NCBI RefSeq assembly: GCF_009938015.1
Contig: NZ_AP021884.1
Coordinates: 1,289,501-1,353,500, forward strand
Direction: 5' to 3'
Length of the DNA stretch: 64,000 nt
Origin: Sulfuriferula plumbiphila
Lineage (GTDB): Bacteria; Pseudomonadota; Gammaproteobacteria; Burkholderiales; Sulfuriferulaceae
Notes under the pieces: generated by a model
Told to the model about the DNA's origin: nothing
Databases searched by the model: none
What the model saw: the letters and a program-made list of their open reading frames with translations, nothing else
Position numbers and translations under genes: made by a program
Part shown: in pieces, positions 1 through 64,000 of the stretch
Layout of the letters: each line of letters begins with the position of its first letter
Numbering within the stretch: position 1 is the stretch's first letter

Positions 1-479
1 GTGCGGCGCGCGCGTTGCTGTCGGATCAGGATTTTGTGCGCGGCTACACACGTGCGGTGTATTACCTGCCGCTGGGCCAGCGCGACGGCCTGATTCTGCG
101 TGGCGAGCTGGGCGGCGTGCTGGCCGCCAGCAGCAACGGGATTCCCTCGGATTTCCTGTTTCGCACCGGGGGCGACCAGTCGGTGCGTGGTTACCCTTAT
201 TTGAGCCTGGGCGTGAAACAGGCGAATGCGATTGTGGGCGGTCGCTATCTCGCCGTGGGCAGCGCTGAGTACGACCACTGGCTGACCGAGCGCTGGGGCG
301 CAGCGATCTTTTATGACGTGGGTGATGCCGCCGATACCCTGCCCAACCTTCATCTGGTACAGGGTTACGGCCTGGGTGCGCGCTGGAAGAGCCCGGTCGG
401 CCCGCTCAAGCTGGATCTGGCCTATGGTCAGGCAGTGCACGCATTGCGCCTGCATTTTAGCGTCGGGGTGTCGTTCTGA
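1..479 (+). CDS. tamA: TamA, outer-membrane translocation/assembly factor (C-terminal part only)
   Basis: The gene enters from the left edge; the reading frame is open from base 3 and only about 158 C-terminal residues are visible. They form the end of an Omp85/BamA-family beta-barrel: the RGY motif (SVRGYPYLSLGV) typical of the family's conserved barrel loop is present, alternating beta-strands follow, and the last residue is phenylalanine, the usual outer-membrane insertion signal. TamA works with TamB to place some autotransporters and other proteins or lipids in the outer membrane. The assignment to TamA rather than BamA rests on the directly overlapping tamB (stop and start share one base, TGATG). 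N-terminal POTRA domains lie outside the window. Confidence 0.88.
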   Translation, partial: AARALLSDQDFVRGYTRAVYYLPLGQRDGLILRGELGGVLAASSNGIPSDFLFRTGGDQSVRGYPYLSLGVKQANAIVGGRYLAVGSAEYDHWLTERWGAAIFYDVGDAADTLPNLHLVQGYGLGARWKSPVGPLKLDLAYGQAVHALRLHFSVGVSF

Positions 480-3400
480 TGCGTGCGCGCCGGCTGGCGC
501 TGCGCTGGGCTGGCGGGCTGGTGTTGTGGCTGGGCCTGCTGCTGGCGCTGATCGCGGGACTGGTCTGGCTGGCCGGGCGCGAGCCGACACTGCATATCGG
601 CGTACAAATTGCCACGCGCCTGGCTGGCGGCCAACTCAGCTTCGAAGGTGTAAGTGGCTCGTTGTACGGGCCGCTTAAATTCACCCGCGTGCGACTCGAT
701 ACCCCGGAGCGGCGCATTGAAGCGCGCGATGTCGTGCTCGACTGGTCGCCGCGCGCACTGTTGTATGACCATCAGCTGCTTATCCGGCAGCTGACGCTGG
801 CCAGTCTCGACATCACCCTGATCAAACCCGGCCCCGAGCCACTCAGGCTGCCTGCCACGCTGCGCCTGGCATACGGGCTGGCTATCCCGGACGCGCGCAT
901 CGAGCGCCTGACGCTGCACCAGGGCAGGCGCAGCTGGCCGCTGTCGCAGGTGCGGCTGGCGTTGACCAATCCGGGTGACGCCTACCACGCCAGACTCAGC
1001 GTGCAGAGCCCGTGGGGCGCGGGACAGGCCAGCGCCCGCCTCGCGCCGGATGCGCCGTTTGCCATTAACGGCACGCTGGATTTCGCTCGCAACGATGGCC
1101 TGCATGATTATACCGCGCACACCGCACTGAGCGGTACGCTGGAGCATCTGGGGGTGCAGGGAGCGGGCAGTTCGGGCGCTGCCAGCGGTCGCTGGCAGGC
1201 ACGACTGACACCATTTCAGCCAGTGCCGCTGCAACAGGCGGACGTGAGCGTGCGCCAGCTCGACCTGCGTCGTCTGGGCGCCGGTCTGCCGCAGACCGAC
1301 ATGGATGCCGGCCTTACGCTGCAGGCGCGTACAGCGGCCACATTTACCGGTGGGTTGAGTCTCGCCAACCGCTTGCCAGGCGCGCTGGATGCCGGTCGCA
1401 TACCAGTCAGGTCTGCGCATACCCGGTTCAGTGGCAACCTGGATCAGCTTGCCTTGCAAGCACTGGCGCTCGATTTGGGGGACGCCGGGCAGTTCAAAGG
1501 GGAGGGCGGTTTGCAACACGGTCTGCTGGCAGTGAAGCTGAGCACTGCCAATCTGAATTTGCATGGCCTGTACAACCCGCTGCGTCCCACGCGCCTGGCG
1601 GGCAAACTCGCATTGGGCGCGGAGCAGGGCGCGCAAACGCTGCTCGCCGAGCTGACCCAGGCGGGCTACCGCATCGCGTTCAATGCCCGCCGCGCAGGCG
1701 AGCAACTGATTATCAACAACGCGCAGCTGGCGGCGGGCGGCGGCGAGTTCAGTTTCAACGCCAGGCTGGCATTGGCCGGCAACCATGCCTTCAGCGCCCG
1801 GGGTCAATTGCGGCGCTTCGACCCGTCGCGCTTTGGCGGCTACCCGGCAGCAAGCATCAACGCCACTGCCGCAGCGCAAGGCCAGTTCGGTCCGCAAATC
1901 AGCGCCAGCGTTGCGCTCAATGTGGCGCACAGCCGTTATCGCGGCCAGCCGCTGTCAGGCAAAGGCACATTCAAACTGGCCGCAAAGCGCGTCCGGGACA
2001 GCGACATCGCACTGCGCCTGGGAGCCAACCGGCTCGAGGTCAACGGTGCGTTTGGCGCCGTCAATGACCGCCTGGACTGGCGCCTGGCTGCACCCGACAT
2101 GGCGGCATTCGGGCAGGGCTTCGGCGGGCGCATGACGGCACGGGGCAGCTTCGGCGGCAGTCTGGCGCAGCCCTCGGCTACCTTGAAACTGGAAGGGCAG
2201 GCGCTGGTGTGGCAGGGCACCCGGCATCTCGATAGCGTGTCGGCAGCGGGCCAGCTGCAACACGGACTCAATGGCGTATTGAATCTGTCTGCGCGCCTGC
2301 GCGGCTATCGCAGCGCAGATTTCGCGCTCGCCAGCGCCGCACTGGATGTGCACGGCACACGTACGGCGCATACGATCAATCTGGCCGCGCGCAATCCGCA
2401 GATTGACGCGCGCGCCACGCTGAGCGGCGGCTGGCGCAATGGTCGGGGCTGGAACGGGCGCATCCTGCGTCTGGAAAACAGCGGCCGCTATCCGGTGGCG
2501 CTCAACGCGCCAGCCCTGCTCGCGTTCGGTGCGGGGCATGTCAGCCTCAGCCACGCTGAATTCGCCCTGGCACGCGGCCGTGTGCGCGTGGATGAATTTG
2601 CCCTGCAGAGCGGGCGGATTACCGGCCAGGGCAGCATGAGCGGGCTGGATAGCGCATATTTGCTGCGTCTGGCCAATATCAACCCGGATGTGGAGAGCAC
2701 GCTGATCGTGGGAGGCAAATGGCAGTTCGCAGCCGCCAGCCAGGTCAATGGCAGCATCCAGCTATGGCGCGAGCGCGGCGATGTCACGGTGCCGAGCGAG
2801 CCCAGAACCGCATTAGGCATCCAGCGCCTCGCCCTCACCCTGCAGGCTGTCGATAGCCGCATCCACGCCGAGCTGGACGCGCAGGGAAACAAGCTCGGCG
2901 CAGTCAGCGCGCATGCCGCTACCACCCTGGCACAGCGCAATGGCAAATGGGGTTTGGCGGGCAATGCCCCGTTACGCATCGCCGCCCAGGTCAACATGCC
3001 GGCGCTGGCCTGGGTAAGCCCGTTGCTGGGTATGCCGGTCACGCTGGACGGCGCAGTGCAGGCGCAAATCAGTGCCAGCGGCACGGTCAATGCGCCGCTG
3101 CTGAGTGGCGCAGTGAGTGCCGACAAGTTGCGCTTCACCTACCCCGGGCAGGGCATCGCGTTCACCGACGGCAGCCTGCGTGCCAGTCTGCACGGTGACA
3201 CCCTGACTCTGGACAGCCTGCGCCTGCGTGCGGGCAGCGGCAGCCTGAGTGGCACCGGTACAGCGCTGTTGCGTGACGGCAAACCCGCCATGCAGATTGC
3301 CTTGCTGGCGGACAAACTAGCCTTGTTGCAGCGCCCGGACCGGCAGTTGACGGTGAGCGGCCATGCCGATGTCAGCCTGGCGCCGCGCCTGATTCGCGTC

Positions 3401-4231
3401 ACTGCCAGAATCAGCGCCGATCGCGCCATGATCGCGCTGCCGCGCGATGATGCGCCGACCCTGAGCTCGGACGTGATCGTGCTGGGACGGCAAAAACCGC
3501 AGCCCAGCAAGCGTCTGCCCACGGCGCTCGACTTCGACCTGGATTTTGACATGGGCGACCAGTTTTACCTGACAGGACGCGGTGTGGATGCGCGTCTGAC
3601 CGGCCTGGTCAAGCTGCACGCCCGTGATGGTGGCCTGCCTACCGCTATCGGCAGCGTGCAGGTCGCCAAAGGCACATACAGCGCCTATGGCCAGCGCCTG
3701 GACATTGAACGCGGCGTGGTGAATTTTTCCGGGCCGGTGGATAACCCCGGACTGAATATTCTTGCCCTGCGCAAAAATCAGACCGTTGCGGCGGGCGTGG
3801 CGATTACCGGCAGTGCGCTGGCACCCGTGGTCAAGCTGGTGTCCGTCCCGGATGTGCCGGACACCGAAAAGCTGTCGTGGCTGGTGCTGGGGCACGGCAC
3901 GGAAAACAGTAGCGCCGCTGAGTTCAGCGTGCTGCAGACGGCGGCTGGCGTACTGTTGGGGATGGGTGATTCGGTCAGTCTGCAAGCCAGGCTGGCCGAG
4001 GCAACCGGCTTGAGCGAGGTGAATCTGAGCGGGGGCGGCTCGCTGAAAAACAGCATCCTGGTGCTGGGAAAACGGCTATCGAAAAACGTTTATCTGAGCT
4101 ATGAACAAGGGCTGGCAGGCACCACCAGCCTGGTCAAGATCAACTACACCCTATCCAGGCGCGTGTCAGTGCGTGCGCAGACCGGCAGCCAGAGTGCAGT
4201 GGATGTATTTTATACTTTCAGCTTCCGCTGA
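479..4231 (+). CDS. tamB: TamB, inner-membrane-anchored translocation/assembly module protein
   Basis: A 1250-residue AsmA/TamB-type protein. An N-terminal transmembrane anchor (about residues 12-33, after an RARR stretch) is followed by a very long region of repetitive beta-strands, expected to form a hydrophobic-groove beta-taco spanning the periplasm, and by the conserved C-terminal DUF490/TamB domain (roughly the last 330 residues), which ends in alternating strands and VFYTFSFR. The family links inner and outer membranes and is implicated in autotransporter assembly and phospholipid transport. It overlaps tamA by one base, so the two are translationally coupled. Length is normal for the family (about 1250-1300 aa). 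Confidence 0.93.
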   Translation: MRARRLALRWAGGLVLWLGLLLALIAGLVWLAGREPTLHIGVQIATRLAGGQLSFEGVSGSLYGPLKFTRVRLDTPERRIEARDVVLDWSPRALLYDHQLLIRQLTLASLDITLIKPGPEPLRLPATLRLAYGLAIPDARIERLTLHQGRRSWPLSQVRLALTNPGDAYHARLSVQSPWGAGQASARLAPDAPFAINGTLDFARNDGLHDYTAHTALSGTLEHLGVQGAGSSGAASGRWQARLTPFQPVPLQQADVSVRQLDLRRLGAGLPQTDMDAGLTLQARTAATFTGGLSLANRLPGALDAGRIPVRSAHTRFSGNLDQLALQALALDLGDAGQFKGEGGLQHGLLAVKLSTANLNLHGLYNPLRPTRLAGKLALGAEQGAQTLLAELTQAGYRIAFNARRAGEQLIINNAQLAAGGGEFSFNARLALAGNHAFSARGQLRRFDPSRFGGYPAASINATAAAQGQFGPQISASVALNVAHSRYRGQPLSGKGTFKLAAKRVRDSDIALRLGANRLEVNGAFGAVNDRLDWRLAAPDMAAFGQGFGGRMTARGSFGGSLAQPSATLKLEGQALVWQGTRHLDSVSAAGQLQHGLNGVLNLSARLRGYRSADFALASAALDVHGTRTAHTINLAARNPQIDARATLSGGWRNGRGWNGRILRLENSGRYPVALNAPALLAFGAGHVSLSHAEFALARGRVRVDEFALQSGRITGQGSMSGLDSAYLLRLANINPDVESTLIVGGKWQFAAASQVNGSIQLWRERGDVTVPSEPRTALGIQRLALTLQAVDSRIHAELDAQGNKLGAVSAHAATTLAQRNGKWGLAGNAPLRIAAQVNMPALAWVSPLLGMPVTLDGAVQAQISASGTVNAPLLSGAVSADKLRFTYPGQGIAFTDGSLRASLHGDTLTLDSLRLRAGSGSLSGTGTALLRDGKPAMQIALLADKLALLQRPDRQLTVSGHADVSLAPRLIRVTARISADRAMIALPRDDAPTLSSDVIVLGRQKPQPSKRLPTALDFDLDFDMGDQFYLTGRGVDARLTGLVKLHARDGGLPTAIGSVQVAKGTYSAYGQRLDIERGVVNFSGPVDNPGLNILALRKNQTVAAGVAITGSALAPVVKLVSVPDVPDTEKLSWLVLGHGTENSSAAEFSVLQTAAGVLLGMGDSVSLQARLAEATGLSEVNLSGGGSLKNSILVLGKRLSKNVYLSYEQGLAGTTSLVKINYTLSRRVSVRAQTGSQSAVDVFYTFSFR

Positions 4232-4261
4232 TTCGACCTGGAAAAAGTGATTAACCATCGA

Positions 4262-4375
4262 TTAACCATGGGGCGCACGGAGAAAACCATGAAAGCAAAA
4301 TCCAGGACACTTCCCTGGGCTTGATTTTTGCCTTCTTGTTTTCCCCGTGTTCTCCGTGCGCTCTGTGGTGAATGC
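4262..4375. repeat. Palindromic CACGGAG-type intergenic repeat, copy 1
   Basis: Between tamB and nadC (convergent). Left arm GCGCACGGAGAA (4273-4284) pairs perfectly with TTCTCCGTGCGC (4350-4361), and the flanks keep further partial complementarity (ACCATG/TGGTGAAT). The same vocabulary (CACGGAG, CTCCGTG, a pyrimidine-rich TTTTCCCCGT and a trailing TAATGC/GCTTTTTCC) recurs at 5338-5402 and 51676-51796. It may fold as a transcript end for both convergent genes, but there is no clean T-run. Confidence 0.7.
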
Positions 4376-4387
4376 CGTTTTTTAGGA

Positions 4388-5254
4388 TCAAACAGCCCAC
4401 TCGAAGCGCATGGACAGATCCACTGCCTGAACGTGTTTGGTCAGGGCGCCCACCGAGATGCGCTGCACACCGGTTTCCGCTACGCTGCGGATGGTGTCGA
4501 GGCTGATATTGCCGGAGGCTTCCAGCACCGCCCGGCCAGCGGTGAGCCTGACTGCCTCGCGCAGCGCGTCGAGAGTAAAATTATCCAGCAGGATCAGGCG
4601 CGCGCCGGCATCCAGCGCCTGTTGCAGCTCGTCGATATTTTCCACTTCGATTTGCACCGGCACGCTGCCTGCCACCTGTGCAGCAGCGGCCAATACCCGG
4701 GTTATGCTGCCGGCCGCCGCGATATGGTTTTCCTTGATCAGAATGCCGTCATACAGCCCGCTGCGCTGATTTGCACCAGCGCCGGTCAATACCGCGTATT
4801 TTTGCGCCAGGCGCAGTCCGGGCAGTGTTTTACGCGTATCCATTACCATCGCGTTGGTGCCCGCAATTGCATCGACATAGCGCCGTGTGATGGTGGCGGT
4901 GGCAGACAATGTCTGTAAAAAGTTAAGCGCAGGGCGCTCGGCTGTCAGCAGCGCACGCGCATTGCCATGAATTTCACACAGCATCTGATCGACACCAATA
5001 CAGCTGCCATCGCGCGTGTACCAGTGGATTGCGACTGACGGATCGATCTGGTGAAAGCACGCTTCAAACCATGCCTGGCCGCACAAAATTGCTTTTTCCC
5101 GGCAGACTACCGCTGCACGTGCGGTGGCATGTGCAGGAATGAGACGGGCGGTGAGATCGCCGCTGCCGATATCCTCGGCAAGTGCAGCGGTGACATTGGC
5201 ATGGACAGCATCAGCCAGTTCGGCAGACAGGGAAACGGCGTGTGAGGAGGACAT
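4388..5254 (-). CDS. nadC: Nicotinate-nucleotide pyrophosphorylase (quinolinate phosphoribosyltransferase)
   Basis: A 288-residue enzyme converting quinolinate and PRPP to nicotinate mononucleotide in de novo NAD synthesis. Diagnostic segments are all present: EDIGSGDLT near the N-terminus, ERPALNFLQ, the substrate-binding MDTRKTLPGLR (about residues 140-150), ILIKENHI, EVENIDEL, LLDNF and LEASGNIS. Length matches the family (280-300 aa). It starts at ATG 5254 with a weak ribosome-binding site. It stands alone, convergent with tamB and flanked on both sides by palindromic repeats; no other NAD biosynthesis genes adjoin it, although nadK occurs far downstream. Confidence 0.96.
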   Translation of the reverse strand: MSSSHAVSLSAELADAVHANVTAALAEDIGSGDLTARLIPAHATARAAVVCREKAILCGQAWFEACFHQIDPSVAIHWYTRDGSCIGVDQMLCEIHGNARALLTAERPALNFLQTLSATATITRRYVDAIAGTNAMVMDTRKTLPGLRLAQKYAVLTGAGANQRSGLYDGILIKENHIAAAGSITRVLAAAAQVAGSVPVQIEVENIDELQQALDAGARLILLDNFTLDALREAVRLTAGRAVLEASGNISLDTIRSVAETGVQRISVGALTKHVQAVDLSMRFEWAV

Positions 5255-5337
5255 GGCGGCGCGCTTGAGTAAATTGGCAGGCAGGTATTTTGCGGGGTGA
5301 CGTGTTGGCGAGCAAATATAAACTTACAAAAGGCAAT

Positions 5338-5402
5338 GTTAGCCACGGCATGGTTTTCCCCGTATTCTCCGTGACCTCCGTGGCTAACTGCTTTTTCCAG
5401 GA
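5338..5402. repeat. Palindromic CACGGAG-type intergenic repeat, copy 2
   Basis: GTTAGCCACGG (5338-5348) pairs with CCGTGGCTAAC (5378-5388); between them is TTTTCCCCGTATTCTCCGTG, nearly the same as the right half of copy 1, and the trailing ACTGCTTTTTCCAG resembles the trailing sequence of the copy at 51.7 kb. This looks like a shortened member of the same family in the nadC upstream region. Confidence 0.65.
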
Positions 5403-5410
5403 TATGAATG

Positions 5411-5683
5411 CTACGATCCGCCAAATGCAAAATCGGAATCATCCGCTGTGGATAGAAAGCGTTTGCGAGTGTCCGATAGTTCCCACAGGATCGTGTCAAT
5501 CAGTATCAGTTCTTCCACCACTTCGAAGGGAAAGCCTTTGCGCGTGCCGCGATTATCTATCATGAGGTCAGCGAGATAGGTTTCCACATCGGGTGTGCCC
5601 CATTTTTCCGTTAGCGCCTGGGCGATGCGCGGGAACAGGTTTTCCAAGTGGCTGTGGGCGTCGGCTGGCTGGTCGCTTATCAT
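5411..5683 (-). CDS. Small conserved-looking hypothetical protein
   Basis: Ninety residues, acidic, no signal peptide or membrane segment, predicted mostly helical. An excellent ribosome-binding site (GAGGAG, 9 bases before ATG 5683) and codon use like the neighbours support it as a real gene. The sequence contains ALTEKWGTPDVETYLADLM and a run of charged/hydrophobic alternation (FEVVEELILIDTILWELSD) near the C-terminus. I do not recognise a family. It is transcribed divergently from clpB, so the clpB promoter region lies directly upstream. Confidence 0.7.
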   Translation of the reverse strand: MISDQPADAHSHLENLFPRIAQALTEKWGTPDVETYLADLMIDNRGTRKGFPFEVVEELILIDTILWELSDTRKRFLSTADDSDFAFGGS

Positions 5684-5714
5684 GATTTTTCTCCTCTTTA
5701 TGACTGTCGGCCGG

Positions 5715-5741
5715 TTGAAATTATGAACTGCCTCACCATCT
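5715..5741 (+). promoter_or_regulatory. Heat-shock (sigma-32-type) promoter of clpB
   Basis: TTGAAA (5715-5720), 13-base spacer, CACCATCT (5734-5741), close to the sigma-32 consensus CTTGAAA-N11-16-CCCCATNT. It lies 35 bases before the clpB start. Inference from motif and gene function. Confidence 0.65.
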
Positions 5742-5775
5742 TATGGATAGTCTAGCCATTCAAGGATAACAAGCC

Positions 5776-8364
5776 ATGCGTTTTGACAAACTTACCACGC
5801 AGTTCCAGCAAGCGCTTTCCGATGCCCAGAGTATGGCGTTGGGGCAGGATAACCAGTTTATCGAGCCGCTGCATCTGCTGGCGGCATTGATCGACCAGAC
5901 CGAGGGCGGCACCACTTCGCTGCTGGCGCGCGCTGGCGGCAATGTGCGCGCGCTGCGTACCTCTTTGCAGGAGGCCATCGGGCGTCTGCCCAAGGTGGAA
6001 GGACACGGCGGCGAGGTGCAAATCTCGCGCGAGCTCAACAATTTGTTCAATCTCACTGACAGGGAAGCGCAAAAGCGCGGCGACCAGTTCATCGCCAGCG
6101 AGCTGTTCCTGCTGGCGGCCTGCGACGACAAGGGCGAAGTGGGACGGCTGCTCAAGCAGCATGGTGTCGCCCGTCCGGCGCTGAATGCGGCCATCAGCCA
6201 GGTGCGCGGCGGCGAGAACGTGGCGAGCGCAGATGCTGAAGGCCAGCGCGAGGCGCTCAACAAATACACGCTGGATCTCACCGAGCGCGCGCGCCTGGGC
6301 AAACTCGACCCGGTGATCGGCCGCGACGACGAGATTCGCCGTGCCATCCAGGTGTTGCAGCGTCGTACCAAGAACAACCCGGTGCTGATCGGCGAGCCGG
6401 GTGTGGGCAAGACCGCGATTGTCGAGGGCCTGGCGCAGCGCATTGTGAATGGCGAGGTGCCGGAGACGCTGAAAGGCAAGCGCGTACTGGTGCTGGATAT
6501 GGCCGGGCTGCTGGCCGGTGCCAAGTACCGGGGCGAGTTCGAGGAGCGGCTCAAGGCGGTATTGAAGGAGGTCGCCCAGGACGAGGGCCGCATCATCCTG
6601 TTTATCGACGAGCTTCATACCATGGTCGGCGCAGGCAAGGCGGAAGGCGCGATGGACGCGGGCAATATGCTCAAGCCGGCACTGGCGCGCGGCGAGCTGC
6701 ATTGTATCGGTGCGACGACGCTGGACGAGTACCGCAAATACATCGAGAAGGACGCTGCGCTGGAGCGGCGTTTCCAGAAGGTGCTGGTGGACGAGCCATC
6801 GGTCGAGGACACCATCGCCATTTTGCGGGGCCTGCAGGAAAAATACGAAGTGCACCATGGCGTCGAGATTACCGATCCGGCCATTGTCGCGGCGGCGGAG
6901 CTTTCCCACCGCTATATTACCGACCGCTTTCTGCCGGACAAGGCGATTGATCTGATTGATGAAGCCGCCTCGCGCGTCAAGATGGAGATCGATTCCAAGC
7001 CGGAAGTCATGGACAAGCTGGAGCGGCGCATGATCCAGCTCAAGATCGAGCGCGAAGCGGTGAAGCGGGAGAAGGACGAAGCCTCGCAGAAACGCCTGCA
7101 GCTGATCGAGGATGAGTTGCTGCGCCTGCAGCGCGAATACAACGATCTGGAGGAAATCTGGAAGGCGGAAAAAGCCATGGTGGCGGGTGCCCAGCACGTC
7201 AAGGAAGAGATCGAACATCTGCGTGCAGAGATGGCCGATCTGCAACGCCAGGGCAAGCTCGACAAGGTCGCGGAGATTCAATACGGCAAGCTGCCAAAGC
7301 TCGAAGCCCAGCTCAAACAGGCCGAGGCGGGTGAAGGTAAGCACGAATTCAAGCTTCTGCGCCGGGAAGTAGGCACCGAGGAAATCGCCGAGGTGGTGTC
7401 CCGCGCCACCGGCATTCCCGTTTCCAAGATGATGGAAGGAGAACGCGACAAGCTGTTGCATATGGAAGACGCGCTGCACCAGCGTGTGGTGGGGCAGGAC
7501 GAGGCGGTGCGCCTGGTGTCCGACGCCATCCGGCGTTCCCGATCCGGCTTGTCCGACCCCAACCGGCCCTACGGCTCGTTCCTGTTCCTCGGTCCCACCG
7601 GCGTGGGCAAGACCGAGCTGTGCAAGACACTGGCGGGTTTCCTGTTTGATTCGGAAGAACACCTGATCCGTATCGACATGAGCGAGTTCATGGAGAAGCA
7701 CTCGGTGGCGCGGCTGATCGGCGCGCCGCCGGGGTATGTCGGCTACGAGGAGGGCGGCACACTCACCGAAGCAGTGCGGCGCAAGCCCTACAGCGTGATC
7801 CTGCTGGACGAGGTGGAAAAAGCCCATCCGGACGTGTTCAACGTGTTGCTGCAAGTGCTGGACGACGGACGCCTGACCGACGGCCAGGGGCGCACGGTGG
7901 ACTTCAAGAATACCGTCATTGTGATGACCTCCAACCTCGGTTCGCAGATGATCCAGCAGATGGCGGGTGACGATTACCAGGTCATCAAGCTGGCGGTGAT
8001 GGGCGAGGTAAAAACCTATTTCCGCCCCGAGTTCATCAACCGCATTGACGAAGTGGTGGTATTCCACGCACTGGGCGAGGCGCATATCCTCTCCATCGCG
8101 CGTATCCAGGTGCAGTATCTGGCGAAGCGGCTGGCGGCCATGGGCATGGGCTTTGAGATCACCGATGCGGCACTGGCGGAATTGGCTGCGGTCGGTTTCG
8201 ACCCGATATTCGGCGCACGGCCTTTGAAACGGGCTATCCAGTCGCGGCTGGAAAATCCGCTGGCGAAGGAAATTCTGTCCGGACATTTTGCCGAGAAGGA
8301 TACCATCCGGGTGGATTTCCGCGATGGGGCAATGGTGTTCGAGAAGGGTGCAGCTACCCAATAA
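5776..8364 (+). CDS. clpB: ATP-dependent disaggregase ClpB
   Basis: An 862-residue Hsp100 chaperone that works with DnaK/DnaJ to extract polypeptides from aggregates. Order of domains: N-terminal Clp domain (1-145), first AAA+ module with Walker [10 protein letters not shown] near residue 206 and Walker B FIDELHTM, the coiled-coil middle domain (about 405-520, with the KREKDEAS and ERRMIQL stretches) that marks ClpB rather than ClpA/ClpC, second AAA+ module with Walker [10 protein letters not shown] near residue 605 and LLDEVEKAH, and the C-terminal Clp domain. Length is typical (857-865). The start is supported by AAGGATAACAAGCC before ATG. A heat-shock promoter sits just upstream. Confidence 0.98.
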
Positions 8365-8470
8365 GGAGTTGCGGGGATATCAATTAAGTACTTGCCGTGA
8401 AGTCTGCAATGGCAACAACACAGCGGTAACGGGTAACGTTGGACATTTTGACCGGCATGACGGAAACGGA

Positions 8471-8492
8471 ACAGGTCGATTACTCGACCTGT
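8471..8492. repeat. Short inverted repeat between clpB and the glycine-rich secreted gene
   Basis: ACAGGTCGA (8471-8479), loop TTAC, TCGACCTGT (8484-8492): a perfect 9-bp stem about 107 bases after clpB and about 84 bases past the end of the convergent gene. No T-run follows on either strand, so a terminator role is uncertain. Confidence 0.5.
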
Positions 8493-8575
8493 ATGCCTGA
8501 CTTCGTTTCGCCTAATCCAGCGCGATAGTTATATTATCGAGCGATGGTGGAGCCGAAACTCGGAGACGAAACCGA

Positions 8576-9391
8576 CTAGCGCTTGCTCATTCCCGCACCG
8601 GCACCCATTCCCGCACCGGCGCCCATTCCCGCACCGGCGCCCATGCCCGCACCGGCGCCCATGCCCGCACCGGCGCCCATGCCCGCACCGGCGCCCATGC
8701 CCGCACCGGCGCCCATGCCCGCACCGGCGCCCATGCCCGCACCGGCGCCCATGCCCGCACTGGCGCCCATGCCTGCACTGGCACCCATGCCTGCACTGGC
8801 ACCCATGCCTGCACTGGCACCCATGCCCGCACTGGCGCCCATGCCTGCACTGGCACCCATGCCTGCACTGGCACCCATGCCTGCACTGGCACCCATGCCT
8901 GCACCGCTACCCATGCGCACACCGCTGCGTTCGGTTGGTTTGTTCAGACTGATATCGCTTGCACTGCGGGCAGAAGCTTGGGTAGCAGGCATGCCTTGCT
9001 CGACCCGAGCCTGGAAAGTGTTGAGCACGTTCTGGGTCGCGGCAGCGGAATAGCCCGCGTCGATAGCCTGGTCGGCGGTCTTGGTCACTTGCTCGGCGGG
9101 AATGCCTTGGCGAACTTGGTTGCGTATCTCGTCACCCACCCGGCGCAGGTCGCTGGCGCTGTAGTCGTGCTCAACACCGCTACGGACAACCGCATAGGCC
9201 TGATCGACAGGTACACCGGCAGCCACCAGGTCGCTCAGCACCGCATGTGCGGTTTGTTGAGCATCTGCAGTCTTGGCCTGGACATGATCCAATTGAACCT
9301 GCGCTTCTTGCTCGGTGGCAGCTGCAGCGTTTCCGCTAAGGAACACGCTCAGCAAGGCGATTGCAAGTGTGGAGGGAATTTTTTTAACCAT
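8576..9391 (-). CDS. Secreted protein with helical domain and GAGAGM/GASAGM repeat tail
   Basis: A 271-residue protein starting at ATG 9391, chosen because AAGGAG lies 7 bases upstream; an in-frame upstream start lacks this. It has a signal peptide ending near GNAAAA, then about 130 residues of predicted helices with recurring AAGV..., YSA..., and QGMP/QGIP segments, then 18 perfect hexapeptides (one GSGAGM, eight GASAGM, nine GAGAGM) and a final SKR. The helical part resembles that of the secreted protein at 11487-12479. Methionine every sixth residue in a glycine/alanine tail suggests a flexible surface or metal-binding tail, but no function is known. Its promoter element (9478-9504) matches those of the ECF sigma operon and of 10153-10500. 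Confidence 0.82.
   Translation of the reverse strand: MVKKIPSTLAIALLSVFLSGNAAAATEQEAQVQLDHVQAKTADAQQTAHAVLSDLVAAGVPVDQAYAVVRSGVEHDYSASDLRRVGDEIRNQVRQGIPAEQVTKTADQAIDAGYSAAATQNVLNTFQARVEQGMPATQASARSASDISLNKPTERSGVRMGSGAGMGASAGMGASAGMGASAGMGASAGMGASAGMGASAGMGASAGMGASAGMGAGAGMGAGAGMGAGAGMGAGAGMGAGAGMGAGAGMGAGAGMGAGAGMGAGAGMSKR
8588..8911. repeat. 18-bp in-frame tandem repeat, 18 units
   Basis: Eighteen consecutive 18-bp units encode the hexapeptide tail of the secreted protein at 8576-9391. On the plus strand the units read CATGCCCGCACCGGCGCC or close variants. Two subtypes lie in blocks: nine GAGAGM units (GCACCGG) nearest the stop codon and eight GASAGM units (GCACTGG) before them, with one GSGAGM unit at the domain border. 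Near-identity at third positions implies recent slippage or recombination. Confidence 0.97.
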
Positions 9392-9477
9392 GATAAATGC
9401 TCCTTTGTGAGTTGATATTGATTCCACCCGGTTTGGCGGTGAACAGTGAGCCCCTTGTTGCCTCCTGTTGCTTCCTT

Positions 9478-9504
9478 AGACGAAAGCCCGCACACACTGG
9501 TTAC
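9478..9504 (-). promoter_or_regulatory. Putative ECF-sigma promoter GTAACC-N16-CGTCT (glycine-rich gene)
   Basis: On the minus strand: GTAACC (9504-9499), exactly 16 bases, CGTCT (9482-9478), followed by AAGG. It lies 87 bases upstream of the start at 9391. The same two blocks and spacing occur before the sigma operon and before 10153-10500. Confidence 0.72.
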
Positions 9505-10104
9505 AGTTCCCGAAAATTCGCCAGGTCGTGGAAAGCATGCTTCTGCGTGCGCCAATCATTCTGCCGGGTGCTTACCGGTTCGATATTTCGGTGGGTCCAG
9601 ATTTCGTCGGGCACTATTCAACCCGTTGCGCCCAGGCGTGTTTTCAGCCAGAAGTAGCGTCGCTGTCGGGAAGTGCTAACTGGATTGCATCACTTAGGAT
9701 GACGGTATCTTGCTGCGGCGCAAGCTCCCCGGTGAGGATCATCCTACGATGCGGGTGAACAAGCCTGTTTCTGCGATACCGAGTTTTTTGGCAAACCCCA
9801 AAGCGATGAGGTGGCCGACCGCTTCACCAGCATTTTGGAATTGTGTCTACCAAGGGGTATATGTCTTTCTGGGAGGCGCAAAATCGGGAGCTCCCTCACC
9901 GCCTCAAGCAGGCGGATCATCCTGGCCAGGGTCATGCCTTGGACGAGCGGCATTCCACGGAATGTGAGCTGCGCAATCCTCATTGAGACCAGCATCGGGA
10001 CTGGGCAGCGAGATTCTGTGATCACTTTTAATAGGCCGGTAAGGGGGAATATTACCTCAGACGATTTGCCGCCTTGAAAAGTTATCCAGATTGGGGCACT
10101 AAAA
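9505..10104. other. About 600 bases without a convincing gene
   Basis: Open frames exist on both strands (for example minus 9744-10025 and plus 9811-10077) but none has a good ribosome-binding site, signal or recognisable motif, and they overlap one another. The stretch near 10015-10075 (GTGATCAC palindrome, then a run of CCCCCTTACCGGCC on the minus strand) has the flavour of insertion-sequence end DNA. I suspect decayed mobile-element sequence but cannot name it. Confidence 0.4.
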
Positions 10105-10142
10105 ATAACCGAGCCCTTGCCGCATGCTCGGCAAGGGCTCGG
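10098..10142 (-). terminator. Intrinsic terminator after the 10153-10500 gene
   Basis: Perfect 14-bp stem CCGAGCCCTTGCCG / CGGCAAGGGCTCGG (10109-10142) with a 6-base loop, followed on the minus strand by TTATTTTTAG. It sits 11 bases past the stop codon of the minus-strand gene. Confidence 0.88.
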
Positions 10143-10152
10143 GAAGGAACGA

Positions 10153-10500
10153 TTACGGTGCTTTGTACGGATTGGTCAACATGGGTGCAGAACTAGAACT
10201 AGAACCATAACCCGGGCTTGTCGAAGGATTGGAGGAAAGCGGGCCGGACCCGGTGGTTTGCTGCTGACTGAAGCCCGCGCCAAAGGTCTGGCTGCCGGCT
10301 CCACTGCCACTGGTCTGCGCACTGAAGCCGTCGGCCATGCTGGTGGCGCTACCCGCGCCGCCACCGGCGCCCATGCCGGTGCCGCTGCCGAAGCCGACTA
10401 CCGGTGGGTGTTCAACCTGATCCGTCGTCTGATCCGCAACGGCGGCGCCGGCGAAAAGAACGGCGCAGACTGCTGCCGATACTACGAGTTTGATATTCAT
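10153..10500 (-). CDS. Small secreted Gly/Ser-rich protein
   Basis: A 115-residue protein with a classical signal peptide (MNIKLVVSAAVCAVLFAG..AVA) and a low-complexity mature part rich in Gly, Ser, Ala, Thr and Gln, including GTGMGAGGGAG, which echoes the GAGAGM tail of the protein at 8576-9391. No cysteine in the mature part, no lipobox, no catalytic motif. Start supported by AAAGGAG 7 bases before ATG. It has its own ECF-type promoter element (10564-10590) and a strong terminator, so it is a monocistronic satellite of the sigma operon. Probably a surface or matrix component; function unknown. Confidence 0.8.
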   Translation of the reverse strand: MNIKLVVSAAVCAVLFAGAAVADQTTDQVEHPPVVGFGSGTGMGAGGGAGSATSMADGFSAQTSGSGAGSQTFGAGFSQQQTTGSGPLSSNPSTSPGYGSSSSSAPMLTNPYKAP

Positions 10501-10563
10501 TTCAATCTCCTTTCATTGGGTTAAGCCTCGATTGCAAGAGGCATGTGAGTTTCTGTAATTCTG

Positions 10564-10590
10564 AGACGAGGTAAACGGGGTTTTGGTTAC
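10564..10590 (-). promoter_or_regulatory. Putative ECF-sigma promoter GTAACC-N16-CGTCT (small secreted gene)
   Basis: Minus strand: GTAACC (10590-10585), 16 bases, CGTCT (10568-10564), then CAGAATT. It starts 64 bases before the ATG at 10500 and lies just past the end of the barrel gene, so the small gene can be transcribed separately from the operon. Confidence 0.75.
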
Positions 10591-10598
10591 TGAGTCAG

Positions 10599-11381
10599 TC
10601 AATAACTATAATTCACGCCTATTGACACGATATTGTCAGTATAGGCTGTGCCCGCGATGTTGGATTTATTGTCCTGATAGGCATAGCCGCCGTTCAAATA
10701 CCAGTTTTTCGCGATCCGTTGCGTCACGTCGGTGTACAGCGTTTGTGCAGTGGTATTGAAAGGCGAGGTGGTTTTGAAATCGCGCGTGGCGTGGCTGTAG
10801 CCAAGGTTGACGAACGTATCCTGGAGCGGCAGGTAGCCCAGATTCACGCCGTAAGTTTCACCAGTATAGCTGTAGGCACCGAGATTGGCTTTGCTATCCT
10901 CATAGTCCACGACCCCCTTGATCCAGACGGTCTGGCTCAATTGGCTCTTGATTTCAAGGGTTCCGCCGAAGCCGTTGGAATCGCGCTCGTTCTGCTTGGC
11001 GTCGCGGGTAAAACCGCGCGCCGTGGCCAGACCCGACCAGGTGGGTGAAAGCTGCTGGTAGAGTCCCGCGCTCGTCACCAGCATGGTGTTGTCGAGGTTA
11101 TTGAATTTGTTATAGGTGGAAGAGAGTGCACCGATCTGGCCGATGAAATAGCGGGTTTGCGCAGCGTCGAGAGGCGTGTAGTACACCGCAGAAGCGCTTA
11201 GCGTCCCGTAGTTATCGCTGTGCTGATTCGCTTTTGTCGGCGAATCGGGCGAGCCGTTAACGTTGGATTCATAGGACAGCTTGGCACCCGCATTGACGGT
11301 GAAGTCGGCTTGAGCCGGACCGGCCAGCCCCCCAGCTAAAACTGCAGCGCTGACCATAGCGGGAAGGGGATTGAATCGCAT
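10599..11381 (-). CDS. Outer-membrane beta-barrel protein
   Basis: A 260-residue protein with a signal peptide (cleavage near AQA-DF) and a mature sequence of alternating amphipathic strands: LSYESNVNG, YGTLSASAVYYT, TVWIKGVVDYED, GVNLGYLPL, NWYLNGGYAYQD, and a C-terminal VSIGVNYSY ending in an aromatic residue, as expected for insertion by the Bam complex. About 10-12 strands can be counted. It resembles the outer-membrane beta-barrels often found beside secreted or exported polymer systems, but I cannot assign a named family. AAAGGACATACTG precedes the ATG. It lies 105 bases after the GGGFP-repeat gene and is probably the last gene of the sigma operon, unless the weak hairpin between them ends transcription. 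Confidence 0.82.
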   Translation of the reverse strand: MRFNPLPAMVSAAVLAGGLAGPAQADFTVNAGAKLSYESNVNGSPDSPTKANQHSDNYGTLSASAVYYTPLDAAQTRYFIGQIGALSSTYNKFNNLDNTMLVTSAGLYQQLSPTWSGLATARGFTRDAKQNERDSNGFGGTLEIKSQLSQTVWIKGVVDYEDSKANLGAYSYTGETYGVNLGYLPLQDTFVNLGYSHATRDFKTTSPFNTTAQTLYTDVTQRIAKNWYLNGGYAYQDNKSNIAGTAYTDNIVSIGVNYSY

Positions 11382-11433
11382 CAGTATGTCCTTTCTTTGA
11401 GTGATGGAACGTAAAAAAACAAGATAACTTTTC

Positions 11434-11471
11434 CCAAAATAGCAACGGCAACCTGCTTGCCGCTGCCGTCA
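11434..11471 (-). terminator. Weak hairpin between GGGFP-repeat gene and barrel gene
   Basis: AGCAACGGCAA (11441-11451) pairs with TTGCCGCTGC (11457-11466) with one mismatch; ATTTTGGGAAAAG follows on the minus strand. It could be a leaky terminator or processing site inside the operon. Confidence 0.4.
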
Positions 11472-11486
11472 TTCGTTAGCCGCGTT

Positions 11487-12479
11487 TCAGTAACCGCCCC
11501 CCCCTTTGGGGAAGCCACCGCCCGGCACGCCGCCCGGGAAGCCGCCACCCGGGAAGCCGCCGCCCGGGAAGCCGCCGCCCGGGAAGCCGCCACCTGGCGC
11601 GCCGCCCGGGAAGCCGCCACCCGGGAAGCCGCCGCCCGGGAAGCCGCCACCCGGCCAAGATCCGCCGGGAGTCTGGCCCGGGGTGGCGAACGGTGGCCTC
11701 CCGTCTGCTTCGGGACTGAACTGACGACGCATGCGCGCGACGACATCGACGGGAGCGATGCCCTGGCGCAGTTGGTCCAGCACATTTTTCTGCAAGGTTA
11801 GAATCTGCGCGGGCGTGTCGCCCGCTCTCAGGCTGGCCCTGGGCAGTTCCAACGCTTGCGTTGGCGTAGCGTCGTGAAGGAGCAGCAGTTCAGCAAGATT
11901 GCCAGCAGCAATCAGGCTCCCGGCGCTGGACGCCATGCGGCCGCCTTGTGTGCCGGATTGCGCCAGCGTGGAGAGCGCTTCCTTTGCGCCGTAGCGCTGC
12001 CGCAGACCGGCACCCAGGTTGATCAGCGTGTCGCGTTCCTCGGTATTGCCGTACTTGAGGCCGCGTTCTTCCATTGCCTGAACACGCGAACGGGCATCCT
12101 GCAGAGCCTCCTGCCACTTGGATGCCACTGCCAGGATGGTTTCACTCGGCACTTTCTTTGCCATGCCTTCCAGTAGCTTGTCGCGCACCAGCGCGACAGG
12201 CAGGCCATCCCGGCGCACGGCGGCGAGCTTCTGGACGAACGCCGCGGCCTGGACTGCGGAATATTTATGCATAGCGGCCAGGCGCATCACCGCTCGCAAG
12301 TCTTGTTCTTCCACGCCGGCTGCCAGGGCGCTTTCCAGATTGGTGGTCAGGGATTGGCGCTGGGCCGGCGTGAGGGCAAGCTGTACCGTGGCTTGCCCAA
12401 GCGATGGAGGGAGCTCGGCGTGTGCGGCCGCTGCCAGCATCAACCCGGTCAACATGATGAGAATGCGAGAGTGGGTCAT
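11487..12479 (-). CDS. Secreted helical protein with GGGFP-repeat C-terminus
   Basis: A 330-residue protein with a signal peptide (cleavage near AHA-EL), about 230 residues of predicted helices, and a C-terminal tail with eight GGGFP units broken by GGAP and GGVP, ending GGGGY. The helical part shows recurring pieces such as ALAAGV...AVMRLA..HKYSA, RRDGLP.. and LRQGIAP.DVV, which align by eye with the AAGV, YSA and QGIP pieces of the secreted protein at 8576-9391; I infer a shared domain. It follows the anti-sigma-like gene after 11 bases and is clearly part of that operon. Probably an exported structural or substrate-binding protein; no enzyme motif seen. Confidence 0.8.
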   Translation of the reverse strand: MTHSRILIMLTGLMLAAAAHAELPPSLGQATVQLALTPAQRQSLTTNLESALAAGVEEQDLRAVMRLAAMHKYSAVQAAAFVQKLAAVRRDGLPVALVRDKLLEGMAKKVPSETILAVASKWQEALQDARSRVQAMEERGLKYGNTEERDTLINLGAGLRQRYGAKEALSTLAQSGTQGGRMASSAGSLIAAGNLAELLLLHDATPTQALELPRASLRAGDTPAQILTLQKNVLDQLRQGIAPVDVVARMRRQFSPEADGRPPFATPGQTPGGSWPGGGFPGGGFPGGGFPGGAPGGGFPGGGFPGGGFPGGGFPGGVPGGGFPKGGGGY

Positions 12480-12490
12480 GGTGTCGTGTC

Positions 12491-13162
12491 CTATATGATG
12501 GTGACGACCGCGTTTTGCCTGCCGAAATCGTCCTTCACATGCTGTTCGGCGTGCGGATCGGTCACCCAGCGCTGGCCGTTGACCAGGAACGCATACTGGT
12601 AGCGACCGGCGGGCAGGGGGACGGTCACGCTCCAGATGCCGTTGCCGGAAGGCACCAGTTTGACTTGTGCCATACTGCCCCAGCCATTGAAATCGCCGAT
12701 CAATGCCACGCTATGAGCTTGGGGTGAGTACAGGCTGAACCGCAGCGCGTTGCTGCTTGGGCCGGGTGTATGCGAAACCAGGGTCAGGGGGGAAGATGCT
12801 TGGCGCGGACCGCCGACCGAGGGCGCCAGCGATAGAGGGGCAAGCGCAATAAACAGCACTGAGGCTGCCAACGCGGCTCCGGAGAGTTCCCAGCCGAGCA
12901 AGGGGTGACGTTCCAGCCACTGGCGCAGGCGCGTGAAGGCGCTTTGCCTTTTGGGCTTAACCGCCGCCATCACACCGCGCGCCAGACTGGCAGGAGCGGG
13001 AATTCGCGGCAAGTGTTCCAGCGCTGCCAGCGCCATGCGGGTGGCGAGCAACTCCGAGCGCTCGGTCTCGCTCAATCGAGCGAGTAAAGCGGCTTCTTCG
13101 GATGGGTTCATTTCCTGATCCAGATAACGCTGCCGGGCTTCGTCGAATAGCGATGCTTTCAT
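12491..13162 (-). CDS. Membrane anti-sigma-like protein with carbohydrate-binding-like (AMPK/isoamylase E-set) domain
   Basis: A 223-residue single-pass protein. Residues 1-90 are cytoplasmic and helical (DEARQRYLDQEMNPSEEAAL, then LATRMALAALEHLPRIPAP), resembling anti-sigma domains but without the HxxxCxxC zinc motif. One transmembrane segment (about 93-113, LSGAALAASVLFIALAPLSL) follows. The periplasmic part (about 137-223) is an E-set/CBM48-like domain: FSLYSPQAHSVALIGDFNGW, WSVTVPLPAGRYQYAFLVNG and a DP/DDFG ending, as in the glycogen-binding domain of AMPK beta. It overlaps the sigma gene by 4 bases (ATGA). I infer that it holds the sigma factor and senses a glycan or envelope ligand. 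Confidence 0.83.
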   Translation of the reverse strand: MKASLFDEARQRYLDQEMNPSEEAALLARLSETERSELLATRMALAALEHLPRIPAPASLARGVMAAVKPKRQSAFTRLRQWLERHPLLGWELSGAALAASVLFIALAPLSLAPSVGGPRQASSPLTLVSHTPGPSSNALRFSLYSPQAHSVALIGDFNGWGSMAQVKLVPSGNGIWSVTVPLPAGRYQYAFLVNGQRWVTDPHAEQHVKDDFGRQNAVVTII

Positions 13163-13722
13163 GACAATCCTCCGTACAGTTGCTTGAACATCTGGCGCGC
13201 GCGGAACGTTCTCACCTTCACGTTTTGTACCGTGTCGTCGAGCATCAAGGCGATCTCATCGTTGCTATGCTCTTCCAGATGTTTCAATATCAAAACTTCC
13301 CTGTAATGTGAGGGCATGCGGTTGAGGATCACTTGGATATGATCATGCAATTGCCCTTGCTCCACTTGATGGTCGGGCTGTGTAGCGTCTGTCGCAGCCA
13401 GAGTGTCGACGTGGTCCGCCAGATCATCGCACAACGTATCGGCACTGTTGCTGCGCAACATATCGCGCGCCTTATTGAGCGCAATCTGGCACAGCCAGGT
13501 GGAAAACGCGCTCCTGCTGCCAAACATCTCGAGCTTCTGGTAGGCGGTGATGAAGGTTTCCTGGCTGATGTCCTGGCTGGCCTCATAATTGCCGAGAAAC
13601 CGATACAGCACGTTGAACACCTTGTGTTGGTGACGCCAGACCAGGGTTTCATACACTGCTGACCGCCCCGCCAGACAGGCATCGATCAGCGCCTTGTCCG
13701 GCAGATCACTCCATTCCTCCAC
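13159..13722 (-). CDS. ECF-family RNA polymerase sigma factor
   Basis: A 187-residue group 4 sigma factor. Region 2 is at about residues 22-90 (FLGNYEASQDISQETFITAY, then FSTWLCQIALNKARDMLR, the expected -10 contact helix) and region 4 at about 130-185 (LNRMPSHYREVLILKHLEEHSNDEIA, then VKVRTFRARQMF, the -35 recognition helix). There is no C-terminal extension. Start GTG 13722 has GAAAGG 6 bases upstream. It is followed by the overlapping anti-sigma-like gene. Directly upstream lies the GTAACC-N16-CGTCT element, found also before two satellite genes, which suggests positive autoregulation. Region content is certain; the exact ECF group is not assigned. Confidence 0.94.
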   Translation of the reverse strand: MEEWSDLPDKALIDACLAGRSAVYETLVWRHQHKVFNVLYRFLGNYEASQDISQETFITAYQKLEMFGSRSAFSTWLCQIALNKARDMLRSNSADTLCDDLADHVDTLAATDATQPDHQVEQGQLHDHIQVILNRMPSHYREVLILKHLEEHSNDEIALMLDDTVQNVKVRTFRARQMFKQLYGGLS

Positions 13723-13752
13723 GCACGGCCTTTCGTAATATAGTTCCCGTTG

Positions 13753-13779
13753 AGACGGGAAAGGCGCCCGAAAGGTTAC
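13753..13779 (-). promoter_or_regulatory. Putative autoregulated ECF promoter of the sigma operon, with overlapping palindrome
   Basis: Minus strand: GTAACC (13779-13774), 16 bases, CGTCT (13757-13753), then CAA. It lies 31 bases before the GTG start. The perfect palindrome TTCCCGT-TGAG-ACGGGAA (13744-13761) overlaps the CGTCT block and the expected transcription start, so a second regulator could bind here. Confidence 0.75.
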
Positions 13780-13802
13780 GCTCCGTTGAAGTCGGATGGG
13801 GT

Positions 13803-14171
13803 TTATGGCAGGACGAGGACGTTGTTTTCGCCGAAAAATCCATCCTGGACAACAGGCTGCCCGGGATCAATCCTCCGCTGCGCGCCGTCCACCCAGTAAA
13901 CGTATTCGATACGGGTCAGGGTGGTCGGAAGAGGCAGTTTGGCGCGCCACATGCCCTTTTCGTCGGGGCCGACCAACAGCGTCACCCCGCTTTGCCACTG
14001 ATTGAAATCACCGATGACCTCGACAGATTTCGCCTGAGGCGCGTACAGGCTGAATGTGGCTTCATGCCTGTCTGCTGCAGCATAAGCCCAGGGTAGGGCC
14101 AGTGTAAGAGCCAAAGCCAAGCGCAATCGCCGGTTGATCGGCAGTAATAGCAGTAATAGAGTGTCGCTCAT
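13803..14171 (-). CDS. Secreted single-domain E-set/CBM48-like protein
   Basis: About 122 residues from ATG 14171, preferred over ATG 14177 because AAGGGG then has proper spacing. A signal peptide (LALALTLALPWAYA-A) is followed by one E-set domain: FSLYAPQAKSVEVIGDFNQW, then MWRAKLPLP, IEYVYWVDG, DPGQP and ENNVLVLP. It aligns by eye with the periplasmic domain of the anti-sigma-like protein over its whole length. I infer a duplicated free form that could deliver, compete for or modify the same ligand. It lies upstream of the sigma gene, on the same strand; no copy of the GTAACC...CGTCT element was seen before it, only an isolated CGTCT. Confidence 0.78.
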   Translation of the reverse strand: MSDTLLLLLLPINRRLRLALALTLALPWAYAAADRHEATFSLYAPQAKSVEVIGDFNQWQSGVTLLVGPDEKGMWRAKLPLPTTLTRIEYVYWVDGAQRRIDPGQPVVQDGFFGENNVLVLP

Positions 14172-14392
14172 AGACATCCCCTTCGCATCCTGTCGGAATG
14201 TCGCGGATTATTTATATTGAGTGAAGCGCGAATCCGCAGTGGCGGCAAATTTCGTGGACTCTCTCATTTTGAGGGCATGGCTTCAAGACGTTTTAAAAAA
14301 ATCAGCCCAAAGTTGTAATGCTCCCTACTGTAATGTGTTCTGCCCCCCAACTATCAGTGCTCGCTGCGGTTTCTAAATAGCTGCTATGGCGG

Positions 14393-14950
14393 TTAGCGAC
14401 GGCGGGCGCGGTAGCGGACGATGAGCCAGACTGTCGCGCCCATCACGGCCAGCACGGCCAACACCAGAAATTCCAGTTTTTGGATGCTGCCCATTAGCCA
14501 TTGCAGCGCATCGCCAAACGCATAGCCCGCGCTGATTATCAACGCCGCCCACAGCACTGAACCCAGGCTGTTCCATAGCGTGAACTGCAACGGGCTCACT
14601 GCGCTCATTCCCACCATCATGGGCCCGACGATACGTAGCCCATAGGTAAAACGCAACACCACAATCACCGGTGCATGGTGGCGCGCAATCAGGCTTTCCA
14701 CTTTGGCGGCGCGTGCTGACAGGGACGGAAAGCGCGTCAGAAGCATATTGCCGTGGCGGCGTCCCATATAGTAGAAAAACTGGTCGCCGATAATCGCCCC
14801 GGCGACCGCAACCGGCATCAATACCGGCAGATGCAGATAGCCCTGATTCGCGGCAATCGCGGCCATGACGAGGATCGTTTCACCTTCCAGCAAGGTACCG
14901 AACAATACGGCGTAATAGCCGTATTCGTGGATAAGCTTGGCGTAATCCAT
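14393..14950 (-). CDS. DedA-family inner-membrane protein
   Basis: A 185-residue integral membrane protein of the DedA/SNARE-associated (VTT) family, which acts in lipid carrier recycling and envelope homeostasis. Start ATG 14950 overlaps the stop of the upstream gene (ATGA); the longer frame beyond it is a shadow. Family marks are the amphipathic re-entrant segment GTLLEGETILVMAA, AVAGAIIGDQFFYYMGRRHG, and RFTYGLRIVGPMMVGMS with the conserved arginines, followed by three more hydrophobic segments and an arginine-rich end (RYRARRR). Likely cotranscribed with the DUF1345 gene. Confidence 0.9.
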   Translation of the reverse strand: MDYAKLIHEYGYYAVLFGTLLEGETILVMAAIAANQGYLHLPVLMPVAVAGAIIGDQFFYYMGRRHGNMLLTRFPSLSARAAKVESLIARHHAPVIVVLRFTYGLRIVGPMMVGMSAVSPLQFTLWNSLGSVLWAALIISAGYAFGDALQWLMGSIQKLEFLVLAVLAVMGATVWLIVRYRARRR

Positions 14951-15627
14951 CAGATCAGGCTGGCAAAAATGTTTACGCTCAATGCCAGCACGGCGACATT
15001 GAAACCGAACGAAAGCAGACCATGCGCCAGCGTCAGCCGACGCATGACACGGGAAGTCACTGCCACGTCGGACACCTGAGAGGTCATGCCGATGACGAAA
15101 GAGAAATAGGCGAAATCGAGATAATCCGGTTTGCGCTCGCCGGGGAAATTCAGTCCGCCGGTCTGTGCGGCACGCGCGCCCTTGCCGCCAACATAGTAGC
15201 GATGTGCATAGTGGAAGGCGAAACGGGTATGCACCAGTAGCCAGGAAAATCCCAACGCCAGAAACGAAAGCGCGACATGCAGCATCTTCTTCCACACCGG
15301 CAAGCCGTGACCGCTTTTGTACATGAATGCCAGCGCCGCAACACTGATGCAGGCCGCACCCAACACCAGCAACAATATCGCCAGGCTACTTTGCCTGTTG
15401 CTGGTGCTGATACGGGTGGCTTCGGCATCTGTGCCGGCCATGGTGATCCAGGCCAACAGCAGGTACACCCCCGAGGCTACGTCCCAGCTGGCAATGGCGC
15501 GGGTGTCGAGGAGCGCAATGGGGAGCAGGAAAAACACGGCGACACCTGACAGGCTGGCTAACGCCGCGCGATGGTGCGCATTGATCTGTCCTATCCATCG
15601 TTTCAGGTGACTGGTCAGTATTGGCAT
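14950..15627 (-). CDS. DUF1345 family membrane protein
   Basis: About 225 residues from ATG 15627; a longer frame to 15741 would add a hydrophilic leader with no support. Six hydrophobic segments are visible, with the family's conserved central region HTRFAFHYAHRYY and DYLDFAYFSFVIGMTSQVSDVAVTS, and a last segment NVAVLALSVNIFASLI. DUF1345 proteins are inner-membrane proteins of unknown function. The stop overlaps the start of the DedA gene. The ribosome-binding site is poor, so the start is uncertain by a few codons. Confidence 0.85.
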   Translation of the reverse strand: MPILTSHLKRWIGQINAHHRAALASLSGVAVFFLLPIALLDTRAIASWDVASGVYLLLAWITMAGTDAEATRISTSNRQSSLAILLLVLGAACISVAALAFMYKSGHGLPVWKKMLHVALSFLALGFSWLLVHTRFAFHYAHRYYVGGKGARAAQTGGLNFPGERKPDYLDFAYFSFVIGMTSQVSDVAVTSRVMRRLTLAHGLLSFGFNVAVLALSVNIFASLI

Positions 15628-15825
15628 GGTCGTTTGTCGTTTCTGCGTGCATGATTTCTTCCCTGTTGCGAGAATACCCATCGCAATGATGCGCGGCGCT
15701 GAATGACACTTTCTATTTTGCGGGCTGTTCATCCTAACCAATGCAGCTTGTGAGAGTCAATGCCGCTTTGACGCGTGGCGAACAAGGGGGTAAGCTGCGG
15801 CGCCTGTCTTTCCGGAGTGATAATC

Positions 15826-16203
15826 GTGTCCGACAAGCTTGTAATGATGCTGTTGACGGTAAGCCCCGACCAGCCTCACTTATGTGGTACGCCGTTTTTC
15901 CAGGCGGCAGCAGCGGCAGCGATGGATGTCGAGGTTGAGATATATTTCGCCAGCCAGGCTACCCGGCTACTCGTCCAGGGAATTGCGGAGAGAATCCACC
16001 CTTCCGACAATAAGGCGAAATCCGTATATGGCTTCATGCAGGATGCGGCGCAGCTGGGGGTGAAGTTTTTTGCCTGCGGCGGTGCGCTGGATGCCTATGC
16101 CATTACGCCCGAATTATTGATTCCGGAATGCACGGGTATCGCGGGTGGCGCAGCCTACATCTGCCGGGTGATGGATGATGAATGGAAGTCCATCACTTAC
16201 TGA
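15826..16203 (+). CDS. DsrE/DsrF-like protein
   Basis: About 125 residues from GTG 15826, chosen because CCGGAG sits 8 bases upstream. The fold is DsrE/YchN-like: a beta strand KLVMMLLTVSP, a small-residue turn QAAAAAAMDVEVEIYF, a strand VKFFACGGALDAY with a cysteine at the position used by sulfur-carrying members, and a C-terminal AGGAAYICRVMDDEW. Such proteins often relay sulfur or sit near sulfur-oxidation genes, but no such genes adjoin this one. Its last seven bases overlap the end of the convergent histidine kinase gene. Confidence 0.75.
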   Translation: MSDKLVMMLLTVSPDQPHLCGTPFFQAAAAAAMDVEVEIYFASQATRLLVQGIAERIHPSDNKAKSVYGFMQDAAQLGVKFFACGGALDAYAITPELLIPECTGIAGGAAYICRVMDDEWKSITY

Positions 16204-18785
16204 CTAGCTGCTGCGCGGTAGCCCACAAATAGCTGCACCCTGATAAAAGCGGCTTCCAGGTCATCAAACAGATTGCTGGCTTCGTCCCAGTGCCCGGCCT
16301 TGATGGCCTGTTCGAGCGCGCCGGCCAGGCGTTGTACGTCATTGGCGGCGATATAGGCGGACGCGCCCTTGATCTCGTGGGCGGGGCGTGCACTGGCAGT
16401 TGAGTGTGCCTGTATCCCGGTGCCCAGTTCAACGAGTAGCGCCGCGGTGCTGGAGCAATACAGATTAAGCAGTTCCGAGACCAGGGCCGCGTCCTGCTGG
16501 CAGTTTTTTTCCAGAGCCGGCATGTCAACCGGATTGCTATTGACGGCGGATTCAGCCCGGATAGCGATGGTTTGCCGGACCGGCGCATGATTGAGCCAAC
16601 GCGCCAGCATGTTGACCAGTTCTTCTTCCTGCACCGGCTTGGTCAGGTAATCATTCATCCCCGCTGCCAGGCACTGCTCTCGCGTACCCTGCATGGCGTT
16701 GGCCGTCATGGCGATTATCGGGGCGGCATTGGGGTTGGTTTTGCGGATCAGCGCGGTTGCCTGGTAGCCGTCCATTACCGGCATCTGGCAATCCATCAGG
16801 GTCAGGTCGTAGCCCCCGGCCTGCGCGAGCGCTGCTGCTTCGCGGCCATTCGCAGCGATGTCTACCTGTGCTCCCAGGTGGCGCAACAAGTGCTGTATGA
16901 CTTTCTGGTTGACCACGTTGTCTTCTGCAACCAGTATCCGCCTGCCCATGAATTGGGTGTGGTCAGGACGTGCCGGTGCGCGCCCGGTATGGGCCGGAAC
17001 TGCAGATTCGACACGAATCAGTGGCAGGGTGAAACGAAACCGGCTGCCCTGTCCAGCGGCGCTGTCCACGCTGATGTGGCCACCCATCAATTCCGACAAT
17101 TGCCTGCAAATCGCCAGCCCGAGTCCGGTACCGCCGTATTTGCGTGTCGTGGAACCATCCGCCTGGGAAAATGAGCGGAACAGGCGGCTCTGCGTTTCGG
17201 CTGATATGCCGATGCCGCTGTCTTCAACCGTAAACATGATCCGGCAAGTCGAATCGGAAGCATTGTCCGGCACCACAGCGACCGTAATGTGCACTGATCC
17301 GGCGGGGGTGAATTTAAGTGCATTGTCCACCAGGTTGGTGAGTATCTGGCGCAACCTGTGGGGGTCGCCGCGTACTTGTTCGGGGACGCCAGCGAGGATG
17401 TTGCAATCAAAGCTTAGCCCCATTTCTTCGGCACGGTTGGCAAACAGGCTGGCGATTTCCAGCACGGTTTCGTGCAGATTGAAGTCGATGGATTCGAGGT
17501 CAAGTTTGCCGGCATCGATTTTGGAGAAATCCAGGATGTCGTTGATGATAGTCAACAGGCTCTTCCCGGAGCTGTGTATGGCTTGTGCATACTCGCGCTG
17601 TTGGGGGCTCAGAGTGGTTTTGAGCATGAGGTTGGCCATGCCGATGACGCCGTTCATTGGGGTGCGGATTTCGTGACTGACATTGGCGACAAATTCGGCT
17701 TTGAGACGCGCGGCCTCCACGGCGGCATCGTGTGCTTCCTTCAGGCTTTGTTCGGCCAGTTTGCGCTCGGTGATGTCGCGCATGATGGCTTGTATCACAC
17801 GCTTGTCATCCAGCGTCATGGCATGCAGTGCGATTTCAGCGGGAAATTCGCTGCCGTCATCCCGCACGCCCAGCCATTCCAAGAAACAATAGCCTTCGGC
17901 ACGCGCACGTGCCACGCAATCATTGGCGAATTGTGCGGCCGTGCGCCCATCCCCCTGAATGGGCGCACCTAATTGATAGGGCTGGCGTGCGATGAAATCC
18001 TGTACAGAATGGATGCCGAACATTTTCAGTGCGGCGGGATTGCAATCGGTAAAGCCTTCCTCGTCCATAATCACAATGGCATCGGAGTTGGTTTCAAACA
18101 GGGTCTGATACTTGAGCTTCTGTTTTTGCAGTTCGCTGGTCTGGTAAGCAGTGCGGCGCACGGCAACGAAAGCGATCAGGGCGCCAATCAGCCCGGCCAG
18201 ACTCCCCATGGCTATCATCAGCGAGCGTGTTTCGCGATATGCGTCGAAGGCATCCACTGCCGCATTTGCGTTGGCTTCACGCTGCAGCTTGAGCAAGGTG
18301 TCCAGTTCGCCCACAAGTGCTTTCTGGGCGGGGATAGCTTCGTTCTGCAGTAGTTTTAGTGCGTTCCCGTTTTCCCTATCCAGCGCCAGATCGACTGTAT
18401 GCATCACAATGGGCTGCGCGATGGCGGCCGACTTGCGCACGCGTGCCAAAATCGTCTTTTCTTCCGGGTTCAGGCTGCTTAACGTCAGTGCCTGCATGGC
18501 CTGGGTGAAACGTACGCCGTAGTTATGGAAATCGTACAGTTCGTCGTTCTGCTCAAACGGCGCGGTATTGAGTACCAGCGAATGCATGGTGATGGTGCGA
18601 TCGCGTAGCGCGTCGCGCATGATGTTGGCAAGTTCGGTTTTGTAGTCGTTGACGGTGACAATCGCTACCAGGCGATTATTGATTGCCTCCATCTGATTCA
18701 ACCCGAGCAGGGTAATGCCCAGCATCAGACACAATATCAGGGCGAAGCCCAGGCCTAAGCCGAACTTGATGCTGCGCAAATTCAC
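16197..18785 (-). CDS. Hybrid sensor histidine kinase with PAS, receiver and HPt domains
   Basis: An 862-residue membrane kinase. Domains in order: TM1 (8-30), periplasmic helical sensor (31-190, four-helix-bundle type with AQ..HTVDLALD), TM2 (about 191-212), PAS with PAC (225-345; ETNSDAIVIMDEEGF), HisKA with phospho-histidine in VANVSHEIRTPMNG (about residue 378), HATPase with N box DNALKF and G boxes GIGIS and GGTGLGLAI, receiver with VAEDN and LMDCQMPVMDG (about 635-755), and HPt with AHEIKG (about 815). A full phosphorelay is present but no DNA-binding response regulator adjoins, so the output partner is elsewhere. GTG start at 18785. Confidence 0.95.
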   Translation of the reverse strand: MNLRSIKFGLGLGFALILCLMLGITLLGLNQMEAINNRLVAIVTVNDYKTELANIMRDALRDRTITMHSLVLNTAPFEQNDELYDFHNYGVRFTQAMQALTLSSLNPEEKTILARVRKSAAIAQPIVMHTVDLALDRENGNALKLLQNEAIPAQKALVGELDTLLKLQREANANAAVDAFDAYRETRSLMIAMGSLAGLIGALIAFVAVRRTAYQTSELQKQKLKYQTLFETNSDAIVIMDEEGFTDCNPAALKMFGIHSVQDFIARQPYQLGAPIQGDGRTAAQFANDCVARARAEGYCFLEWLGVRDDGSEFPAEIALHAMTLDDKRVIQAIMRDITERKLAEQSLKEAHDAAVEAARLKAEFVANVSHEIRTPMNGVIGMANLMLKTTLSPQQREYAQAIHSSGKSLLTIINDILDFSKIDAGKLDLESIDFNLHETVLEIASLFANRAEEMGLSFDCNILAGVPEQVRGDPHRLRQILTNLVDNALKFTPAGSVHITVAVVPDNASDSTCRIMFTVEDSGIGISAETQSRLFRSFSQADGSTTRKYGGTGLGLAICRQLSELMGGHISVDSAAGQGSRFRFTLPLIRVESAVPAHTGRAPARPDHTQFMGRRILVAEDNVVNQKVIQHLLRHLGAQVDIAANGREAAALAQAGGYDLTLMDCQMPVMDGYQATALIRKTNPNAAPIIAMTANAMQGTREQCLAAGMNDYLTKPVQEEELVNMLARWLNHAPVRQTIAIRAESAVNSNPVDMPALEKNCQQDAALVSELLNLYCSSTAALLVELGTGIQAHSTASARPAHEIKGASAYIAANDVQRLAGALEQAIKAGHWDEASNLFDDLEAAFIRVQLFVGYRAAASQ

Positions 18786-18856
18786 GTGGCAATGCCAAGG
18801 CTGGCTGATACAGGGAAGGGGGGCGGGAGTGTGTGCATTAAAGCGGGCAGATGAAG

Positions 18857-19372
18857 TCAGGGATTGCCCGGCAGTGGCAGACTGAGCAGTCGGCGCGCCC
18901 CTTCAAAGCGCTGTGACCAGTATTTTTCGTGCATGTCAGAAATCATGATGTTGCCGCTTTGACTGCTGGAGGCATGGATGAAGCGATGTTCGCCCAGATA
19001 AATGCCTACATGCGAAAACGCGCGCTTCATGGTGTCGAAAAAAACCAGATCGCCCGGGCGCAGGTCTTGCTCGTCTACGCTTTCGCCCGTCATGCTGATT
19101 TCGCTCGCACTTCGAGGTAACTGCAAGCCTGCTGCATTGCTGAACACGTAGCGCACAAAACCGCTGCAGTCCATGCCGGTTTGCGGTGAGTTCCCACCAT
19201 ACCTGTAAGCGGTACCGATCAGACTCACCGCGTAGAACAGCAAATCAGCGCGCTCGCCGTCCACGGCAGCGTGTGCAGAGACCGAGTCGCTGGCAGCGTC
19301 ATTCGCATACACCGGATGGAACACGGCGAGATACAAATTGACCAATAAGAAAAAGATAATGCGCATGGACAT
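18857..19372 (-). CDS. Secreted NlpC/P60 family cell-wall hydrolase (C40 peptidase)
   Basis: About 171 residues from ATG 19372; longer in-frame options exist but the hydrophobic signal peptide starts here (MRIIFFLLVNLYLAVF..VYA). The catalytic domain has the cysteine in GMDCSGFVRYVF, the histidine in FSHVGIYLGE and the third residue in RFIHASSS, plus YRYGGNSP and LRPGDLVFFD, all family signatures. It should cleave D-gamma-glutamyl-diaminopimelate bonds in peptidoglycan stems. No lipobox. It stands alone, 72 bases past the start of the histidine kinase. Confidence 0.92.
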   Translation of the reverse strand: MSMRIIFFLLVNLYLAVFHPVYANDAASDSVSAHAAVDGERADLLFYAVSLIGTAYRYGGNSPQTGMDCSGFVRYVFSNAAGLQLPRSASEISMTGESVDEQDLRPGDLVFFDTMKRAFSHVGIYLGEHRFIHASSSQSGNIMISDMHEKYWSQRFEGARRLLSLPLPGNP

Positions 19373-19473
19373 GAAATTTAATGAATTTTTGCACGCTGGT
19401 AAAGAAAAAACCGTCACCCCTGTAGATTAACAGCTAATATCAAATCGTATTTGGCACGTTGAAGGAGCGCGTC

Positions 19474-20127
19474 ATGGATGAACATGCTATCCCTGCAGCG
19501 ACGCTGGAAACCATCAAGCAAGAGGCCAGGCAGGCTGGTGCGGACGGAATGGATATCGGCGAACGCGTCCATGCAATTACGCTGCGGGCGATCGAGCAAA
19601 GAAGCCTGAATGCAGCCGAGATCCAGGCGGTGCTGGCGGCAGTAAGTGCCGGTGTCAATCTTGGGCTGGCTGAACGCGGCGGCGATATCGCGCAATCGCT
19701 GCGCGCAGCGGTGAGCGGCATGGATCAGGCACTGGCCAGGTTTGCCCAGTCCATACAGCTGATGATCGAAGAAACGCTTGCCAGCGGCAGGGAATTCCGC
19801 GCGGGCGAATTGAAGCAATCGCTGCAAACGCTACGTGATCTGGAACATTCGCTGATCGACGCAATCCGCCAGACTGCCGGCACCAGCGCAGGCACGCTCA
19901 AGGCGGAAATGAACCGTATCGTTGCCCACCTCAAAACTACCGGATCAGACGCTGGCGGACAGGCGCTGGATACCCTCACGCAGCTTGTCGCCACGCTGCG
20001 TGCTGCTGCGCATTCGGGTAAAATCAGCGCCGAGCTTGGCGCCCGGGAGCTAGCCGGTCGCGTGGCGCTGTTTGCCAGCGGCCTGTTGACGGGCGCAGGC
20101 GAGGCGCTGCGCAACAAGGCAAAGTAA
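19474..20127 (+). CDS. Helical hypothetical protein upstream of a UbiB-like kinase
   Basis: A 217-residue protein from ATG 19474 (GAAGGAG 7 bases upstream), almost entirely predicted helix, without signal peptide or clear membrane segment, rich in Ala, Leu, Gln and Glu. The C-terminal 50 residues include AHSGKISAELGARELAGRVALFASGLLTGAGEAL, weakly amphipathic and possibly membrane-associating. Similar proteins may be catalogued as a DUF (perhaps DUF6781), which I cannot verify. It ends 30 bases before the UbiB-like gene and is probably cotranscribed with it. Confidence 0.72.
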   Translation: MDEHAIPAATLETIKQEARQAGADGMDIGERVHAITLRAIEQRSLNAAEIQAVLAAVSAGVNLGLAERGGDIAQSLRAAVSGMDQALARFAQSIQLMIEETLASGREFRAGELKQSLQTLRDLEHSLIDAIRQTAGTSAGTLKAEMNRIVAHLKTTGSDAGGQALDTLTQLVATLRAAAHSGKISAELGARELAGRVALFASGLLTGAGEALRNKAK

Positions 20128-20157
20128 ACCAACCCGCTGGATCAACAACCATAAATT

Positions 20158-21819
20158 ATGCTTTGGGAGACTATCGGCGTCGTGCGCGACCTGCCGCGCT
20201 TGCACGAAATTGCCACCATCATGATCCGCTACGGCTGGGGCGACATGGTGCGCGCACTGGGTATCGGTACCATACTGGAGCGCGCCGGGCGTATCCTGCA
20301 CTGGCAGACCACTTCCGAAATCGACCAGCTTGAACCCGCAGTACGCATTCGGCTGGCGATGGAGGCACTGGGCCCCACCTTCATCAAGCTCGGGCAGTTG
20401 TTTGCCACGCGTGTAGATGTATTCCCGCCAGCATGGATTGCGGAATTCGAAAAGCTGCAATCGAAAGTGCCGCCCGTGCCGTTCGCAGAACTGGCGCCAC
20501 ATCTCGAAACTGCACTGGGCCTGCCTGCCACCGAAATATTTCTTGAACTGGATATCGATGCGTTTGCCGCCGCCTCGATGGCGCAGGTGCACCGGGCAAA
20601 ATTGCAGGACGGCACACCGGTCATCCTCAAGATCCGGCGTCCCGGCATCGAGAAAAAAATCGAAGCCGATCTGCGCATCATGCAGCACATCGCCCGTCTG
20701 GCCGAACACGAGATACCCGACGCACACCGTTATCAGCCGGTGATGATGCTGGCGCAGTTCCGGCGTTCGTTGCGACGCGAGCTTGACCTCCTGATGGAAG
20801 CCCACAACATCGAGCGTTTCCGCACCAATTTTGCTGATGATGAAACCGTGCATATCCCCAGGGTGTACTGGGATTACACCAGCGAAATACTCAACGTGCA
20901 GGAGGAGCTGATTGGTATCCCGGGCACCCGTCTGGGCGAGGTACGCGCCGCCGGGCTGGATTTGCCGGTGCTGGCCGCGCGCGGTGCCGATGCGGTGCTG
21001 AAAATGATCCTGGTGCACGGCTATTTTCATGCCGACCCGCATCCCGGCAATGTCATCTACTTGCCCGGCAACCGTGTCGGCATGATTGATTTCGGCATGG
21101 TGGGGCGGCTCACCGAATACCGCCGCAACCAGATTGTGAATTTGCTCGACGCACTGGCGCGCAAGGACGAGGAGGGGATGCTGGCTGTGTTGATGGATTG
21201 GACCGGCGATGGCGAGGTGGACGAGGCCAAGCTCGGTTGCGATGTGTCGGAGCTGGTATTCAGCTACGACAACCTGCAACTCAAGGATATAAAAATTGGT
21301 CCCTTGCTCACCGACATCACCGCCATCATCCGCGAGAATGGCCTCGTGCTTCCTGCTGACTTGACGTTGCTGTTCAAGGCGCTGATCACATTGGAAGGAC
21401 TCGGCCAGCAGCTCGATCCGCATTTTCATATGGTGGATCATCTCACCCCTTTCGTACGTGGGGTGATCGCCGAGCGCTACCAGCCCGCTGCACTGATCAA
21501 ACGTGGCCGCAAAAATCTCAAAGAGGCCCTGGAAGTTGTCTCCGGCCTGCCGCGGGACATGGCAAAATTATTGCGCGAGGCCCGCCGCGGGCGCCTGCGC
21601 ATTGACCTGGACCTGAAACGCCTCGACCAGTTTGGGCATCAACTCGACCGTGCCAGCAGCCGCATCACCATGGGCATCCTCACTGCCGCCCTGATCATCG
21701 GCTCATCCATTGTCATGACTGTTCCGGGTTGGCGTTTCCTCGGCATAGTTGGTTTTCTGTTGGCGTTTTTAAACAGCATCTGGGTGATATTCTCGATCTG
21801 GCGCTCAGGCAAGCATTAA
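20158..21819 (+). CDS. ABC1/UbiB-family atypical kinase (AarF-like)
   Basis: A 553-residue UbiB-family protein; members support ubiquinone biosynthesis or other isoprenoid-lipid handling by ATPase/kinase-like activity at the membrane. Visible marks: the family's KxGQ motif in FIKLGQLFATR (about residue 78), the alanine-rich loop AAASMAQVHRA (about 140), the lysine in VILKIRRPG, FHADPHPGN (catalytic loop) and MIDFGMVGRL. Two C-terminal membrane segments follow (about 500-545), ending FSIWRSGKH. The usual ubiE/ubiJ neighbours are absent, so this may be a paralogue of the true UbiB. Confidence 0.88.
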   Translation: MLWETIGVVRDLPRLHEIATIMIRYGWGDMVRALGIGTILERAGRILHWQTTSEIDQLEPAVRIRLAMEALGPTFIKLGQLFATRVDVFPPAWIAEFEKLQSKVPPVPFAELAPHLETALGLPATEIFLELDIDAFAAASMAQVHRAKLQDGTPVILKIRRPGIEKKIEADLRIMQHIARLAEHEIPDAHRYQPVMMLAQFRRSLRRELDLLMEAHNIERFRTNFADDETVHIPRVYWDYTSEILNVQEELIGIPGTRLGEVRAAGLDLPVLAARGADAVLKMILVHGYFHADPHPGNVIYLPGNRVGMIDFGMVGRLTEYRRNQIVNLLDALARKDEEGMLAVLMDWTGDGEVDEAKLGCDVSELVFSYDNLQLKDIKIGPLLTDITAIIRENGLVLPADLTLLFKALITLEGLGQQLDPHFHMVDHLTPFVRGVIAERYQPAALIKRGRKNLKEALEVVSGLPRDMAKLLREARRGRLRIDLDLKRLDQFGHQLDRASSRITMGILTAALIIGSSIVMTVPGWRFLGIVGFLLAFLNSIWVIFSIWRSGKH

Positions 21820-21835
21820 TCCAGATAATTTGCCG

Positions 21836-21864
21836 TTTACCAAGAGCACCATACCTCCTATAAT
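21836..21864 (+). promoter_or_regulatory. Promoter of tRNA-Thr
   Basis: A perfect -10 TATAAT (21859-21864) ends 10 bases before the tRNA; TTTACC (21836-21841) with a 17-base spacer is a plausible -35. Confidence 0.6.
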
Positions 21865-21874
21865 TCGCGCCTAC

Positions 21875-21950
<76 letters not shown>

Positions 21951-22440
21951 GAATAAATACTAACAAACAGTAACTTAGTTAACAATATTCTTGTTTGTAG
22001 TAAACTATATCTGTATCCATTTCTCCCTATTTGTTGCCTGTCACTGTCCCAACACTGTCCCAAATTGTTTTTAGTTGCTTGGGGTGCGCTGTGGCAGCCA
22101 GCGCGTTTGTGTTAGCAGTTGTACACTTATCCACGGTGCTGTACCTGTGGGCAACTCGACCGCAAGCCCAGGCATTGCGAGGGTCGAGTTGCCCAGCTGG
22201 CGACTGTAGGTTGGCGGGATTGGTAAATGCGGGAGGGTTTTGTGACGCGAACCAAATCGTCATGGAAACAGCCTCGGACGCGGATAACAGGCATTGGCGC
22301 TCGCTGGTGCCAACAACGTCCACTTACGAGCGCTGTCCGATGTGATGGGAAAACTCACTAGCCGTTTACAGATGCGAAGCCTATGATGGAAAACCCAGTG
22401 CCCTGTTAGGCAGACCTTGACTAAAATATCGGAACGATGG
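21951..22440. other. Sparse 490-base stretch after tRNA-Thr with a nested hairpin
   Basis: Overlapping frames on both strands (plus 22031-22345, minus 22027-22323) have no motif or ribosome-binding site and look non-coding. The notable structure is a perfect 14-bp inverted repeat, TGGGCAACTCGACC (22148-22161) and GGTCGAGTTGCCCA (22182-22195), with an inner CGCAA/TTGCG pair. A DnaA-box-like TTATCCAC lies just before it (near 22127). No direct repeat of the tRNA end was found, so an integrated element is not demonstrated. Confidence 0.45.
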
Positions 22441-22587
22441 ATGCCCCGGCAGGCGGGAGACAAGTTTTGCACTCAGTGCAAGCACTTCTGCCCATCAATC
22501 GGAGGAATACAGATAGTCTCGGAGGACAAATTGCACCAACGCTGGATTTGCAAGCAATGCAAAGAGCGCCAAGATGAAACCCTATAA
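22441..22587 (+). CDS. Tiny zinc-ribbon-like protein
   Basis: A 48-residue open frame starting at ATG 22441 with GGAACG a short distance upstream. It has two CxxC knuckles, FCTQCKHFC (residues 9-17) and WICKQCKER (about 35-42), separated by 22 residues with a GG turn: the layout of a small zinc ribbon. Such proteins are often nucleic-acid or protein adaptors, but nothing specific can be said. Support comes from the paired cysteine motifs in an otherwise gene-free stretch. Confidence 0.55.
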   Translation: MPRQAGDKFCTQCKHFCPSIGGIQIVSEDKLHQRWICKQCKERQDETL

Positions 22588-22684
22588 AAGGCAGCCCATA
22601 CTTGATTGCCAGACGCTGGCGATTTGACATTGCCTGCCATCCGTCAAGCGAGATACTGAACTATAACTTCCAGGAGAAACCACC

Positions 22685-23194
22685 ATGTCTATTTCCATGT
22701 ATCTGGCATCAGTCCCGCCCATTCTCCGTGCGTTGACTAACTTGCGGGCGGTTCTCGAGAAAGCCGCCGCACACGCCGAGGCCAGGAAGATCGACCCCTC
22801 GGTTCTGGTCAACGCACGTCTCTATCCGGACATGCTCCCACTCTCGCGTCAAGTCCGGATTGCAACAGACAACGCCAAGGGCGCCGCTTCGCGCCTTGCA
22901 GGTAGGGAGCCACCGAAGTATGAAGACAACGAATCCACCTTTCCGGAACTGGTGGCACGTATCGACAAGACGATTGCCTTGCTTGAAACGTTCAAGCCTG
23001 AGCAAATAGATGGTTCTGAGGATAAAACCATTTCGCTGCCTATGCACGACAGGACGCTCACCTTTAAGGGTATGCCCTACTTGCTCGATTACGTGCTCCC
23101 CAATATCTATTTCCATGTCACAACTGCATACGCCATTCTGCGGCATAACGGCGTGGAAATCGGCAAACAGGATTTCTTGGGCAAGATTTCCTAA
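22685..23194 (+). CDS. DUF1993 family protein
   Basis: A 169-residue soluble protein matching the DUF1993 pattern: MSISMYLASVPPILRALTNL at the start, LVNARLYPDMLPLSRQVRIATDNAKGA in the middle, and LPNIYFHVTTAYAILRHNGVEIGKQDFLG at the end. The fold is a DinB-like four-helix bundle; the histidine in YFHVTTAY is the conserved one. Function unknown. CAGGAG lies 12 bases before the ATG, a slightly long spacing. Stand-alone gene. Confidence 0.88.
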   Translation: MSISMYLASVPPILRALTNLRAVLEKAAAHAEARKIDPSVLVNARLYPDMLPLSRQVRIATDNAKGAASRLAGREPPKYEDNESTFPELVARIDKTIALLETFKPEQIDGSEDKTISLPMHDRTLTFKGMPYLLDYVLPNIYFHVTTAYAILRHNGVEIGKQDFLGKIS

Positions 23195-23281
23195 CGCATC
23201 ACGTGGCTATAGAAATTACTCTACATGGCTGCTACGCGGAGTTAGCCACAATTGCTCAAAGTCCTGATGGGGTGATTACGA

Positions 23282-23761
23282 ATGCGTAAACGATTGACTG
23301 CTACTGTTCAGCAAGCCCCGTTGCCTTCGGAGCAGGACTGGTTGAATACTGAGGATTTTGCAGAGGTGGAACTTACCTCGGAAGACGCCGAGTACCCCAT
23401 TGAGCTTGCTTTGCTGCCAGGTAGAGGCCCGGGCTGGCGCGCCGCAGAACCAGGAAAGCAGGCGATTAGGCTTTTCCTTGAGCATCCGCAACTGATCCGC
23501 CGGATCAGACTGAGTTTCGTGGAATCCGTCATCGCGCGTACGCAGGAGTATGTCCTGCGCTGGTCTGCCGATGGCGGGCAATCGTTCCGAGAGGTGGTGC
23601 GTCAGCAGTGGAACTTCAGCCCCACGGGGGCAACCTCGCAGACGGAAGATTATCACGTCGAACTTGCCGGGCTCACGGTGCTTGAACTGTGCATTACCCC
23701 GGATATAAGCGGCGCAAATGTCTATGCCTATGCCTCCCTTGCGCAGCTGCGGATCGCCTAA
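23282..23761 (+). CDS. Carbohydrate-binding-like (discoidin-type) beta-sandwich protein
   Basis: A 159-residue protein without a signal peptide. Beta-rich: KQAIRLFLEHPQLIRRIRLSF, then QEYVLRWSADGGQSFREVVRQQWNFSPTG, then YHVELAGLTVLELCITPDISG, which fits an F5/8 type C-like jelly roll. It likely binds a glycan or another ligand, but no catalytic residues are evident. The start ATG follows GGGGTGATTACGA; it may be cotranscribed with the DUF1993 gene 87 bases upstream. Confidence 0.7.
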   Translation: MRKRLTATVQQAPLPSEQDWLNTEDFAEVELTSEDAEYPIELALLPGRGPGWRAAEPGKQAIRLFLEHPQLIRRIRLSFVESVIARTQEYVLRWSADGGQSFREVVRQQWNFSPTGATSQTEDYHVELAGLTVLELCITPDISGANVYAYASLAQLRIA

Positions 23762-24098
23762 TTGGTAAAGTTCCGTTCTGACACTGCCTGTCCAACTGGC
23801 TCAGTTCGATCCACTCCCGACATTCAGGCATTTTCTGGCCGGATCAATTATGCAGGCCAAGACCGTCCGTCTCCAATGACGATACTTGTGGTGAATATCG
23901 GGAAACGACCAAGTCAATTGATAGCCAACATAAGATGGAAACTGGTTTGTCATATCCGCATTCTTTAGACCGTGGCCAGTTGAAAAGCGTGGATGGTTGT
24001 ACTTGTCGAAATTATAAAATCCACTGAGACTCGCGCCCGAGTTCAGTAACCGGAGGCCGCAACAGTAAAGAAACCCGGTTTTAGAATTCCAAGCACCC
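23762..24098. other. Gap without a recognisable gene
   Basis: A minus-strand frame (23801-24133) runs into the end of the dehydrogenase gene. It has no ribosome-binding site or motif I know, though parts (FYNFDKYNHPRFSTGHG) do not look random; it might be a decayed gene. Nothing else seen. Confidence 0.4.
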
Positions 24099-24983
24099 TC
24101 AACTAGAAATAATCCCCGCATCTTTCGCCGCAAGGCTGCCTACGGCTGACCAGTCGAGATGATCACCGCCATGAGCCATGAGTTTCAGGAAACGATCGCG
24201 CAAAATGCTGGCAAAAGGCAGGGGCACCTTTAACTCTTCTGCTGCAGCCAGAACCAGTCGCATATCTTTTTGACCCAGATGAGCGGCAAACCCGGCGGGC
24301 TCAAAATGGCGATCAGCGATCATGGCGCCATAGTTCTTGTACAGAGGAATATTGAACAGGCTGGAGGTCAGCAGATCGAGATACTGGTGCCGATCCACGC
24401 CTCCTTTTTCCACCAGAGCCATGGCCTCACCCAGCGACTCGATCACCGTAGCGATCAGGAAATTGCCACTCAACTTCACCAGATTGGCCTTTTCAGGATC
24501 ATCCGACACGATGAAAGTACGCTGGCCCAGAATGTCCAACAACGGTTGGATCTTTGTGATGAGTTCAGGTTTGCCCGACGCGACCATGAAAAGCTTACCT
24601 GCTGCGGCTGCATCCGGCCTGCCGAATACGGGAGCAGCAATAAAACCCTGCTGTTTTTCAGCGTGGGCATGAGCAAGCTGTGCCGATAAAGCGACGCTCA
24701 CCGTGCTGCAGGAGACGTGTATGGCCCCGGGCTTGAGATGTTCCAGAATCCCTGAAGGGCCCAGTGCCACCTCACTCAGTGCGGTATCATTTGCCAGCAT
24801 GGTAAAAACCACATCGGCATCGCAAACTTCAGCGATAGTTGTCGCCGCTTTTGCACCTTGAGCAATCAGCGGCTGCAGGCGTTCAGCAGACCGATTGTAT
24901 ACGCTAAGGTCGTATCCTGCCTGACACAGGCGGGAGGCCATGCCTGCGCCCATTTTCCCCAGCCCGATAAATCCCGTTTTCAC
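24099..24983 (-). CDS. 3-hydroxyisobutyrate dehydrogenase-family oxidoreductase
   Basis: A 294-residue beta-hydroxyacid dehydrogenase. N-terminal Rossmann signature FIGLGKMGAGMASRL; substrate-binding segment around HVSCSTVS (usually DxSTVS); catalytic lysine in LVKLSGNFLIATVIESLGEA (about residue 170); PVFGRPDAAAAGKLFMVASG is typical of the glyoxylate/succinate semialdehyde reductase branch, which reduces glyoxylate or succinic semialdehyde with NADPH. GTG start 24983 is supported by AGGAG. It sits 33 bases after the zinc alcohol dehydrogenase gene, so the two may share a transcript dealing with aldehyde reduction. Confidence 0.9.
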   Translation of the reverse strand: MKTGFIGLGKMGAGMASRLCQAGYDLSVYNRSAERLQPLIAQGAKAATTIAEVCDADVVFTMLANDTALSEVALGPSGILEHLKPGAIHVSCSTVSVALSAQLAHAHAEKQQGFIAAPVFGRPDAAAAGKLFMVASGKPELITKIQPLLDILGQRTFIVSDDPEKANLVKLSGNFLIATVIESLGEAMALVEKGGVDRHQYLDLLTSSLFNIPLYKNYGAMIADRHFEPAGFAAHLGQKDMRLVLAAAEELKVPLPFASILRDRFLKLMAHGGDHLDWSAVGSLAAKDAGIISS

Positions 24984-25015
24984 CGTTCTTCTCCTAAAAT
25001 TAAAACTGCTGCTTT

Positions 25016-26062
25016 CTATAAGTTCGCCATATTGATGACGAAACGATATTTCACATCACTCTTGATCATCCGTTCGTAGGCGGTGTTGATGTAGTCCATG
25101 TTGATGAGTTCAATATCCGAGACAATGCCGTGTTGGGCACAAAAGTCGAGCATCTCCTGCGTTTCGCGAATTCCTCCTATCAGGGATCCGGCCAGCTGGC
25201 GGCGCTTGAAAATGAGGTTGAACACATTAGGAGAAGGATGCGGCTCTGCCGGAGCACCTACCAGCGTCATGGTGCCATCGAGCTTGAGGAGTTGCAGATA
25301 GGCATCCAGGTTATGGGGAGCCGCGACTGTATTCAGAATAAAATCGAACTGGTTGGCGTGAGCTGCCATTTGCTCTGGGTCCGTGGAGATGCATACCTCG
25401 TCGGCGCCTAGCTGTTTGCCATCCTTGATTTTGCCGGGGGAGGTGGTAAACAGCACCACATAGGCCCCCATGGCGTGGGCGATTTTGACGCCCATGTGCC
25501 CGAGCCCGCCGAGACCGACTATTCCCACCTTCTTGCCTGGGCCCACTTTCCAATGTCGCAGCGGCGAGTAAGTGGTGATGCCCGCACACAGAAGCGGCGC
25601 CACACTTGCCAAATCCTTCTCGTCATGCTGGATGCGCAGAACAAAGGATTCCTTGACGACTATGGTCTGGGAATAACCACCGAAAGTATTCTCACCGCCA
25701 AAGACCGGACCATTGTAGGTACCCGTAAAACCGCTTTCGCAATACTGTTCTTCGCCCTCATCACAAGGATGACAATGCCCGCAACTATCGACCATACAAC
25801 CCACACCTGCCAGGTCGCCCACCTTAAAACCCTTTACCTTATCTCCCACGGCGACCACTCGACCGACGATTTCATGGCCTGGCACGGAAGGGTACAGTGT
25901 GTTTGCCCACTCGTTGCGGGCCGTATGCAGGTCAGAATGGCAGACACCGCAAAACAGGATGTCGATCTGTACGTCTTCGGGGCCGGGATGACGGCGATGG
26001 ATTTCAAAAGGGGTCAGTGGACTCGATGGACTGTGTGCAGCGTATGCTTTGCTTTTAATCAT
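25016..26062 (-). CDS. Zinc-dependent NAD(P) alcohol dehydrogenase (cinnamyl-alcohol/YahK type)
   Basis: A 348-residue medium-chain dehydrogenase from ATG 26062 (TGGAG 9 bases upstream; longer starts lack this). Catalytic zinc ligands: cysteine in FCGVCHSDLH, GHE in PSVPGHEIVG, and a cysteine in LLCAGITTYSPLRHW. Structural zinc: four cysteines in DSCGHCHPCDEGEEQYC. Rossmann motif VGIVGLGGLGHMGVK. The pattern is that of the YahK/YjgB group, which reduces a broad range of aldehydes with NADPH. Confidence 0.93.
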   Translation of the reverse strand: MIKSKAYAAHSPSSPLTPFEIHRRHPGPEDVQIDILFCGVCHSDLHTARNEWANTLYPSVPGHEIVGRVVAVGDKVKGFKVGDLAGVGCMVDSCGHCHPCDEGEEQYCESGFTGTYNGPVFGGENTFGGYSQTIVVKESFVLRIQHDEKDLASVAPLLCAGITTYSPLRHWKVGPGKKVGIVGLGGLGHMGVKIAHAMGAYVVLFTTSPGKIKDGKQLGADEVCISTDPEQMAAHANQFDFILNTVAAPHNLDAYLQLLKLDGTMTLVGAPAEPHPSPNVFNLIFKRRQLAGSLIGGIRETQEMLDFCAQHGIVSDIELINMDYINTAYERMIKSDVKYRFVINMANL

Positions 26063-26389
26063 TTTGAGTTTCTCCAGGCTAACATCATTCATTTGTACGA
26101 TAAAGAACACATCAAGCGGCAGTGCCGCTCCAAGAGACCGAGCAAGATTGGGAGCAGGATCAGTCTATCCCATAAGGAACACAAGCAAAGGCCATACGCC
26201 TCACAGAAAATTCGGAAGTATGGCCGCAATCTTTATCTACTCTCAGGCATAGGGCGTTTAGCTATAGTTCCCAATGAAAACATGAAAAGAATTTGAGAGT
26301 GTTTCTAATCGATCACTGGCTATGCGACCGGCCGCTCCTGTTTAAGGGTTGTCCGACACCTGCCCTCAGCCGCAGAACTATCCGGACTC

Positions 26390-26985
26390 GGCAGAGCTCA
26401 CTGGGCAGGCGTCGGACAAGCCTCGGGGGAGGAAACCACGGGATGGTTCGTGGTGGTCAATCAGGCTACAAACTAGGGGGATTTGAAGGGCCGCACGCCG
26501 GCTTGACGTGGCGATCAGATGGATCAGCCGGACGGCGACATCGCTCAGGTACCCGGTGCCGGAGCTGATGCGCCAGATTTTTTGGTGTCGCGCCGGGCTG
26601 GGAACGGCGTTATCGCAGCGTAAGGCAAAGCCTCCCGTATCGGCTCTGGCCGCTGGAGCGTTGGCTGGCGGTTTGAGTATCGAAAAGCGCCTGTGCTCAT
26701 GGTGTGCCTCGATGCCCGGGTGGTGTGCGGATCGGTTGTTCGCGCGCAAAGGTATGACGATGATCATCGCCGCACCACTGTCCGGGCAGACGAAGGTTGC
26801 TGGATGGATTCGGGCGGCGCATCAGCACCATTGGGTGCCGCAGCGGCGCCGGGTGCTGCGTGCAGCAGCTCACGTGCCCGCGCGAGGTTATCGCGGTGCC
26901 CGCGATTGGTGACCAGCCCTGAGTAGCGGATGCGGTGAAAGCCGCTGGACAGAACGTGCAACAGAAACTGGAAAATGGGATTTTC
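26390..26985 (-). mobile_element. Decayed IS91-type transposase (C-terminal remnant)
   Basis: On the minus strand from about 26985, FQFLLHVLSSGFHRIRYSGL followed by NRGHRDNLARARELL matches the conserved C-terminal region of IS91/IS801-family (Y2, rolling-circle) transposases. A frame change near 26770 separates it from a piece reading CPDSGAAMIIVIP with AREQPIRTPPGHRG in a neighbouring frame, the usual CxxC-type tail of these proteins. The catalytic N-terminal two-thirds is missing and there are stops, so it is dead. It abuts the glgC stop by about 8 bases. The adjoining stretch 26063-26389 holds no gene I can support. Confidence 0.65.
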
Positions 26986-26992
26986 TATAACG

Positions 26993-28273
26993 TCAACGTA
27001 TCTGGTGTGGGTTTTGGCCGAGCATGCCGGGCGTAATCAGGGTAATGCCGTTTTCGGTCACATAAAAACGCCGTTCGTCCTCCTTGCGGTCCACCCCCAC
27101 CACCAGGCGCTCGGGTATCTTGCAGTCCTTGTCGATCACGCAGCGGCGCAGGCAGGCATGTCGGCCAATGTCGACGTTGGGCAGCACCACGGCGTCTTCC
27201 ACCGTGGCGAAACTGTGGACCTGGACATTGGAAAACAACACCGAGCGGCGCACCGTGGCGCCGCTGATAAGACAGCCACCCGATACCATACTTTCGAGCG
27301 CCACGCCACGCCGCTCTTCATCATCGAACACGAATTTGGCGGGGGGAAGCTGTTCCTGGTGGGTCCAGATCGGCCATTGCCTGTCGTACAGATTGAGTTC
27401 CGGCGTGATGTTGGCCAGATCCAGATTGGCCGCCCAATAGGCATCCACCGTACCCACATCGCGCCAGTAGGGCTCGCTGCCCGGCAGGCTGCCGATGCAA
27501 CTGTCCTTGAAGCTGTGCGCGTAGACGCGGTAGCGATCGATCAGGTGCGGAATGATGTTTTTGCCGAAATCGTGTTCGGAAGCGGGATCATCCGCGTCGC
27601 GAATCAGCTGTTCGTAGAGGAAGCGGGCGTTGAACACATACACGCCCATGGACACCAGCACGCGCTCCGGGTTGCCGGGCAGGGTGCTGGGGTTATCCGG
27701 CTTTTCGGCAAAACCCACCACGCGCTCATCGGCGTCCACGGTCATCACGCCAAACGCGCGCGCGTCTTCAATCGGCACCTCGATACACGCCACCGTCATG
27801 TCGGCCTCGTGGCGCACGTGGCATGCCAGCATTTCGCCGTAGTCCATTTTGTAGATGTGATCGCCCGCCAGTATCAGCACATAATCGGGTTCGTAATTAC
27901 GCACAATATCCATGTTCTGGAACACCGCATCTGCGGTACCCTTGTACCAGTCCAGCTCGGAAACGCGCTGCTGCGCAGGCAACAGTTCAATGAACTCGTT
28001 GAACTCGCCGCGCAAGAACCCCCAGCCGCGCTGGATATGCTTGATCATCGAGTGCGCCTTGTACTGCGTCAGCACGCCCACGCGACGGATACCGGAATTG
28101 AGGCAATTGGAGAGCGGAAAATCGATGATGCGGAACTTGCCGCCAAACGGCACGGCGGGCTTGGCGCGCCAGTCAGTTAATTGTTTGAGTCGGGAACCGC
28201 GGCCACCGGCAAGAATCAGCGCGACGGTATTCTTGGTGAGGAGGCTGACGAAGCGCGGCAAATATTTTTGCAC
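26993..28273 (-). CDS. glgC: Glucose-1-phosphate adenylyltransferase
   Basis: A 426-residue ADP-glucose pyrophosphorylase, the committed step of bacterial glycogen synthesis. Start GTG 28273 chosen for the AAGGAG 6 bases upstream; the longer frame runs into promoter sequence. Signatures: nucleotide-binding [32 protein letters not shown] (allosteric and substrate lysine), [43 protein letters not shown], and the C-terminal beta-helix. Other glg genes are not in the window. The IS91 remnant lies immediately after its stop codon. Confidence 0.96.
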
Positions 28274-28552
28274 GGCAGGCTCCTTTTTTTTGGTGGTATA
28301 GTTAATTTCAATATAGCGTAGCAAACCGAGCGAGTGCGAATCATCGACCGATTTTTCTCCAGCATTGAGATGAAAATCCGAGCAGCTTTTCCGTTAGATT
28401 TTTTACGAAGATGAGGTTTTTCGATTCGTCCATCAGGCCGCGAATACGGCTGGGATGAATTTTGTGTATGCCGACTGACGGACTGTTATTGGCACATCTG
28501 AGCCATTCACTCACAAAACTCGATGATGAAGCTTATTTTGATATTCGCCTGA

Positions 28553-29659
28553 TCAAGCAGACGCCCCTGCCGCGATGGCGAGGGCGTGACTGGATTCCGC
28601 ATGCTGTACTGCCTGTGCGCCATCCCATTGTGGCGATACCCAGCCGTTCAAATTGGCCAGCGCAAGTTCGCCCAGCGCGGCGATCCACTCCGGGCGTTCG
28701 TTGAGTGCCGGGATATAGTGGAAGTCGCCGCCGCCGGCAGTGAGAAATTCCTGTTTGACCTCCATGGCGATTTCCTGCAGGGTTTCCAGGCAGTCGGAGA
28801 CGAAGCCGGGGCATACCACGTCCACCCGTTTTGTGTGGACGCGGCCCAGTTCTTCGAGGGTGGCGGCAGTGTAGGGTTTGATCCACTCGGCGCGGCCGAA
28901 GCGCGACTGGAAGGTGACCCGGTACTGTTCCTTGGCAAGCCCGAGCGCCTCGGCCAGCAGGCGTGCGGTTTTCTGGCATTCGCAATGGTAGGGATCGCCC
29001 TTGTCGAGGCTGTAGCGCGGCACGCCGTGGAAACTCATCACCAGCATTTCGGGGCGGCCGTTGCGCATCCAGTAGTCGCGCACATTGGCAGCCAGCGCGG
29101 CGATGTAGCCGGGATCGTCGTGATAATGCCGGACGGTGCGCAAGGCGGGCTGGTTGCGTTTTGCCAGCAAAATGCGATACACCGCATCGAACGCGGTGGC
29201 GGTGCTGCTGGCGGCGTATTGCGGGTACATCGGCAGCGCCAGGATGCGGTCACAGCCTTGCCCGCCGAGGCGATCCATGGCATCGGCCACGGAGGGATTG
29301 CCGTAGCGCATGGCGTACTCCACCACCAGGGGCGATTTAATGCGCTCGCCCAGCCAGCCCTTGAGCAGTTTGGCCTGTTTTTCGGTGTGAAAGCGCAGCG
29401 GCGAGCCTTCGCTGGTCCAGATGCTGGCATATTTTGCGGCGGATTTTTTCGGGCGGATGTTGAGGATCACGCCGTTCAGGATCAGCCACCAGATGGCGCG
29501 CGGGATTTCCACCACGCGCGGGTCGGACAGGAACTCTTTCAGATACGTCCTGAGCGCCGGTTTGGTGGGAGCGTCGGGGGTGCCCAGGTTGATCAGCAGG
29601 ATGCCGGTTTTGGCAATGTTGCCATGAGTATGGGCAGGTTCGGTCAGATATTTCGGCAT
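28553..29659 (-). CDS. hemH: Ferrochelatase
   Basis: A 368-residue enzyme inserting Fe2+ into protoporphyrin IX in the last step of protoheme synthesis. Markers: [12 protein letters not shown] near the N-terminus, [28 protein letters not shown], the catalytic histidine in [35 protein letters not shown] and [17 protein letters not shown] with its conserved glutamate. Length matches proteobacterial HemH. It follows hrcA after 35 bases on the same strand, an arrangement seen in other betaproteobacteria. Confidence 0.96.
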
Positions 29660-29694
29660 GGGATCAGGACATCAGAAAACGATGGCAGCCGCCA

Positions 29695-30714
29695 TCAATG
29701 AAAGGACAAGGCGCTGGAGAGCAGCTTGGCGGTGATGTCCACAATCGGGATGATGCGCTCGTAGGCCATGCGGGTGGGGCCGACCACGCCCAGGGTGCCG
29801 ACGATTTCGCCGTTGACTTTGTAGGGGGCGGTGACCACGCTGCAGCCGTCCAGCGGCGCCACTTCGGATTCGCCGCCGATGAATATCTGTACTCCGTGGG
29901 CGCGCTGGCTGATGTCCAGCAATTGCATCAGCGAGGTTTTTTGTTCGAACATGTCGAACAGTTTGCGCAGCCGCTCCATGTTGGAGGACAGCTCATTGAC
30001 CTTGAGCAGATTGTGTCCGCCGGACATGACCAGATCGTCGCGGTTGGGGGCGAGCGCCGCGCTGCCGGCAGTCAGTGCCAGATTCATCAGGCCGTTGATG
30101 TCCTGGTGCAGTTGCTGCAGTTCGTCCTGCATCAGGCGGCGCACGTCGGCAAAGGTTTTGCCGGCGTAATTCTGATTGAGGAAGTTGGCCGCGCGGGTGA
30201 GTTCCGATGGGGTGTAGGCCCGGTCGGTGAGCAATACCCGGTTCTGCACTTCGCCTTCCGCGGTGATGATAATGAGCAGGATGCGTTTTTCCGACAGGCT
30301 GATAAATTCAAGCTGGCGGAATGCCGTGCTGCGCCGTCCCGGTACCATTACCACCCCGGCGAAGCGGGTCAGGTCGGACAGCAGCTGGGAGGCGTTCGCG
30401 GCCAGCCGCTGCGGGTCGTCTGTGTGCAGCTGTTCCTCCAGCTGGCTCATTTCCATACTGTTGAGCGGCTGGATGGTGAGCAGCGTATCCACGAAAAAAC
30501 GATAACCCAACGCCGTTGGGACGCGCCCGGCCGAAGTGTGCGGGCTGGTCACCAGGCCCATGTCTTCCAGATCCGCCATGACGTTGCGGATGGAAGCCGG
30601 GCTCAAGTCCAGCGCGGAATACTTGGACAGCGTGCGCGAGCCTACCGGCTGGCCTTCCGCAACATAGCGTTCGACCAGGGTTTTGAGCAGAATTTGAGCG
30701 CGTTCAGTCAGCAT
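29695..30714 (-). CDS. hrcA: Heat-inducible transcription repressor HrcA
   Basis: A 339-residue repressor that binds CIRCE operators of groE and dnaK operons and depends on GroEL for folding. N-terminal winged helix: [25 protein letters not shown], then [19 protein letters not shown]. The C-terminal GAF-like part includes LINVALTAGSA-type helices and IFIGGESE, and [30 protein letters not shown], a strong family signature. No CIRCE element (TTAGCACTC-N9-GAGTGCTAA) was found in this window, so its targets are elsewhere. Confidence 0.96.
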
Positions 30715-30975
30715 GATTGGCGATTGTACAAGGGAGCCCCGGATAATTCATCATTTGATCAAATACATAATAATGCGAAAAAACATGAATTCAATTCAAT
30801 TTTCCCCGTATTCTCTGCGGTTGAGCACTTTTCCCGTATTAACGGCTCTACCATGCATTGCATTAGACAAGCAAAATCAAGATGGAGTGCTACCATCCTG
30901 AATTTGAAATTTGAGCCGCTAGCCGTATCGAAATCCATTCCCCCATCCTTGAACGCGATCAACGGAAAATAATCT

Positions 30976-32304
30976 GTGAACACGCCCACTCAGCCCGCAC
31001 CCGCTTCCACGCCTCCCCCCACGCAGCATGACCGGCGCCGGTTTCGCGGCGCTCTGATAGTGGCCGGTTTGGCCATCGTCGTCGGGCTGGTGGTGTGGGG
31101 GGCGAGACACAATAGCGTTGCCCAGCATGCTTCTACAGATAAAAAGCGCGGCGCCAGCGGGCCGATACCGGTTACTGCCGCCATTGCCCGCATCCAGCCG
31201 GTTCCAGTGTGGCTCACTGCACTCGGTACGGTCACGCCGCGCAGCTATGTGAACGTGATGCCGCGCGTGAGCGGCCTGCTGCAAAGCGTACATTACCGCG
31301 AAGGCCAGATGGTCAAGGCCGGACAATTGCTCGCCCAGATCGATCCGCGACCGTTCCGGATCGCAGTAGAGCAGGCACAAGGGGTGGTCATGCGCGACCA
31401 GGCGCAGCTTGACGGCGCCAGGCTCGACCTGACCCGTTATCAAACCCTGCAGGCGCAGGATTCGATTGCCCATCAGCAGGTGGATGACCAGAAAGCGCTG
31501 GTGGCGCAATATACGGCGACGCTGGCCGCCGACCGCGCGGCACTGGACAACGCCAGGCTGCAACTCGCTTATACCCGCATCATCGCGCCGGTATCCGGCC
31601 TGGCCGGGCTGCGTCCGGTGGACGCCGGCAACATGGTCAACACCAGCGGCGCCATCGGCGCAGGTGCGCAATCGGCCAGCGGCACTGCTGTGGGCGGCAG
31701 CGCCACCCCCATCGTCACCCTGGCGCAGGTGCAACCGGTGACCGTAACCTTTGCCATCCCCCAGCAGCAAATCGGCCCGGTGCTGCAACACCTGTACGCC
31801 GGCAAAGCGCCCCTCGTGGAGGCCTGGGATGCGCGCAACAGCGCGCGACTCGCCAGCGGCAAGCTGCTGGCCGCCGACAACCAGATCAGCACCGCGACCG
31901 GCACACTCAACCTCAAGGCTGAATTCGCCAACCAGGCGTTGACGCTCTATCCCAACCAGTTCGTCAATGTGCGGCTGCGCGTGGCCACACTCGATAAGGC
32001 AGTGGTCGTGCCTTCATCCGCGGTGGCGGTGGGGGTGCCCGGCACCTATGTGTATGTGGTGGACGCGGATGGCAAAGTGGCGGTGCGCAAAGTCACAGCC
32101 GGCGTCAGCGATGCCGGGCTGACCGTGATCGCGTCCGGCCTGCAGGCCGGTGAAAAAGTCGTGACCGATGGGCTGGACCGGCTGCGTGCGGGTGGCGCGG
32201 TGCGCATCGTGGCGGCACACACCGGAGACAACACCAACGCAGGTCAAGCCAGGGGCAGGCACGGTGCCGGTCAGCAAGGTGCAGGCCAGGGCAGGACACC
32301 GTGA
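30976..32304 (+). CDS. mdtA: RND efflux periplasmic adaptor (MdtA type)
   Basis: A 442-residue membrane-fusion protein linking an inner-membrane RND pump to the outer-membrane channel. One N-terminal membrane anchor (about residues 25-45), biotinyl-lipoyl half motifs ([30 protein letters not shown] and the returning [20 protein letters not shown]), an intervening helical hairpin, and beta-barrel/MP domains with [23 protein letters not shown] start. It heads a four-gene operon with 4-base overlaps. The two unequal permeases that follow point to an MdtABC-like system. Confidence 0.9.
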
Positions 32305-35300
32305 GCACGCCGCCCACCGGCGATGCGCTGGCGGCAGCGGCTGAGCGCCCGAGCACGTCGCGGCTGTTTATTCTGCGGCCTGTCGCCACCACACTGCTGA
32401 TGCTGGCGGTGCTGGTGGCCGGGTTTATCGGCTACCGGCTGCTGCCGCAGGCGGCGCTGCCCGAAGTGGATTACCCCACCATCCAGGTCACCACGTTCTA
32501 TCCCGGTGCCAGCCCGGAGGTGATGACCTCCTCGGTCACCGCGCCGCTCGAGCGCCAGTTCGGCCAGATGCCGGGGCTGGCGCAGATGTGGTCGGTCAGT
32601 TCCGGTGGCGCTTCCGTCATCACCCTGCGCTTCGATCTGTTGCTGCCGCTGGACGTGGCCGAGCAGGAGGTGCAGGCGGCGATGAATGCGGCCGGCAGCT
32701 TTCTGCCCAATGACCTGCCGTCGCCGCCGGTATACGCCAAGATCAATCCGGCCGACGCGCCGGTGATCACGCTGGGCGTGACCTCCGCCACCCTGCCGCT
32801 GACCCGGCTCTATGACCTGGCCGACACGCGCCTGTCGCAAAAGCTGTCGCAAGTGCCGGGGGTGGGCATGGTCACCCTGTCAGGCGGGCACAGGCCGGCG
32901 CTGCGCGTCGCAGTGAATGCGCGTGCGCTGGCCGCGCTGGGCTTGAGCCTGGACAATATCCGCAGCGCGATTGGCGGCGCCAACGTCAACACCCCCAAAG
33001 GCAGCATCGACGGGCCGCAGCGCGCGTTTACCATCGACGCCAACGACCAGTTGCAGTCGCCCGAGGCGTATCGCGACATGATCATTGCCTACCAGAAGGG
33101 TGCGCCGGTGCGTCTGGGCGACGTGGCCACGGTGGAGCAGGCGCCTGAAAATGCCTGGCAGGCCGCGTGGGTCAACGGCAGGCCGGGCATTGTGCTGAAT
33201 GTGCAACGCCAGCCTGGCGCCAATGTGATCCAGGTGGTCGATCGCATTCACGAGCTGCTGTCCGGTTTGCAGCAAGGCCTGCCCGGTGCCGCGCAGCTGA
33301 CGGTGCTGTCCGACCGCACCGTGACCATACGCGCGGCGATTGCCGACGTGCAATTCGAGCTGCTGCTGGCGGTGGGGCTGGTGGTGGCGGTGATTTTTGT
33401 TTTCCTGCGCAGCGCGCGCGCCACCTTCATTCCGGCCACGGCGGTGCCGCTGGCGCTGCTGGGCACCTTCGGCGTGATGTACCTGGCGGGCTATTCCGTC
33501 AACACGCTGACCCTGATGGCGCTGACCATCGCCACCGGCTTTGTGGTGGACGACGCGATTGTGATGATCGAGAACATCGCGCGCTACATCGAGGCCGGCG
33601 AGCCGCCGCTGCAGGCCGCGCTTAAGGGTGCGGGCCAGATCGGCTTCACCATCATCTCGCTGACCTTCTCGCTGATCGCCGTGCTCATCCCGCTGTTGTT
33701 CATGGGCGATGTGGTAGGCCAGTTGTTCCGCGAATTCGCCATCACGCTGGCGGTGGCCATCGTGATTTCCGCCGCGGTGTCGCTGACTTTCACGCCCATG
33801 CTCAGTGCGCGCATGCTGCGCCATGTTCCGGAGGAAAAACAGGGACGTTTTTCCCGCGCCAGCGGGCGTGCCTTCGAGCGTCTGGCCGACGGCTATTCGC
33901 GCGCCCTGGTGTGGGTGCTGCGCCACCAGCCTGCGGTGCTGGGCGCAGCGCTGCTCACCCTGCTGGTGACGGTGGCGTTGTACGTGGCGATCCCCAAGGG
34001 GTTTTTCCCGGTGCAGGATAGCGGGCTGATCCAGGGCATCACCGCCGCGCCGCAAGATGTTTCGTTCAGCGCCATGGGGCGGCGCCAGGCGGCGCTGGTG
34101 GAAGCGCTGGCGCAGGATCCGGCGGTGCAGAGCATCTCGTCCATCGTCGGCATTGACGGCACCAACACCACCCTGAACAACGGCCGCCTGCTGATCAGCC
34201 TCAAGCCCCTGAATCAACGCGCCGAGCGCGTCGGGACTATCATCGCCGGCTTGCAGCATCGTGCGGCGCAGGTGGACGGCATCGAATTATTCATGCAGCC
34301 GGTGCAGGATCTCAGCATCGACGATCTGGTCAGCCGTTATCCCTACCAGTTCAGCCTTTCAGCCACCAGCGCCGAACAGCTCGCGCAATCCACCCATACT
34401 CTGATGGAGCAACTGCGCAAGCTGCCGCAACTGGCCGGGGTGACCACCGACCTGCAAGACCATGGCCTGCAAGCCTATGTGGACATCGACCGCGACGCCG
34501 CCGCGCGCCTGGGCATCACCATGAGCGCCATCGACAGCGCGCTCTACAGTGCCTTCGGCCAGCGCCTGGTGTCCACCATCTTCACCCAGTCCGCACAATA
34601 TCGCGTCGTGCTGCAGGCCGCATCCACCGAGGCGCCCGGGCTGGCGGCATTCAACAATATTTATATCGGCACCAGCGGCGGCCAGACGGTGCCGCTGGCG
34701 GCCATCGCCCATATCGAGCAGCGCACCACGGCGCTGGCCATCGACCATCTCGGTCAGTTCCCGGCCGCGCTGGTGTCGTTCCAGCCTGCGCCGGGCGCGT
34801 CCCTGGGCGCGGCGGTGAGCGCCATCCAGGATGCGGCGCAGCAGGCCGGGCTGCCCGCTTCGGTAGCCATCAGTTTCCAGGGGGCGGCGGCAGCCTTCCA
34901 GGCCGCGCTGTCCAACCAGCTGTGGCTGCTGCTGGCCGCGGTAGGCACGATGTACATCGTGCTGGGCGTGCTGTATGAAAGCTACATCCATCCCATCACC
35001 ATTCTGTCCACGCTGCCGTCGGCGGGCATTGGCGCCTTGCTGGCGTTGATGTTCAGCGGCCACAACCTGACCGTGATCGCCATCATCGGCATCATTCTGC
35101 TGATCGGCATCGTGCAGAAAAACGCCATTCTGATGGTGGACTTTGCGCTCGATGCGCAGCGCCGCCAGGGACTGAATGCGCCTGACGCCATCTTGCAGGC
35201 GGCACGTTTGCGCTTGCGGCCGATCCTGATGACGACGTTTGCCGCGCTGTTCGGCGCGGTGCCGCTGGTGGTGGGAGGAGGCATGGGTGCCGAGCTGCGC

Positions 35301-35474
35301 CAGCCGCTGGGCATCACGCTGGTGGGCGGCCTGTTGCTGTCGCAATTGCTGACGCTGTTCACCACGCCGGTGATTTATCTGGCGTTCGACCGGCTGGCGA
35401 CGCGCTGGGAGAACTGGCGCATACGGCGTTTCGGCAGTGCCGCCAGCGCTGCCCCCGAGGAGGGTGGCGGGTGA
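32301..35474 (+). CDS. mdtB: RND efflux permease subunit 1 (MdtB type)
   Basis: A 1057-residue HAE1-family proton-driven drug exporter with twelve membrane segments and two large periplasmic loops. Seen: N-terminal [20 protein letters not shown], the TM4 proton-relay region [20 protein letters not shown] with two adjacent aspartates, [23 protein letters not shown], and in the second half [20 protein letters not shown] and [17 protein letters not shown]. The start GTG overlaps the mdtA stop by 4 bases, and the end overlaps the next gene likewise. Expected to form a mixed trimer with the second permease. Confidence 0.92.
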
Positions 35475-38400
35475 ATCTGTCCGCCCCCTTTATTCGCCGC
35501 CCGGTGGCCACCACGCTGCTGGCGCTGGCGGTATTGCTGGCCGGCATCATGGCGTTTCGCCTGCTGCCGGTCGCGCCATTGCCGCAGGTGGATTTTCCCA
35601 CCATCACGGTACAGGCCAGTATGGCGGGCGCCAGCCCGGACGTGATGGCCGCCACCGTGGCTACCCCGCTGGAGCGCTCGCTGGGGCGCATTGCCGGCAT
35701 TACCCAGATGACCTCGTCGAGCTCGCTCGGCTCCACCCGTGTCATCCTGCAGTTTGATCTGGCGAAGAATATCAACAGCGCGGCGCGCGAGGTGCAGGCC
35801 GCGCTCAACGCAGCCCGTACGCTGTTGCCTGGCGGGCTCACCGGCAACCCGACCTATCGCAAGGTGAACCCGGCCGACGCGCCCATCATGATTATCTCGC
35901 TCACCTCCGCCAGCCTGACGCGCGGACAGATGTACGACGCCGCCTCGACCCTGCTGGGGCAGAAGATTTCGCAGCTGTCCGGCATCGGTCAGGTGACGGT
36001 AGGCGGTTCGGCGTTGCCGGCGGTGCGCGTGGAGCTGGATGTGCCGCAGCTCAACGGCATCGGCGTGGCGCTGGAACAGGTGCGCCAGGCGATCGCCAGC
36101 GCCAATGTGAATGCGCCCAGGGGCGTGGTGGAAGACAGTGAACAGCGCTGGCAGGTCGGCGCCAATGATCAGTTGTCCACAGTGGAACAATATCAGCGCC
36201 TGATCGTCGCTTATAAAAACGGCGCGCCAGTCCCTCTGAATCAAGTTGCCCGCGTCTACGAAGGGACACAAAACGCGCGCAACATGGGATTGTCCAATGG
36301 CGATCCCTCGGTGCAGATCATCATCTTTCGCCAGCCCGGCGCCAACATCATCGATACGGTGGAAGGCGTGAAGGCGGCGCTGCCCGGACTGGAAGCGTCG
36401 ATCCCGGCCGCCATCCAGGTGCGCATCATGTTGGACCGCACCACCACGATCCGTGCTTCGTTGAAGGAGGTGGAAAACACCCTGATCCTGTCGGTGCTAC
36501 TGGTGGTGGCCGTCGTGTGGCTGTTCCTGCGCGACTGGCGCGCCACGCTGATCCCCAGCATTGCCGTGCCGTTGTCGCTGATCGGTACCTTCGCCGCCAT
36601 GTGGCTGCTCGATTACAGCCTGGACAATCTGTCGCTGATGGCGCTGATCGTGGCGACCGGCTTTGTCGTGGACGACGCCATCGTAGTCCTGGAAAACATC
36701 ATGCGCCATGTCGAAGCCGGCATGCGTCCCATGGCGGCATCCCTGCTGGGTGCGCGCGAAATGGGTTTCACCGTACTGTCGATGAGCCTGTCGCTGGTCG
36801 CGGTGTTCATTCCGGTACTGTTCATGGGCGGCATCATCGGCCGGCTGTTTCACGAATTCGCCGTCACCCTCACCATCGCCATCGCCATCTCGCTGCTGGT
36901 GTCGCTGACGGTGACGCCGATGCTGGCAGCGCGCTGGCTGCGTCCGCATGCGCCGCCGACGGATGGACAGCCGCTGCACCGCCCGGCACTGGCGCGCGGC
37001 TGGGATGCGGTAGTGCGCGGCTACGCGCGCAGCCTGGACGGGGCACTGGCCCACCCCAGGCTGATGCTGCTGGTGTTTTTTTCCACCATCGCGCTCAACG
37101 TCTATCTGTACACCATCGTGCCCAAGGGCTTTTTCCCGACCCAGGATACGGGACTCCTGGTGAGCAATGTGCAAGCCGATCAGTCGGTGTCGTTTCAGGA
37201 CATGAGTGTCAAGCTCACGCGCATCGTCGCCATCGTGCGCAAAAACCCGGGCGTGGAAAACGTCGTGGCCTTTACCGGCGGGGGCTCAACCAACAGCGCC
37301 TTCATGTTCATGACGCTCAAGCCGGAAAGCCAGCGTGCAGGCGTGATGACCATCATGCAACAGTTGCGCATGAACCTGTCCAAAGTGCCCGGTGCCCGGG
37401 TGTCGATGTTCCCCGTGCAAGACATCCGTGCCGGCGGGCGTCCCTCGACCGGGCTATACGAATACACCCTGCAGGCCAGCGACCTGGATGCGCTGCGCTT
37501 ATGGGAGCCCAGGGTGCTTGCAGCGTTCCGCGGGATTGCCGGGCTCAGCGATGTCGATACCGATCAGCAAAGCAGCGGGCTGCAGCTGAAGCTGGTCATC
37601 GACCGCGCCGCGGCGGCACGCTACGCTATCCCTGTGAGCCTGATCGATCAGACGCTGAACGACGCCTTCGGCCAGCGTCTGGTGTCGACCATTTATGCCC
37701 CGCTGAACCAGTACCGCGTAGTGATGGAAGCCGCGCCACAGTACCAGCAGCAACAGTCGGCGCTGGACGATATTTATGTGATCAGCGCCAGCGGCCAGCG
37801 CGTGCCGCTGTCTGCATTGGCCCATTATGAGCTCGGCAACACGCCGCTGACGGTCAACCACCAGGGGCTGTTCGCCGCCTCGACCATTTCGTTCAATCTC
37901 GACAAAGGCGTGTCGCTGTCGCAGGCACAGGCAAAAATCGACCAGACGCTGGCGGAAATCGGCCTGCCCAGCGAAATTCACGGCGGTTTTCAGGGCACCG
38001 CGCAACTCTTCTCCGACACGCTGAAAAACCAGCCGCTGTACCTGATGGCTGCGCTGCTGGCCATCTACATCGTGCTGGGCATGCTGTACGAAAGCACCAT
38101 CCATCCGCTGACCATTCTGTCCACCCTGCCGCCAGCCGGCGTGGGCGCGGTGCTGGCGTTGCTGCTGGCCGGTTCCGAATTCAGCATCATCGCGCTGATC
38201 GGCGTGTTCCTGCTGATTGGCATCGTCAAGAAAAACGCCATTTTAATGATCGACTTTGCCCTGCAGGCCGAACGCGAACAGGGCCTGGAACCGCGTGCAG
38301 CCATCCGCCTGGCGGCCACATTGCGCCTGCGCCCGATTCTGATGACGACGCTGGCGGCGCTGTTTACCGCACTGCCGCTGGCCTTCATCACCGGCAACGG

Positions 38401-38566
38401 CGCGGAGTTGCGCCAGCCACTGGGCATCTCGATTGCCGGCGGACTGATTTTCAGCCAGTTGCTCACCCTCTACACGACGCCGGTGATTTATCTGGAACTC
38501 GACCGCCTGCGCCTGTGGAGCCTGAGCCGCTGGCAGCGTCTCTTTCCACGTTCCTTGCCTACCTGA
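35471..38566 (+). CDS. mdtC: RND efflux permease subunit 2 (MdtC type)
   Basis: A 1031-residue RND permease, paralogous to the preceding one: [20 protein letters not shown] at the N-terminus, [20 protein letters not shown] in TM4, [40 protein letters not shown]-like region (about residues 918-935) and [19 protein letters not shown]. The GTG start overlaps the upstream gene by 4 bases. The pairing of two different permeases with one adaptor is diagnostic for MdtBC-like heteromeric pumps, which in enterobacteria export bile salts and novobiocin; the substrate here is not known. Confidence 0.92.
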
Positions 38567-38578
38567 ACTGCCTCTTTC

Positions 38579-40063
38579 ATGACTGCACATCCAGCCGACT
38601 TGTCCTGTCTCCCGAACCCGCGCCGCATGGTGCTGACGGCGCTGCTGCTATGCGCCGGTCTGGGCGCGTGCAGCACCACGCCGCCGCAGCCGCCGGTCAA
38701 GCTCGGCGTGCCGGCCGCCTTTGCCGAGAGCCAGGGCTGGATGCCCGCCCGCCCGCAAGATGCCGCACCGCGCGGTGCGTGGTGGCAGGTATACAACGAC
38801 GCGCTACTCGATCAGCTTGAACAGCAGGTGGCGCAAGCCAACCAGAGCCTGCAGGCGGCGCTGGCCGCCTACGACCAGGCCACGGCGCTGACCGCCGCCA
38901 GTCGCGCCCAGTTTTATCCGACGCTGGGCGCCAGCCTGTCTGCCAGCCGCTCGAAAAGCGGCACCCTCTTCTCAACCGGACAAACCAATTCTCAGTCGGT
39001 GCCGAGCAACACGTTTAGCGCGGGGCTCACTGCCAGCTGGGTACCGGACCTGTGGGGCCAGGTGCGCCAGCAGGTGGCCGCCAGCGAGGCGTCGGCGCAG
39101 GCCAGCGCCGCCACGCTGCAAGCCACGCTGCTTTCCCTGCAAGCCACGCTGGCGCAAACCTATCTGCAATTGCGCGTGACCGACGCGCAAATCGGCCTGG
39201 CCGGGCAAACCGTGGCGGCTTATCAAAAGGCATTACAGTTGACCGAAAACCGCTATCGCGCCGGCGTGGTATCCGCTGCCGATGTGGCGCAGGCGCGCAC
39301 CCAGTTGCTGGGTGCCCAGGTGACGCACACGGATCTGGGCGTCACGCGCGCCCAGCAGCAACATGCGATTGCCGTGCTGGTGGGCGTGCCGCCCGCCCAA
39401 TTCAGTCTTGCGGCAGTGGACATGCGCCCCGCGGTGCCTGAGATTCCGGCCGGCGTGCCGGCACAGCTACTGCAGCGCCGTCCCGACCTGGCGGCAGCCG
39501 AGCGCAAGGTGGCGCAGGCCAATGCCCAGATCGGCGTGGCGCAGGCTGCGTGGTTTCCGGCGCTGACGCTGTCGGCGCAGACCGGCAGCCGGGTGTCGCA
39601 TCTGGCGGATTTGTTCAGTGCGCCGAGCCTGTTCTGGTCGCTTGGGCCCACCCTGGCGCTCACGCTTTTCGACGCCGGTGCGCGCAGCGCGCAAGTCGCC
39701 AGTGCCGAGGCCGGTTACCGCCAGACCGTGGCCAATTACCGGCAGACCGTGCTCACCGCCTTCCAGCAAGCCGAGGACAACCTGGCCGCGCAACGTATCC
39801 TGAGCGAGGAGGCGGCGCTACAGCGGCAAACCGTGCAAGCGGCTGAAACCTCGCTGCGTCTGGCAGAGAACCAGTACAAGGCAGGGACGGTTCCCTACCT
39901 CAATGTGATCACCGCGCAAGCCACGGCCAGCAGCGCGCAAAATGCCGAACTCGGCCTGCTCGGCCGTCGCCTGACCGCCAGTGTGCTGCTCATCCAGGCG
40001 CTGGGCGGGGGCTGGGGCGGCGATACACCTGCACTGGGTAGTGCGCCGGTTCGCAGCGAGTGA
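38579..40063 (+). CDS. NodT/OprM-family outer-membrane efflux channel lipoprotein
   Basis: A 494-residue TolC-superfamily channel. The signal segment has a lipobox (LLLCAGLGAC, cysteine near residue 31). Two outer-membrane-factor repeats follow, with W(W)QVYNDALLDQL near the start of the mature protein, long alpha-hairpins, the NRYRAGVVSAADVAQARTQL and NQYKAGTVPYLNVITAQAT motifs in each half, and LLQRRPDLAAAERKVAQANAQIG, a family hallmark. It starts 12 bases after the second permease and completes the tripartite pump. Confidence 0.93.
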   Translation: MTAHPADLSCLPNPRRMVLTALLLCAGLGACSTTPPQPPVKLGVPAAFAESQGWMPARPQDAAPRGAWWQVYNDALLDQLEQQVAQANQSLQAALAAYDQATALTAASRAQFYPTLGASLSASRSKSGTLFSTGQTNSQSVPSNTFSAGLTASWVPDLWGQVRQQVAASEASAQASAATLQATLLSLQATLAQTYLQLRVTDAQIGLAGQTVAAYQKALQLTENRYRAGVVSAADVAQARTQLLGAQVTHTDLGVTRAQQQHAIAVLVGVPPAQFSLAAVDMRPAVPEIPAGVPAQLLQRRPDLAAAERKVAQANAQIGVAQAAWFPALTLSAQTGSRVSHLADLFSAPSLFWSLGPTLALTLFDAGARSAQVASAEAGYRQTVANYRQTVLTAFQQAEDNLAAQRILSEEAALQRQTVQAAETSLRLAENQYKAGTVPYLNVITAQATASSAQNAELGLLGRRLTASVLLIQALGGGWGGDTPALGSAPVRSE

Positions 40064-40080
40064 AGCGCGTGGCGTGGACG

Positions 40081-40247
40081 CTAGTGGTCTGCTTTCGAAA
40101 TACCGGAACATGAAACGGCGTCTTTTCCCGCATGGCGGCGTTGCTCGTCGTTGCCATAGTCCGTGCTATGTCGCCTCCTCGCGCCTTGCCCTGTGAAAAA
40201 ATCCATCCGTTTCATTTTGTCCCCCTATTTCGAAAGCAGACCACCAG
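40081..40247. mobile_element. MITE-like palindromic element with 22-bp terminal inverted repeats
   Basis: CTAGTGGTCTGCTTTCGAAATA (40081-40102; shown as two halves CTAGTGGTCTG and CTTTCGAAATA) and its complement at 40226-40247 match at 21 of 22 positions. Inside the ends a second pair, TGAAACGG near 40111 and CCGTTTCA near 40206, continues the palindrome, as do imperfect TCTTTTCCCGCA.../...CTGTGAAAAAAT. There is no coding capacity. Length 167 bp. No clear target duplication. It begins 17 bases after the efflux-channel stop. Confidence 0.75.
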
Positions 40248-40716
40248 CGAGACGGTGGCTGCCTGCATCAGGCAGGGTTTTCCAGTCGCGCCCCATTCAG
40301 TGATCCAGCCCCTGGCAGCCTCACGCTGTCTTTTTTCCATGTCGTTGTTATACGGGCGCTGCAGGGGTAGTCTCCTGCAGAGACCAAGGATGCCAGGCGT
40401 TGATGTGTCGTCTGTATGGTTATGCGATGCCGGACGTGATGGGCTGCATCAAGGGCAAGCGTGCGACAGCGATTACCCGCAGGTTTGTGATAGGGCTGGG
40501 AACTCCACCGGAGAGGTGTTTTGGGCCAGAGGCTGCCTTGGGTCCATGGTGGGGCCGGATGAGCAACTGGCCAGGGTGTACATTCGCAACCCGGAACAAT
40601 GAACGTCATGACCAGATGAAACTGGGCGCGCAGCCCCGCCTTGGCCGGCTTACGGGTTAATGGCGCCTTTGAGGCGCTCACCCAATAACCCCCCCGGCTT
40701 TGTCGCGTTCTGAACC
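40248..40716. other. Gene-free 470 bases between the MITE and a DsrE-like gene
   Basis: Short frames occur on both strands (plus 40132-40602 and 40400-40660, minus 40268-40681), none with a ribosome-binding site or known motif. A GTGCGACAG stretch at 40461 recalls the 5' end of group II introns and the GC-rich run after 40610 looks structured (GGCGCCTTTGAGGCGC hairpin at 40661-40676), but no intron domain V or reverse transcriptase is present. Probably degraded mobile DNA. Confidence 0.4.
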
Positions 40717-41298
40717 CTAGCGTTTGTTGGTGTCGTCTTTGTTGTAAGCGCTAATCGGCGGAGTAGGCAGGGTCGCCCCCACGGCGATATAGGCATAACC
40801 CTTGTTTTGCCAGTAGGTCAGTGCATAGGGTCCGGCCGGGATGACGGTGACAAACCCGTCCAAATCCTCGGGTTTGAAACCCAGTGCGGCGGCGTCATTC
40901 TTGCATACCTCGAACCTGACCCCCTGTTGGGAAAAACTGGCGGCCCGGTCAACGATGTCTTTATATTTGGAATAGTTTTTCTTTGCCCAAAGCACCACTT
41001 CCGGGCCATGGGAAACAATGACGACCTTGATTGGGTCAATTTCATGGGGACCGTAATCCTCAGTTGCCTTTAGCAAGGCTGCGACATTGTTGAATACAAA
41101 GCCCACACTCTTCGGATCCTGAAAATTGAAATCCCACACGGCTTTGAGTTGTTTTAGCTGATTGATGTCAGCATAGCTGCTGAATTTCGCTGTGCCATAG
41201 GGAGCGGTGACCTTTTCCCCTTCGCCGAACGCCATGCCAGAAATACCCACCAAGGCAATGAAGGCAGCCCTTTTTATCAAGTCAGCGTAGGTCATCAT
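40717..41298 (-). CDS. Exported DsrE-family protein
   Basis: A 193-residue protein with a signal peptide (AAFIALVGISGMAFG) and a DsrE/DsrF-like domain: FNFQDPKSVGFVFNNVAALLK, IKVVIVSHGPEVVLWAKK, FSQQGVRFEVCKNDAAALGF with the conserved cysteine, and DLDGFVTVIPAGPYALTYWQNKGYAYI. This version is common in sulfur- and iron-oxidising proteobacteria, but its role is unknown. ACGGAG precedes tandem ATGs (41298 and 41295). It stands alone, after the MITE region. Confidence 0.85.
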   Translation of the reverse strand: MMTYADLIKRAAFIALVGISGMAFGEGEKVTAPYGTAKFSSYADINQLKQLKAVWDFNFQDPKSVGFVFNNVAALLKATEDYGPHEIDPIKVVIVSHGPEVVLWAKKNYSKYKDIVDRAASFSQQGVRFEVCKNDAAALGFKPEDLDGFVTVIPAGPYALTYWQNKGYAYIAVGATLPTPPISAYNKDDTNKR

Positions 41299-41659
41299 TG
41301 TCTCCGTTTCAAATAGGGTGAAATGAAAAAATCAGCCAGAGGCCTGGCGCACCGAATTTACTTTACGCCCAAGGCGTTTGTCAACGTGGTTGTCGCGTCA
41401 CCTCAGCTTACCTGCTTTAATGGTTCCATCTGAATCTGATCCACGTTCAGCCAAACTTCATCCTTCCAATTTCCAGTTTCGCGTTTGCCCTGAACAAAGC
41501 TGGGGGTTCCTGCTCCTGGCGCCGGTATAAACCTGTCAATTCGTGTTGATCGCAATTACAGAAACCGGATACCCATTATTTTGGGTTTGGCTGATCCACA
41601 GATAATCTGTTGCTGCAACGGTATATCAATGCACAAAGGGCGTCGCTATAATTCCGCCC
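41299..41659. other. Intergenic stretch between the DsrE-family gene and nadK
   Basis: Divergent promoter region of about 360 bases. A TATAAT (41647-41652) lies only 7 bases before the nadK ATG; the opposite side carries the ribosome-binding site of the DsrE gene. No gene or repeat seen in the middle. Confidence 0.5.
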
Positions 41660-42532
41660 ATGTCTGAAATCTTTCAAACCATCGCCCTGGTGGGCAAATA
41701 CGACAGTCCGGAAATCGGTGAGGCGCTGTTGCGCCTGGCAGATTTTCTGCGCGGCCGCGGCCATGACGTGTTGATTGCGCGCAACACCGCAGAGCATATC
41801 GGCAGCGCCATTTACCCGATTGCCGAGCTGGCCGAGATCGGCTCGCGTGCGGATCTGGCGGTGGTGCTGGGGGGCGACGGCACCATGCTGTCCATCGCGC
41901 GCATGCTGATGAAAGACGACATCCCCCTGATGGGGGTCAACCAGGGACATCTGGGTTTCCTCACCGATGTGCCGGTGGAAGCGATGTTCGAAAGCATGGC
42001 CGCCATTCTGGATGGCGAGTATGTTGCCGAGCAACGCCTGCTGCTCAATGCCGGTATTGTGCGCGATGGCGAGGAGATTTTCGCCGCCTGCGCCTTCAAT
42101 GATGTGGTGGTGAGCAAGGCCAGTAGCGGGCGGCTGATTGAATTCGAAGTTTTCATTGACGGCGATTTTGTCTATCGCCAGCGCTCCGACGGCCTGATCA
42201 TTGCCACGCCCACCGGCTCCACCGCGTATGCCCTGTCAGCAGGCGGACCGATCCTGCACCCTACGCTGGAAGCCTTCGTGCTGGTGCCCATCTGCGCGCA
42301 TACCCTGTCGGCCAGGCCGATTGCGGTGAATAGCCGGTCTGCAGTTGAGCTGCGCCTGATTGTGGCAGGCGATGCGCGCGTCTATTTTGACGGCCAGCGC
42401 CATTTCGATGTGCAGGTCGGCGACCGCATCATGGTCAGTCGTGCACCCAAAACCCTGCGCCTGCTGCATCCCAAAAATTACAGCTACTACTTTACGCTCA
42501 GGCATAAGTTGCACTGGGGTACCCAACTCTAA
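41660..42532 (+). CDS. nadK: NAD kinase
   Basis: A 290-residue enzyme phosphorylating NAD to NADP. Signatures: LVGKYDSPEI at the N-terminus, VVLGGDGTMLSIARM (catalytic GGDG), GVNQGHLGFLTD, FNDVVVSKAS, and TPTGSTAYALSAGGPILHP. Length is normal. There is no Shine-Dalgarno sequence before ATG 41660, and a TATAAT ends 8 bases before it, so the transcript may be leaderless. One base separates its stop from the recN ATG, and the pair is a conserved operon. Confidence 0.96.
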   Translation: MSEIFQTIALVGKYDSPEIGEALLRLADFLRGRGHDVLIARNTAEHIGSAIYPIAELAEIGSRADLAVVLGGDGTMLSIARMLMKDDIPLMGVNQGHLGFLTDVPVEAMFESMAAILDGEYVAEQRLLLNAGIVRDGEEIFAACAFNDVVVSKASSGRLIEFEVFIDGDFVYRQRSDGLIIATPTGSTAYALSAGGPILHPTLEAFVLVPICAHTLSARPIAVNSRSAVELRLIVAGDARVYFDGQRHFDVQVGDRIMVSRAPKTLRLLHPKNYSYYFTLRHKLHWGTQL

Positions 42533-42533
42533 A

Positions 42534-44186
42534 ATGCTGCGCCAACTCAGCCTGCGTGACTTCGTTATCGTGGACGCGCTCGATATTGAATTCGAGCCGG
42601 GTTTCACCGTGCTCACCGGCGAGACCGGCGCGGGTAAATCCATCCTGGTGGACGCGCTGGCGCTGGCGCTGGGCGAACGTGGCGACGCCAGTGTAGTGCG
42701 CGAGGGTGCGCTGCGCGCCGAGATCAGCGCCGAGTTCGATTGCAGCGGTTTGCCCGGCCTGCAGGACTGGCTGGCCGAGAGCGCGCTGGACGACGATGCC
42801 ACCTGCCTGTTGCGCCGGGTGGTAGACAGCAACGGACGCTCACGCTGCTTTATCAATGGCCGCAGCGTCACCGCGCAGCAGTTGCGCGAGGCAGGCGAGT
42901 TTCTGGTTGACATCCACGGCCAGCACGCGCACCAGTCGCTGCTCAAAACGGCCGCCCAGCGTGATCTGCTCGACAGCTACGGCGGCTTGCAGCCCCTGGT
43001 GCGGCAAGTTGCCGACGCCTATCGCCACTGGCGCGATCTGCACGACCGGCTCAGCGCGTTGCGTGACAACAGCAGCGGGCTCGACGCCGAGCGCGAGCGC
43101 CTGCACTGGCTGGTCACCGATATGGACACGCTGCAATTTACGCAGGCGGGCTGGGACGAGCTGCAGGCTGAACACCGCCGCCTGGCCAATGCCGCCAGCC
43201 TGATGGAGGGCGTGGGCCTGGCGCTGGATGTGCTATCTGAAGGAGAAACCGCTGCCGAACAGCAAATCAGCGCGGTGAGCGCGCGGCTGGCGAGCCTGGC
43301 GGATTACGATAGTGACCTGCAACCGGCGCGTGAGCTGGTGGAATCCGCAGCGCTGCAGTTACAGGAAGCCACGCACAGCCTGCGCCGCTATCTGGATCAC
43401 CTGGAAGCCGACCCGGCACGCTTGAATGAGGTCGAGGCACGCATCGAACAGGTGCTCGATACGGCACGCAAATATCGCGTCAAAGCGGAACAATTGCCCG
43501 ACCTGCTGGCCAGCGCGCAAACCCGGCTCAGCGAACTCGGCGCGACCGCCGACCCGGCGGCGCTGGAACAGGCTGCCCGTGGCGCGCGCGAACAGTGGCT
43601 CGCCCACGCAGCTAAACTCAGCACGGAGCGCACCAGGGCCGCCGGCAAACTGGCAGCCAGCGTGAGCCTGTCTATGCAGCAGCTGGCGCTGGCCGGCGGC
43701 ACATTTGAGATTGGCCTGACGCCCCTGGCCGAGGGCAATGCGCACGGCCTGGAACAGGTCGAGTTCATGGTCGCGCCGCACCCCGGCACAGCGCCTAAAG
43801 CCCTGGCCAAGGTGGCCTCGGGCGGCGAGCTGTCGCGCATCAGTCTGGCGCTGCAGACCGCGGTCAGCCAGGTGGCGGGCGTGCCTACCCTGATCTTCGA
43901 CGAAGTGGACGTGGGCATCGGCGGCGGGGTGGCGGAAATCGTTGGCACGCTGCTCAAAAATCTGGCCGGCAGCCGTCAGGTATTGTGCATCACACACCTG
44001 CCGCAGGTGGCCGCGTGTGGCCAGCAGCATCTGCAAGTCAGCAAGGCAGCGCGCGACGGCGGCGTGGTGAGCCACATCACCGCGCTCGATGCGTCCGCAC
44101 GCGTGGATGAAATCGCCCGCATGCTGGGCGGCGTCACCATCACCGAAACCACACGCAAGCACGCGGCGGAAATGTTGAATAGTTAG
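42534..44186 (+). CDS. recN: DNA repair protein RecN
   Basis: A 550-residue SMC-like ATPase for double-strand-break repair. ATG 42534 immediately follows the nadK stop; the longer frame is inside nadK. Walker A VLTGETGAGKSILVDAL (about residue 30), long central coiled coil (about 150-370), signature KVASGGELSRISLALQ, Walker B TLIFDEVDVGIGGGVAE and the LCITHLPQVAACG H-loop, ending ETTRKHAAEML. Length matches the family. Confidence 0.96.
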   Translation: MLRQLSLRDFVIVDALDIEFEPGFTVLTGETGAGKSILVDALALALGERGDASVVREGALRAEISAEFDCSGLPGLQDWLAESALDDDATCLLRRVVDSNGRSRCFINGRSVTAQQLREAGEFLVDIHGQHAHQSLLKTAAQRDLLDSYGGLQPLVRQVADAYRHWRDLHDRLSALRDNSSGLDAERERLHWLVTDMDTLQFTQAGWDELQAEHRRLANAASLMEGVGLALDVLSEGETAAEQQISAVSARLASLADYDSDLQPARELVESAALQLQEATHSLRRYLDHLEADPARLNEVEARIEQVLDTARKYRVKAEQLPDLLASAQTRLSELGATADPAALEQAARGAREQWLAHAAKLSTERTRAAGKLAASVSLSMQQLALAGGTFEIGLTPLAEGNAHGLEQVEFMVAPHPGTAPKALAKVASGGELSRISLALQTAVSQVAGVPTLIFDEVDVGIGGGVAEIVGTLLKNLAGSRQVLCITHLPQVAACGQQHLQVSKAARDGGVVSHITALDASARVDEIARMLGGVTITETTRKHAAEMLNS

Positions 44187-44205
44187 CCCGCTGGCTATTG
44201 GGGGA

Positions 44206-44516
44206 ATGACCATGCGCACGACGCCTGCGACTGCGCAGCGCTTTGCCGAGGCGCTGCACACAGCCGCCCATGCCTGGAAGCTGGCACTGGATCGCCGCCT
44301 CAAACCCCTGGGGCTGAGCCGTGCCACGTGAATCGCGCCGATCGCCGCGCCAAACGCATCGAGGTGAGCGCGGCGGGGCTGGTGGTGTGCGGGCAGATTC
44401 GTCAGGTGGCGGCAGAGCTGCGCGCAGTCATTCTGGCGGATGTGGCAGGTGAGGATATCGACCGCGCCCTGGCTTTGCTCGAGCACATCCGTACCCAGGC
44501 AGAGGCACAGTGATGA
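44206..44516 (+). pseudogene. MarR-family regulator remnant (central winged helix deleted)
   Basis: The first 41 codons (ATG 44206) read RFAEALHTAAHAWKLALDRR followed by LKPLGLSRAT, the N-terminus of an EmrR/MarR regulator; a stop follows. The next 60 codons, in another frame from 44328, read RAKRIEVSAAGLVVCGQIRQ and a helical C-terminus, the usual end of MarR proteins. About 45-60 codons containing the recognition helix and wing are gone. It is the first of three adjoining fragments of an emrRAB-type operon. Confidence 0.7.
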
Positions 44517-44628
44517 ATGCCACGAAAAATCCCTGATTGCCGTCACCGTGCTGGCGCTGCTGGCGGGCGGCGGCTGGTACTGGAATGCCGCGATTGTGCC
44601 AGTTGCCAGCCAGGTATCCGGGCGGTAA
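44514..44628 (+). pseudogene. EmrA/HlyD-family adaptor remnant (N-terminal anchor only)
   Basis: ATG AAT GCC ACG AAA begins an adaptor-like N-terminus, then a frame change in the A-run leads to KSLIAVTVLALLAGGGWYW, the membrane anchor of an EmrA/HlyD protein. A stop follows after about 35 codons. Roughly 350 residues of the adaptor are missing. Confidence 0.55.
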
Positions 44629-44909
44629 GCACTTATCTGCGCTATTCGACGCGCGTCAGCTGGGCGGAGCTACGCCAGTACATCACGCCCTACAATAATC
44701 ACGCGCAGCAGGTTCTGGCGCCGCTGCACCTGGCCATGCCGGGTGGCGGGGCCGGGGTATTGGGACAGGCGGTGCAACGCCAGGCCAGTGTGCAGGGCTT
44801 CGTCTGTACTTTCTGGCTGATTGCGCTGAGTTTTGTAATGCTGTTGCCGTTGCTGCTGTTGATCAGATCGGTCAAGGGCCACAAACCTGCCATGCTGGTC
44901 GCGGAATAG
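44622..44909 (+). pseudogene. EmrB/DHA2-type MFS transporter remnant (C-terminal end only)
   Basis: From about 44622 the frame reads VSTYLRYSTRVSWAELRQYI followed by a helix rich in Q/A and the membrane segment FWLIALSFVMLLPLLLLIRS, matching the last loop and last transmembrane helix of DHA2 drug exporters (usual pattern: HHAxLxExVxP...FWxxxxxxxxxLPLxLLxR). The first ~400 residues are absent. It ends two bases before the convergent fur gene's stop. Confidence 0.6.
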
Positions 44910-44911
44910 GC

Positions 44912-45340
44912 TTATCTGGGTTTGTGCGGACACGCGCTCTTAGTGCAATCCGCGTAAATATGCAGCGAGTGGTCGTGGATGGTAAAACCGCGCTGCGCGG
45001 CGACTTTTTTCTGGCGGCGCTCGATTTCCTCGTCGAAAAATTCTTCCACGCGCCCGCACTGCAGGCATACCAGGTGGTCGTGATGGCCGCCGCTGTTGAG
45101 CTCGTACACCGCCTTGTCGCTGTCGAAATGATGGCGGATCAGCAGTCCGGCCTGCTCGAACTGGGTCAGCACCCGGTAAACCGTGGCGAGTCCGATGTCA
45201 ATGTCTTCGGCAATCAGCAGGCGGTACACTTCTTCAGCGCTGAGGTGGCGTTTAGTCGAGCCTTCGAACAGGTCGAGGATTTTCAGCCGGGGCAGGGTGG
45301 CTTTGAGGCCGATGCTTTTCAGATCGCTGGGGTCGCTCAT
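44912..45340 (-). CDS. fur: Ferric uptake regulator Fur
   Basis: A 142-residue iron-responsive repressor. Winged helix with [15 protein letters not shown] and [31 protein letters not shown]; metal sites in [32 protein letters not shown] (His cluster, CxxC) and the C-terminal [17 protein letters not shown]. Length and motifs fit Fur rather than Zur or PerR. It is divergent from bamE, the classic proteobacterial fur-bamE arrangement. Confidence 0.97.
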
Positions 45341-45421
45341 GATGTGGGGAGTGTCTCGTGCGGGTTATCTGAGCTATCATAGTGCCTTTATTTTGTTGCT
45401 TTGCAAATACCAGACTAAAAT

Positions 45422-46701
<1,280 letters not shown>

Positions 46702-46708
46702 ACTCGCG

Positions 46709-46737
46709 TTGAGTTCGGGGGCGTTTTCGGCTAAAAT
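46709..46737 (+). promoter_or_regulatory. Sigma-70 promoter before carA
   Basis: TTGAGT (46709-46714), 17-base spacer, TAAAAT (46732-46737). It lies just past the dapB stop and about 77 bases before the carA start. Confidence 0.6.
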
Positions 46738-46752
46738 GGGGCCTATATTTCA

Positions 46753-46790
46753 GAGGCGGGCGGGTGAAAACTCAGCCCGCCTCTTTGTGT
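46753..46790 (+). terminator. Hairpin in the carA leader (terminator or attenuator)
   Basis: GAGGCGGGC (46753-46761) pairs perfectly with GCCCGCCTC (46775-46783); TTTGTGT follows. It is downstream of the predicted carA promoter, so it could serve dapB as a terminator or act on the carA leader. The T-run is short. Confidence 0.5.
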
Positions 46791-46813
46791 AAGTCTCATA
46801 CCGGAGTACTCCC

Positions 46814-47947
46814 TTGCCGCACGCTCAACCCGCCATTCTGGTGCTTGCCGATGGTTCAGTCTTTCGCGGCGTAGCCATTGGTGCACCAGGCATTACTGTG
46901 GGCGAGGTGGTGTTCAACACCGCCATGACCGGCTATCAGGAAATCCTGACCGACCCGTCCTACGCGCGCCAGATCGTCACACTCACCTATCCTCATATCG
47001 GCAATACCGGCGTCAACGCGGAAGATGTGGAAGCGGCAAAGGTGCACGCCGCCGGCCTGGTGATACGCGATTTGCCGCTGTTGGCCAGCAACTTCCGCTG
47101 CACCTTATCCCTGTCCGATTATCTTGTTGCGGAAAATGTCGTTGCAATCGCCGACATCGACACGCGTCGTCTCACCCGCATCCTGCGTGAGACCGGTGCG
47201 CAGTCAGGTTGCATCATGGCGGGTGAGGTGGATGAGGCCGAGGCGCTGGCGCAGGCACGCAGTTTTCCTGGCCTGGCCGGGATGGATCTTGCCAAGGTGG
47301 TGAGTTGTAGCGCCGCCTACCCCTGGGAGGAAGGCGAATGGCAGTTGGGCAAAGGCTACGCCAGGCCAGACAGCATGCCGTTCCACGTCGTGGCCTTCGA
47401 TTATGGCATCAAGCGCAATATCCTGCGCATGTTGGCCGAACGCGGCTGCAAGCTGACTGTGCTGCCCGCGCAGGCCAGCGCGCAAGATGCCCTGGCGCTC
47501 AGGCCGGACGGCATTTTCCTGTCCAACGGTCCGGGCGATCCTGAGCCGTGTGATTACGCCATTGCCGCCCTCAGCGAACTGGTGACAACCGGCATCCCGA
47601 TTTTCGGGATTTGTCTGGGTCACCAGTTGCTGGCGCTGGCTTCCGGCGCCAGGACCATCAAGATGAAATTCGGCCACCACGGCGCCAACCATCCGGTAAA
47701 GGACCTCGACACGGGGCGCGTGGCAATTACCAGCCAGAACCACGGTTTTGCGGTGGATGCCGACTCGCTTCCCGCCAGCCTGCGTGTGACCCATGTTTCC
47801 CTGTTCGACGGTTCGCTGCAGGGTTTTGCCCGCACCGATGTACCGGCGTTCAGCTTCCAGGGCCACCCCGAAGCCAGCCCTGGCCCCCATGACGTCGGTT
47901 ATCTGTTCGACCGCTTCGTGGCCATGATGCAGAAAGCCCACCGTTAA
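46814..47947 (+). CDS. carA: Carbamoyl-phosphate synthase small (glutaminase) subunit
   Basis: A 377-residue amidotransferase supplying ammonia for carbamoyl phosphate (arginine and pyrimidine synthesis). TTG start 46814 with GGAG 7 bases upstream. N-terminal [20 protein letters not shown]; class I GATase domain with [25 protein letters not shown], catalytic cysteine in [22 protein letters not shown]-like [13 protein letters not shown] and the [13 protein letters not shown] triad histidine and glutamate. It lies 3 bases before carB. Confidence 0.97.
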
Positions 47948-47950
47948 GCC

Positions 47951-51160
<3,210 letters not shown>

Positions 51161-51169
51161 GGATGAACC

Positions 51170-51655
51170 ATGAATGCCATGAGCAAAATTCCATTGACAG
51201 TCAAGGGCGCGGAAATGCTGCGTCAGGAACTGCATCGGCTGAAAACCATAGAACGCCCGTCGGTGATTACCGCAATAGCAGAAGCGCGCGCGCAGGGTGA
51301 TTTGTCGGAAAACGCCGAGTACGATGCCGCCAAAGAGAAGCAGGGCTTTATCGAAGGCCGCATTGCCGACCTGGAGGGCAAGCTGTCCTCGGCGCAGATC
51401 ATCAATCCAGCCGAGCTGGATGCAGATGGGCGCGTGGTGTTCGGTGCCACGGTAGAGCTGGAAGACCTGGAAACCGGCGCGATGGTTACCTACCAGATCG
51501 TCGGCGACGATGAAGCCGACATCAAGCAATCCAAAATTTCCATCAGCTCGCCGATCGCCCGCGCACTGATCGGCAAAAGTGCGGGGGATACCGCTGACGT
51601 GCAGGCGCCGGGCGGTGTGCGCCAATATGAAGTGCTGGATGTGAGCTACATATAA
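51170..51655 (+). CDS. greA: Transcription elongation factor GreA
   Basis: A 161-residue factor that stimulates cleavage of backtracked RNA in RNA polymerase. N-terminal coiled coil with [22 protein letters not shown] and [26 protein letters not shown] (tip acidic residues), then the FKBP-like domain with [27 protein letters not shown] and the end VLDVSYI. Located right after carB, the usual betaproteobacterial order. Confidence 0.97.
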
Positions 51656-51675
51656 ACTGAAAAACTTGGTTCTAA

Positions 51676-51796
51676 ACCACGGAGTTCACGGAGGGCACGG
51701 AGGAAGGCAACTTGATTCTTTTATGACCCAACGGCTGAATACCAGGCGACCTGCAATCCGCTTACTCCGTGAACTCCGTGGTTAATGCTTTTTCCG
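51676..51796. repeat. Palindromic CACGGAG-type intergenic repeat, copy 3
   Basis: The best-preserved copy: ACCACGGAGTTCACGGAG (51676-51693) pairs perfectly over 18 bp with CTCCGTGAACTCCGTGGT (51765-51782), followed by TAATGCTTTTTCC. A third CACGGAGG unit follows the left arm. It separates greA from the DUF4149 gene. Confidence 0.85.
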
Positions 51797-51810
51797 AGAT
51801 AAATGAAATC

Positions 51811-52266
51811 ATGAAAAACCTGCCCGACGCACTCGCCAGAATTGCCGTTACCCTGTGGGTGGGCGGGATCTGGGCAATTGGCTACATCACCGCGCCGGTA
51901 CTGTTCAGCAGCCTGGCAGACAAGCAGCTGGCGGGTAATCTGGCGGGGCACATGTTTACCGTCATGGCCTACGTCAGCATGGTATGCGGATTTTATCTGA
52001 TTATTCAGCGCTTGGCCGCATTTGGCAGCAGCGCGCCTAAGCAGGCATTCTTTTGGGTGGCGCTGGTGATGCTGTTACTGACGCTGGGCGGGCATTTCGG
52101 CATCCAGCCCATCATGGAAAACCTCAAGGAGCGGGCCATGCCGCAGGCGGTAATGGAGAGCATCTTCCGTGACCGCTTCGCGCGCTGGCATGGCATTTCC
52201 AGCATTGTCTATCTGGTGCAGAGCTTGCTAGGGCTGGTATTGATTTTAAAGCAGAATAGCCGCTGA
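51811..52266 (+). CDS. DUF4149 family membrane protein
   Basis: About 151 residues from ATG 51811; upstream in-frame codons lie in repeat DNA and are rejected. Four membrane segments (ARIAVTLWVGGIWAIGYITAP, GHMFTVMAYVSMVCGFYLII, FFWVALVMLLLTLGGHFGI, and ISSIVYLVQSLLGLVLIL) with the conserved RFARWHGIS loop before the last one. Function unknown; often near greA/yhbY in betaproteobacteria. Confidence 0.85.
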   Translation: MKNLPDALARIAVTLWVGGIWAIGYITAPVLFSSLADKQLAGNLAGHMFTVMAYVSMVCGFYLIIQRLAAFGSSAPKQAFFWVALVMLLLTLGGHFGIQPIMENLKERAMPQAVMESIFRDRFARWHGISSIVYLVQSLLGLVLILKQNSR

Positions 52267-52271
52267 TCCAG

Positions 52272-52577
52272 TTACTTGGGCAGGCTGATCCTGGGCCTGG
52301 CTGCCGGACGGTAAATCAATAACAGTTTGCCAATATGTTGAACCGGTGCTGCGGCCAGATCGGCACAGATTTTTTCCATGATGGCAATGCGATTGCTGCG
52401 CTCATCGCCGAATACCCTTACTTTGATGAGCTCGTGACTTTTCAGGTTGATGTCCACTTCACGCATGACCGCGTCGGTCAGCCCCGCATCGCCGATCATG
52501 ACAACCGGATGCAGGTGATGGGCTTGTCCGCGTAAATAGCGGCGTTGTAGTGCATTGAGGGTAATCATGATGGGCAT
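52272..52577 (-). CDS. yhbY: YhbY-family RNA-binding protein (CRS1/YhbY domain)
   Basis: About 101 residues from ATG 52577 (52568 is an alternative start). A CRM domain: LNALQRRYLRGQAHHLHPVVMIGDAGLTDAVMREVDINLKSHELIKVRVFGD, including the GxxG-type loop region, then LAAAPVQHIGKLLLIYRPA. E. coli YhbY associates with pre-50S particles. It is divergent from rlmE with the starts 28 bases apart, the same order as in E. coli. Confidence 0.92.
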   Translation of the reverse strand: MPIMITLNALQRRYLRGQAHHLHPVVMIGDAGLTDAVMREVDINLKSHELIKVRVFGDERSNRIAIMEKICADLAAAPVQHIGKLLLIYRPAARPRISLPK

Positions 52578-52604
52578 TTCTAAAGCAAACCCGGATTTTA
52601 GCCG

Positions 52605-53243
52605 ATGAAGCCCAGTAGAACCAGCAAAGCCTGGATGCGCGAGCATGTGAATGATCCCTATGTGAAACTGGCCAGGCAGCATGGTTATCGTTCACGCGCG
52701 GCATTCAAGCTCGATGAAATCAACACCCGTGATCGCCTGATCCGGGCTGGAATGCTGGTGGTTGACCTGGGTGCCACACCCGGGGGCTGGTCGCAGATTG
52801 CTGCCAAGCTGGGCGCAAAGGTGGTTGCACTGGATCTGCTGGAGATGGATGCGATCGCCGGGGTGACTTTCATCCAGGGCGACTTTACCGGTGTGGCCGC
52901 CCTGACGGAGCTGGAACAAGTGCTGGCAGGACGGCTGCCCGACCTTGTAATTTCGGATATGGCACCCAATATGAGTGGCGTCGCCAGCGCCGACCAGGCG
53001 CGCAGTATGCATCTATGCGAACTGGCGCTGGAATTTGCCTGCAATCATTTGAAACCGGGCGGCGATTTTCTGGTCAAGGCTTTTCAGGGTGAGGGTTTTC
53101 AGGAATACGTGAAGGCCATGCGAGACCAGTTCGCGCAGGTTGTGACCCGCAAACCGCGCGCTTCGCGCGACCGCAGCAGTGAAGTCTATGTGCTGGGAAA
53201 AAGCAGACGGCAAACAGTGGCAGCAGCACCCGAATCAGTTTAG
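52605..53243 (+). CDS. rlmE: 23S rRNA 2'-O-ribose U2552 methyltransferase
   Basis: A 212-residue heat-shock methyltransferase (FtsJ/RrmJ). Signatures: [28 protein letters not shown]-binding [19 protein letters not shown], catalytic lysines and aspartate in [16 protein letters not shown] and [14 protein letters not shown], then [12 protein letters not shown]. Followed by ftsH after 45 bases. Confidence 0.97.
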
Positions 53244-53288
53244 AATGAGTTTAAATTCGCAATTTTTACCTGCTCACAGGAGCGCTAC

Positions 53289-55184
53289 GTGAATAACATG
53301 TTTAAAAATATTGCCATTTGGCTGGTGGTTGCCCTGGTGCTGATGACGGTATTCAACCAGTTCAGCACGCGTCAGACCGCGCAAGCGCAAATGGACTACT
53401 CGCAGTTCATCGATGAGGTCAAACAGGGCCAGATCGCCAAAGTGGTGATTTCAAACCATGTGTTGAAAGGGGTGAAAACCGACGGCAAGCACTTCACCTC
53501 TTATGCGCCCTCAGATCCCTGGATGGTTTCCGACCTGCTCAAAAATGGCGTGGTGATAGAAGCAAAACCGGAAGAAGAGCCGTCATTCCTGATGAGCCTG
53601 TTCGTATCCTGGTTCCCGATGCTGCTGCTGATCGGGGTGTGGATATTCTTCATGCGCCAGATGCAGGGCGGTGGCAAGGGCGGTGCGTTCTCGTTCGGCA
53701 AGAGCAAGGCCCGCATGCTGGACGAATCCACCAACCAGATTACCTTTGCCGATGTGGCGGGGTGCGATGAAGCCAAGGAAGAAGTCTCCGAACTCGTCGA
53801 GTTTCTGCGTGACCCGTCCAAATTCCAGAAACTGGGCGGGCGTATCCCGCGTGGTGTGCTGATGGTAGGCAGCCCTGGTACGGGTAAAACCCTGCTGGCC
53901 AAGGCCATAGCGGGCGAAGCCAAAGTGCCGTTTTTCAGTATTTCCGGTTCCGATTTCGTCGAGATGTTTGTCGGCGTGGGTGCAGCACGCGTGCGTGACA
54001 TGTTCGAGCAGGCCAAAAAACACGCCCCCTGCATCATCTTCATTGATGAAATTGACGCAGTCGGCCGCCAGCGCGGCGCGGGCATGGGTGGCGGCAATGA
54101 TGAACGCGAGCAGACGCTGAACCAGTTGCTGGTGGAAATGGACGGCTTCGAGGGCACCGCCGGGGTGATCGTGATCGCCGCCACCAACCGTCCGGATGTG
54201 CTTGATCCAGCCTTGCTGCGCCCGGGTCGATTTGACCGCCAGGTGGTGGTGCCCTTGCCTGATATTCGCGGACGCGAGCAGATTCTGCTGGTGCATATGC
54301 GCAAGATTCCGATGGCGCCGGATGTGCGCGCCGATATTCTGGCACGTGGCACCCCCGGGTTTTCCGGGGCGGATCTCGCCAACCTGGTGAACGAGGCGGC
54401 GCTGTTCGCTGCGCGTGGAAACAAGCGCCTGGTGGACATGGATGACTTCGAGCATGCCAAGGACAAGATCATGATGGGTGCTGAGCGCAAAAACATGGTC
54501 ATGCCCGAAGAAGAGCGCCGTAACACCGCTTACCACGAGGCGGGGCACGCCGTGGTGGCGTATCTGCTGGACAAGACAGATCCGGTGCACAAGGTCACCA
54601 TCATCCCGCGCGGACGCGCACTGGGACTGACCATGCAGCTGCCGACGGAAGACCGCTACAGCATGGACCGTGAGCAGATACTGCAAAACATATCGGTACT
54701 GTTTGGCGGGCGCATCGCCGAAGAAGTATTCATGAATCATATGACCACGGGCGCTTCGAACGATTTCGAGCGCGCCACGGAAATGGCACGGCGCATGGTG
54801 ACGCAATGGGGTATGTCCGATGCGCTGGGGCCGATGGTGTATGGTGAAAATGAAGGCGAGATATTCCTTGGGCGCAGCGTGACCACGCACAAGAATGTAT
54901 CCGAAGCGACCATGCAGAAGGTGGACATGGAAATCCGCCGCATCATTGACCAGCAGTACACCCTGGCGCGCAAGATACTGGAAGATAACCGTGACAAGGT
55001 GGAAGCCATGGCGCACGCGTTACTGGAATGGGAAACCATTGATGCCGATCAGATTGGCGACATCATGAAAGGTCAGCCGCCGCGGCCACCCAAGCCCAGT
55101 ACAAGCCTGCCGACAAATCCGCCGCAAGGAGGTGCGCCAGTGGTCACCCCCGTGCCTGCTGCGACGCCTGTACAAGAAGTCTAA
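53289..55184 (+). CDS. ftsH: ATP-dependent zinc metalloprotease FtsH
   Basis: A 631-residue membrane protease degrading misfolded membrane proteins and short-lived regulators. Two N-terminal membrane segments (about 5-22 and 100-118) enclose the periplasmic domain; AAA module with Walker [14 protein letters not shown] (about 198), [15 protein letters not shown] and [22 protein letters not shown]; zinc site HEAGH (about 418) with a further aspartate downstream; Pro-rich C-terminus. GTG start after CAGGAGCGCTAC. Confidence 0.98.
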
Positions 55185-55213
55185 GCGCATTCATCTAGGG
55201 AATCGTATCGCCA

Positions 55214-55247
55214 GCCAAGGGCTATAATCCAGCCCTTGGCTTTTTTG
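55214..55247 (+). terminator. Intrinsic terminator after ftsH
   Basis: GCCAAGGGCT (55214-55223), loop ATAATCC, AGCCCTTGGC (55231-55240), then TTTTTTG. A perfect 10-bp stem with a T-run, 12 bases before folP. Confidence 0.9.
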
Positions 55248-55258
55248 TTTTGTAATCG

Positions 55259-56089
55259 ATGATTTTACACTGCGCCAACATTCAACTCGATGTGTCTTTC
55301 CCCCGTATCATGGGGATAGTCAACGTCACCCCGGATTCATTTTCGGACGGCGGCCGGCACGCACATGTTGAATCTGCGGTGGAGCATGCGCATCAATTGA
55401 TTGCGGAGGGGGCCGCGATAATTGATATCGGGGGTGAATCTACCCGCCCGGGAGCGGAGGTGGTGCCATTACAGCAGGAGCTGGACCGGGTGGTGCCGCT
55501 GCTCACCGCATTGCAAGGCTGCGGCGCCGTGCTGTCGGTGGATACGCGTAAACCCGAGGTCATGGCTGCTGCCATTGCAGCGGGTGCCCATATGATTAAC
55601 GACATCGACGCACTCCAGGCAAAAGGTGCGTTGCAGGCCGTGGCATGCGGCGATGTAGCGGTGTGTCTGATGCACAAACAAGGCGAACCGCAAGCGATGC
55701 AGAACAATCCGCGTTACCACGATGTGGTGGCCGAGGTGACCGGTTTTCTTGCTGCGCGCATTGCGGCTGCCAGGGCTGCAGGTATCGCCGGCGCGCGCAT
55801 TGTGGTGGATCCGGGCTTTGGTTTTGGAAAATCCCTGGAGCATAATCTTAAACTTCTGCACCATCTTGACCGTATTACGCAATTCGGCGTGCCGGTACTG
55901 GTGGGCATTTCACGCAAGTCCATGCTTGGCAAGATTACCGGCCGTGCTGTTGACCAGCGTGAATATGCCGGTCTGGCGGCGCACATATTGGCAGTCATGC
56001 GTGGCGCACGCATTTTGCGCGTCCACGATGTCGCGGCATGTCAGGACGCGCTAAAAATAATTCAGGCAGTGGAGGAGAGTGATGAATAG
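55259..56089 (+). CDS. folP: Dihydropteroate synthase
   Basis: A 276-residue enzyme joining p-aminobenzoate to dihydropterin pyrophosphate in folate synthesis (sulfonamide target). Signatures: [87 protein letters not shown], and RVHDVAA at the end. It starts soon after the ftsH terminator, so it needs read-through or its own promoter; it overlaps glmM by 8 bases. Confidence 0.97.
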
Positions 56090-57452
56090 AAAATATTTTG
56101 GTACGGACGGGGTGCGCGGGCGGGTAGGGGAAAGCCCGATCACGCCGGACTTTGTCATGCGTCTGGGCTATGCGGCAGGCAAGGTGCTCGCTTCCGATGC
56201 CTTGGGGTTGGCAGCGGGAGAAAACCCGGTGGTGCTGATTGGAAAAGATACCCGCATTTCCGGCTACATGCTGGAGGCTGCACTGCAGGCCGGTCTGTGC
56301 GCCGCCGGTGTGGATGTACGTCTGGTGGGGCCGATGCCGACACCGGCGGTGGCTTATCTGACCCGTGCGCTGCGCCTGCAGGCAGGGGTGGTGATTTCCG
56401 CCTCGCACAATCCGTTTGAAGACAACGGTATCAAGTTTTTCTCCGCTATCGGAGCCAAACTGCCGGACGCAACCGAACTGGCCATTGAAGCGCTGCTTGA
56501 TGAACCGATGCAAACCATGCCTTCCAGGGGCCTGGGACGAGTCAAGCGCATCGACGACGCTGCAGCACGCTATATCGAGTTTTGCAAGAGCACCTTCCCA
56601 TTTGAGCGCGATCTGCGTGGCCTGCGCATTGTTCTGGACTGCGCGCACGGCGCTACTTACCATGTCGCTCCGCATGTGCTGCATGAACTGGGCGCAGAAG
56701 TGATTCCCATCGGCAATCACCCGGATGGTCTCAATATTAACCGCGAATGCGGTGCTACTCACACCAATGCGATGAGCACGGCGGTGCGCCGCCATCGTGC
56801 CGATTTCGGTCTTGCACTGGATGGCGATGGCGACCGCCTGATGATGGCCGATGCCGACGGCACGATTTTCGACGGCGATCAACTGGTCTACGCCATCGCC
56901 AGGCACCGTTCCGAGAGCGGTTATCTGAAGGGCGGCGTGGCCGGTACACTGATGACCAACCTGGGCATGGAGCACGCGCTGGGTCGGCTGAATATCCCGT
57001 TTGCCCGCGCCAAGGTGGGTGACCGTTACGTGCTGGAATTGCTGCAGCTAAACGGCTGGCAGCTAGGCGGGGAAACCTCCGGACATATATTGTGCCTGGA
57101 CAAACACACCACCGGCGACGGCATTATCTCCGCTCTGCAAGTGCTCCATGCGCTGCGTGACAGCGGCACATCGCTGGCTGAATACACGGCGGATCTCACG
57201 CTCTATCCACAAGTACTGCTGAACGTGCGGGTTGCCAAAGGCTTCGACCTCAACCATGCTGCAGTGCGGCAGGCGTGCAACGATGCTGAAAGCGCCCTGG
57301 GCAAGGAGGGCCGCATCGTGCTGCGCGCTTCGGGTACCGAACCGCTGATTCGCGTCATGGTGGAGAGCACCTGCCCGGATCAGTCCATGCGTCAGGCCGA
57401 GCATATTGCAAAAGCGGTGCGTCAGGCAGCACCAGCACCCGGCAGTCCATAA
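56082..57452 (+). CDS. glmM: Phosphoglucosamine mutase
   Basis: A 456-residue enzyme converting glucosamine-6-phosphate to glucosamine-1-phosphate for peptidoglycan and LPS precursors. ATG 56082 preferred over GTG 56079; GGAGGAG lies upstream. N-terminal [12 protein letters not shown], active-site serine loop [19 protein letters not shown] (about residue 103), metal loop [27 protein letters not shown] and phosphate-binding [15 protein letters not shown]. Confidence 0.97.
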
Positions 57453-57476
57453 AAGAGCCGCAACCGCGGCTCTTTG
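57452..57476. terminator. Bidirectional terminator between glmM and pstB
   Basis: AAAGAGCCGC (57452-57461), loop AACC, GCGGCTCTTT (57466-57475). A/T ends on both sides let it serve both convergent genes. Confidence 0.85.
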
Positions 57477-57496
57477 TAACGGCATTAACGGGCCGG

Positions 57497-58270
57497 TCAG
57501 CCGAATTTCCCGGTAATGTAATCTTCGGTGGCTTTCTGTTTTGGATTGGTGAATACCAGATCGGTCTTGCCGAATTCGATCATTTCACCCAGATACATGT
57601 AGGCGGTGAAATCGGAAACCCGCGCCGCCTGCTGCATGTTGTGAGTGACGATGGCGATGGTGTAGTCGGTCTTGAGTTCGTGGATCAACTCTTCAATACG
57701 TGCGGTGGAAATCGGGTCGAGTGCCGAAGCCGGTTCGTCCAGCAGCAGCACTTCCGGCTTGACCGCGATGCCGCGTGCGATGCATAAGCGTTGCTGCTGG
57801 CCCCCCGACAGGCTATTGCCGCTGCGGTTCAGGATGTCCTTCACTTCATTCCACAGTGCAGCTTTTTTCAGCGCCCATTCCACGCGTTCGTCCATGGCCG
57901 AGCGCCCCATACTCTCATACAGTTTGATGCCGAACGCGATATTGTCGTAAATCGACATGGGGAACGGTGTCGGTTTCTGGAATACCATGCCGACCCTGGC
58001 GCGCAGCTTGTTGAGATCGGCGCCTTTTTCCAGGATGTTTTGCCCGTCAAGCAAGATCTCACCCTCGGCACGTTGTCCAGGGTACAGGTCATACATGCGG
58101 TTCATGGTGCGCAGCAGGGTGGATTTGCCGCAGCCGGAAGGGCCGATAAAAGCAGTGACCTGACGGTCCGGGATATCCAGGTTGATGTTTTTCAGGGCAT
58201 GCGACTTGCCGTAGTAGAAATTCAGATTGCGCAGGCTGATTTTTGCGTTGTGATCCATGCTCTGGGTCAT
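57497..58270 (-). CDS. pstB: Phosphate ABC transporter ATP-binding protein
   Basis: A 257-residue ATPase of the high-affinity phosphate importer. Walker [22 protein letters not shown]-loop [17 protein letters not shown], signature [18 protein letters not shown], Walker [17 protein letters not shown] and H-loop [11 protein letters not shown]. MxxLYPG (MYDLYPGQ) is typical of PstB. Last gene of the pstSCAB operon; no phoU follows, instead a terminator and convergent glmM. Confidence 0.98.
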
Positions 58271-58292
58271 GTATGGGTTCCGTGTGTAAGGC

Positions 58293-59138
58293 TTAATGGG
58301 ATGAAGACTGCTGGCGGAACAGGATGCGTGCAGCGACGCTGAGTCCGAGTACCGCAGAGGTAATCAGCAGGGCGCCAGCCCACGCCAGTTTGTGCCAATC
58401 ATCATATGGGCTCATCGCCATCTGGAAAATCACCACCGGCAAGTTGGCCATCGGCGCGTTCATGTCGGTACTCCAGAACTGATTGTTCAGCGCTGTGAAC
58501 AGCAGTGGCGCGGTTTCTCCGCTGATGCGCGCGATGGCCAGCAAAATCCCGGTCAATATTCCCGCTTTGGAGGCGCGCCAGGTGACCATGGTGACCACTT
58601 TCCATTGCGGGGCACCCAGTGCGGCTGCCGCCTCACGCAAACTGTTGGGAATCAGTTTAAGCATATTCTCGGTAGTGCGCACGACCACCGGAATGACAAT
58701 CAGGGACAACGCAAATGCACCCGCCCACCCCGAAAAATGTCCCGTGCTAACCACATAAACTTCATAAACAAACAAACCAATCACAATGGACGGAGCAGAC
58801 AGCAGAATGTCATTGATAAAGCGAGTGGTTGGCGCCAGCCAGCCGCGTTGGCCAAATTCTGCCAGGTAGGTACCTGCCAGAATGCCGATGGGCGTGCCCA
58901 CCAGAGTCGCGACCAGCGTCATCAGCAGGCTGCCCACTATGGCGTTGATAAGCCCCCCGGTACTGCCCGGTGGTGGGGTGGATTTGGTAAACATGTCCAG
59001 GCTTACACCCGTCAAGCCATATGACAGCAATGTCCAAAATATCCAGGCCAGCGCTGACAGGCCGATCAGCATGGTCGCGAGCGAGGCGATCAAGTTGAAT
59101 TTGTTGGCGAATTGCCGTCGTGCGTACAGGGAAAACAT
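58293..59138 (-). CDS. pstA: Phosphate ABC transporter permease PstA
   Basis: A 281-residue inner-membrane permease with six membrane segments. First segment [20 protein letters not shown]; family motif in the cytoplasmic loop [34 protein letters not shown] (EAA motif contacting PstB); [15 protein letters not shown] is diagnostic for PstA. Follows pstC after 8 bases. Confidence 0.97.
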
Positions 59139-59146
59139 GCAGGCTC

Positions 59147-60109
59147 CTAGCTTTTTTTGCCTTCGTGCTTGCCCAGTTGCAGCAGCAGCAGTTTGGACAA
59201 GGCCAGCACAACAAAAGTGATGAAGAAGAGAATCAGCCCGAGCTCGATCAGGGCCGAGGTGTACAGCTTGCCATCGGCCTCGGTGAATTCGTTGGCGAGC
59301 GCCGAGGATATGGTGTTGCCAGGCATCATCAGCGAAGTACTGAGCTGATGCGCATTGCCAATCACAAACGTGATTGCCATGGTTTCACCCAGGGCGCGCC
59401 CGAGTCCGAGCATGATGCTGCCGACCACGCCGATCTTGGTATAGGGCAACACGATGTTCCACACGACTTCCCAGGTGGTGGCACCTAAACCATATGCGGA
59501 TTCCTTGAGCAGGGGTGGCACGATTTCAAATACGTCGCGCATGACGGAAGCGATAAACGGTACCACCATCAACGCCAGAATCAAGCCTGCAGTCAACATG
59601 CCAATACCCATCGGTGCCCCCTGAAACAGCGGCCCGAATACAGGCAGCGGGCCAAGCTTGTCAATCAGCCAGGGCTGGACATGTTCAGCGAACAGGGGAG
59701 CGAATACGAACAGTCCCCACATGCCGTAAATAATGCTGGGCACGCCTGCCAGTAATTCAATTGCAATGCCCAATGGACGCTTCAGCCATTTGGGCGATAA
59801 TTCAGTCAGGAATACCGCAATGCCAAAGCTGAGTGGTACGCCAATCAATAATGCGATGATCGAGGTCGCCAAGGTGCCATAGATAGGCACCAGCGCGCCG
59901 AATTTTTCGGTGACCGGGTTCCAGGAGCCATCCGTCAGGAATCCCAGTCCGAATGTGTGGATCGCGGGTATGCTACCTGCTACCAGAGAAGCCAGAATGC
60001 CGACAAGCAGGGCCAGCACAATAAACGCAAAAATCCGTGTGGCACCGCGGAACAGTTTGTCCTGCCACATGAAACGGCGAGTGCGATGGGTGGATAGCGG
60101 GTTGCTCAT
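59147..60109 (-). CDS. pstC: Phosphate ABC transporter permease PstC
   Basis: A 320-residue permease; ATG 60109 gives the usual length (E. coli 319), whereas the longer frame adds an unsupported hydrophilic leader. Six membrane segments, with [33 protein letters not shown], the EAA loop [44 protein letters not shown], all characteristic. The ribosome-binding site is weak. A perfect hairpin separates it from pstS. Confidence 0.95.
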
Positions 60110-60308
60110 GTGATTCGTGCCAGGTCGATTATCGTCTTGATTACGCAGATATGCTGGCGCCTTTAAAAATCCATACTTCATCGCGGTGCCCATGTTGCCA
60201 GAAAAACTTTACGCTTGTATGGCATAGGGATACTGGGCAATATTGTCTTCCTCCCACTTGGTGCCGCGCCCGGGATTCTGGATTTTCAGAGGCGCCCTTC
60301 AGTTAACC

Positions 60309-60340
60309 AAACTCCGCCATGCAGAGGCATGGCGGAGTTT
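60309..60340 (-). terminator. Perfect hairpin between pstS and pstC
   Basis: AAACTCCGCCATGC (60309-60322), loop AGAG, GCATGGCGGAGTTT (60327-60340): a 14-bp perfect stem with T-rich ends on either strand. It lies 29 bases past the pstS stop and may partially terminate or stabilise the pstS transcript. Confidence 0.8.
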
Positions 60341-60368
60341 GTCCTTGCAGATTGGCAGGCAGTCGGGG

Positions 60369-61423
60369 CTACCAGACGGCCTTGCCGTTTGTGTCCTTGA
60401 TCCGGGTTTTCCATGCATTGGCAATGATTTTCGTCACCCTGCCAGGCAGTGGCACATAATCCAGTCCTAGTGCCATATCATCGCCGTTGGCGTATGCCCA
60501 GTCAAAGAAATTCAACACTTCTTTGGCAGAGGCAGGCTTGCTCTGCACTTTGTGCATCAGGATGAATGTGGCGCCTGTAATAGGCCAGCTCGCCCTGCCA
60601 GGTTCGTTGGTCAGTATTTCGTAAAAGCCGGGGGCGTGTTCCCAGTCTGCACCCGCGGCGGCTGCCTTGAACGCATTTGCTTCTGGAGCAACAAAGACGC
60701 CTTCCTTGTTTTGCAGTAGCGCGTGAGGAATCCTGTTCTGTTTGGCGTAAGCGTACTCCACGTAGCCAACCGAGCCCTGGATGCGCTGTACGAAGGAAGC
60801 CACGCCCTCGTTGCCCTTGCCGCCGACGCCCGCCGGCCAGGCCACGGAAGTGTCATTACCCACTTTTTCTTTCCATTCCGGGCTGACTTTGGCCAGGTAA
60901 TTGGTAAAGATAAACGTGGTGCCGGAGCCATCGGAACGATGCACCACGGTAATCGAAGAAGCGGGCAGGCGGGTCCCCTTGTTCAAGGCTGCAATGGCCG
61001 GGTCGTTCCATTTCTGGATTTTTCCCATGAAAATGTCTGCCAGTACCGTACCGTTCAGCCGAACTGTGCCCGCTGCCATACCGCGCAGGTTGATTACAGG
61101 CACCACGCCACCGACTACGGTGGGAAATTGCATCAGGCCGTCTTTTTCCAGAACATCAGGCTTCAGAGGCATGTCAGAAGCGCCGAAATCTACGGTTTTG
61201 GCTTTAATCTGTTTGATGCCGCCACCTGAACCGATGGATTGATAGTTCATGCCAATACCGGTCTTGGCTTTGTATGCCTCAGCCCATTTCGCATAAATCG
61301 GATACGGGAAAGAGCACCCGCGCCAGTAATCTCGTTGGCTGCTGTACTGGCTGAAAAAGCCCAGCCAGCGCCGAGTATCATTGCAGCTGCAAGTCCCCGG
61401 ACAGCAGATTTTTTCGTATGCAT
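60369..61423 (-). pseudogene. pstS: Phosphate-binding protein PstS, with a one-base frameshift near the N-terminus
   Basis: Periplasmic phosphate-binding protein of the Pst importer. From ATG 61423 the frame gives a good signal peptide, MHTKKSAVRGLAAAMILGAG with WAFSASTAA, and then NEITGAGA, the canonical start of mature PstS; the next residues should be SFPYPIYAKW, but these are found in the neighbouring frame. One base (a T/A in GGTGC-TCTTTCCCG, about 61312-61316) is missing. The rest is intact: SIGSGGGIKQI, DFGASDMPL, LNGTVLADIFMGKIQKWNDP, HRSDGSGTTFIFTNYL, with the phosphate ligands. Either a sequencing error or a true inactivation; the intact remainder favours error or recent mutation. 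Confidence 0.85.
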
Positions 61424-61518
61424 AATATTTTATGTTTCCCTGTTGGTGCAGTAAAACAAATCGGAGTTGCGCACTGCACCATCCCGGCTTGTTTCGAGAC
61501 ACACATGGTAAGGCTCGA

Positions 61519-61537
61519 ATATTACAGAAATATGACG
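61519..61537 (-). promoter_or_regulatory. Pho box upstream of pstS
   Basis: Minus strand CGTCATATTTCTGTAATAT, close to the PhoB consensus of two CTGTCAT repeats separated by four A/T bases. About 96 bases before the pstS start; TACCAT 10 bases downstream is a possible -10. A leader hairpin GGTGCAGT/ACTGCACC occurs at 61445-61480. Confidence 0.72.
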
Positions 61538-61634
61538 AAATGGTTAAGCTAATGGGTGAATGACTTGTTAAGCCATTGACCGGGACTCGCTGTTGTGTGT
61601 ACTATTTGTGGCTTTCTATGGGTCGGGTTAGGCG

Positions 61635-62390
61635 ATGCGCAAAAAACTGGTCGCAGGCAACTGGAAAATGCACGGTAGCGTGGTTGAGAACAAGGCATTG
61701 CTTGATGCTTTGGTGGCTGCGCTGGGGCAGGCGGATGCAGCTGCCTGCATTGTGTGTGCGCCATTTCCGTATCTGGCGCAGGTGCAGTCTGTGTTGTCCG
61801 GCACCGGGCTGGCATGGGGCGCTCAAAACATGAGCCAGTACGCGAAAGGGGCATATACGGGCGAGGTCTCCGCCCCGATGTTGCTGGATTTTGGTTGCAG
61901 CCACGTCATCGTCGGTCACTCCGAGCGGCGTGCGCTGTATGGTGAAGATGATGCGGCAGTCGCCGCCAAATTCGCTGCGGCATTGGCTGCAGGCTTAACC
62001 CCCATCCTGTGCGTGGGAGAGACGCTGGATGAACGTCAGGCGGGTGTTACCGAAACCGTTATCGGGCGCCAGCTGGATGCAGTATTGGCGGTGTCCGGCA
62101 TTGGCGGTATGGGGCGCGCAGTGGTGGCATATGAGCCGGTATGGGCGATTGGTACCGGCAAGACAGCCAGCCCGGAGCAGGCGCAGGCCGTGCACGCGTT
62201 CATTCGTGACAGGCTGGCCGTGCTGGATAAGGCTGTTGCAGCGGCATTGGTGATTCAATATGGCGGTAGCGTAAAGGCCGCCAATGCGGCAGAATTGTTT
62301 TCCCAGCCGGACATTGACGGTGGGTTGATTGGCGGCGCGTCGCTGGTGGCTGATGAGTTCATCGCCATTTGCCGGGCGGCACAAGGCTGA
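61635..62390 (+). CDS. tpiA: Triose-phosphate isomerase
   Basis: A 251-residue glycolytic/Calvin-cycle enzyme. LVAGNWKMHGS at the N-terminus, catalytic histidine in VIVGHSERRALYGE, catalytic glutamate in VVAYEPVWAIGTGKTASPEQA, phosphate loop YGGSVKAANAAELFSQPDIDGGLIGGASL. Start ATG 61635. secG follows after 10 bases, the common proteobacterial order. Confidence 0.98.
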   Translation: MRKKLVAGNWKMHGSVVENKALLDALVAALGQADAAACIVCAPFPYLAQVQSVLSGTGLAWGAQNMSQYAKGAYTGEVSAPMLLDFGCSHVIVGHSERRALYGEDDAAVAAKFAAALAAGLTPILCVGETLDERQAGVTETVIGRQLDAVLAVSGIGGMGRAVVAYEPVWAIGTGKTASPEQAQAVHAFIRDRLAVLDKAVAAALVIQYGGSVKAANAAELFSQPDIDGGLIGGASLVADEFIAICRAAQG

Positions 62391-62400
62391 GGATATCGAT

Positions 62401-62775
62401 TTGGAAACAATTATTTGGGTTTTGCATGTGCTGGCGGCGGTGTCGGTGATCGTGCTGGTGCTGTTGCAGCAGGGCAAGGGCGCGGACATGGGCGCGGCGT
62501 TTGGCAGTGGCGCTTCGGGTAGCCTGTTTGGCTCCACCGGTTCGGCCAATTTCCTGAGTCGCGCCACGGCCGTCCTTGCCACCGTTTTTTTCCTGACCAG
62601 TCTGGGTTTGACCTATCTCTCGGGTCATCAGACCAAAGCTGTCGGCGTCATGCAAGGTCAGCAAAAAGTACAAGTTCAGCCTGTGGCACCCGCTAGTGTA
62701 CCCACGCCAGCCCAGCCTTCAGGTAATGCAGTTCCAGGCAACGCCGGGTCAAAAGCCGGGGAAATTCCCAAGTAA
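62401..62775 (+). CDS. secG: Protein-export membrane protein SecG
   Basis: A 124-residue SecYEG subunit. TTG start 62401 supported by GAGG 8 bases upstream. Two membrane segments (IIWVLHVLAAVSVIVLVLLQ and ATAVLATVFFLTSLGLTYL) around the family loop QGKGADMGAAFGSGASGSLFGS, then a Pro/Ala-rich tail of about 45 residues. Followed by tRNA-Leu, the classical secG-tRNA-nuo order. Confidence 0.95.
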   Translation: METIIWVLHVLAAVSVIVLVLLQQGKGADMGAAFGSGASGSLFGSTGSANFLSRATAVLATVFFLTSLGLTYLSGHQTKAVGVMQGQQKVQVQPVAPASVPTPAQPSGNAVPGNAGSKAGEIPK

Positions 62776-62823
62776 TCGGGGGAGTTGCCGTTGGGGCGGA
62801 TTATCAATCCGTTCTGTCAATAC

Positions 62824-62909
62824 GCCGACGTGGTGAAATTGGTAGACACGCTATCTTGAGGGGGTAGTGGCGTAAAGCTGTGCGAGTTCGAGTCTCGCCG
62901 TCGGCACCA
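62824..62909 (+). tRNA. tRNA-Leu (anticodon GAG)
   Basis: Eighty-six bases with encoded CCA. Acceptor stem GCCGACG/CGTCGGC, D-arm TGGTGAAATTGGTAGACA, anticodon loop CTTGAGG, long variable arm GTGGCGTAAAGCTGT as in type II tRNAs, T-arm GAGTTCGAGTCTC. Reads CUC/CUU leucine codons. Confidence 0.96.
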
Positions 62910-62957
62910 TAAATTCAGGTTATGTGGCAATCAGCTGTGATGATCGCATAACTGATT

Positions 62958-62987
62958 GATTGTTTTGCATAAAACAATCTTTTTTTC
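62958..62987 (+). terminator. Terminator after tRNA-Leu
   Basis: GATTGTTTT (62958-62966), loop GCAT, AAAACAATC (62971-62979), then an unbroken T-run (62980-62986). It closes the tpiA-secG-tRNA unit. Confidence 0.85.
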
Positions 62988-62990
62988 AGC

Positions 62991-63020
62991 TTGACACGAC
63001 GCTTTTCGCGCAACTAAACT
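62991..63020 (+). promoter_or_regulatory. Sigma-70 promoter of the nuo operon
   Basis: TTGACA (62991-62996), 18-base spacer, TAAACT (63015-63020), 54 bases before nuoA. Confidence 0.72.
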
Positions 63021-63074
63021 GAAACGCTGTGCACGCTTCCGGAGAATGGTTGCGCACGGCTTTGGAGCGGATGC

Positions 63075-63431
63075 ATGCTAGAAAATTATTTTCCTGTTTT
63101 ATTGTTCGTGCTGATTGGTCTCGCCGTGGGCGTAGGGCCGATGGTGCTCGGCTGGCTGCTGGCGCCCAATCACCCGGACAGTGAAAAACTTTCGCCCTAC
63201 GAGTGCGGCTTCGAGGCCTTTGAGGATGCGCGCATGAAATTCGACGTGCGCTATTACCTGGTTGCCATTCTGTTCATCCTGTTCGACCTGGAGATCGCGT
63301 TCCTGTTCCCGTGGGCAATCGTGCTCGAGGAAATCGGCATGTTCGGCTTCCTGGCGATGGCGCTGTTTCTGGGCATCCTGGTGGTGGGCTTTGTGTACGA
63401 GTGGATGAAAGGAGCGCTGGAATGGGAATAG
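63075..63431 (+). CDS. nuoA: NADH-quinone oxidoreductase subunit A
   Basis: A 118-residue membrane subunit of complex I. Three membrane segments; [54 protein letters not shown] is the family hallmark (positions about 32-85), with the quinone-site loop cysteine in YECGFE. Its end overlaps nuoB by 10 bases. Confidence 0.97.
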
Positions 63432-63898
63432 AAGGCGTTTTGGAGAAAGGTTTCGTCACCACCACGGCTGACAAGCTGATTAACTGGACGCGCACCGGTT
63501 CGCTGTGGCCGATGACCTTTGGCCTGGCCTGCTGCGCGGTGGAAATGATGCAGGCGGGTGCATCGCGCTACGACCTGGATCGTTTCGGCATTGTGTTTCG
63601 CCCCAGTCCGCGCCAGTCTGACGTAATGATTGTGGCAGGCACACTGTGCAACAAAATGGCGCCCGCGCTACGCAAGGTGTATGACCAGATGGCCGAGCCG
63701 CGCTGGGTGATTTCCATGGGTTCCTGCGCCAATGGGGGTGGCTACTATCACTATTCCTATTCTGTGGTGCGCGGTTGCGACCGCATCGTACCGGTGGATG
63801 TGTATGTGCCGGGCTGCCCGCCCACCGCCGAAGCGCTGCTCTACGGCATTATCCAGCTGCAAAACAAAATCAAGCGCACCAACACCATCGCGCGTTAA
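63422..63898 (+). CDS. nuoB: NADH-quinone oxidoreductase subunit B
   Basis: A 158-residue subunit carrying iron-sulfur cluster N2. ATG 63422 with AAAGGAG before it; the longer frame lies inside nuoA. Cluster cysteines: adjacent pair in [11 protein letters not shown], one in [12 protein letters not shown] and one in [14 protein letters not shown]. Length matches the betaproteobacterial form. Confidence 0.98.
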
Positions 63899-63916
63899 CC
63901 GGTAGAGCGAGAAGCC

Positions 63917-64000
63917 ATGAATCCGTCACTGGAAAGCCTGTCCGTTACCCTGATCACCGCGCTGGGCACCAGGCTTGTCCGGCAACAGGATGCCCTGGGT
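63917..64000 (+). CDS. nuoC: NADH-quinone oxidoreductase subunit C (N-terminal start, cut by window edge)
   Basis: The first 28 codons only: MNPSLESLSVTLITALGTRL and on. Position after nuoB and the helical start fit NuoC (30-kDa subunit) of complex I; sequence alone is too short for proof. Ribosome-binding site GAGCGAGAAGCC. Confidence 0.8.
   Translation, partial: MNPSLESLSVTLITALGTRLVRQQDALG

Follow-up and report, generated by a model that had tools for sequence, protein, structure and literature searches.

The sequence evidence makes it very probable that the window, the whole analysed stretch of 64,000 nucleotides of Sulfuriferula plumbiphila DNA, contains an autoregulated, local ECF regulon with a promoter of the ordinary ECF type. 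The features of the locus are as follows.

13803..14177, minus strand: CBMsec, an exported single-CBM48 protein of 124 aa (Pfam CBM_48, 1e-9)
13753..13779, minus strand: predicted ECF promoter P1, an exact GTAACC-N16-CGTCT followed by CA, upstream of the sigma operon
13159..13722, minus strand: ECF sigma factor of 187 aa with a GTG start (Pfam Sigma70_r2, 6e-17; Sigma70_r4_2, 9e-12)
12491..13162, minus strand: predicted anti-sigma factor of 223 aa, with a helical N part, one membrane segment at about 91-113 and an outer CBM48/AMPK-type domain at 138-222
11487..12479, minus strand: P3gly, exported, with a signal-like N-terminus, an all-helical domain at about 25-251 and a GGFPG-rich tail
10599..11381, minus strand: OMB, a probable small outer-membrane beta-barrel protein of 260 aa, distantly like DUF2860, BBP2_2 and EpsL
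10564..10590, minus strand: predicted ECF promoter P2, an exact match followed by CA, upstream of the small secreted gene
10153..10500, minus strand: small exported glycine/serine-rich protein of 115 aa, with a hydrophobic N-terminus and a conserved GFGSG.G.G.GG
10109..10142, minus strand: strong intrinsic-terminator-like hairpin 3' of the small gene, with a 14-pair stem and a T-rich tail
10059..10085, minus strand: fourth, imperfect promoter-like site, ATAACT-N16-CGTCT (2 mismatches), with a counterpart at 4930-4956 in locus L028
9736..9998, minus strand: apparent remnant of a 134-aa gene whose frame is intact at 4987-5391 in L028
9478..9504, minus strand: predicted ECF promoter P3, an exact match followed by AA, upstream of GlyRich
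8576..9391, minus strand: GlyRich, exported, with an N domain and a tail of 18-bp tandem repeats (GMGA[SG]A; 18.7 copies)

The three exact sites had been reported in the initial annotation, and their coordinates, both blocks, the N16 spacing and the AA or CA that follows were all reproduced exactly. The distance from the end of CGTC to the start codon is 31 nt for P1 (gene start 13722), 64 nt for P2 (10500) and 87 nt for P3 (9391). No sigma-70-like promoter was found between positions 8300 and 14500, where 2.6 were expected from shuffles. Because we take the GTAACC and CGTCT blocks to be of the ordinary ECF kind, judging by the presumed ECF consensus, the promoter itself is not considered new; a literature search with the promoter letters gave no match. 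The sigma protein has the ECF make-up of sigma domains 2 and 4 only (r2 at 28-93 and r4_2 at 129-177, with no other sigma domain above the Pfam cut-off). Its NCBIfam scores were below the equivalog cut-offs for both RpoE (101.4 of 236.15 bits) and SigW (121.7 of 209 bits).

The frequency of the motif was determined in the genome and in the genus. The exact GTAACC-N16-CGTCT pattern occurs four times in the whole 3.45-Mb genome, and the backwards pattern does not occur at all. Assuming independent bases and the composition of the window, 1.6 matches are expected per genome and 0.001 per 5.2 kb of one strand; thus, the genome total is unremarkable and three matches in 5.2 kb are remarkable. The fourth genome match, C1:1463124 on the plus strand, was rejected as an additional target; it lies inside an open frame of the opposite strand. 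In the 16 genus genomes that lack the operon, the exact motif was found 6 times in total, compared to 43 times for the reversed control; some of these genomes are incomplete (down to 64%). Thus, the high frequency at random genome positions that would have spoken against the proposal was searched for and not seen. A search of five genomes with GTAAC-N17-CGTCT, which skips locus sites that have another spacing or CGTCC or CGTCA, yielded 22 sites versus 41 reversed controls, showing no genome-wide enrichment, and 13 of the 22 fell in the locus. No distant regulon member was accepted, eight of the nine off-locus sites overlapping an open frame of at least 100 codons; the ninth (L035) overlaps no such frame. 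The regulon seems to be limited to this locus.

The same seven genes (sigma, anti-sigma, P3gly, OMB, small, GlyRich and CBMsec) are present at four other loci in four other bacterial genomes. These loci (L027, L028, L030 and L033) were selected by similarity of the anti-sigma factor, and the motif played no part in the selection. Their sigma factors are 57-83% identical to that of the window, and P3gly, OMB, the small gene and GlyRich are each found in all four, with GlyRich of L028 cut by the contig end. GTAAC-N16..18-CGTC was found at most 150 nt away from the ECF gene and from the long glycine-rich gene in 4/4 loci, from the small secreted gene in 3/4 and from the barrel gene in one (L027); no such site lay that close to the anti-sigma, P3gly and secreted-CBM48 genes (0/12 in the four loci). 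The prediction that sites would recur before the same genes at every locus with the sigma gene was thus borne out for the sigma and long glycine-rich genes at every locus and for the small gene at three. With the window included, a promoter-like site of ECF type stands before the sigma gene in five of five loci. The L033 sigma gene, which shows no site with its over-long start, has one 17 nt upstream of a later start; L033 also carries a second copy in tandem, and the two were counted as one. The GlyRich site is in the same place in all four loci, with N15 in L030. The small-gene site is in the same place in L027 and L028 and has N15 in L030; no site was found before the small gene of L033. 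The spacers have diverged, being 41% identical among the five ECF sites and 35% among four GlyRich sites (the L030 site, with N15, was excluded). Over the five loci, 15 of 35 upstream regions, one of them partly unreadable, contained a site; among 5,000 permuted patterns the maximum was 4, and none reached 15. It is because the sites recur before orthologous genes, and do so this far beyond the permuted patterns, that we consider an autoregulated local regulon very probable. This recurrence in four independent loci argues for the arrangement first proposed, an autoregulated sigma factor with nearby satellite promoters.

The module is rare, being present in 2 of 18 genus genomes, its own included (G000 and G011). 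Anti-sigma matches at E 1e-3 were obtained in 16 of the 18, but outside G000 and G011 it was mainly the CBM48 part that matched, mostly in branching-enzyme-like frames of 586-751 aa, and these were not counted. Locus L029 (43% identity over 42 residues, CBM48 part unmatched) was left out. Neither the CBM48 proteins from three genomes nor a hit on a Vibrio plasmid were taken as the same system; one of those three loci, L052, has no ECF gene within 3.2 kb.

The remaining products of the locus are predicted to be exported or in the outer membrane. P3gly has an AlphaFold block with pLDDT 77-97 over residues 21 to 250, and the N domain of GlyRich is related to it (profile match probability 93, E 3e-7). 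OMB scored 23.9 bits for DUF2860 (cut-off 22.9), 17.4 for BBP2_2 (cut-off 23.7) and 34.6 of 275 bits for EpsL, the XrtB-associated outer-membrane protein (TIGR03014), and its L030 orthologue had no Pfam match. The hairpin after the small gene (z -4.9) suggests that this gene is its own transcription unit; the terminator scan overall gave 6 sites versus 6.1 in shuffles. The remnant was recognized by two overlapping matches in different frames, one with E 5.8e-11 (54% identity) and the other with E 4e-4 and internal stops; it is apparently a fourth regulon target, reduced to a remnant in this genome. No enzyme of glycan synthesis or breakdown is apparent among the seven genes.

The candidate sensor side, comprising a predicted anti-sigma factor with an outer CBM48 domain and an exported paralogue, was absent from the initial annotation and is the oddest part of the locus. 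The putative anti-sigma gene shares 4 bases with the sigma gene and follows it in 5/5 loci, which had been picked by anti-sigma similarity. Its product has one hydrophobic 19-mer starting at residue 95, a weak NCBIfam anti-sigma match over residues 17-137 (25 bits versus a cut-off of 100), and matches to Pfam CBM_48 (1.5e-12) and AMPK1_CBM (9e-11). CBMsec is a paralogue of the outer domain (profile match E 6.5e-23); its gene stands directly before the sigma gene in 4/4 other loci and has no motif upstream. Both proteins pass the CBM48 cut-off of 22.4 bits, with 48.1 for the anti-sigma factor and 38.9 for CBMsec. Five residues of AMPK beta are reported to touch the sugar, namely W100, K126, W133, L146 and T148 (PMC2642990, cited in part). 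The window anti-sigma factor retains both tryptophans (as W161 and W199), and the FN-W Trp and last Asn of CBM48 are invariant in 5/5 anti-sigmas. The K126 equivalent is Ala in 5/5 and the T148 equivalent is not kept, the W199 equivalent is absent from the L030 anti-sigma, and CBMsec lacks the second Trp; for these reasons sugar binding by the CBM48 domains may have been lost. Among the matches listed in the literature searched, we found no report of CBM48 on an anti-sigma factor.

From this gene content we infer an envelope or glycan switch that would operate as follows. At rest, the sigma factor would be held to the inner membrane by the single-pass anti-sigma factor. Sensing of a signal by the outer CBM48 domain would release the sigma factor, most likely through stepwise proteolysis of the anti-sigma factor, as occurs with membrane anti-sigma factors elsewhere; CBMsec is perhaps a co-sensor or a decoy for the signal. 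The free sigma factor would recognize GTAACC-N16-CGTCT ahead of the operon that encodes it (sigma, anti-sigma, P3gly and barrel), leading to self-amplification, and ahead of the two satellite genes (small and GlyRich). The exported products (P3gly, GlyRich, the small glycine-rich protein and the probable barrel) would then remodel the cell surface or matrix. The first candidate signal is a periplasmic or envelope glycan; given the autoregulated local regulon, we consider the chances of a glycan signal about even. A bolder proposal, which we think rather unlikely, is a movable, self-contained surface-building module in which an ECF switch, whose anti-sigma factor bears an AMPK-type CBM48 glycan sensor outside the membrane and is paired with the secreted CBM48 protein, drives a new family of exported proteins, with helical domains and glycine-rich tails, that leave through or assemble on the dedicated small barrel.

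That the sites are chance similarities with no promoter function is very hard to credit. The pattern is short, genome totals are near expectation and one of the four exact genome matches is inside a coding-like frame; however, conservation before the same genes despite diverged spacers, and the permutation test, argue against coincidence. It is also improbable that a different ECF sigma factor of this bacterium reads the sites, with the local ECF gene as just one of its targets. The blocks are presumably of a general ECF type and the sigma query gave 15 preliminary candidates in the genome, but the sites travel with the cluster, as the scarcity of the motif in the operon-free genus genomes indicates.

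A different signal for the same regulon is a possibility that we take seriously, while placing it short of an even chance. The CBM48 domain would have lost sugar binding and would instead recognize CBMsec or the exported products through protein-protein contacts, as feedback or an assembly checkpoint, so that the switch senses the envelope or export state. Consistent with this are the loss of the K126 and T148 equivalents from all five anti-sigmas and of the second Trp from CBMsec, and the position of the CBM48 pair beside exported-protein genes in the loci examined. Against it are the invariant FN-W Trp and final Asn and a Pfam score more than twice the cut-off.

SigW- and RpoE-like ECF sigma factors have a single-pass anti-sigma factor, a sigma to anti-sigma gene order and promoters with AAC and CGTC cores. 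The window locus shares with these systems the sigma domain make-up, the gene order (with a predicted anti-sigma factor) and the cores, and differs in the outer domain and targets. Its CBM48 belongs to the same profile family as those of AMPK beta and glycogen-branching enzyme, including both key tryptophans, but theirs is on a kinase or enzyme, whereas here it is predicted to lie beyond the inner membrane, both on a regulator and as a free exported protein. A close parallel in design is SigI/RsgI of Clostridium thermocellum, a host that has no outer membrane. As predicted for the window locus, that system has a membrane anti-sigma factor with a cytosolic sigma-binding part and an outer carbohydrate-binding module, and an autoregulated sigma operon with exported targets (PMC4711584, cited in part). 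The SigI promoters are of the CNNAAA/CGAA type with 13-14 nt spacing, whereas the window locus and its relatives have GTAAC/CGTC blocks, with 15-16 nt separating GTAACx from CGTC; the outer modules of RsgI are other CBMs or PA14 rather than CBM48, and the targets are cellulosome genes rather than glycine-rich proteins and a probable barrel (PMC4711584, in the part used). We infer that the window switch resembles SigI/RsgI in principle and would be built from unrelated parts. ECF52 SCO4117 of Streptomyces coelicolor is likewise an ECF sigma factor tied to an outer carbohydrate-binding domain, but that domain is within the sigma factor itself (PMC8999054, cited in part), whereas in the window it belongs to a distinct protein, the predicted anti-sigma factor.

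Of the 157 numbered ECF groups, 102 have no studied member (PMC8103513, cited in part). In this locus the promoter, regulon and candidate sensor domain are all within 6 kb, which allows joint tests of signal, sensor and output. If an anti-sigma factor does carry an AMPK-type CBM48 domain, carbohydrate sensing by such factors would be widened from SigI/RsgI to the ECF factors of outer-membrane bacteria.

The initial annotation had placed three minus-strand GTAACC-N16-CGTCT sites ahead of an ECF sigma gene (P1), a small gene (P2) and GlyRich (P3), and all three were present in the sequence as described. The sites and the seven genes of the module, listed along the minus strand, are as follows:

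14177–13803, minus: CBMsec, exported CBM48 protein (domain match, topology prediction)
between CBMsec and ECF sigma, minus: P1 site (exact motif)
13722–13159, minus: ECF sigma (domain match)
13162–12491, minus: predicted anti-sigma (domain match, topology prediction)
12479–11487, minus: P3gly, exported, glycine-rich tail
11381–10599, minus: OMB, probable barrel (weak profile matches)
between OMB and the small gene, minus: P2 site (exact motif)
10500–10153, minus: small glycine/serine-rich protein
10142–10109, minus: terminator-like hairpin after the small gene
10085–9736, minus: imperfect site and apparent gene remnant, between the hairpin and P3
ahead of GlyRich, minus: P3 site (exact motif)
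9391–8576, minus: GlyRich, glycine-rich tail with tandem repeat

A genome-wide search gave four exact matches in 3.45 Mb and none for the reversed control (the same pattern read backwards). An independent-base model predicts 1.6 matches per genome, a total that makes the count unremarkable; the remarkable feature is the clustering, with three sites in 5.2 kb versus 0.001 expected on one strand, and the claim that the cluster exceeds chance was upheld. The fourth match falls within an open frame of the opposite strand and was rejected as a further target. The predicted promoter blocks themselves are of the ordinary ECF kind.

Related loci were located with the anti-sigma protein as query, without use of the motif. 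Four were found. Named metagenome-assembled genomes, one of them labelled Thiobacillus, supplied L027 and L028; L030 lies in G011, of the same genus as the window, and L033 in G571, of a different family in the same class. L029 was left out for its weak anti-sigma match. All seven genes were present in all four, the L028 GlyRich being interrupted by a contig end; in G011, GlyRich lies ahead of CBMsec. L033 holds two tandem copies of a four-gene block (UvrD-like gene, CBMsec, sigma, anti-sigma) at a distance of 4231 bases; their BLAST scores are equal, and a P3gly fragment follows one of them. This is either a recent partial duplication or an assembly artefact.

Upstream regions were searched for GTAAC-N16..18-CGTC within 150 nt of the gene start, a pattern defined without these four loci. 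As had been proposed, sites recurred together with the sigma gene: near the start of ECF sigma and of GlyRich in 4/4 other loci, the small gene in 3/4 and OMB in 1/4, with none (0/12) near the anti-sigma, P3gly and CBMsec starts. Counting the window's own three, 15 of 35 regions carried the pattern, versus a maximum of 4 when its nine letters were shuffled 5,000 times. Two G011 sites have block spacing one base shorter. Block identity between loci is by construction; the spacers were 41% identical over five ECF sites and 35% over four GlyRich sites. L028 has an extra site ahead of an open 134-aa gene (4987–5391), whose protein had no Pfam match above cut-off and none in PHROGs. The window remnant (9736–10085) appears to derive from this gene and has the imperfect sigma site ahead of it. 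Joint decay of a target gene and its promoter is expected of a real regulon, and we read it so here.

In the five module-carrying genomes, GTAAC-N17-CGTCT occurred at 22 sites, 13 within the locus, versus 41 for the reversed control; thus there was no genome-wide enrichment. Because, in addition, 8 of the 9 sites outside the locus overlap open frames, the regulon looks confined to the locus. The 16 genomes of the genus lacking the module had 6 exact matches in total, versus 43 reversed controls.

The N domains of P3gly and GlyRich are related (profile comparison, probability 93, E 3e-7), and both proteins have glycine-rich tails. The P3gly model has twelve helices over residues 25–251 (block pLDDT 77–97). 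OMB is a probable barrel from weak matches, and the orthologue in L030 matched nothing in Pfam. An 18-bp tandem repeat at window 8588–8924 (18.7 copies) encodes GMGA[SG]A in the GlyRich tail. Because the L027 and L030 tails use different repeat units, this tail seems to evolve fast. An additional glycine-rich protein with a signal-like N-terminus (L030 4175–4633, minus) adjoins the G011 locus without a sigma motif. Our guess, based on the composition and export signals of these proteins and on the probable barrel, is that the exported set serves surface or matrix remodelling.

By analogy with the families, the membrane anti-sigma would sequester sigma, an outer signal would release it, and released sigma would activate its own gene. 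Because the anti-sigma bears a CBM48 domain, a glycan is the first candidate signal; alternatively, the domain may have turned into a protein-protein sensor. Of the five AMPK sugar-contact residues named in PMC2642990, both tryptophans are retained in the window anti-sigma, the lysine is Ala in 5/5 anti-sigmas and the threonine is lost. A gene resembling, by eye, glucose-1-phosphate adenylyltransferase (glycogen synthesis) lies at window 26993–28324 (minus), ~13 kb from the CBM48 genes. SigI/RsgI (PMC4711584) works on the principle proposed for this switch, with unrelated parts, and in ECF52 SCO4117 (PMC8999054) the carbohydrate-binding domain sits on sigma itself.

The module is rare. In the family, represented by 18 genomes of a single genus, full-length anti-sigma was found in two, one of them the window's own; three genomes lacking it were under 80% complete. 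The order draw gave 2/399 (the same two), the class draw 2/369 (G571 besides the window's genome), the phylum draw 1/398 (the window's own) and the order to which G571 belongs 1/8. Three additional genomes of the phylum draw matched over the CBM48 part alone. P3gly was found in 2/229 genomes, OMB in 1/200, and sigma (E up to 1e-32) in 1/200, its own. All of these draws overlap, and every one but that from G571's order includes the window's genome. Flanking genes, compared by eye from translations, are unlike in the window, L027, L030 and L033; L028 was too short for this comparison. This rarity, together with the unlike flanks, suggests that the module may move between lineages.
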